Shown: positions 1 through 25,286 of the stretch, one piece after another
How the letters are laid out: every line of letters starts with the position of its first letter
Position numbering within the stretch: the first letter of the stretch is position 1
Source of the DNA: a virus
Direction: 5' to 3' (one strand)
Length of the DNA: 25,286 nucleotides
Virus record (IMG/VR): IMGVR_UViG_3300045970_000191
Coordinates: 1-25,286 of that record
Translations under genes and position numbers: made by a program
The notes under the pieces: generated by a model
The model's database searches: none
What the model was told of the DNA's origin: nothing
What the model saw: only the letters and a program-made list of their open reading frames with translations

Positions 1-509
1 TGAGCAGTGGCTATGGCTTGCCGCTGTGCATCAGCTGCTACGCTGTTCATGCCCAGATTAGCTTGCGACCGCTTCCCTTCACCGATATCCGTTATGGCTT
101 GCATTCCGGCGATCTTTTTATCTTGGACGCCCATTTGAGCTTTAGTGGTTGCCACAGAAAGATTCATCCCTCCTTTTGAAGGGGCAGTTAAATTGCGTGT
201 AAGGCCATCCGGAGTGTTGTTGGAGAAGTACCCGGTGTTTTTCTGCGCCATGTCAGCATTAACTTTACCGGCCTGTTTTGCTTCCTGTAGATCGGTTGGC
301 TTCATAACGTCAGCAATAAACTTCTCTTCTGTTGGTTTAATTTCTGACAGATACGTGTTGTACTGTTCTGCCGCAATATCAGCGGCCTTACGGCCTTGTG
401 CGGTTTCCTGTACCATTTCGCCACCGCCACCGCCCTGCTGTGACATGCTATAAGCACTCATTCCTACACCAGCAACCGCTGCTACTGTCGCTATAACGGC
501 TAAACTCAT
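1..509 (-). CDS. Internal virion (ejection)-like protein, C-terminus cut by window edge
   Basis: The frame is open from ATG at 509 to base 1, giving at least 169 residues with no stop, so the 3' end lies outside the window. Residues 1-16 form a hydrophobic Ala/Val-rich segment (MSLAVIATVAAVAGVG), followed by a Gln/Gly run near residue 25 and a long polar, Ala/Gln/Lys-rich, probably helical region. That layout, and the position at the far end of the late genes, is typical of podovirus proteins ejected with the DNA. This is inferred from composition and context, with no catalytic motif seen. The start overlaps the stop of the radical SAM gene as ATGA, so translation is probably coupled. Confidence 0.6.
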   Translation of the reverse strand, partial: MSLAVIATVAAVAGVGMSAYSMSQQGGGGGEMVQETAQGRKAADIAAEQYNTYLSEIKPTEEKFIADVMKPTDLQEAKQAGKVNADMAQKNTGYFSNNTPDGLTRNLTAPSKGGMNLSVATTKAQMGVQDKKIAGMQAITDIGEGKRSQANLGMNSVAADAQRQAIATA

Positions 510-1531
510 AAGGCACCTCCATGCTGAATCTCGGTATAGCCAAAAATCATTCCGAACCCACCCAACCCTTTACTCATCTCGTATGTCTTTTTGCGTGTCA
601 TAAAGGTTTCCCCTTTGGTGTTCTGCATGTAGAAATGTACGTAATGCAGTCCATGTTTCCTTAGAATGCCGACTGTCCGGTGAATGTCCTCATCATTCAG
701 TCCTTTCTTTAAGACCTCATTACGGTACAGCTCATCACCGCTTTCTACTCCAAAAGCACAACCGACCATTCCTCGATCTATCATCCACAATAAATCACTC
801 TCGGTAATATCCGCCCTGATGTACGCATAAAACGGATATCTGAAATCTCCCCACGAATCCCGCCAGCCTTTGTCGTAATAGGGAGCCGTCTCATCACCCA
901 AAAACACCAGCTCAGGCTTATGCTTCCATATAAGTTCTGGCAATTCTGACTCAATCTTGCGCCTGATCCGGATCCGGTTGCCGTTCTGATGCTGTACATC
1001 ACAGAAGGAACATTGACCTGGACAACCTCGGCTTGAATAATACGGCAGCATCCGGCCAGGGTCGAATCGTGGGATATCACCGTCATAGATCATCCCCATG
1101 TTATAGTCAGGGAGCGGCAGGTTCTCAATATTCGGGTGAATGTACCTGCTGTCAAAGATCGTGGTATCTCCATCAAGGAGGTACTGCGGAAGCAACTCCC
1201 CTTCACCTCGACAGATCAGGCAGCGGCCATCAAACACGCTTGGATTGTTGCGCCGAAAGAACGTGCCACCAAGCGCTACCTGGTTGCCATGCATCAGGGC
1301 CAGTTCGATGTACGATTCACAAAGAGCAAAATCTTTTTTCACAGAGCAGGAAAAGCCGATCAGATCATACTGCTTTGAAACAATTACCCGCTGGAACTGT
1401 GGCAGGGTATCCAACATCAGTAAATCAACTTCAATTCCCGCGTTCTTGCACAATCTGGAGAGCAGGGCAATTCCGTGGTTGTAATGGATAGGTGCCGGGT
1501 AGAAACAGAAGAGAACCCGCTTGGCTACCAT
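506..1531 (-). CDS. B12-binding-type radical SAM protein in the late operon
   Basis: This 341-residue protein has a Rossmann-like N-terminal half (about 1-130) resembling the cobalamin-binding domain that precedes many radical SAM cores. It includes DLIGFS near 56-61, LGGTFF at 87-92 and RGEGE at 108-112; the cobalamin-ligating DxHxxG signature is absent. The radical SAM cluster motif follows at C170-x3-C174-x2-C177 (GCPGQCSFC), so a [4Fe-4S] cluster cleaving S-adenosylmethionine is expected. Later segments (VFLGDE, YAYIRAD, GVESGDE) fit strands of the TIM-barrel core. Substrate is unknown. It overlaps the upstream GNAT gene by 7 bases and the downstream virion gene by 4. A metabolic or modifying enzyme inside a structural block is unusual; it may modify a virion protein or host target, but nothing in the sequence says which. 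Confidence 0.85.
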   Translation of the reverse strand: MVAKRVLFCFYPAPIHYNHGIALLSRLCKNAGIEVDLLMLDTLPQFQRVIVSKQYDLIGFSCSVKKDFALCESYIELALMHGNQVALGGTFFRRNNPSVFDGRCLICRGEGELLPQYLLDGDTTIFDSRYIHPNIENLPLPDYNMGMIYDGDIPRFDPGRMLPYYSSRGCPGQCSFCDVQHQNGNRIRIRRKIESELPELIWKHKPELVFLGDETAPYYDKGWRDSWGDFRYPFYAYIRADITESDLLWMIDRGMVGCAFGVESGDELYRNEVLKKGLNDEDIHRTVGILRKHGLHYVHFYMQNTKGETFMTRKKTYEMSKGLGGFGMIFGYTEIQHGGAL

Positions 1532-1986
1532 CGCCGCTCATTCCTTAACATCCCGTACAAATGGACGTCCCTGCGCTCATCCTGCACTCTTACGCTGACC
1601 CTCACTATCCCCTCATGCTTGAAACCAAGCCGCCTATGGAATGTGTCAGGTGTCCCTGTTCCACTTATCCTGTAACCAGAACACCTCGGCAGATCCAAAG
1701 TTACAAAAACATGGTCAAAAACCTGTTTATAAATCTGTTTGGTCAGCCAGCGGCTATGTGAATCAGGATGCACCGTACAATGAACAATTATGTCATCTCC
1801 CGGTCGGTAGTCGCTGTAAGTGATTGCCCCTTTGATTCGGCCTTGACTATCCATCAACACAAATCCCTCACGGGTTGCCAATATGGCGTCAAACGAAGCA
1901 CGGTGAACGTACATCCATGGTTCAGCAATCTTCACGACTTCCATCAGTTCAGCATTGTGCCGGTATTCGAGGGGAATCAGTTTCAT
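1525..1986 (-). CDS. GNAT-family N-acetyltransferase-like protein
   Basis: This 153-residue protein has the order of motifs expected of a GNAT fold: a central strand pair (GFVLMDSQGRIKGAITY), a helix after the acetyl-CoA-binding turn, and near the end FHRRLGFKHEG followed by a strand ending LYGMLRNE. The C-terminal pattern (F-RRLGF-HEG, then D--LY-ML) is typical of phage and ribosomal-type GNATs. The first ATG at 1986 is preferred; a TTG two codons upstream is possible, and both have weak ribosome binding sites. It is the first gene after the conserved regulatory block at 1998-2044 and so probably heads its own unit with the radical SAM and internal-virion genes. GNATs occur in other short-tailed phage late clusters; the substrate here is unknown. 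Confidence 0.75.
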   Translation of the reverse strand: MKLIPLEYRHNAELMEVVKIAEPWMYVHRASFDAILATREGFVLMDSQGRIKGAITYSDYRPGDDIIVHCTVHPDSHSRWLTKQIYKQVFDHVFVTLDLPRCSGYRISGTGTPDTFHRRLGFKHEGIVRVSVRVQDERRDVHLYGMLRNERRW

Positions 1987-1997
1987 TCGCAATCCAA

Positions 1998-2014
1998 TTC
2001 ACTATGATATTGAA
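1998..2014. promoter_or_regulatory. Operator-like 17-bp dyad, copy 1
   Basis: The site TTCACTATGATATTGAA is an interrupted palindrome of the form TTCA-n-TAT-G-ATA-n-TGAA. It matches a second site at 22033-22049 at 16 of 17 bases. It lies 11 bases upstream of the GNAT start, between the conserved 28-bp block and the gene. Shape and placement suggest a binding site for a dimeric phage regulator; the protein is not identified in this window. Confidence 0.55.
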
Positions 2015-2016
2015 CA

Positions 2017-2044
2017 GCTACCGCAACATAAATAAAATTTCAAC
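2017..2044 (-). promoter_or_regulatory. Conserved 28-bp block, copy 1 (probable late promoter or leader)
   Basis: This 28-base block is identical to 21998-22025 except at one base. On the minus strand it begins GTTGAAATTTTATTTATG and continues TTGCGGTAGC. It fills the gap between the stop of the fibre-assembly-like gene (2045) and the dyad ahead of GNAT. Same-orientation conservation ahead of two operon starts points to a promoter or a shared transcript leader. No convincing -35/-10 pair with correct spacing is present in both copies, so a phage-specific or activator-dependent promoter is likelier than a plain housekeeping one. Confidence 0.5.
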
Positions 2045-2410
2045 TCAATTCGGTGCAACCGGCCAAACAGGATTTTCTATGTCGCAGGTATCGGGGAAAT
2101 CCCGCAATGCTTGACGGTATGTCGCCCATTCTACTTTCTTTTCCTGAGTCAATGGCGCATCAAGGGTTTGCGTCCAATCGCAGACAGATAGTCTTTGACC
2201 TCGTTGCTGCCGAATACCTGCTAGTAACTCCTGATTTGTTCGCATTGACGCTATTGTCACAGGCAAATCATTTATAATGTGTGTAGCTGAATCCGGACAG
2301 TTCAAATAAAACTCTTCCCCACTCTGACACTGGATTGAAATGAAGGCTGGAGGCATTTCAACAACTCTATCTATCTTTCCGGTCGCAATATTATATATAA
2401 CTGCTTTCAT
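2045..2410 (-). CDS. Tail-fibre-assembly-like protein
   Basis: This 121-residue protein starts with a small beta-rich segment (MKAVIYNIATGKI) and ends with a helix plus proline-rich tail, WATYRQALRDFP followed by NPVWPVAP. That C-terminal pattern (Y-R-ALRD-P ... -WP) recurs in tail-fibre assembly chaperones and small phage proteins encoded directly after fibre genes. It starts inside the stop of the J-like fibre gene (ATGA overlap), the usual place for a chaperone of that fibre. The role is therefore inferred from the C-terminal motif and position. Confidence 0.6.
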   Translation of the reverse strand: MKAVIYNIATGKIDRVVEMPPAFISIQCQSGEEFYLNCPDSATHIINDLPVTIASMRTNQELLAGIRQQRGQRLSVCDWTQTLDAPLTQEKKVEWATYRQALRDFPDTCDIENPVWPVAPN

Positions 2411-4695
2411 CGTTTGGCACCCATAACGCTAATTGAACTATCGGAAACCCATGAATAACCCTCATTATTTGGTTCCGAAAACCAGAATTGCAGATAATAA
2501 TTGAATGTTCCCACACCCGGACTGTCCAACCAAGAAAAAGACATTGTGTTTCTATGGTATAAATCGCTAGACACCAATACCGGCGATGTCGCCCCGTCCC
2601 TTCTTAGCAAAACAAGCAGCATCCCTTGTGATGCGTTGGTCGCATAGCAGTTGCTCGTAACCGTTGCGGTAAACAAGAGTGGATAATTGTAATCAAGCGT
2701 TACGGTTATTGATGCGCCTGCAGTTTGCCATGCCTGGTTTGCTGTTATATACTGTAAACCTTGACCACACCGAGATGCAAACTGTGGGACTGTAACAGCA
2801 TTGCCAGCTATTTTAAGTGTTCCGATAGCAGCATCTTCAACAATCAACCCTTGCCCTCTTATCGTTCCTGCTTTATCAATCTTCCAGCCTGTTCCGCCAG
2901 CCCCAGGGGTATATATCGTGCTCTGGATCGTATCCCCGATAAAGGCATTAGTGATTTTACCAAGGTTGATTATCGCTTCCCATATCGTACCGATATCCGG
3001 AACCGTCAACTTGTCGGCAGTAAGATTTTCAATCTTGGCGCTGGTGATTGTTGCATCCTTAATCAGAGCAACATCCATCACCACGCCATAAACGGCATCG
3101 ACAATAAACGGGAATTTCGTCACCCCAAGGGCTGTGTTGACGATAGCGAATCTGTCGGTAATTATCTCAAAGGCGCTGGTTGCCCCGTCATTGGCCATGC
3201 CGAAACCGGAAATCTTGCCGTTTACATCCGTCTTGACTGTGTACTGCGCATACAGATCAGCGGCTACAACCTTCCAATATGTGCCGTTCTCCGGGATCGA
3301 TGTAGTTGCCTGACGGCATTGAAACAAGCTGCCATTATACTGAACTACCTTTCCAGGTTGATAGAGGGTGTTGGGTAGCCAGTTCGGGCCGATGGTCAGT
3401 GCCCGCACCTGCTGTTCGATCTGTAAAGCAGCGGTCAAACCACCGACAGAAGTTGCCGAGAGCGTGTTTATCGCTGTAGCAATCGCCCCGGTGGTATCCG
3501 CTTTGGTGTAATAGTTGGTCAGAATATTGGCGACGTTGATACCCGCAGCAGATACAGCCTGATTTACGGCTGATGTGGTAGCCGAGTTCATGTTGGCAAA
3601 GGTTGTATAATTCGTCAGCTGCGTCGCAACATTTGAACCGGCCTGGGCAATAGCGGCACTCTTTGCCTCAACTATTGCAGCACTCATCGTTGCCGTTGTT
3701 GAATATGAGTTCTGCAGCAATGCCCTGGTTGCGATAATACCGGTTGCCGGGTCGCTTACTGTTGATTCAAGACCATCCAGGCGGCCGGAATGAGCGACAA
3801 TATCACCCTCGGTTGCAGTTACCCGTGACGAAACCGTGGAATAATTTATCGAGAGTCCCGATACTGTTGTTGATAACGCCCCGACCGAAACGGTCAACGA
3901 AGCGTAATCGCCAATCAGCAGCCAGTATTCTGCATCTGTCGGCGCAGGTGCCGGTGTTTCGGTTATTTCCTTGATACACTTGTAGATCTTTCCCTGATAC
4001 ATCACAATCGCATCAAGCGCATAGGTTTCGGTATCCGAGAAGATGCTGGTGGTGAGTTCCCCTAGTTGTGCCAGTGCGGACGCCAGCACCTCTTCTGCCG
4101 AACCCATACGGGTCACCAGGCCGGGAACCAGATCAATTCTACTGTTTAATGTCGTGTGCAGTTCTGATGCTGTGATCTGGCCGGCCAACAGTTCCAGAAT
4201 ATACGCCGGATCGTTGGCGGTATGCGCCATCGTGCCCGCAGTGGCATTAAATGGCCCCTTGATTCCGGCCATACTGATAATCCGCACCCAATAATAATAG
4301 TCAATAGCCAGAGAAGCATTTGGTGGGATATCGGCATAGATGGTTGATTTGGTTGTGCCGATCAGTACCGCCGCCCCCAGATCATCTGCAGTGTGTCGCC
4401 ACACTTCGACATAAGACAGATGCAGATAATAAGGTTCATCCCAGGAGAGCATGATATTGCGGAAAGCGCCGGTTGCTTCAAGATTCTGTATTTGCGGGGG
4501 GATTGAGCCATCAAAAAAGGGATACAGTGTCGGATCTTTCGACCAGTCCACCGGAGATGGGAGGGATCTTTGTGTAACCATGCCACCGTCAGCGGCAATA
4601 GAGGTTAGCCAGCCCCTGATAGCATCAAGAGCCTGCCGCACTTCTTTATCAACTTTTGTGGAAAGCGCCTGTATGTTTGGCAGCGGGATCGGCAT
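2407..4695 (-). CDS. Host-specificity (J-like) tail fibre with carbohydrate-binding-like modules
   Basis: This 762-residue protein has a modular fibre layout. A fibronectin-III-like domain lies at about 90-165 (IQNLEATGAFRNIMLSWDEP onward), followed by coiled-coil stretches. Two short modules, near 225-265 (YALDAIVMYQGKIYKCIKEI) and 435-475 (YQPGKVVQYNGSLFQCRQAT), each end in an aromatic YW and resemble CBM5/12-type sugar-binding folds. The segment FAIVNTALGVTKFPFIVDA, then IKDATITSAKIENLTADKL, matches the C-terminal part of phage lambda J-like proteins, and the end is beta-rich. It presumably contacts the cell surface. ATG 4695 is chosen over a GTG two codons upstream because of an AGG seven bases before it. 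A fibre-assembly-like gene follows directly. Confidence 0.75.
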   Translation of the reverse strand: MPIPLPNIQALSTKVDKEVRQALDAIRGWLTSIAADGGMVTQRSLPSPVDWSKDPTLYPFFDGSIPPQIQNLEATGAFRNIMLSWDEPYYLHLSYVEVWRHTADDLGAAVLIGTTKSTIYADIPPNASLAIDYYYWVRIISMAGIKGPFNATAGTMAHTANDPAYILELLAGQITASELHTTLNSRIDLVPGLVTRMGSAEEVLASALAQLGELTTSIFSDTETYALDAIVMYQGKIYKCIKEITETPAPAPTDAEYWLLIGDYASLTVSVGALSTTVSGLSINYSTVSSRVTATEGDIVAHSGRLDGLESTVSDPATGIIATRALLQNSYSTTATMSAAIVEAKSAAIAQAGSNVATQLTNYTTFANMNSATTSAVNQAVSAAGINVANILTNYYTKADTTGAIATAINTLSATSVGGLTAALQIEQQVRALTIGPNWLPNTLYQPGKVVQYNGSLFQCRQATTSIPENGTYWKVVAADLYAQYTVKTDVNGKISGFGMANDGATSAFEIITDRFAIVNTALGVTKFPFIVDAVYGVVMDVALIKDATITSAKIENLTADKLTVPDIGTIWEAIINLGKITNAFIGDTIQSTIYTPGAGGTGWKIDKAGTIRGQGLIVEDAAIGTLKIAGNAVTVPQFASRCGQGLQYITANQAWQTAGASITVTLDYNYPLLFTATVTSNCYATNASQGMLLVLLRRDGATSPVLVSSDLYHRNTMSFSWLDSPGVGTFNYYLQFWFSEPNNEGYSWVSDSSISVMGAKR

Positions 4696-4697
4696 GG

Positions 4698-6281
4698 TCA
4701 CACCTGGGCGAGTTCAGCCATCGTTGACGCCAGTAGCACCGAGGTTACTTCATAATTACCTTCGACCTGCACCTCCCAATTTATTGCCAGAAAACCAGAG
4801 GGGAGGCGGAAAGGTGTTGAGCTTGTAGCATACTGCGAATGTTTTAATACGCCGTCAGCGTAGATCTTCACCATAACCGGACCCGATGCAAATATTTGTG
4901 CAACTCCAAGATTAGCTGGAGAAAGCGCCTGAAACTTCTTCGACTTCCACATCAGCATTTTATCCGGACCGGCCGCCCATTCCATTATCTGACCATAGAC
5001 AACCAGAAACAATTTGCCGTTTTCCCGGTCGTACCAGCCACCTGTGGCCGTAATATCATGTGTTGAGAAAGTCCCGGTTGCCACGTCGAAGATAAAGCCA
5101 CCGGATGTCATAAAGCCGATATAAAGAGATTCATACTGGAGGGCGAAAACAAGAGAAGCAGAGTAGGCCGCCCATTCTTTTTTTGTCATAAGAGCTGCCG
5201 TAGCCAGTTCAACCGTACCCGTGCCGGCCAACCACAATCCGGAGGGACCGGGATACATGCAGGCCCATCCCATATCAACAAACCCACGCTTCAGGATGCA
5301 CGCCTCGCCCTTCTCCAGTTTATCGATACTTAGCTGTCCGGGCGTCGAACCGGTCACCACATACGGCATCCCCTTGGTTGTAACCAGTATACTGTTGCCA
5401 TAAACACCAATAGCTATAATCTCGACATCAACAGTGATCTGATATCCAGCAGGATAGGCATGGGGTAGGTACGGAACCGAGGGGCAGAGCACATTCTTAT
5501 AAAACCCAACCAGAAACCCGCCAGGGTGAGCAACAATTCCGGTCATTGCCGCGTTTGGCGCAATCCATGTTGCAGATGGCAATACTTCGCCCAGAGCAGA
5601 ACTCGCAATGGTATCGCTGTATGCGGGTGTAGCCACAGCAACGGACGCAACAAACTGATATTCGGAAGCTGTTGACCCGGTGTTGACGCGGTAGATGTTC
5701 TTGGAGATGATATTATGCGACCCACCCGGGGCGGCGCTCATGTTCGAAATGGTTACCGTCGTACCTGGCTCCACACTGATTAATGCCGAGGGGCTTGATG
5801 GCGGACCTTCCTCGCCGTAAGCTGAGACATAGGTATAAACATAGGCCCGGCTTTCCGCCGTAACAGAGGTACTGACTGCGATAGTTCCGGATGCAGTGGG
5901 TATAGCTGCGGGTTTAGGTATCCCCAGATCATACGAACTGCCCGGTTTGGATGAACCACTTAAAATAATGTTCCTGTCACCCATCTTCGGTACACCATCT
6001 CCGGTCCAGTAGAGTCGATCATATACGTCCATGGCCACGGCGCTGCGACAGACGCTGATATCATTCAGCCAGGCCAGCCATTTATCGCCATAGCGGAAAA
6101 TGGTTTTTTTGTTTCCAGGGACGAGCGGTTCGCTGACAGCTACCGGGCCTACACCGGACAACGGACGCAGCGAGCCTGACCCAAACAGGCAGTTTGATGC
6201 AATCTGCGCGGCCTGTTGTGGTAGATCTACCGGAGCGATTCGCGGGGCCAGCCCGGAGAAGGTATCGAGTTTGATTAACAC
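4698..6281 (-). CDS. Tail nozzle / stabilisation-like protein
   Basis: This 527-residue protein begins LIKLDTFSGLAPRIAP, then describes repeated beta blades (YGDKWLAWL, YDRLYWTGDGVPKMG, YVYTYVSAYGEEGPPS). These are characteristic of the large beta-propeller tail proteins of short-tailed phages such as T7 gp12 and P22 gp10-type stabilisation proteins. The YxYTYVxxxGEEGPPS element is widespread in these proteins. It likely forms the distal tail tube that closes the portal-adaptor channel. It starts with GTG sharing one base with the upstream stop. Assignment rests on blade pattern and context. Confidence 0.65.
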   Translation of the reverse strand: MLIKLDTFSGLAPRIAPVDLPQQAAQIASNCLFGSGSLRPLSGVGPVAVSEPLVPGNKKTIFRYGDKWLAWLNDISVCRSAVAMDVYDRLYWTGDGVPKMGDRNIILSGSSKPGSSYDLGIPKPAAIPTASGTIAVSTSVTAESRAYVYTYVSAYGEEGPPSSPSALISVEPGTTVTISNMSAAPGGSHNIISKNIYRVNTGSTASEYQFVASVAVATPAYSDTIASSALGEVLPSATWIAPNAAMTGIVAHPGGFLVGFYKNVLCPSVPYLPHAYPAGYQITVDVEIIAIGVYGNSILVTTKGMPYVVTGSTPGQLSIDKLEKGEACILKRGFVDMGWACMYPGPSGLWLAGTGTVELATAALMTKKEWAAYSASLVFALQYESLYIGFMTSGGFIFDVATGTFSTHDITATGGWYDRENGKLFLVVYGQIMEWAAGPDKMLMWKSKKFQALSPANLGVAQIFASGPVMVKIYADGVLKHSQYATSSTPFRLPSGFLAINWEVQVEGNYEVTSVLLASTMAELAQV

Positions 6282-6613
6282 TATGCCCCCGGTATCCCTT
6301 GTGCTGTAATTACAATCGGCTGTTGTATAACCTCTTTTTGAAACATTGTGGCTGAATCCGATACCTGAACAACCAGAACATATCTTCCGGGAGGTATATT
6401 TTCCGTGTCCGCCGAGTATATCCGCAGTGGAATAATATCAAGAGTTTCAATAAGAGTAATCTCGCCCGACGATATGGGCGTTGCGCCCAGAGTCCTGGCA
6501 ATAACCCATTTGGCGCTCCAGGTATTACTGAACACACCACCAGTGGCGCGGCTTATGTCGGCAGAAAAACTGTCTCCCTGAATGATTTTTATCGGCGGTG
6601 CGGTTGTTGCCAT
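6281..6613 (-). CDS. Small beta-rich structural protein
   Basis: This 110-residue protein opens with IKIIQGDSFSADI and alternates short hydrophobic strands with turns (TLIETLDIIPLRIY, GRYVLVVQVSD). The layout is compatible with an immunoglobulin-like or baseplate-accessory fold. No catalytic motif is visible. The ATG abuts the stop of the Gly-repeat gene and has a GGAGG site eleven bases upstream. Its place between a repeat fibre and the nozzle-like gene suggests a tail or decoration component. Confidence 0.5.
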   Translation of the reverse strand: MATTAPPIKIIQGDSFSADISRATGGVFSNTWSAKWVIARTLGATPISSGEITLIETLDIIPLRIYSADTENIPPGRYVLVVQVSDSATMFQKEVIQQPIVITAQGIPGA

Positions 6614-7675
6614 TTACGTATCCTCCATAATGATAGTCATGTCCGGATCTGTGCTGAAGGTCCATCTGATCGATGAGGGTAAAAACGGGCGGCTGACCAG
6701 GCGCAATAAAGTTGTGCCGACAGCACCACCGGAAGAGATAAAGTCAACGTACTGCACAACGGCGCTCTGACCGCCGCCGAGGGCGGAGATAATACTAACA
6801 GGGGAGTTGACCAGCACAGTCCAGGATCCCGAGCTGTTGGCTACACCGCCGCCGGTAACACCTACGGCACACAAGGCGGCAATACGCGATGACCCACCGG
6901 CAATAGCAAATATCTCGCTCTGACGGTTATTGCCGATTGAAAATAGGGTCGATGCCGCGCCTATCAATCCACCCGAAGGTGTAAAATATTGACAGGCAAC
7001 CTGGACACTTGTACCTCCACCGACACCAGGCAGCGTCTCCGTAATTGCAACGACCGCAACCTTTTCAACTAGCGTACCTCCAGCAACAGCAGGGCACAAT
7101 CCGTCAATAATATTCGATGCGGCTGCAGATGACGACCCACCGCCTAAAGCGCCTGCCAGTCCATTATAAAAGCGTTCGCCTATCGAGGCCAACAAGCCGC
7201 CGCCGATAGCCCCTACATTACCGGTTATGGGAGTGTGTGCCCAAGCCTTGGCTGTGCCACCAGCCAGCGCCTGTGATGTTTGCGTGAGATTGGTATGGAT
7301 CTGATATGGCGACGAGCCGCCGGATACCGCACCATCAGCCGAGTATGCCAGGTTCGAAACAACTACATCGGATTGCCCGCCCGCCAGAGATCCGCCAATA
7401 GAGGTGTGAAACTTCCGCCCCATATAATCGATAATGATTGACGATTCACCGCCGCAAACACCGCGAGCGCCAGAGATAATGAACTGGACTCGTGAGACGA
7501 TAGCCGAGCCGCCGCCGACAGCCCCGGCATGTGATGCCATCGGCGACAGGATTACAGCCGCCGCAGCAGACAGGGCAAGAATTGCGCCGCCAATACTCAT
7601 ATGCGATCTGACAACAACACCCTGACTACCGGATATGGTTTCGCCGATTGGTGTAGATGCAATACTCACGGCCAT
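6614..7675 (-). CDS. Repetitive Gly-Gly-rich probable fibre protein
   Basis: This 353-residue protein is built from roughly thirteen repeats of about 20 residues. Each carries a small-residue core such as GAVGGGS, LAGGQS, AVSGGS, ALAGGT, AIGGG, ALGGGS or GVGGGTS, followed by about 12 residues of alternating hydrophobic and polar character. Regular spacing of Gly-Gly turns suggests a beta-solenoid or other repetitive fibre. The last ~40 residues (from SSIRWTFSTDPDM) break the pattern and may cap it. An AGAGAGG ribosome site precedes the ATG. No enzyme motif is seen; a structural tail role is inferred. Confidence 0.6.
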   Translation of the reverse strand: MAVSIASTPIGETISGSQGVVVRSHMSIGGAILALSAAAAVILSPMASHAGAVGGGSAIVSRVQFIISGARGVCGGESSIIIDYMGRKFHTSIGGSLAGGQSDVVVSNLAYSADGAVSGGSSPYQIHTNLTQTSQALAGGTAKAWAHTPITGNVGAIGGGLLASIGERFYNGLAGALGGGSSSAAASNIIDGLCPAVAGGTLVEKVAVVAITETLPGVGGGTSVQVACQYFTPSGGLIGAASTLFSIGNNRQSEIFAIAGGSSRIAALCAVGVTGGGVANSSGSWTVLVNSPVSIISALGGGQSAVVQYVDFISSGGAVGTTLLRLVSRPFLPSSIRWTFSTDPDMTIIMEDT

Positions 7676-7709
7676 ACCTCTCTATTCTCGTAATGATCTA
7701 ACGGTAGTG

Positions 7710-8195
7710 TCACAGCTTCGCAGCCTCACTAAAATATGTGTCCATCTCCGTATCACTCCAGCCAAGCAGTTGCTGCATCTGGGCAACTAAAGGAAATGTT
7801 CTATCAACGGATGTCCGGTATTCCCAATCCACCTGAGCTGATTCAGACATGGAACCAATAGCGGCATTTACCGCAGAGTACAGTCCGAGTGCGATTAACT
7901 GCTGTCTGGCTTGTGCCATTGAGACGGTTTTCACCTTCCGTGCGCTCATTTCATCTGCTCTCATCTGCTCGTAATCACCAAGGCTCAACTCACCGATCAC
8001 CCCATCAATAAAATGATCGCTCCCGTCCGGGCATGTGCCGAACAGATCAGGTACCGCCGTTGGATAGCGGGACTCCCTCGCCCACTCGAACTGCAAACCT
8101 GCTACAGCCGGGAAGATTGCGCCGTTTAATGCCGGTTCAGACGCCACCGATATACCGGTCTCAGCGTCAACGTGTGTAAAATGGATATACTTCAT
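7710..8195 (-). CDS. Conserved phage tail-associated protein
   Basis: This 161-residue protein has an N-terminal beta segment (YIHFTHVDAETGISV) and a C-terminal helical domain of the pattern ARQQLIALGLYSAVNAAI followed by VDWEYRTSVDRTFPLV. The same helical pattern (LxxxGLxxxVxxAI ... WEY ... FxRxxPLV) is found in many small proteins encoded beside phage fibres. No specific function is established to my knowledge. Its ATG overlaps the stop of the RT-tail ORF as ATGA, so its translation probably depends on that short ORF. A GGAG site also lies upstream. Confidence 0.55.
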   Translation of the reverse strand: MKYIHFTHVDAETGISVASEPALNGAIFPAVAGLQFEWARESRYPTAVPDLFGTCPDGSDHFIDGVIGELSLGDYEQMRADEMSARKVKTVSMAQARQQLIALGLYSAVNAAIGSMSESAQVDWEYRTSVDRTFPLVAQMQQLLGWSDTEMDTYFSEAAKL

Positions 8196-8344
8196 GGCCT
8201 TACTCCTTTGATTGAAATAACTTTGGTTAGACCTGTATCAACCCGGCAACCCATTGCCCGCAACCTCCCGGCAAAACGCTTTCGTTCGCACCAGGCGTTA
8301 GCATGACGCATCAAACCGAAATAACTGTTTGCGGTGGCTCGCAT
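8192..8344 (-). pseudogene. C-terminal stub of a DGR reverse transcriptase
   Basis: This 50-codon ORF starts with ATG overlapping the avd stop (TGATG) and ends in TGA overlapping the next gene (ATGA). Near its start it reads ANSYFGLMRHANAWCERKRF. That matches the conserved extreme C-terminal motif of DGR reverse transcriptases (NSY-G---H---- then an Arg/Lys-rich helix), and the position just after avd is where the RT gene sits in such cassettes. Family RTs are roughly 300-400 residues; all palm, finger and catalytic motifs are missing here. The simplest reading is a deletion that joined the 3' end of avd to the RT tail and removed the template repeat. The ORF may persist because it couples translation to the downstream gene. 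Confidence 0.75.
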
Positions 8345-8703
8345 CACTCTGCCGACAATGGTATTACAGTTTTCAGCCAGCCTTGGGCCTGACGAACCAC
8401 GCTGTCTGTTAATGCGACTGTTTCGGAGAACTGTTTGATGCTCATGAGGCGCATATCCTTACTTAACCTCACCAGCAACTCTACAACCTGCATGCGCTCT
8501 ACAATCAGCGCCACGTACTTTGCCCTTTCACCAATAAAAGTATTTGCCTTGTAGATGAACAACACCAGATCAACTACCTCTTCGCGCAACTTTGCACCCA
8601 GAGTATGCTTGAAATCACGGGGATAGCTTTTTACAACCTTCGTGACCTGCTGCAAAAGCTCGTATGTTGTCTTGTAAATCGGTAGATGCTGATATTGCGC
8701 CAC
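8344..8703 (-). CDS. avd: Avd, DGR accessory variability determinant
   Basis: This 119-residue all-helical protein matches the four-helix-bundle Avd family. Its N-terminus is YQHLPIYKTTYELLQQVTKV, followed by YPRDFKHTLGAKLREEVVDL. Further on come IYKANTF, then ERMQVVELLVRLSKDMRLMS and a C-terminal QAQGWLK. The segments LPIYK-YELL, PR-FK-TLG-KL-EE and LLVRL-KD-R-MS are the family's recognisable core. In Bordetella phage BPP-1, Avd forms a pentamer that binds RT and the template RNA and is needed for mutagenic homing. GTG at 8703 is chosen because a GGAGG site lies seven bases upstream. It follows the variable fibre gene, the canonical position. With the RT missing, Avd has no visible partner here. 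Confidence 0.88.
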   Translation of the reverse strand: MAQYQHLPIYKTTYELLQQVTKVVKSYPRDFKHTLGAKLREEVVDLVLFIYKANTFIGERAKYVALIVERMQVVELLVRLSKDMRLMSIKQFSETVALTDSVVRQAQGWLKTVIPLSAE

Positions 8704-8743
8704 GTCACAACCTCCAAACAAAAAGGATTAAAGGGTTAAAGGA

Positions 8744-10795
8744 TTAAATAATTGATCGCCTGACCGCTCGCACATAAAAAGCAGCGTACTTATTGCCGAG
8801 GTACTGGTAGCCGGGGACCCCTGAGTTCCAGCTCTGCCTCCACGCGTACGTCGCTGAGACCTCTGAGGACGACCAGTAGTAGTACGACGCGTAAGCAAAG
8901 GCTTCCGACTCCCCGGTTCGGAAGTTCTTGCCACTTGCCACTTGTCCCGGAACAGTCAGCATATAGGCATCGCCGTGAGGACTGCTGTTTTGGTTGTGGC
9001 CGTGAGCGACATCAACATCGTCGATTGATCCAAGCAGGGTGTAGTTGATTGCACTGTCCGACCTGTCCGCCGTCACATAGTTATTATCCGCTGTGGGTTT
9101 CAAGTTCCGCCAGCAAAGTTCCAGCTCGTCTCGAGCAGGCAGATACCAGTCTGTTTTACTGCCGATATTGAGATTGTTGCAGAAATGCGCTGCGGGGTAT
9201 GTGGTGGCATCACCAGCCGCAACCATCGCAAGAGTAGCCTTGCGTCCCTCGGTAAGCGTCTGGCACGCTGCCGGAGCCGCCGTGTTGTCAACTTTGTACG
9301 TCTTACTACTGCTCTCTCCGGTGGATTTAGGCGCAACGATAATCCGGTATTGGGCCATGATTGACCAATCCGTAAGTGTACCGCTGCCGCTAACACTTGA
9401 TACGTTGATTGTAAGAGTAGTACCGGAAGCGCCGGTGACAGTCCCGATCATCTTGTTGGCAGGATTTGCGCGACTGCGAACTTCCAGTGCTTGCCCAGAA
9501 TAGACAATAGGTGAAGAGGTCATATCCGTAACAGTGAAGGCTTTGCTTCCTGTGCCGATGGCAACAGATGAAGACGACTGGACAAGCTCGTTCCAGATCA
9601 TCCCGGTGTAAAATCCGCCTTCAAACGAATCACCCATAGCAGCAGGGGTTGACGTAGGGGTAGAGATGTAGCTATTGAAGGACGAGGCTGTGGCAAAAGA
9701 TATCCCTGTACTCCAGGATGACCAGCCGTTGCCCACGCCCTTATGCCGACAGCGCACATAATATGTTGTAGAGACGGAAAGCCCGGTAGCAGACCATGAT
9801 GTTTTGTTGGAGGTATCGTTGTAACTGGATTTCACAACAGTCGTGAAACCGGAATCGGTTGCCACTTCCCAATCGGTTTTTTCGTGGGTATCCGAAACAC
9901 CTGTCCACGAGAACGCGCTGGATGTAACGGCCACGGTATCCATCTGGTTTGTAGCGCCGCTTGAAGGGGCGGTGATTGTAGGAGTAGCAACACTGGCCGC
10001 AAGGATCGTCATGCTGATCGTCCGCGCAGTGCCGTTTGTGGTTAAGGTCATAGTGACGGTCTGAGCCGACGAAGGGGCGGTGAATGAGATTGAATCGCCA
10101 GTGATTGAGGCTGATCCGGCATTAACCGAAACGGAATAGGTACTAAACGCATCAAAATTGCTGACCGTGTAGGTCTTGGATTGCGATACGTAGATTGTGG
10201 TTTCGCCGGTTATGGTGGAGCCGGTACCTACATTCTGATCGCCGGTGTTAGAGCCGGAGAGTGTAGTAATGCCGAGTGTAGTTTTAATTGTTGAAACAGT
10301 CTCAGCCGGAGCTGCCGCAAGCGCTGCTACCGCAAAACCTGTTATGTCGGATACTACATGAGTGTGAGAGGTTGGTGTGCGGGCGTTAGTTAGCCTGGTG
10401 TCGTTGCCGGCAACCGCTTCAGAGCCGCTTGAGCCGATTCGTAGCAGACCTCCATGGGCTGTTACTGTTAATGCTCCATGGTCGCTGATATCCTGAATTG
10501 ATGCCCCCGTCAATGTCAGCATCACATCTTTTGATCCGGTGGCAAACGCTATCTTACTGGCGCTGTTGGATGCCTCCAGGGTTGTACGCTCTAGCGTGGA
10601 AGGGGCAGAAAACGTGCCGGTACCGGTTTCCCACTCCCCTGTGTTTGGATCGACAATACAATACCCACACGTATCACCACTCGTCAGCGCGGAATTAAAA
10701 GTCCGGTAGCCACTCTGAGCGCCACCCAGCGCTATATTTCCCGTGCCGGTTGTAGTGGTGAATTCCTTCACTCGGTCAACATATTTATAAGCCAT
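8744..10795 (-). CDS. Fibre with C-type-lectin-type DGR target domain
   Basis: This 683-residue protein begins MAYKYVDRVKEF, a virion-anchoring start common among phage fibres. It continues with a HGGLLRIG / LTNARTPTSHTHVVSDITGF linker, an Ig-like stretch, a fibronectin-III-like domain (about 270-375) and a C-terminal domain from about residue 388 (FEGGFYTGMIW). That domain carries the DUF1566/lectin-fold signature DWYLPARDELELCW near 547 and ends YYYWSSSE ... FYVRAVRR. In this family the final ~45 residues form the ligand-binding surface diversified by DGRs. The ATG at 10795 has a GGAG eight bases upstream. It is the likely receptor-binding protein and is followed directly by avd. Confidence 0.85.
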   Translation of the reverse strand: MAYKYVDRVKEFTTTTGTGNIALGGAQSGYRTFNSALTSGDTCGYCIVDPNTGEWETGTGTFSAPSTLERTTLEASNSASKIAFATGSKDVMLTLTGASIQDISDHGALTVTAHGGLLRIGSSGSEAVAGNDTRLTNARTPTSHTHVVSDITGFAVAALAAAPAETVSTIKTTLGITTLSGSNTGDQNVGTGSTITGETTIYVSQSKTYTVSNFDAFSTYSVSVNAGSASITGDSISFTAPSSAQTVTMTLTTNGTARTISMTILAASVATPTITAPSSGATNQMDTVAVTSSAFSWTGVSDTHEKTDWEVATDSGFTTVVKSSYNDTSNKTSWSATGLSVSTTYYVRCRHKGVGNGWSSWSTGISFATASSFNSYISTPTSTPAAMGDSFEGGFYTGMIWNELVQSSSSVAIGTGSKAFTVTDMTSSPIVYSGQALEVRSRANPANKMIGTVTGASGTTLTINVSSVSGSGTLTDWSIMAQYRIIVAPKSTGESSSKTYKVDNTAAPAACQTLTEGRKATLAMVAAGDATTYPAAHFCNNLNIGSKTDWYLPARDELELCWRNLKPTADNNYVTADRSDSAINYTLLGSIDDVDVAHGHNQNSSPHGDAYMLTVPGQVASGKNFRTGESEAFAYASYYYWSSSEVSATYAWRQSWNSGVPGYQYLGNKYAAFYVRAVRRSII
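8755..8890 (-). other. Probable DGR variable region (VR) in fibre 3' end
   Basis: The last ~45 codons of the fibre show the codon habit left by adenine-directed mutagenesis of AAC-rich templates. Of 40 codons ending at the CGA of YVRAV, 16 end in C with mixed first two bases (TAC, GTC, AGC, CCC, GGC, CTC, AAC). The flanking framework YYWSSSE and FYVRAVRR is as expected for lectin-type VRs. Boundaries are approximate because no template repeat is visible to align with it. Confidence 0.65.
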
Positions 10796-10839
10796 GGGTG
10801 ACACTCCTTGTGAATAAGATTAAAAGTAAAAAGACAAGA

Positions 10840-11259
10840 TTATGCAGGTGTTCCGTTGCCCAGCTTGAACTTGGTCGTGATCGTCAGCTGATCGCCGTTA
10901 TTGGCCGGAGTAAACGCAGTTGCCAGAGTTTCCTCAAAAAGCAGCGTGGTGCCGTGCAACACCTGATATCCGGTAATACTTGGATTTCCGGAAAGTGGAC
11001 CGGTGAATGTCCAGACCAGCGAGGACCAGCTTGCTTCGGGGATAAAATCTGCAGAAAGTTGCACCGTTGCATCATTGGCCAGCGTCTTGCTGACATATCC
11101 GCCACCTGTCGCAACAGTATGCGTTGTGTTGATATCAGCATCAGCCGGAGAGTTGGCATCTGTGAAAAGCTGGACCGCAAAACTGGTCGGCTTTGCCGTC
11201 GATCCGAAAAGAACATTCAAAAACTCCTGCCCGCCTACATCTGTTAATTTGATTGCCAT
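10840..11259 (-). CDS. Small beta-rich virion protein
   Basis: This 139-residue protein, MAIKLTDVGGQEFLNVLF onward, has mostly alternating strands and Thr/Ser/Gly turns (SFAVQLFTDAN, SSLVWTFTGPL, GNPSITGYQVL, LTITTKFKLGNG). Proteins of this size and pattern occur beside fibre and connector genes of podoviruses, but I do not recognise a characterised family. The AAGGAG site before the ATG is strong. A head-tail or fibre-collar role is inferred from position between the connector-like genes and the fibre. Confidence 0.5.
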   Translation of the reverse strand: MAIKLTDVGGQEFLNVLFGSTAKPTSFAVQLFTDANSPADADINTTHTVATGGGYVSKTLANDATVQLSADFIPEASWSSLVWTFTGPLSGNPSITGYQVLHGTTLLFEETLATAFTPANNGDQLTITTKFKLGNGTPA

Positions 11260-11319
11260 GATAATTCTCCTTTTCTATGGTTTGTGGTTATTGAATCTGT
11301 TTCTGTCTTTGTTTATGGT

Positions 11320-12003
11320 TTACTGCTGTTGAGTCTGTCTCTGTGGTTGCGGGTTAGCAAACTTGGCCTCGGCAGAAAGAGCACTTTCAGCGGTGTACTT
11401 ACCTTTCAGTGCCGTCATAAATGCGGTGTAGTGGGCAGCCGAACGGTTAAGGTTGGCGGTATGCTCCGAATCCTTGCCCCAGGCGCGATACAAAACATAA
11501 TCGATGATGACCGATTCGTAGATCGCATCGAAGGACAGGTTCGACGCCAGGGCAACCAGATCTGTCGGCTCAATCGCAATCAGAATTTCCAGAGCACCAG
11601 CGCCGTTATTTGGTGGGTAGACATAGAAGTTTTTCGGATCCAGGGGATTATGGACGTAGTGCAGCGGATTAAGGGTTGCCGAGGCGGTATGCCAAGAGGG
11701 TATTGAGCTGTCCAGAATTTCCCGGTTGATGTTAGTAACCGCACCGCCGCCAGCAGAAGTTGCGCGGGTAACATCCAGCAGCTGAATACACTTGGGATAC
11801 ACAGCGGCGATATTCTGGAACGTCCCGGAAATCAGCGACAGTGACACGGTTTGTGTCAGGGAGTTTGGTTTGTAAATCAGGATTTCTTTCTGCGCCGAGT
11901 TGATCCACATAACCAACTCAGCCGGTGTCCATCTGATTCCTGTTTCGTCGTGCAGTAGCTTCTGCACTTTGTCGGCAATCACTTGCCCTGTTATGATTGA
12001 CAT
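11320..12003 (-). CDS. Head-tail connector/adaptor-like protein (DUF6682-like)
   Basis: This 227-residue protein shows the N-terminal pattern VQKLLHDETGIRWTPAEL then VMWINSAQKEILIYKP, typical of phage proteins that bind the portal ring (DUF6682-like and adaptor-type helical bundles). A beta insertion, VYPKCIQLLDVTR, follows, then FYVYPPNNG. A helical C-terminus follows (YESVIIDYVLYRAWGKDSE), ending in a Gln-rich tail (NPQPQRQTQQQ). It likely joins the portal to the tail. A GGAG site lies eight bases before the ATG. Family name is from memory of the sequence pattern; the adaptor role is an inference. Confidence 0.65.
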   Translation of the reverse strand: MSIITGQVIADKVQKLLHDETGIRWTPAELVMWINSAQKEILIYKPNSLTQTVSLSLISGTFQNIAAVYPKCIQLLDVTRATSAGGGAVTNINREILDSSIPSWHTASATLNPLHYVHNPLDPKNFYVYPPNNGAGALEILIAIEPTDLVALASNLSFDAIYESVIIDYVLYRAWGKDSEHTANLNRSAAHYTAFMTALKGKYTAESALSAEAKFANPQPQRQTQQQ

Positions 12004-12074
12004 GGCGTTTCTCCTTTGGGTGTTTGGTTTTATTTGGTGACGGGTCTCGTTGGCTTGTAAATTGCCTTGAAAAA

Positions 12075-12689
12075 CTAATAACCTCCTTCGTAATTATTTA
12101 TTGTTTCTGCCAGAGTCTGTTCATTGATTAAAGCTATTCCGGATAGCAGCTGATCCAACAGGGTATTAATCAGAGGTACATAGCTCTTTGCTGTCAGATT
12201 TATATATCCACCAGACAGAACTGCCATTACGCCATCAATATATATTTGGTCTATGTTCCCGCCAAAAGGCAGATCGTCTGTCATGGCAACAGGAGTTTCA
12301 GGGCGCAGCGCCACCAGTAATTTAATTGATATGTCAGCATCAGCCGGGGGGTATACAATCAGATTGTTACCCACTATTCTGTAATATCTAGGCGTCCCCG
12401 GATCTTGTAACTGTGATGTGTCAATATCACCCACAACAGCCAGTTTCTCGCCTCTTCCGACTATCTGTGGCCGCTGAAAGAGTGTAATAAATCCGGTGGG
12501 GAGAGTGATAATATCATCGTTGGCATAAATATCAATTTGCACCTCTTCTAATAAAATATCACTACGCAGCTTCACCAGGCGATCAACTATGGCTACGTGT
12601 GTTAGTCTCACAGCATCAGCTATAGAACATGTCGGCTTTACTCCCCGGAGGTTTTGGAGAACAGTATTAAACAGATCACTAACCTTCAT
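12075..12689 (-). CDS. Connector-like structural protein
   Basis: This 204-residue protein resembles its downstream neighbour in layout. A helical N-terminus (MKVSDLFNTVLQNLRGVK, then IADAVRLTHVAIVDRLVKLR) leads to a beta segment with ITLPTGFITLFQRPQIV and YYRIVGNNLIVYPPADA. A helical C-terminal half follows (NIDQIYIDGVMAVLSGGYIN). The shared VYPP turn and helix-beta-helix order suggest both descend from one adaptor fold. It overlaps the MTase-GT9 gene by four bases. A head-completion or tail-adaptor role is inferred. Confidence 0.55.
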   Translation of the reverse strand: MKVSDLFNTVLQNLRGVKPTCSIADAVRLTHVAIVDRLVKLRSDILLEEVQIDIYANDDIITLPTGFITLFQRPQIVGRGEKLAVVGDIDTSQLQDPGTPRYYRIVGNNLIVYPPADADISIKLLVALRPETPVAMTDDLPFGGNIDQIYIDGVMAVLSGGYINLTAKSYVPLINTLLDQLLSGIALINEQTLAETINNYEGGY

Positions 12690-14188
12690 CTTCGCCTCCA
12701 GTTACGATAAACTTTCTCCACCGCTGCATAGATTACCTCAGGCCCGATGTTCTGCGCACAGAGCGCCGCGCCAGTTTCTTCAACCTGATTACAAAACTCC
12801 ATGCCGTAATGCAGCCGATGACAGGGGTAACACGCACAATTAACCGGGGCCAGCGCCTGAACATTCTTCCAGTGCTTTGACAGGTTGTTATCTGATGAAT
12901 GTGACAACAACAGAACCTTGTTAGGCGTATCATCAAAACCGACCGCGTTGAGCACGCCGGTTTCAGGTCCGACAACCAGATTGGCAGCCTGGGCCAGTGC
13001 GAGAGTTTCCCTGATCGACATCGTATCCGACAGACAGACTACCCGGTCCTCGTTTTCCCATCCCTGTTCAAGTAGCTTGCATGCGAAATCACCCACCAGC
13101 AGCACGCGAGCTTCAGGCATGTCCAACAAGATCCGGGCAATCACCGCATCCTGGTGCGGGGTAAATTTGTGTGGCGAGGATCCGGACAGTGCCCAGACAA
13201 CCGTAAACACCGCATCGTCGCACTTTGCCTTTCCCTCTTCCTCAGTGGAGGCATAAAACAGTTTGCATGGTTTAAAGGGCACTCCAGCAAGTTCCGCCGT
13301 CCACTCGTGATAGTTGGTGTTGAGGCGTTTCTTTCTGACTTCATGCGGCCAGGAATGATTTACCCGACCGGGTAGCGCCAGCAGCTGCCCTTCTATGGAT
13401 TCAGAAAGGTTGATAAACTTGTCAAAGCGAGTGGACTGTACCTGCCAGAAGGCAGTTAGTTCATTATTGGGTATCTGATCCTGATCCAGAAGGTACCAAT
13501 CATCCACATAAGGATCGTGCTTGATGATGTCCTTGCCTTTGGGCGTGGTCATAACGGTAACGTGATAACCCTGCTCCTTTAGTCGCGGGAACAGCAGCGC
13601 CGTCTGTATCATGTCGCCAAAGCCGCCGAAGCGGCAAACACAAGCGGTTTTCTGCGGTTTTACCGCTGGCGGGCCATACGCCTTACGGGCCACGGCAAAT
13701 ATACTGTATTCATTCCCAGCACCGCGCTCTTCAAACTCTTCAATGACCCAGTGTTGCGCAGAATTTTCCAATAGCGCCTGGAGATCATTGGGGTAGATAT
13801 CGTGCTTATGATCCGGATTGGCACCCTCTTCGCCGCATAACGGATATAAGTTCGCTGATGGCACGTACAGGCAGAGATAACCACCAAGTTTAATAACCCG
13901 GCCCCACTCGTCCACCGCTGCCTGCATGTCCGGCATATGTTCCAGAACATGTGACGAAAAAACCGCATCGAATGAATTGCTGGCGAAAAGCTCCAGATTG
14001 TTAGCCTCTCCGATAACGTCAGCGGCCCCCCGGCCAAAGTGGTGGCCCGAATCGTAGCCGATGAAGTGCGGAAAAGCCTTCTCCATGCCACAACCGATTT
14101 CCAGCACCCGGCCACGGGTGTACTTCGGCAGCAGATATTTAATCTTGCGGGATTCAAACCCTTGCGGGCCGTCGAGAGACCATGCCAT
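12686..14188 (-). CDS. Methyltransferase-GT9 glycosyltransferase fusion
   Basis: This 500-residue protein joins two enzymes. Residues ~1-170 form a class I SAM-dependent methyltransferase: motif I VLEIGCG at 28-34, FIGYDSG as the acidic strand, and FDAVFSSHVLEHMPD around 75-90. Residues ~180-500 resemble GT9 glycosyltransferases (ADP-heptose:LPS heptosyltransferase-like). FGGFGDMIQTALLFPRLK forms the N-terminal Rossmann start, ARVLLVGDF lies mid-domain, and VVGPETGVLNAVGF matches the conserved PDTG/PETG donor-site motif of the family. Its start shares a base with the upstream stop and its end overlaps the connector gene, so it is an integral part of the late operon. It may glycosylate and methylate a virion protein or alter host surface sugar; the substrate is unknown. 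Confidence 0.82.
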   Translation of the reverse strand: MAWSLDGPQGFESRKIKYLLPKYTRGRVLEIGCGMEKAFPHFIGYDSGHHFGRGAADVIGEANNLELFASNSFDAVFSSHVLEHMPDMQAAVDEWGRVIKLGGYLCLYVPSANLYPLCGEEGANPDHKHDIYPNDLQALLENSAQHWVIEEFEERGAGNEYSIFAVARKAYGPPAVKPQKTACVCRFGGFGDMIQTALLFPRLKEQGYHVTVMTTPKGKDIIKHDPYVDDWYLLDQDQIPNNELTAFWQVQSTRFDKFINLSESIEGQLLALPGRVNHSWPHEVRKKRLNTNYHEWTAELAGVPFKPCKLFYASTEEEGKAKCDDAVFTVVWALSGSSPHKFTPHQDAVIARILLDMPEARVLLVGDFACKLLEQGWENEDRVVCLSDTMSIRETLALAQAANLVVGPETGVLNAVGFDDTPNKVLLLSHSSDNNLSKHWKNVQALAPVNCACYPCHRLHYGMEFCNQVEETGAALCAQNIGPEVIYAAVEKVYRNWRRR

Positions 14189-14616
14189 TACATCACCCCG
14201 TTGGCTTTAAGCTGATCGTCAAGTAGGGGATCGGGTGTAGAGTCCTGAGTATTGGTGCTTTTGTTCCCTTTACCTTTGCCGGTAGGGGCAGATTCAGCCA
14301 GTGCTGCGGTCAGTCGTGATATTTCCACTTGAGCGGTGTCAAGTTTGCCCTGGATCTCTTCGATCCCTGCATCCTTTTCATCCAGTTCAGCGGTAACACT
14401 GCTTAACTCGGCCGCCAGGCGACCAATCTCAGCTCTCAGTGTATCGGAATCGGAGTCAACAGTAATAACCGGTATCTCCGGCGGTACCGTGACGTTCTCA
14501 AAACCTTCCATTTCGTTGCCATCGGCATCAAAGAGAATTCCAAACTGGTCATACTTGGCGGTATGATCGCCAAAGATTTCAGCATACGGACGTTTGCGGT
14601 CCAGTTTCCTTGTCAT
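14188..14616 (-). CDS. Coiled-coil protein next to capsid genes
   Basis: This 142-residue protein has a short N-terminal segment (RPYAEIFGDHTAKYDQFGIL), then a long heptad-like helix of about 50 residues (IGRLAAELSSVTAELDEK, IEEIQGKLDTAQVEISRLTA). The tail is polar and Lys/Asn/Thr-rich. The N-terminal part (FGDHxxKYxQ-G-xFD-xG) recurs in small phage proteins encoded after the coat. It may be a minor head protein or assembly factor; no enzyme motif is visible. A GAAAGGAA site precedes the ATG. Confidence 0.5.
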   Translation of the reverse strand: MTRKLDRKRPYAEIFGDHTAKYDQFGILFDADGNEMEGFENVTVPPEIPVITVDSDSDTLRAEIGRLAAELSSVTAELDEKDAGIEEIQGKLDTAQVEISRLTAALAESAPTGKGKGNKSTNTQDSTPDPLLDDQLKANGVM

Positions 14617-14647
14617 TTGTGTATTTCCTTTCAGTTAAAATAATGAA

Positions 14648-14842
14648 TTAACACTTACAATTACAATCGCAGCTACTCTTGGTATCTCCGGTAATTTTTT
14701 CACCGCCAGTAAACCCGCGAGCCAGATCGCTTCCGCTCGTACCGTAGGTGTCGGTAATTCCGGTTTTACAGCCCTTGTCCTGCAGATCCCTGCCGGCTAC
14801 TTCGCCGTTGGGCAACTTCTGGTCGTTTTTATCGTTTGCCAT
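14648..14842 (-). CDS. Small protein with Cys-rich C-terminus
   Basis: This 64-residue protein starts at ATG 14842, supported by AAGGAG nine bases upstream. A longer in-frame start inside the coat gene has no such site and would run through the hairpin at 14869-14891. The body is Gly/Lys/Asp-rich (LPNGEVAGRDLQDKG) and the last seven residues are CDCNCKC, four cysteines in alternation. Alternating Cys could bind a metal or form inter-subunit disulfides on the capsid. No family recognised. Position directly after the coat suggests a decoration or head-completion protein, by inference only. Confidence 0.6.
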   Translation of the reverse strand: MANDKNDQKLPNGEVAGRDLQDKGCKTGITDTYGTSGSDLARGFTGGEKITGDTKSSCDCNCKC

Positions 14843-14868
14843 TGACGTTATCTCCTTTTGTAATAGCT

Positions 14869-14891
14869 GGGAGGGGAACCCGGCCCCTCCC
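14869..14891 (-). other. Perfect hairpin between coat and next gene
   Basis: An 8-bp perfect inverted repeat, GGGAGGGG and CCCCTCCC, flanks a 7-base loop, 36 bases after the coat stop. No U-run follows, so it is unlikely to be a full intrinsic terminator. It may protect or process the 3' end of the abundant coat message, or act as a partial attenuator. Confidence 0.6.
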
Positions 14892-14927
14892 GCAAGCATC
14901 ATTGTATCCGGGACTACGATGCCGTAA

Positions 14928-15869
14928 CTACGCTGCCGAATCCCACTTGATGATACGCTCGTCAAGTGCGCTCAGACGGTTCTTGGCGAAACCGCCAAGG
15001 TAGTACCAGGCTACGCCCTTGCTGCGGCCGTAATCGCCCGGAATTTTCCCGCGTACCTCTTCGGGGTTTGCCACGCCTTCAGAAACTGCGTCCTCGCCAA
15101 AGAAGTAAATCCATCCCGACTTGCCCTGTCCCCAGTTGCTCCCCTTGACTACGTTGGTCTGCTCGACATAGCGAGTATTCTCGTAGCGGCCAATTTCGCC
15201 GTTCAGGATCATCTGGAAGCCAGCATCGGTATACTGGTGGACTGATTCCAGATCGTTCTTGAGGGTACGCAAAGTGGTAGGCCAGGCCAGCGCCATGTAG
15301 TCGTCACCAACATACGGATTGATGTTGCGCTCTTTCATCACATCTACCAGTGCCTTGGCGTGGTTTTTGTTGAAAGCTACGTTGTTGGTAGCGGTGGCGG
15401 TGCCGTTTGTCGTCAGCGTGATCGATGCTGTATCGGTACCGGAAGTCGGAGCCACGCGGAGCAGTGTGGTGTCGAATGAAGCTGCTGCCGCGATGTCAAA
15501 AGTTTTCTTGGCATCGTTTTTCATGGCCTTGTTGACGATCTCACGCACGGGGATCTCGGACAGATCATCCAGTACGCCGGTGTAGGGTACCGAGTTGCCG
15601 TATTCCCGAATCGTCATGGTACCCTGAGTGATGACGAAGTTTGTTTCGGGCATGGTATTGGTTTCCACCAGAGTTGTGCCTTGGGTGGCCACATCCGAGA
15701 AAACGTCCCAGGTGAAAATCTGCCCCTTGTTTTTGCCAACTGCGTCCTTGATGTCAGCAAACTGGCGGAACTTAACCATCGGCTGAACCACGTTGCGCAG
15801 TTCTTTTGAAAGGTTCTTGGCTGACAGATAGCCGCCAACCGTGTTTGTTACCCATACTTGTCCTGCCAT
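14928..15869 (-). CDS. Major capsid protein (N4-gp56-like, HK97 fold)
   Basis: This 313-residue protein matches the coat family common in podoviruses and annotated as N4-gp56-like. It begins MAGQVWVTNTVGGYLSAKNL, continues VVQPMVKFRQFADIKDAVGK and FTWDVFSDVATQGTTLVE, then TQGTMTIREYGNSVPYTGVL. The length is near the family norm. It should form the icosahedral shell on the scaffold encoded just upstream. A GGAGG site lies seven bases before the ATG. The strong hairpin after its stop fits a highly expressed gene. Confidence 0.85.
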   Translation of the reverse strand: MAGQVWVTNTVGGYLSAKNLSKELRNVVQPMVKFRQFADIKDAVGKNKGQIFTWDVFSDVATQGTTLVETNTMPETNFVITQGTMTIREYGNSVPYTGVLDDLSEIPVREIVNKAMKNDAKKTFDIAAAASFDTTLLRVAPTSGTDTASITLTTNGTATATNNVAFNKNHAKALVDVMKERNINPYVGDDYMALAWPTTLRTLKNDLESVHQYTDAGFQMILNGEIGRYENTRYVEQTNVVKGSNWGQGKSGWIYFFGEDAVSEGVANPEEVRGKIPGDYGRSKGVAWYYLGGFAKNRLSALDERIIKWDSAA

Positions 15870-15912
15870 GACACACCTCCGGCGGGTAGTTATCCCGCAA
15901 TGGTTGAGCGCT

Positions 15913-16836
15913 TTAGACCGGTAAACCGCGCCCTTTGCGCATTTGAGTTATAATGCTTGAATGAGTCTCTTCCTGTTCCTGTGCTGCTCCGGATTGCCGG
16001 GCTCCGGATGCAATCGGCAAGTTATCAATAGATTGCTTGCGCTCCTGCTTGACTTCTCTCGGCGTTTTTGTTGCCTGTGGCTGTGCAAACGTACCCTTAA
16101 CCTCGTTGGCGGTATCCATCAGCGCCTGATGGTAGCTGAGTTCTCCTGACTCAAGGAGAGGCCGGTACTTTGTGGCAAAGAGATAATCACCGTACTGCCG
16201 TTCTTTTGACTGTTCATTGGCAAACTCGGGATTCTGGCTGAGAAAGGTATCCCAGGCTTTCTTTCCCTCCTGCTTTTGTTCAATCCTGCCAATAAGCGCA
16301 TCCTCGTCAATCGCCTGCGGGGTGGTAACGGTTGTACGCCCCTTGTTGATTGCATTACGCAGCAGCTTTGCGGCTGTTTCGGTGTCGCCATCCACCAGAT
16401 TGGTGAGTGCGGACAGCACAACTTCATCAGTGTCCTCGTCAGAGGATGACTGGGTTTGTAGTTGCACCTGCCGTTCGTTATCCAGCAGTGCTTTCTCTCT
16501 CGCCTCCAGCTCTTTTTCCTTCGTGGCAGCCTGGCGCAATCGCTCTGAGGCCGCTTCGTTCTTTTGGTAGCCGGTCAGAACGTCGGCAAGCGGCTTGTCC
16601 AGCTCCTTGCCATTTACCTTGACGCGTACCAGCATCTGCGGATCATTCAGAACCCGCACATTTGCCGTATCCGTAGTCGTAGTCGTTTCTTCTGCCACCA
16701 CTTCACCCTGTCGTTGTTCATCGATCTTGTTGCTGATCTGCTCGAACATTTGTTCACGCGCTGACAAGGGCCGATCCTGTTTTTCTGCGTTTTCGTTTGA
16801 CACGTCCTCGTGGATGGTGCCGTTTTCGTTTTCCAT
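15913..16836 (-). CDS. Scaffolding protein
   Basis: This 307-residue, highly charged, Glu/Gln-rich and mostly helical protein has a disordered N-terminus (MENENGTIHEDVSNENAEK). The VRVKVNGKELDKPLADVLTG motif follows at about 70-90, then a long coiled region (ATKEKELEAREKALLDNE). A basic C-terminus (KQERKQSIDNLP ... RKGRGLPV) could bind the coat. VKVNGxExxxxLxDxLxGYQ is a recurrent element of phage scaffolds in this position. It lies directly between the portal block and coat, as expected. A GGAGGGG site precedes the ATG. Confidence 0.75.
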   Translation of the reverse strand: MENENGTIHEDVSNENAEKQDRPLSAREQMFEQISNKIDEQRQGEVVAEETTTTTDTANVRVLNDPQMLVRVKVNGKELDKPLADVLTGYQKNEAASERLRQAATKEKELEAREKALLDNERQVQLQTQSSSDEDTDEVVLSALTNLVDGDTETAAKLLRNAINKGRTTVTTPQAIDEDALIGRIEQKQEGKKAWDTFLSQNPEFANEQSKERQYGDYLFATKYRPLLESGELSYHQALMDTANEVKGTFAQPQATKTPREVKQERKQSIDNLPIASGARQSGAAQEQEETHSSIITQMRKGRGLPV

Positions 16837-16839
16837 TCG

Positions 16840-17121
16840 TTACCCCTCCTGATTTCTTAGATGTTCTTCCGCGTTCCAACCTTCACGAATTGCCTGGGCC
16901 AGCCAACTATCTAAACTCTCAGCCCGCCATATCCTGTTCTGTATGTGCTGGACGAGTGACGTATCGGTTGCATCTACTCGCTTTAACTCTTCAACAGCCT
17001 CATCTATTTCCGCATGCGCCTTGGCTGTCAGATATCTTCCCACCGGGCCGGCAAGGAATGACTCAACCTCGATACCGAACTTGACCGTCTCCATGTCCCT
17101 AAGAAGCTCCTGATCGATCAT
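16840..17121 (-). CDS. Small protein encoded after the portal
   Basis: This 93-residue acidic helical protein has YLTAKAHAEIDEAVEELKRV in its centre and IQNRIWRAESLDSWLAQAIR toward its end. Small helical proteins of this pattern are often found between portal and scaffold genes in podoviruses, without a proven role that I know of. It starts within the portal stop (ATGA overlap), so expression is probably coupled to the portal. Confidence 0.6.
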   Translation of the reverse strand: MIDQELLRDMETVKFGIEVESFLAGPVGRYLTAKAHAEIDEAVEELKRVDATDTSLVQHIQNRIWRAESLDSWLAQAIREGWNAEEHLRNQEG

Positions 17122-19244
17122 TGTGCCGCTCCTTGTTCATTATCATATTGAACATCAGGGGCAGCACCGGACTCTATGCCGTCCATCATACCGCCTGTGG
17201 CATTGGCCGGAAACATGGGAGAAGTGTTTTGTGGAATCTGGGAGCCGGGCGGAATCTGCTGTAGTGGAACATTCGCGGGATATATCGGTGCCTGGTCCTG
17301 ATCGATAAACCCGGCACTTTTCGCAATCGCATCGGCCACCGGAGTAATGCCGGGCACCTGTACTGCTGTCTGAGCGGTATTCATAGCGGCGAACAACGCC
17401 TCTACCCTCTGTACCATTGCTCGTACGTCGTTCAAATCCTTCTCAGATTTCAGCTTATCAACGGTAGCAGCAACAACCTCGGGCGGATTCTTGGAAGCGA
17501 GCGCCTGCTGCAGCTGCTGGATCTGTTCCGTCAACTGACGTATACGCGGATCTTCCTGGTCGTCAGGATTCTGGAAGAAGCGGGCACCGTCTTTATAGCC
17601 ACACTTGCCAAAGATTTCCTTTATAACCTCTTCCGGTTTCATGTTTTTCAACACTTCCGGGCCGAGGAGCTTAATCGCCGTATCGGCCGCTGTAACAAAA
17701 CGCTCCAGCTGGATCTGTGGATTGCTTGCGCCGGTACCGACGTTGACTGTCAGCATGACATCCTGACCGATCATTTCATCAGTCACGTCATTAAAGCCGT
17801 GTTTGTCGATGCCAGCATCCCGACCGGCCATCTTCAAAACCAGTTCGTTCGTCTCGTACGCCTGGTTAAGCATGATGAATTGCCGCAATACCTTCTCAAC
17901 CCAGCTTTCGGTGAATACTCGCAACTGATATTCTGACACCTGGTTAGCATTACTGGATAACAGATTCATGCCGCCAACCGTCTCGTTCAGCTTGCGGTTC
18001 GATGCAACCGACGAGCCCGAGAAGGCACCGGACAGATCATCAAAATCCAGATTCAGGCGGTCTTGCTCCTGATATGAAGAACTTGTTGCATCGTCGGTAG
18101 TAATAACCCGGACATCTCCGGTTGGGTCGTCCATCAGCGTAACAGATGACTGGATGTTGCGCGTCAATGACCTCAGATCAACATTCTTGCCGCGCTTGAC
18201 GAAATAGCGCTTGTTCAGCATGTGTTTGACGTTATCGATACGCATATTGGCAACGTCGTTGATCTCTGTCTGAATATCGCGTGTCAGGCTGCATCCGCTG
18301 GAAGGATAGGATTTGTGCGCTTCGACAATTGAAAAACCTATTGCTACCGGACGCCCCTGCGGATGCTTATCTTCTACCAGGACCGGATCTGACAATAGCT
18401 TTTCGGTACCAAGCGTATAATAGGTGACGTCGTGCCCCTCTATCTCGATAAAGTTCTCATGGACCCAGACGATTGTGTAATTTGAATCGGCTGTGTTGGC
18501 CGTCTTGGAATCAGTGCCCTTGCCTTCTCTGGCGGATCTGATCGTATCCATATTCCGGTTGCCGCCGGCCAGTACCTCCTGCTTGCTGTACGGACGCCAT
18601 TTGCTCTTGCCTTCGCCGTCCGGCTTCATCCGGGCTAATACATCTTTAACGTACATCGGCCATCTGATTATGAAGTAGGGCGAACTGTTGACGACATCCC
18701 GCCAATCGGCTGCCGGATCAAAACCGTAATTCTCGACCGGCAGCAGGAAATTATCCGGGCGGTCAATCTTCTTGCGCTCGTTGGTATTCCAGAACTGATA
18801 CGACGCAACCACGCCAACAACCTGCGCCTCCTGGTATGCGCCCATACAGGTAAGAAACCAGGGCATCCCGTGTGGATACGGCCGGGTCAGTCGATACTGC
18901 AGCAGTGACTTGTGAAACGCCGCCGCCGCCAGGGAAAGCGGGTCATTATCATCTACCGCCCGCACATTGGTCACATCTTCTGTAGAAAAGAATGCAGCGG
19001 CTGCTATCGCTTCATTCTTCCTGATTGCCGTGCGGGTTTTAGGGCGAAACAGTTGGGACTTCAATCGGTATGAATCGGTATGATACTTGGATCCTTCCGG
19101 GTGCTCGCTCTGAAATTGGCGTACATCCTGAATAATCCTGTTGCGGATATTGGTGTCAAAGAAAGAGCTGGATGAACTGTCTGCATCCCGCGCCTGCTCA
19201 ATCCAGAAGGCATCATTATTGTTGTTTGCAGTATCGTCACTCAT
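17118..19244 (-). CDS. Portal protein (P22 type)
   Basis: This 708-residue protein fits the large P22-type portals (~700 residues). It has an N-terminal helical segment, the core-fold stretch RLKSQLFRPKTRTAIRKNEA, AAAFFSTEDV, a wing containing WFLTCMGAYQEAQVVGVVAS and IGFSIVEAHKSYPSSGCSLT. A crown/stem region with LTRDIQTEINDVANMRIDNV then LNKRYFVKRG follows, and a helical C-terminus rich in Pro, Gln and Gly. Twelve copies would form the DNA channel at one capsid vertex. Order after the terminase and before the scaffold supports it. Overlap with the upstream gene is four bases (ATGA). Confidence 0.88.
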   Translation of the reverse strand: MSDDTANNNNDAFWIEQARDADSSSSSFFDTNIRNRIIQDVRQFQSEHPEGSKYHTDSYRLKSQLFRPKTRTAIRKNEAIAAAAFFSTEDVTNVRAVDDNDPLSLAAAAFHKSLLQYRLTRPYPHGMPWFLTCMGAYQEAQVVGVVASYQFWNTNERKKIDRPDNFLLPVENYGFDPAADWRDVVNSSPYFIIRWPMYVKDVLARMKPDGEGKSKWRPYSKQEVLAGGNRNMDTIRSAREGKGTDSKTANTADSNYTIVWVHENFIEIEGHDVTYYTLGTEKLLSDPVLVEDKHPQGRPVAIGFSIVEAHKSYPSSGCSLTRDIQTEINDVANMRIDNVKHMLNKRYFVKRGKNVDLRSLTRNIQSSVTLMDDPTGDVRVITTDDATSSSYQEQDRLNLDFDDLSGAFSGSSVASNRKLNETVGGMNLLSSNANQVSEYQLRVFTESWVEKVLRQFIMLNQAYETNELVLKMAGRDAGIDKHGFNDVTDEMIGQDVMLTVNVGTGASNPQIQLERFVTAADTAIKLLGPEVLKNMKPEEVIKEIFGKCGYKDGARFFQNPDDQEDPRIRQLTEQIQQLQQALASKNPPEVVAATVDKLKSEKDLNDVRAMVQRVEALFAAMNTAQTAVQVPGITPVADAIAKSAGFIDQDQAPIYPANVPLQQIPPGSQIPQNTSPMFPANATGGMMDGIESGAAPDVQYDNEQGAAQ

Positions 19245-19618
19245 TTTTCATACTCCAGCCGACCGGCAAAGTCTGTTTCAAGTGAATCAACCTCATCCCG
19301 GCGCATTGCTCCACGCACTACCCCGAAGCGCTCCAGAATCTCACCAGCATACCGCATGGCGAGCTTGTCCAGTTCCGACGATGAGGCATAACCCTTCATA
19401 GGAATGCGGCATCCCATCTGACCATCAAGCGATACATTGCGGATATCGATAAAACCCTTGCGGTAATCAGCTTCAACCAGCCAATCATGGCCGGGATAAT
19501 GACGCAGCAGGGTACAGGCAACCTGCTCACAAATCGCCTGGTCAAGCGGATCAACTATCGTCAATGGTTCAACCTCTCGGGAAAATACAGGCGCATCGTT
19601 ATTGCAGATAACATTCAT
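19241..19618 (-). CDS. Conserved phage hypothetical protein
   Basis: This 125-residue protein contains CTLLRHYPGHDWLVEADYRK followed by GFIDIRNVSLDGQMGCRIPM, a helix-beta pattern seen in small phage proteins between terminase and portal. ATG 19618 is preferred because a GGAG lies eight bases upstream; a GTG three codons earlier is also in frame. No catalytic motif or membrane segment is seen. It ends inside the portal start. Confidence 0.55.
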   Translation of the reverse strand: MNVICNNDAPVFSREVEPLTIVDPLDQAICEQVACTLLRHYPGHDWLVEADYRKGFIDIRNVSLDGQMGCRIPMKGYASSSELDKLAMRYAGEILERFGVVRGAMRRDEVDSLETDFAGRLEYEK

Positions 19619-19620
19619 GC

Positions 19621-19758
19621 TTAACACTCCGGTTCTGTCTCACGCTGTTCAAGCGTCCTTTTTTCTCCTGCCGACAGCCACAACCACTCTTTCAGGCTGT
19701 ATATCGCCTTGATCGATTCCGGCAGCCGTTCATACTCAACATTCTCTTCACCGCTCAC
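19621..19758 (-). CDS. 45-residue phage protein, GTG start
   Basis: Reading from GTG at 19758, which overlaps the previous stop as GTGA, gives 45 residues. The core is YERLPESIKAIYSLKEWLWL followed by SAGEKRTLEQRETEPEC. The same compact pattern (LP-SIK--YS-KEW-WL, then L-Q-ETEPE) is recurrent in podovirus genomes between the terminase and portal, so this is a real gene and not a chance ORF. Its function is unknown to me. It ends three bases before the next ATG. Confidence 0.7.
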   Translation of the reverse strand: MSGEENVEYERLPESIKAIYSLKEWLWLSAGEKRTLEQRETEPEC

Positions 19759-19892
19759 TGTGGTTTGGGCTCCACAAACTTGCGGCCGTTGCCGAACTCA
19801 TACGTCGGCTTTTCTTCATCGGTAGGGTCCGCGTTCTTTACCACTTGTGAAAACAGGACCGAACTGGAATTTATCTTTGAGTCATCAGCCAT
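19755..19892 (-). CDS. 45-residue polar protein after terL
   Basis: Starting at ATG 19892, which shares a base with the terL stop (TAATG), the frame gives 45 residues beginning MADDSKINSSSVLFSQVVKN and ending FGNGRKFVEPKPQ. A GGAGGTGGGATA ribosome site precedes the start. It is polar and probably mostly disordered, with no known motif. Tight coupling on both sides (TAATG, then GTGA) supports it as a genuine small gene of the packaging block. Confidence 0.65.
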   Translation of the reverse strand: MADDSKINSSSVLFSQVVKNADPTDEEKPTYEFGNGRKFVEPKPQ

Positions 19893-21391
19893 TATCCCAC
19901 CTCCGGTTCAAGCATTCGTTCATCAATAATCACTGGCGGTTTGTACTCCATATCGTGAATCCTGCTACATGCATCTATCAGATCGTCAGGTACCGAGGGT
20001 GTTGGGAAATTCAGGAACTCGTTAATCAACTTCTGATTCAAGCTGTAAAGATTACCTTCATGGTCTTTTTGCTTAACCGGCGTTAGCACCCTGAACGGCT
20101 GCCCGTCGTTGCGCATGCGGGCCTGATTTTTTGTTTCTACCTGTACCACCGCTATAAGAAAGAACCGCCCCAGTGAAAAGTCAGGTACCAGTCTCTGCAC
20201 CCTGTCATCTTTACTCTGGCCGCTGTTTTGTGACCAGTTAAGCTCCCTGACTTCAAAACTATCGCCATCCTCCTGCATCTTCTCTTCAAAATATTCACGG
20301 TCAGACTGCATGCCGTACTTCTCGTAACCCACATCTACCAACTGAACCCCGGCCTGTGCTCTCCACTTGCGTCTCAAACCACGAAGAGCCAGCCAGCGCT
20401 CGGATAGATTCATCTTGTGGCAGTAACCATCCAGCAGGTACTTGTTGCGGGCTGCATCAACACCAATCACCGCCATTGCCGTACTATCACTGTTTTTCTT
20501 CTTGGAACTGGCCGGGTCGCACATGATGTAGACGTTCAGGGTTGCCGGCCTGATGTCACTAAAGCGCAACCAATCTTTCTTGAACATCCCGTTGATCTGC
20601 TTGCGAACCTTCCAGTTGCCTTCCAGCAGACGTGAGCGCTGTACTTCATCCTGGGCCATCAGATTTGCCAGATAGCCGGGATCCGCTTCGAGCAGCTTCT
20701 TGTTGTCATAGATCGACGCCGGTATGAACGTAACCGACTTGGGCATTACCGGTTGATCTGCGGAGCCGTACATATCCTTCAGCTCTTCGGCTGTATCCGC
20801 CCAGATAAGTTTGTCGTTGATTCTGATAAACCAACGCAACTTGCCGGCCCGTGACGGAATGGGAAAGCCGGTCTCCTGATCGATCCACCAGGCGATAAAT
20901 TCAGCCACCCAGCTATCAACATCCGGATTGGTAGTAGCCCTGATATAGGGACGCACACCGCAGGTACTTCGATTTCGAGAGAGCATGTAAAAAAACTGAT
21001 TGATACTGAAGTGCGTTAATTCATCAAAACATATCAGCGGTATCTGAGCGCCCTGCCAGTTAAAAACGCTGGTCTCGTTCTCCAGGTGCCCGAACTTGAT
21101 AAAACCGCCGCCAGGGAAGTCCCACAACATTGTATTGGAAACCGGTTGCGCTCCAACCAGAGGATAGAGCTTTACGCTTTCATCCCACAACCCGCCCGGG
21201 TTCTTGACCTGTACTGCATTTCTGCGAAAGAACATTGCGGTAAAGTCTGGTATCCGCACTACATGCCGTAACGGTTCCAACAAAAGCGCCCAACTCTTAC
21301 CGCCACCAGCTGCGCCGCCATAAATTGCGATATCCGCTGGCGTGGCTAAAAACGTTTCCTGCGGACCCGGTTGCGGTCTAATCTCTCCCAT
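19892..21391 (-). CDS. terL: Terminase large subunit
   Basis: This 499-residue DNA-packaging motor has Walker A GGAAGGGKS at 25-33 and Walker B LICFDE at 119-124, followed by a THFS coupling segment and the NRSTCGVRPYIRATTNPDVD element. The C-terminal RNase-H-like nuclease domain begins near YIMCDPASSKKKNSD, with the first catalytic aspartate in that strand, and continues AMAVIGVDAARNKYLLDG. Length is normal. It cuts concatemeric DNA and drives it through the portal. The start overlaps terS by 14 bases. Confidence 0.95.
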   Translation of the reverse strand: MGEIRPQPGPQETFLATPADIAIYGGAAGGGKSWALLLEPLRHVVRIPDFTAMFFRRNAVQVKNPGGLWDESVKLYPLVGAQPVSNTMLWDFPGGGFIKFGHLENETSVFNWQGAQIPLICFDELTHFSINQFFYMLSRNRSTCGVRPYIRATTNPDVDSWVAEFIAWWIDQETGFPIPSRAGKLRWFIRINDKLIWADTAEELKDMYGSADQPVMPKSVTFIPASIYDNKKLLEADPGYLANLMAQDEVQRSRLLEGNWKVRKQINGMFKKDWLRFSDIRPATLNVYIMCDPASSKKKNSDSTAMAVIGVDAARNKYLLDGYCHKMNLSERWLALRGLRRKWRAQAGVQLVDVGYEKYGMQSDREYFEEKMQEDGDSFEVRELNWSQNSGQSKDDRVQRLVPDFSLGRFFLIAVVQVETKNQARMRNDGQPFRVLTPVKQKDHEGNLYSLNQKLINEFLNFPTPSVPDDLIDACSRIHDMEYKPPVIIDERMLEPEVG

Positions 21392-21989
21392 TGTCAGGGA
21401 TATAGATCTTCACAATGCTTTCCGTTTCGATCCTCCCACCATCCTTACCTGTTAATTCCATCAGCAGCTTATCCATTCCCATCATCTTTTGCAGGGCATC
21501 TGCGGACTTTTCGGGTGAAGGAAAGACCGGAACATAAACAACACAACCATCGACAACCCGCGATTCAAGGCCAACACCAATGCGATGTTCGTCCGCCACC
21601 TGGCTGATATGGATTTTTGCCTGGGAGGTCTTATCAAAATAATTGGCGGGATCGAACTTCAAGCCCTTGATACGAAAATCTATCAGGTCGTTGATAGTGC
21701 GATTACGAATGACAGCTGACAATTCGTTGATACGTCTTCTTATGTCTCCATTTTTCAATAACTTATGAGCGTTCTTGCGGGCCTGTTCGTCACTACAGGC
21801 AGGATCCACAACCACTTGCCACGCCTTGCCGGCATGACCGCCATTCTCCACATAAGCCACACAAAACCTTTCATCACGAGGCTTAGGCAGCACGGCAGTC
21901 TCATAGCCGATGATCGTGCTGAAGTTATGGAGGACCAGCTGGCCGGTCAGTTCCGTGTTTTCATAATTTGCAGTGGTAGTCGTTCCCAT
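21378..21989 (-). CDS. Terminase small subunit
   Basis: This 203-residue protein has an N-terminal helix-turn-helix-type region with ERFCVAYVENGGHAGKAWQV and SDEQARKNAHKLLKNGDIRR, the pattern of Terminase_2-type small subunits (F-x-x-Y-x-x-x-G-x-A). The central oligomerisation helices and a C-terminal beta-hairpin follow. It should recognise the phage packaging site and regulate TerL. It opens the packaging operon after the terminator and conserved regulatory blocks; no strong Shine-Dalgarno is visible, so initiation may rely on the AT-rich leader. Confidence 0.85.
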   Translation of the reverse strand: MGTTTTANYENTELTGQLVLHNFSTIIGYETAVLPKPRDERFCVAYVENGGHAGKAWQVVVDPACSDEQARKNAHKLLKNGDIRRRINELSAVIRNRTINDLIDFRIKGLKFDPANYFDKTSQAKIHISQVADEHRIGVGLESRVVDGCVVYVPVFPSPEKSADALQKMMGMDKLLMELTGKDGGRIETESIVKIYIPDNGRD

Positions 21990-21997
21990 ATTTCACG

Positions 21998-22025
21998 GCT
22001 ACCGCAACATAAATAAAATATCAAC
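21998..22025 (-). promoter_or_regulatory. Conserved 28-bp block, copy 2 (probable late promoter or leader)
   Basis: It differs from 2017-2044 at one base and has the same orientation, ending 8 bases before the terminase start. On the minus strand it reads GTTGATATTTTATTTATG then TTGCGGTAGC. It follows an intrinsic terminator, so transcription of the packaging and structural genes must begin near here. This is the best candidate for the main late promoter of the window. Confidence 0.55.
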
Positions 22026-22032
22026 AAAAAAA

Positions 22033-22049
22033 TTCACTATGATAATGAA
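22033..22049. promoter_or_regulatory. Operator-like 17-bp dyad, copy 2
   Basis: TTCACTATGATAATGAA has the same TTCA-n-TAT-G-ATA-n-TGAA symmetry as the site at 1998-2014. It lies between the terminator and the conserved 28-bp block, upstream of it, whereas copy 1 lies on the other side of its block. Position could make it an activator site here and an operator or roadblock at copy 1. Confidence 0.55.
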
Positions 22050-22052
22050 CAC

Positions 22053-22076
22053 AAAAAAGGCCAGGTTTCCCCGGCC
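22053..22076 (-). terminator. Rho-independent terminator of the early operon
   Basis: On the minus strand the stem GGCCGGG, loop GAAA, and CCTGGCC form seven pairs (one G-U), followed at once by six T's. It starts eight bases after the stop of the zinc-finger gene at 22084. It separates the replication-side genes from the packaging genes. Confidence 0.88.
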
Positions 22077-22083
22077 CCTCCTT

Positions 22084-22272
22084 TCAGCATGTCATTGGTG
22101 ACATAAAACAACTGATGTGTCTCTTTGATTGTGGCTTGCGCTTTACGTTGGTATGAAAAGCGGCGTGACGCTTATCGCAATAATCTCTTTTTTTAAAATT
22201 ACCGATATGCTCATCTTTCCGCTGCTGTAACTCTGATCCACACCACAAGCAAATTTTTGTCACGGTTTCCAC
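22084..22272 (-). CDS. Small zinc-finger protein
   Basis: This 62-residue protein starts with GTG at 22272, with GGGAGG about seven bases upstream. It has CLWCG at residues 8-12 and NFKKRDYCDKRH at about 25-36. The layout matches small phage treble-clef or zinc-ribbon proteins with CxxC ... F-x-RxYC---C, except that the last ligand is His. These proteins may bind DNA or a replication protein, but no function is known for this one. It is the last gene before the terminator. Confidence 0.6.
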   Translation of the reverse strand: METVTKICLWCGSELQQRKDEHIGNFKKRDYCDKRHAAFHTNVKRKPQSKRHISCFMSPMTC

Positions 22273-22275
22273 AGA

Positions 22276-22353
22276 TCACCTCCCGGATGATGTTTTCCAT
22301 TCTGCCATCAAAGCTGCACGTTCTTCATAATTAACTTCCACCGATGCCGTCAC
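22276..22353 (-). CDS. Possible 25-residue coupled peptide
   Basis: A GTG overlapping the stop of the loader-like gene (GTGA) opens a 25-codon frame, TASVEVNYEERAALMAEWKT then SSGR, ending four bases before the next GTG. The YEERAALMAEW pattern resembles short phage peptides of unknown role. Evidence is only coupling and pattern, and there is no separate ribosome site. Confidence 0.35.
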   Translation of the reverse strand: MTASVEVNYEERAALMAEWKTSSGR

Positions 22354-22727
22354 AAGGAGTACACCGGACGCTTGCTGCCTGGAACAGACACCACTGGCTT
22401 GAATTCAAAACCAAGCTCTTCAATCGCCTTAAATGCCTCTTCTGCTAGTCTTTCGTTGTAGCTGGTGGTATGGTCCAGCGCCGTGCGGTACAGGTTTCCT
22501 ATCTGCTGCTTACGGGGCGCTTGCCGCGCAAAATCGATGATTTCAGCGGGCACCGGCATAAACCGGCACGCTTCACCGGCCCGTTGACATGCAAACTCCA
22601 GATCATCAACCGACCAGTTAGCCAACGCCCGCAGATACAACGCTTGTCGTTTCGCGCTGAGTGCCTCCACTCCCAGCGTGATAGTCAGCTCCAGCAAAGC
22701 TTTCAGCAGTCGTTTGTTCCGCTCCAT
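22350..22727 (-). CDS. Helicase-loader-like replication protein
   Basis: This 125-residue helical protein begins MERNKRLLKALLELTITLG. Its core, YLRALANWSVDDLEFACQRA then RFMPVPAEIIDFAR, is the recognisable pattern of phage helicase-loader/inhibitor proteins (lambda P- or G39P-like: a helix, 'A-C-R', then 'F-P-P-E-I'). It would load a replicative helicase on the origin with the overlapping upstream replisome organiser. Start 22727 is favoured by GGAGGG eight bases upstream over a longer in-frame start. It overlaps the upstream gene by 110 bases in another frame. Confidence 0.6.
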   Translation of the reverse strand: MERNKRLLKALLELTITLGVEALSAKRQALYLRALANWSVDDLEFACQRAGEACRFMPVPAEIIDFARQAPRKQQIGNLYRTALDHTTSYNERLAEEAFKAIEELGFEFKPVVSVPGSKRPVYSL

Positions 22728-23487
22728 TCCGCATGCCCTCCAAAAGTCGCAGTGTCTCCTGAGCCGCCTCAACAGCAGCCTCTTCCCTCAAAACGCCTTT
22801 GCTTTTGGTTGGTGATGCTCGTGCTGAAGCCAGTTGCACCGGATGGGCAAATTCACGCTGAAACCACTTGAGCGCCGTCATCCAGGGATCAAGCAACCGC
22901 TCGCTGTCTCGGAAGTGATGCAGCAGCTTTGCGGTTGCCACCGGAATATCGATTATTGGGAATAAGCGCAGCAGATCATTCCGATGCTCTTCAATCGTTT
23001 CGGTCAACTGATCGCACGCGCCTGCGTGTTGCTGCTTTTCTTCCTTTTCCTTTTCCTTTTCCTTTTCCTTTTCCTGTGCTTCCCCGGCCATTCCCTGATT
23101 CTTCCCCGTTGCTTCCCCGTTGCTTCCCTCTTGTTTCTCCGGTGTAAATGCGGGAAGTTTCGGGGAATATTGCGCTTCCTTCCCGCTTATTCTCTGGTGC
23201 TTCTCAAAACTCGGCACGAAGCCATACTCTTTGTCATACACACGAAAACGGCGGATAAAACCGGCACCTTCCAAAAGTGTCAGCGTATCCGCCAGGGAAA
23301 AATCTAAAAACGGCAGGATGGATAATTTCAGAATACGTGGTTTGTATTCAAACACACCCTCTTTTGAGCAGTGCCCCCAAAGAGCAGCATATACCAGCAT
23401 ACAATATGCGCCGGGGTTTGATGCTTCCAGATCCTGCAGATCTTCATCCACAAAGAATTCTGGTTTAATACTCCTGATTCGTGCCAT
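22618..23487 (-). CDS. Replisome organiser-like (phage O/DnaD-type) protein
   Basis: This 289-residue protein starts MARIRSIKPEFFVDEDLQDL, the widespread N-terminus of phage replication initiators with a winged-helix domain (to about residue 100, including VYAALWGHCSKEGVFEYKPR). A low-complexity linker with five Lys-Glu pairs (about 138-150) follows. Then comes a helical region that likely contacts the loader or helicase. The C-terminal ~37 residues are read from DNA also used by the loader gene and look degenerate. It probably melts or marks the origin. No origin repeats are obvious here. Confidence 0.75.
   Translation of the reverse strand: MARIRSIKPEFFVDEDLQDLEASNPGAYCMLVYAALWGHCSKEGVFEYKPRILKLSILPFLDFSLADTLTLLEGAGFIRRFRVYDKEYGFVPSFEKHQRISGKEAQYSPKLPAFTPEKQEGSNGEATGKNQGMAGEAQEKEKEKEKEKEEKQQHAGACDQLTETIEEHRNDLLRLFPIIDIPVATAKLLHHFRDSERLLDPWMTALKWFQREFAHPVQLASARASPTKSKGVLREEAAVEAAQETLRLLEGMRNGAEQTTAESFAGADYHAGSGGTQRETTSVVSAGVG
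23045..23074. repeat. Hexanucleotide tandem repeat encoding Lys-Glu linker
   Basis: Five perfect copies of TTTTCC (GGAAAA on the coding strand) with partial copies at the edges. The unit is a multiple of three, so gain or loss of copies keeps the replisome-organiser frame and only changes linker length. Confidence 0.9.
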
Positions 23488-23511
23488 ACAATCCCCAGGT
23501 AAGCGAAGTAG

Positions 23512-24294
23512 CTAAATTGATAGTGACCGGCCAACAACTTCCTTGATGCTATCCTTCCACCGGATCACCGGATCCTGCTCATAATGCCGGTACAGCTTCA
23601 TAATCAATTCATCGCCCTGCATGGTTTCAATCCGGCCAACAGCCTCGAAATGTTCAGGCGCAACCCTTAACCGTACCTTATTCATCTTTCCTATCCATAT
23701 GGTATCCGTCACATGCTCCCGTACAGCCTCAACCACTGCGATTGTACCGCTATAGCCTTCCAACATCGGTTCAATTGAAACCGATGTCCGGTATCCATTG
23801 TCTTGTGCTAACGCCAGGCACATGATCCGCTCAAGTGGATATGGAGCACAGGGCTCCCAAAATACTGAAACGTGATTACTTATTGTCCCGATGGTAAATC
23901 GGAATAGTATCTGTTTCCGCCACTGTTTCAACTCGGCAATAACAGGCTCTATGCAGTCGAGGCGAGGCTTGCTTACAATCAGCAACTGGTTGCCTTTATC
24001 AAGTATCAGCTTGGCAACTCTGATATATTCCTTGACGTTGAAAGGTGTTATATCGTGAGTTGTTGGAAACATGACTACGCCTTTTTTTTCCGGGTAAGAC
24101 TTTATGGTAGCGCGTTTTGATAGCCGCTCGTCTGACCAATCCTCACGCCTGATCCAGCCACCATATCTGGACGCGGCCTGTTCTGCCGCATAGCAGTAGA
24201 GGCAATCATTTGCGCAGCCAATCTGAATATTCACGCTATACTCGGCCCATTCGGCTACACCGGAGCCCGGCCTGTCCGCATCAAAAGTTTTCAA
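23512..24294 (-). CDS. Radical SAM protein (SPL-like)
   Basis: This 260-residue protein has the cluster motif C27-x3-C31-x2-C34 (GCANDCLYCYA) close to the N-terminus. VVMFPTTHDITPFNVKE, LLIVSKPRLDCIEPVI and RFTIGTISNHVSVFWEP follow, and SVSIEPMLEG lies near 170-180. These are typical barrel strands of SPL-like (spore-photoproduct-lyase-like) radical SAM proteins, which are also found in phages. It would cleave S-adenosylmethionine to start a radical reaction on an unknown substrate, perhaps a nucleic acid. It lies 24 bases upstream of the replisome organiser. Confidence 0.85.
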   Translation of the reverse strand: MKTFDADRPGSGVAEWAEYSVNIQIGCANDCLYCYAAEQAASRYGGWIRREDWSDERLSKRATIKSYPEKKGVVMFPTTHDITPFNVKEYIRVAKLILDKGNQLLIVSKPRLDCIEPVIAELKQWRKQILFRFTIGTISNHVSVFWEPCAPYPLERIMCLALAQDNGYRTSVSIEPMLEGYSGTIAVVEAVREHVTDTIWIGKMNKVRLRVAPEHFEAVGRIETMQGDELIMKLYRHYEQDPVIRWKDSIKEVVGRSLSI

Positions 24295-24316
24295 TATATG
24301 CTCCTGTTCTTACTGG

Positions 24317-24589
24317 TTATGTCCTCACAGGCACGATAAATTCCACATTGTATTTGTGACAACACAGGATGAACATTTCTCGGTCGAACGAATATGCGTA
24401 GCTAGTGCCACGGCACGAAATATCAAAACATCCATTACGGTACACGGTGGCGGCAACATCCCGCGTAACCCCACCATCTGACCAGTTGTAATCAATGAAG
24501 CAGATCACGCCAGTTTTCTGCATCAACTCAACAAGCAAGTCATAATCCCTGCTGGTATCGTATCCGTGGGCATTGGTTAGCCGTATCAT
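24317..24589 (-). CDS. Phage hypothetical protein
   Basis: This 90-residue protein begins MIRLTNAHGYDTSRDYDLLV, with a helical first third and beta-rich remainder (VICFIDYNWSDG, FILCCHKYNVEFIVPV). Four cysteines are scattered without a paired CxxC, so a metal site is not evident. The start overlaps the previous gene as ATGA. Function unknown. Confidence 0.5.
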   Translation of the reverse strand: MIRLTNAHGYDTSRDYDLLVELMQKTGVICFIDYNWSDGGVTRDVAATVYRNGCFDISCRGTSYAYSFDREMFILCCHKYNVEFIVPVRT

Positions 24590-24948
24590 GCCCGCCGCCC
24601 CTTGCCAGTTGTGCAGAGCAAATAATGCTTGAAATCCTCGTAGCAGTCGCCAACACGTAGATAGTCCCTGTAACGCTGTTGACTGCGAGTCAGTTTCGGA
24701 GCAGGCGGACGTTTCGGGCTATTCAGTGCCACGTAATCAATACCTGCCCCCGTGACAACAAAACAGTACATGTCGCCAGTCCATGAGCGAGCCCCAAAGT
24801 CTTGCATCAGCCCCATAGATACCAGTTCATTGCAGGCGTCAAAATCATTACTGCCGGGACCAGTGGCAAAATGATTGCGATACTGCCGACCATCTCCGTA
24901 CTGATCCAGACCAAGGGAATGCTGCAAAATGTGTAATTTGTTTTTCAT
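24586..24948 (-). CDS. Conserved phage protein, HTH-like
   Basis: This 120-residue protein shows HILQHSLGLDQYGDGRQYRN then FATGPGSNDFDACNELVSMG, a pattern seen in many phage early regions; the helical spacing is compatible with a winged-helix fold. It ends LRVGDCYEDFKHYLL and a basic tail. A role in replication or regulation is possible but not shown. A GGAAAGCGGA site precedes the ATG. Confidence 0.55.
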   Translation of the reverse strand: MKNKLHILQHSLGLDQYGDGRQYRNHFATGPGSNDFDACNELVSMGLMQDFGARSWTGDMYCFVVTGAGIDYVALNSPKRPPAPKLTRSQQRYRDYLRVGDCYEDFKHYLLCTTGKGRRA

Positions 24949-24959
24949 TCCGCTTTCCT

Positions 24960-25277
24960 TTACAGTAATTCCTTCTCGGCCTCTTCTTTGTTGTGTTGCT
25001 CACGAGTTTTACCAAAGTGAATTTCAGCGCATTTTGCGCAAAACCAGAAGTTGCAGTACAGGCATTTGTACGCAAACATCATCGACACCAGCTTGCCGCA
25101 TTTTTTATGCCCTTCGCCAGACAATCTCGACGGCTGAGTTCCTTGACAGGTCACATAGTCGGTGTAATGCGCATCAGGATACCCACCTACCACTGATTTT
25201 TTGTGAAGAGATTCTATCTCCTTAACCTGCACCTGATACCGCTTCAATGCTGTTTCAACTGATATTTTTCGTGGCAT
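24960..25277 (-). CDS. Small Cys-rich zinc-finger-like protein
   Basis: This 105-residue protein has a helical, charged N-terminus and a metal-finger-like C-terminal half: C72-x2-C75-x4-C80-x2-C83 with H87 close by, and C44 and C60 upstream as possible extra ligands. The C-terminus is basic-acidic mixed (KTREQHNKEEAEKELL). It is the first complete gene at the right edge. It is probably a nucleic-acid or protein-binding early phage protein; no specific function recognised. Confidence 0.5.
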   Translation of the reverse strand: MPRKISVETALKRYQVQVKEIESLHKKSVVGGYPDAHYTDYVTCQGTQPSRLSGEGHKKCGKLVSMMFAYKCLYCNFWFCAKCAEIHFGKTREQHNKEEAEKELL

Positions 25278-25286
25278 AAATATCCT

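Follow-up and report, generated by a model that had tools for sequence, protein, structure and literature searches.

A Probable Degraded Diversity-Generating Retroelement in a Tailed-Phage Locus, and Deletion Footprints in Its Relatives

Introduction

Diversity-generating retroelements (DGRs) are usually described in complete form, and a phage locus in which the target gene and the accessory gene avd are followed by only the end of a reverse transcriptase (RT) gene raises the question of whether diversification was switched off there by deletion or now depends on components supplied in trans. With Bordetella phage BPP-1, whose DGR needs a GC-rich hairpin, a laboratory deletion (deltaATR) spanning avd position 48 to brt position 882 was inactive in cis and restored by avd, template repeat (TR) and brt in trans (PMC3240598). 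Treponema denticola strains without RT and TR keep leftover DGR targets with an adenine-signature variable region (VR), and repeated loss was inferred (PMC4891356); remnant DGR targets lacking an RT are found in cyanobacteria (PMC7517822), and truncated or inactivated DGR RT genes were recorded in a survey (PMC3521204).

The locus in question lies in an IMG/VR virus record analysed at its whole length of 25,286 bases (hereafter, the window), which is part of a tailed-phage genome and encodes terminase, portal, major head and internal virion proteins. The original prediction, made from the sequence alone, took its lectin-type fibre, avd and RT tail to be in canonical DGR order, with the TR and all but about 50 C-terminal codons of the RT lost.

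Results

The genes concerned run on the minus strand in the order fibre, avd, 50-codon open reading frame (ORF) and the gene at 7710-8195 (Table 1). The C-terminal domain of the fibre matches Lcl_C/DUF1566 (E=5e-7, slightly below the curated cut-off), the fibre also matches phrog_4245 (E=3e-21), and it is syntenic with, and 58-66% identical to, the fibres of related loci L001-L004. The VR lies at the 3' end of this lectin-fold target gene, its extent being refined from the 8755-8890 given earlier. The accessory protein Avd is present, with matches to PF22296 (bAvd, E=3.5e-12, exceeding the curated cut-off) and to the PHROG 'Avd protein of DGR' (phrog_3206, E=1.7e-25); between the window avd and those of intact relatives, which are 80-84% identical, dN is ~0.12 and dS >1.3.

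Table 1. Positions of the cassette-derived features and their neighbours in the window
Feature	Position	Strand	Basis or remark
Tail fibre / receptor-binding protein, DGR target gene	8744-10795	minus	C-terminal Lcl_C (C-type-lectin-like) domain; synteny
Variable region (VR)	8756-8894	minus	Extent by alignment to the 139-nt TR of L001
IMH-like homing-site flank GTCAGGCGATCAATTATTTAATCCTTTAACCCTTTAATCC	8722-8766	minus	Common to intact relatives
avd, complete, GTG start	8344-8703	minus	PF22296 and PHROG Avd matches
Deletion junction	8333-8343	minus	Near 8338, +/- ~5 nt
50-codon ORF, RT C-terminal remnant	8192-8344	minus	Alignment and profile to relatives' RTs
Gene 3' of the RT in intact relatives, far-side marker of the deletion	7710-8195	minus	Family without named function

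The 50-codon ORF aligned to the 364-residue RT of L001 with 67% identity over residues 314-358 (E=6e-12), was matched by a profile of 12 relatives' RTs (E=5.8e-13), and shares 35-70% identity with the RT ends of relatives; its motif NSYFGLMRHANAW is the same in L001 and nearly the same in L002 and L003. The claim that only some 50 C-terminal RT codons are left was thus borne out, and the outcome that would have told against it, an ORF unrelated to DGR RTs, did not come true. A DGR-clade RT with catalytic motifs is lacking, residues ~311-358 of ~360 being what is left. The ORF alone had no match in Pfam or PHROGs because it is too short, and an RVT_1 search of the 25-kb record was empty because the remnant falls outside the RVT_1 domain. 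The ORF shares bases with both neighbours: its ATG with the stop of avd (TGATG), and its stop with the start codon of the following gene (ATGA), as at the RT end in intact L001. TGATG follows avd in intact L001 and L003 too; the start codon of the ORF is therefore an inherited spacer and not a designed gene start, and the overlap was ruled out as a sign of a designed small gene. A single-sequence scan with the downstream gene gave no matches, and an alignment-based scan recovered the relatives' loci.

Elsewhere in the window, a 353-residue protein (6614-7675), whose gene has that at 7710-8195 on one side and a virion-protein gene on the other, contains irregular repeats around glycine triplets (xGGGSx) and has no Pfam match. 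An AT-rich 38-nt repeat (89% identical) at 2007-2044 and 21988-22025 immediately precedes two genes of the minus strand that are separated by 20 kb, and may be a promoter or operator of the phage. Inspection by eye alone suggested phage-borne genes of metabolic type, resembling fused methyltransferase-glycosyltransferase, radical-SAM and acetyltransferase proteins, at 12686-14188, 506-1531, 1525-1992 and 23512-24294.

Relatives were gathered by Avd scans, giving 53 loci from viral contigs and 29 from one-per-species genomes. In the nearest intact loci (L001-L003), whose Avd is 80-84% identical to that of the window, the cassette reads fibre, avd, TR and RT, followed by the same downstream gene as in the window; the predicted order is thus the same as theirs. 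Mismatches between VR and TR in L001, L002 and L003 number 16, 15 and 16, respectively, at template adenines and zero at other positions, and such confinement is the signature of an active DGR. Against these loci, the window lacks ~1.24-1.25 kb, the gap opening ~9 nt beyond the final codon of avd and closing at RT residue ~311, and the missing segment comprises the TR and RT residues 1 to ~311. Homologous parts in cassette order with the core deleted make this arrangement that of a degenerate DGR. DNA identity to the nearest intact relatives is only 66-72%, so the deletion can be dated and its ends placed only approximately. The comparison placed those ends as had been proposed, with one correction: the predicted deletion stands, and its junction falls near 8338, just past the avd stop, instead of exactly at 8344. 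At the junction, no repeat longer than a few bases was found, and an exact-pattern search of viral_contigs with the junction sequence returned no second record. A DNA search of isolate phages gave no match, and their Avd proteins are at most 47% identical to that of the window; hence there is no close isolate phage.

Several intact relatives have the TR inside an open frame that runs on into the RT (L001, 6207-7754; L002, 2822-4354; L003, 1773-3281; L007, 6300-7709) and begins at an ATG that overlaps or is near the avd stop; judging from these frames, translation of the template might add an N-terminal extension to the RT. The continuous frame is not conserved in L004-L006 and L009.

No other RT was found in the 25-kb record with the 12-sequence RT profile, the record being a fragment and the relatives 36-44 kb. 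The best adenine-tolerant match to the VR within the record scored 12-13, which falls among the scores of 10 shuffles (11.4-15.1), compared to 70-118 for true VR/TR pairs in relatives, and an exact TR-like pattern was not found in viral_contigs. A template repeat differing from the VR at adenines is accordingly missing from the record, and the prediction that neither a template nor a DGR RT would be visible held over these 25 kb. A distant TR or RT outside the fragment is possible.

When the window VR was compared to the TRs of relatives, 18-21 of 39-43 adenine positions differed against 19-20 of 96-97 others (p=0.001-0.003); in one such comparison the values were 18/39 and 19/97 (p=0.002). 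The VRs of intact relatives show similar adenine enrichment against one another's TRs. Read in this way from relatives' TRs, its own being absent, adenine-specific diversification of the window VR is suggested but cannot be proved. The IMH-like flank GTCAGGCGATCAATTATTTAATCC is kept in the window. A GC-rich hairpin downstream of the VR is absent from the window and likewise from intact L001 and L002, and is present in L004, L009 and L055. Within the window's fibre group, the sequence GGCGATC at the VR end is retained by 15/15 loci where an avd start is present and by 1/6 where it is absent (p=0.0003), a statistic that is drawn from related sequences and is indicative only. In cassette-free loci, homing-site codons are mostly changed and the amino acids kept; in one whose cassette is wholly gone (L095), the adenine pattern of the VR persists (18/43 vs 10/96, p=4.5e-5). 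Most loci that retain an avd start (e.g., L001-L010, L070 and window 8722-8755) also have a pyrimidine-rich repeat, TTTAAYCCTTTAAYCCTTT, 3' of the VR; loci without a cassette lack it, and it might belong to the homing site as an additional element.

At least 13 distinct deletion footprints, including that of the window, were found in related phage and prophage loci. Because the scans can detect a locus only through its downstream gene or the initial ~18 residues of Avd, the counts give no loss rate. The 12 footprints besides the window are L010, L011, L040, L043, L046, L048, L049, L050/L051, L052, L070, L077 and L096. An avd of ~66 aa is in frame with the RT tail in L010, and in-frame joins follow an avd of 57 aa in a Methylobacillus MAG (L070) and of ~95 aa in an Acidobacteriaceae MAG (L077). 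L046, which shares its footprint and an avd of 24 aa with L047, has an in-frame fusion of avd to the RT tail, as does L048, where two or more deletions occurred. L049 has its avd start joined to RT residue 69 onward, L011 retains 18 aa of avd and no RT, and L096 retains 9 aa of avd; L043, L044 and L045 share one footprint, and L040, L050/L051 and L052 have separate ones. A further loss beyond the 13 is seen in L027, where the RT was cut from the opposite end. Nearly all deletion 3' ends fall within the last ~60 RT codons, adjoining the ribosome-binding site of the next gene, which probably limits them. An RT-tail scan for remnants without avd returned 14 intact cassettes and the L010 contig, with no new deletion type. 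By a scan with the downstream gene, and thus independently of the DGR, that gene was found to follow the fibre directly in L086, L088, L089, L091, L093, L095 and L098.

When the RT was mapped as present or absent onto a tree built from the fibre core without the VR, a minimum of six changes was required, and well-supported branches forced three of these; the five partial cassettes lie dispersed over the tree. Parsimony alone gives no proof of direction, but loss is the simplest reading of a partial cassette. Searched over their full records, which reach 61 kb, the deleted loci contain no other full RT; the L070 MAG alone has a second DGR RT, on another contig. Pairs with a common deletion (L043/L045 and L046/L047), compared for variation arising after the loss, are essentially identical. 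The VRs of L011 and L098 differ, and because the L098 homing site is changed too with its protein the same, recombination explains the VR difference as well as mutation does. Upstream of the deleted cassette of L052 (~3978-5981), three BLAST hits to the fibre core mark several tandem fibre-like lectin regions, suggesting putatively duplicated VR domains. On contig C183 of a Methylobacillus MAG (L100) there is a DGR that is chromosomal and has a target of the FGE type; a template-like, asparagine-rich stretch overlaps its RT ORF at the 3' end, in a different frame.

Discussion

Taken with its relatives, the window locus is very probably a degraded DGR from which a ~1.25 kb deletion removed the TR and most of the RT, the VR now being fixed; most likely, the deletion was recent, inactivated the element in cis and froze the VR. 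The ancestor would have had the fibre with its VR, avd, TR and RT ahead of the 7710-8195 gene, and its TR RNA would have been copied with adenine-specific errors into the VR, rewriting the fibre tip. Loss of the TR and of the RT up to residue ~311 would have fused the end of avd to the RT tail and ended the supply of mutagenic cDNA in cis, so that the fibre tip would be fixed as the last variant generated before the loss, the flanking genes and coupled translation starts staying usable. The intact avd and homing-site sequence point to a recent loss, the fibre presumably still works, and the VR would now be frozen.

The original prediction had also allowed that the VR is still diversified in trans, with a co-infecting relative, a prophage or a host DGR providing TR RNA and RT. 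The retained avd and homing-site flank make such rescue possible as well as making the loss look recent, cassette-bearing relatives with a similar TR 3' end exist, and the BPP-1 deletion, which covers nearly the same stretch and was complemented by avd, TR and brt in trans (PMC3240598), offers an analogy by which rescue might work here. Nevertheless, trans supply is unlikely: a matching TR is absent from viral_contigs by exact pattern, and cassette-free loci have mostly lost GGCGATC, so the target is seemingly not kept for use in trans. The L070 MAG, with a similar deletion, has another DGR RT, but the templates near it do not match the L070 VR, and this chromosomal DGR was ruled out as a template source. 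The BPP-1-type hairpin is missing from the window, though also from intact L001 and L002. Of the two branches, switching off by deletion is the better supported.

An assembler might instead have joined avd to the RT tail of a phage that has the whole cassette, and the same junction does occur in no second viral_contigs record; this is very unlikely, however, as the junction lacks a repeat longer than a few bases, the join preserves the ORF chain into the next gene, and comparable but independent deletions, with ends of their own, were seen in at least 12 further footprints from other metagenomes and MAGs, L070 and L077 being the two from MAG assemblies. It is just as hard to credit that the 50-codon ORF, or avd with the ORF, is a retained functional small protein, such as an Avd-RT-thumb module in a new role. 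Purifying selection on avd across the group and the in-frame fusions of L010, L070, L046, L048 and L077 are in keeping with that idea, but in-frame joins (6/12) are not above chance (p=0.18), leaving no significant bias toward fusion; many remnants are merely a few codons, and the remnant covers the ribosome-binding site of the next gene, sufficient reason for its retention.

Like BPP-1 (mtd-avd-TR-brt), the window lineage has the order target, avd, TR and RT, an Avd of the same family, a C-terminal VR in a lectin-like receptor-binding protein and the adenine signature, here in relatives. Unlike BPP-1, the window has lost the TR and RT residues 1-311, its target carries an Lcl_C domain, and the downstream GC hairpin is absent from it and its nearest intact relatives. 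It resembles deltaATR in that the TR and most of the RT are gone and the VR, avd start and RT end remain; the window deletion, however, is natural, leaves avd complete, and recurs in related loci with many different ends. The T. denticola leftovers are on a bacterial chromosome and mostly whole losses, whereas here phage loci hold intermediate deletion products with both ends visible. The surveys reported point mutations or transposons in single genomes (PMC3521204; PMC7517822); here, phages show a whole set of internal deletions at a single orthologous locus. No mention of remnant or deleted cassettes was found by keyword in the main text of the global DGR survey (PMC8144416), and recurrent internal deletions at an orthologous phage DGR were not described in the open-access papers searched. 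Bacteria are known to lose DGRs; what is new is the series of deletions in phages.

A dozen natural deletions, together with intact, half-deleted and empty versions of the locus, offer a direct means of asking under what circumstances targeted hypermutation pays its way and at what speed it disappears. The homing-site sequence, kept after partial loss and mostly altered in cassette-free loci, serves as a rough clock, and the fibres that survive provide a naturally occurring collection of variants fixed once diversification ended. Phages without TR and RT but with Avd and a homing site might, improbable as we judge it, be 'satellite' targets whose fibre is diversified only during co-infection by a cassette-bearing relative; if so, hypermutation would be a shared, inducible trait of a phage community.

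Follow-up and report, generated by a model that had tools for sequence, protein, structure and literature searches.

A probable deletion relic of a DGR reverse transcriptase beside an intact avd gene in a phage tail cassette

We find that a 50-codon open reading frame in a phage tail cassette, referred to here as the stub, is very probably a deletion relic of a DGR reverse transcriptase (RT). The DNA analyzed (the window) is a 25,286-bp IMG/VR contig, a fragment of a phage genome, and comparison with syntenic loci identifies the stub as the RT C-terminus, which a deletion has left adjoining an avd gene that is still whole. Taken alone, the stub is an ordinary relic, and the surrounding series of scars in related phages is the more useful observation.

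Identity of the stub and extent of the deletion

The minus strand of the window carries, in order, the gene of the variable protein (VP), avd, the stub, and a downstream gene (Table 1). The Avd accessory protein is recognized by both PF22296 and phrog_3206 and is 78-84% identical to the Avd of three relatives, L001-L003, in which avd is followed by the template repeat (TR) and a full RT at the same place and then by a gene beginning like the downstream gene of the window. The 50 stub residues are 61, 63, and 71% identical to the syntenic RT C-termini of L001, L002, and L003, respectively, bearing out the first-pass annotation, which had read the ORF as derived from an RT tail; its description of the ends also agrees with the coordinates, TGATG holding both the stop of avd and the ATG of the stub, and ATGA both the end of the stub and the start codon of the downstream gene. 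The kinship with RT C-termini appears in these pairwise identities and not in profile searches, where the 50 residues, too short a query, match nothing in Pfam or PHROGs. The stub aligns just past the RT palm, at residues ~292-328 of the BPP-1 bRT (8UB7), which the RT of the relatives matches as far as bRT residue ~308.

Table 1. Positions of the DGR-related features in the window
Feature	Position	Strand	Remarks
Downstream gene, same cassette, MKYIxFTxVD family	7710-8195 (ATG 8195-8193)	minus	phrog_6034
RT tail remnant ORF (stub)	8192-8344 (ATG 8344-8342; TGA 8194-8192)	minus	50 codons; 51 codons from GTG 8347
Deletion junction	8335-8343	minus	post-avd sequence (gtgatgcgagcc) fused to RT tail (accgcaaacag)
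avd, full length	8344-8703 (GTG 8703, or start 8721; stop TGA 8346-8344)	minus	PF22296, 47.2 bits; phrog_3206, E 1.7e-25
Variable (target) protein, tail-fiber-like	8744-10804	minus	Lcl_C-type C-terminal domain; PF07603 (below its cut-off), phrog_4245
Variable repeat (VR), 138 nt	8756-8893	minus	inside variable protein gene; TR partner absent from window

A search of a phage collection with the stub returned weak matches only (E 0.009 to 0.2), those in annotated phage records falling under RT genes. No DNA similarity was found among GenBank phages, an Avd and RT-tail fusion-protein query retrieved no phage or plasmid record joining both halves, and the downstream gene gave no matches as a single-sequence scan query. 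A match to the RT core (RVT_1) is absent throughout the 25,286-bp contig, and of the RT with SQ and YxDD motifs that marks a functional DGR this genome fragment holds only the C-terminal tail. The contig can be described, on the sequence comparison, as holding a degenerate DGR cassette, with a recognizable DGR part syntenic with intact homologs and the catalytic part gone.

Compared with L001-L003, ~1.25 kb is missing, from just past the avd stop to the codons preceding ANSYFG, and comprises the TR and ~320 RT codons including SQ and YxDD; all avd codons are kept, together with 46 RT codons in their original frame. The possible shared stretch at the window junction, gcgag.ca, is not resolvable at ~75% identity, and no contig carrying this junction came up in an IMG/VR search. 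Scar joints compared with the nearest intact relative show little sequence common to both sides, which argues for illegitimate rather than homologous recombination.

We propose that the ancestor carried an operon VP-avd-TR-RT-downstream gene, as seen in relatives, in which the RT frame ran from an ATG at the avd stop, open through the TR, to the ATGA end. Illegitimate recombination would then have joined the first bases after avd to the RT codons just before ANSYFG. Comparison with the intact loci shows what was taken out, namely the TR, the SQ and YxDD motifs, and the fingers and palm of the RT, with avd left whole. Mutagenized cDNA would no longer be made, so that the VR would stay fixed in the absence of an RT acting from elsewhere in trans. 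No step needs the stub peptide, which would be without a required function. Judging from the scars, the cis requirement would be the start of the downstream gene and a Shine-Dalgarno-like region in the last RT codons, limiting how far a deletion can extend.

Inherited overlaps and a series of scars in relatives

The precise overlaps at the two ends of the stub had been taken as a sign of selective retention, a view that finds no support in the intact relatives, which show the same TGATG and ATGA overlaps. In a survey of 69 non-redundant intact loci, the first start available to the RT frame is an ATG that overlaps the stop of avd, and the TR is read through, in 6 of the 7 closest open-frame relatives (L001, L002, L003, L027, L076, and L116; the exception, L009, starts further upstream), and the RT ends in the ATGA overlap in 10 of 11 relatives with a same-family (MKY...FTYVD) downstream gene (L001, L002, L009, L022, L027, L031, L056, L057, L076, and L116; not L003). 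Since the relatives share the same overlaps, the deletion preserved both ends of an existing frame, and we take the overlaps to be the inherited ends of the RT reading frame rather than stub-specific features. That the frame was kept across the deletion is a one-in-three event and no evidence of design.

Scans for scars used a broad Avd alignment and the downstream gene as queries and, because they look for the avd start, the sample is biased to forms retaining it. Counting distinct breakpoints as distinct events, with nested secondary deletions possible, we identified 12 different avd-to-RT deletion scars including that of the window (Table 2), two of which are identical across 2-3 separate contigs. 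Their right ends are spread over the last ~60 RT codons; several retain only ~10 RT codons, and one retains most of the RT. In this last case (L161, 4001-4913) the deletion starts at codon 21 of avd and reaches codon ~76 of the RT; the TR is gone, and the RT core and tail are open in a frame that differs from that of avd.

Table 2. Extent of avd and RT kept at the deletion scars
Scar	avd codons kept	RT codons kept	Frame
Window	all	46	
L069	~60	~55	in frame
L035	~66	~60	in frame
L072	97	~46	in frame
L152-154	~57	~50	out of frame
L156/157	23	~30	in frame (L156)
L158	~20	~30	out of frame
L160	19 + internal avd piece	~25	in frame
L141	~47	~11	in frame
L155/L159	26 or 23	~12	out of frame
L036	18	~9	out of frame
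L161	21	~290	out of frame

Seven contigs have no DGR cassette at all, the VP gene being followed directly by the downstream gene (L004/L078, L008, L075, L080, L081, L083, and L086), with a gap of 0-23 nt. In deletion forms other than that of the window the RT remnant ranges from ~9 to ~290 codons, and some contigs have lost it completely, which gives no support to the idea that the tail was selectively retained; special retention of the RT tail was rejected in view of scars with ~10 codons or none. Outside the window, 6 of 11 fusion junctions are in frame and 5 of 11 are out, against 3.7 in-frame junctions expected (exact binomial P about 0.12). Selection for in-frame joints was considered on the strength of the three earliest fusions, each of them in frame, and was rejected when more cases brought the count to 6/11.

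We see, in one phage tail cassette, mutagenic machinery that appears to have been excised repeatedly and at differing points while the diversified tail fiber stays; what is left behind is either a scar of avd and the RT tail or no trace. A series of this kind allows the cost of programmed hypermutation, and its turnover, to be measured, and it calls for caution in annotation, in that small "Avd-like" or fused ORFs beside fiber genes can be scars. Three separate deletions have produced in-frame Avd::RT-tail fusion ORFs (L069, 5730-6071, 113 codons; L035, 5001-5372, 123 codons; L072, 6001-6432, 143 codons). At L061 (243-3528), one RT has two avd copies upstream, and the related L072 carries the fused avd-RT tail instead.

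Other readings of the stub

The SD-like AAAGGAG before the downstream gene sits within the last codons of the stub, and the start codon of this gene and the preceding ~20 nt survive at 9 of 9 other scar loci lying upstream of it, several of these remnants holding little RT beyond that point. On a rival reading, the stub is kept in cis for translation, with ribosomes from avd reinitiating at TGATG and reaching the ATGA start of the downstream gene. In the window, each frame overlaps the next without a break; at the nine other same-gene scar loci, a mini-ORF that opens at the avd start has its end between -16 and +19 nt of the downstream start, and in L083, which lacks the cassette, the stop of the VP gene overlaps the downstream gene start. 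However, the downstream gene in the window has its own SD-like AAAGGAG, and L036, L155, and L159 cope without RT-frame translation, their stop lying 19 nt upstream. Furthermore, a right end so close to the gene makes the spacing largely automatic, and ~10 codons would be enough, leaving 50 unneeded. We consider such coupling possible but unlikely to be the reason for the stub, and prefer its reading as a relic.

The VR matches itself alone across the 25,286-bp contig, with no TR to pair with it. Relative to the L001-L003 TR consensus, and limited to TR positions conserved in these three, the window VR differs at 16 of 34 A sites and 9 of 78 non-A sites; the corresponding non-A differences are 0/78 in the VRs of the intact L001-L003 and 1/78 in that of L069. 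Measured against a consensus built without it, L002 has 11/89 non-A differences, and TR divergence alone could therefore explain the excess in the window. Read in this way, the VR appears to record past DGR activity while giving no date for its end, and the window presumably cannot mutagenize its own tail fiber unless helped in trans. Help of this kind would come from a split DGR with a complete RT and TR elsewhere in the phage, acting on the VR in trans, an arrangement compatible with the contig being a fragment, with an intact and constrained Avd, and with the adenine-site pattern that the VR retains. We regard it as improbable: RT and TR are both absent from 25 kb, the RT adjoins avd in all full-length relatives, and the scars and cassette-free forms among relatives point to plain loss.

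A codon model of the tail only was powerless, its synonymous sites being saturated, and we therefore shared neutral branch lengths between avd and the tail. In this joint model, omega for the tail on the window branch is 0.066 (0.117 for the background), an average across a long branch that perhaps mostly predates the deletion; fixing omega at 1 on this branch is rejected, being 7.0 lnL units worse. For Avd, omega is 0.135 on the window branch and 0.056 in the background, a difference that is not significant. Constraint on the tail fits a recent deletion, but would also fit a stub still in use. At the scar shared by L155 and L159, the remnant shows 3 nonsynonymous and 0 synonymous codon differences, and its avd part has in addition lost 9 nt, against 8-14 synonymous and 1-4 nonsynonymous differences over these codons among intact relatives; small as these numbers are, they point to decay.

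Use of the peptide itself, as a basic thumb-derived helix still binding Avd or RNA, would be in keeping with this constraint on the window branch, with the basic composition of the stub (12 K/R in 51 residues), with the nucleic acid binding proposed for the DGR RT C-terminus (PMC3521204), and with the in-frame fusions in L069, L035, and L072. Yet L141, L155/L159, and L036 are without essentially the whole tail and keep the neighboring genes, Avd is cut about halfway along in L069 and L035, so that an Avd-peptide complex cannot explain those, and the IMG/VR search gave no same-junction relative showing maintenance; we give this reading a very small chance. A more specific version, in which the complete Avd and the thumb-derived peptide of 50 residues would persist as functional partners once the RT body was gone (e.g., as an RNA-binding or dominant-negative module) and the Avd::RT-tail fusions of relatives would be convergent versions of this pair, is speculative and less probable again. 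Least probable of all is an assembly artifact in which a single metagenomic contig skips the TR and RT, given that the junction lies away from the 138-nt VR/TR repeat, where collapse would delete avd, has just a few bases of possible homology, and has analogous scars on independent contigs, some of them replicated.

Relation to known DGRs

The window resembles a BPP-1 type DGR (VP-avd-TR-RT) in gene order, Avd family, and the position of the VR in a tail-fiber gene, and differs from it in having neither TR nor catalytic RT and in that, among its relatives, the TR sits within the open RT frame. The DiGReF survey (PMC3521204, Fig. 4) described inactivated DGRs with a truncated RT and remaining target and accessory parts, read as recent inactivation, in which the RT is inactivated by nonsense, frameshift, or insertion and the TR is kept. 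Here, likewise, the RT is dead while target and accessory persist, but the deletion removed the TR and all of the RT but its tail. The window is also like the remnant DGR cassettes of cyanobacteria (PMC7517822) and the fragments in crAss-like phages (PMC12386605) in that DGR pieces outlast the loss of others, and removal of the diversification parts after a good variant arises has been suggested for such remnant or fragmentary cassettes (PMC7517822; PMC12386605). In a partial literature search, we found no published description of graded junctions that leave stubs of avd or of the RT tail within a single phage tail cassette.

Other arrangements are found in further loci. In L088 and L089, the interval 5172-6001 holds an avd that has decayed and, after it, an HNH-type ORF at the TR/RT place. 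In L050 and L051, near 4989-5126, an HNH-type ORF precedes the RT tail, and the 5 kb upstream contain neither a full RT core nor an avd. As in the DiGReF "group 3," where the TR overlaps the RT ORF (PMC3521204), the TR lies within one open frame from the avd stop into the RT in L001 (6357-7757), L002 (2954-4357), and L003 (1905-3284); the frame of the TR in these loci is the same as that of the VP through the VR, and it may provide an N-terminal extension of the RT if translated.
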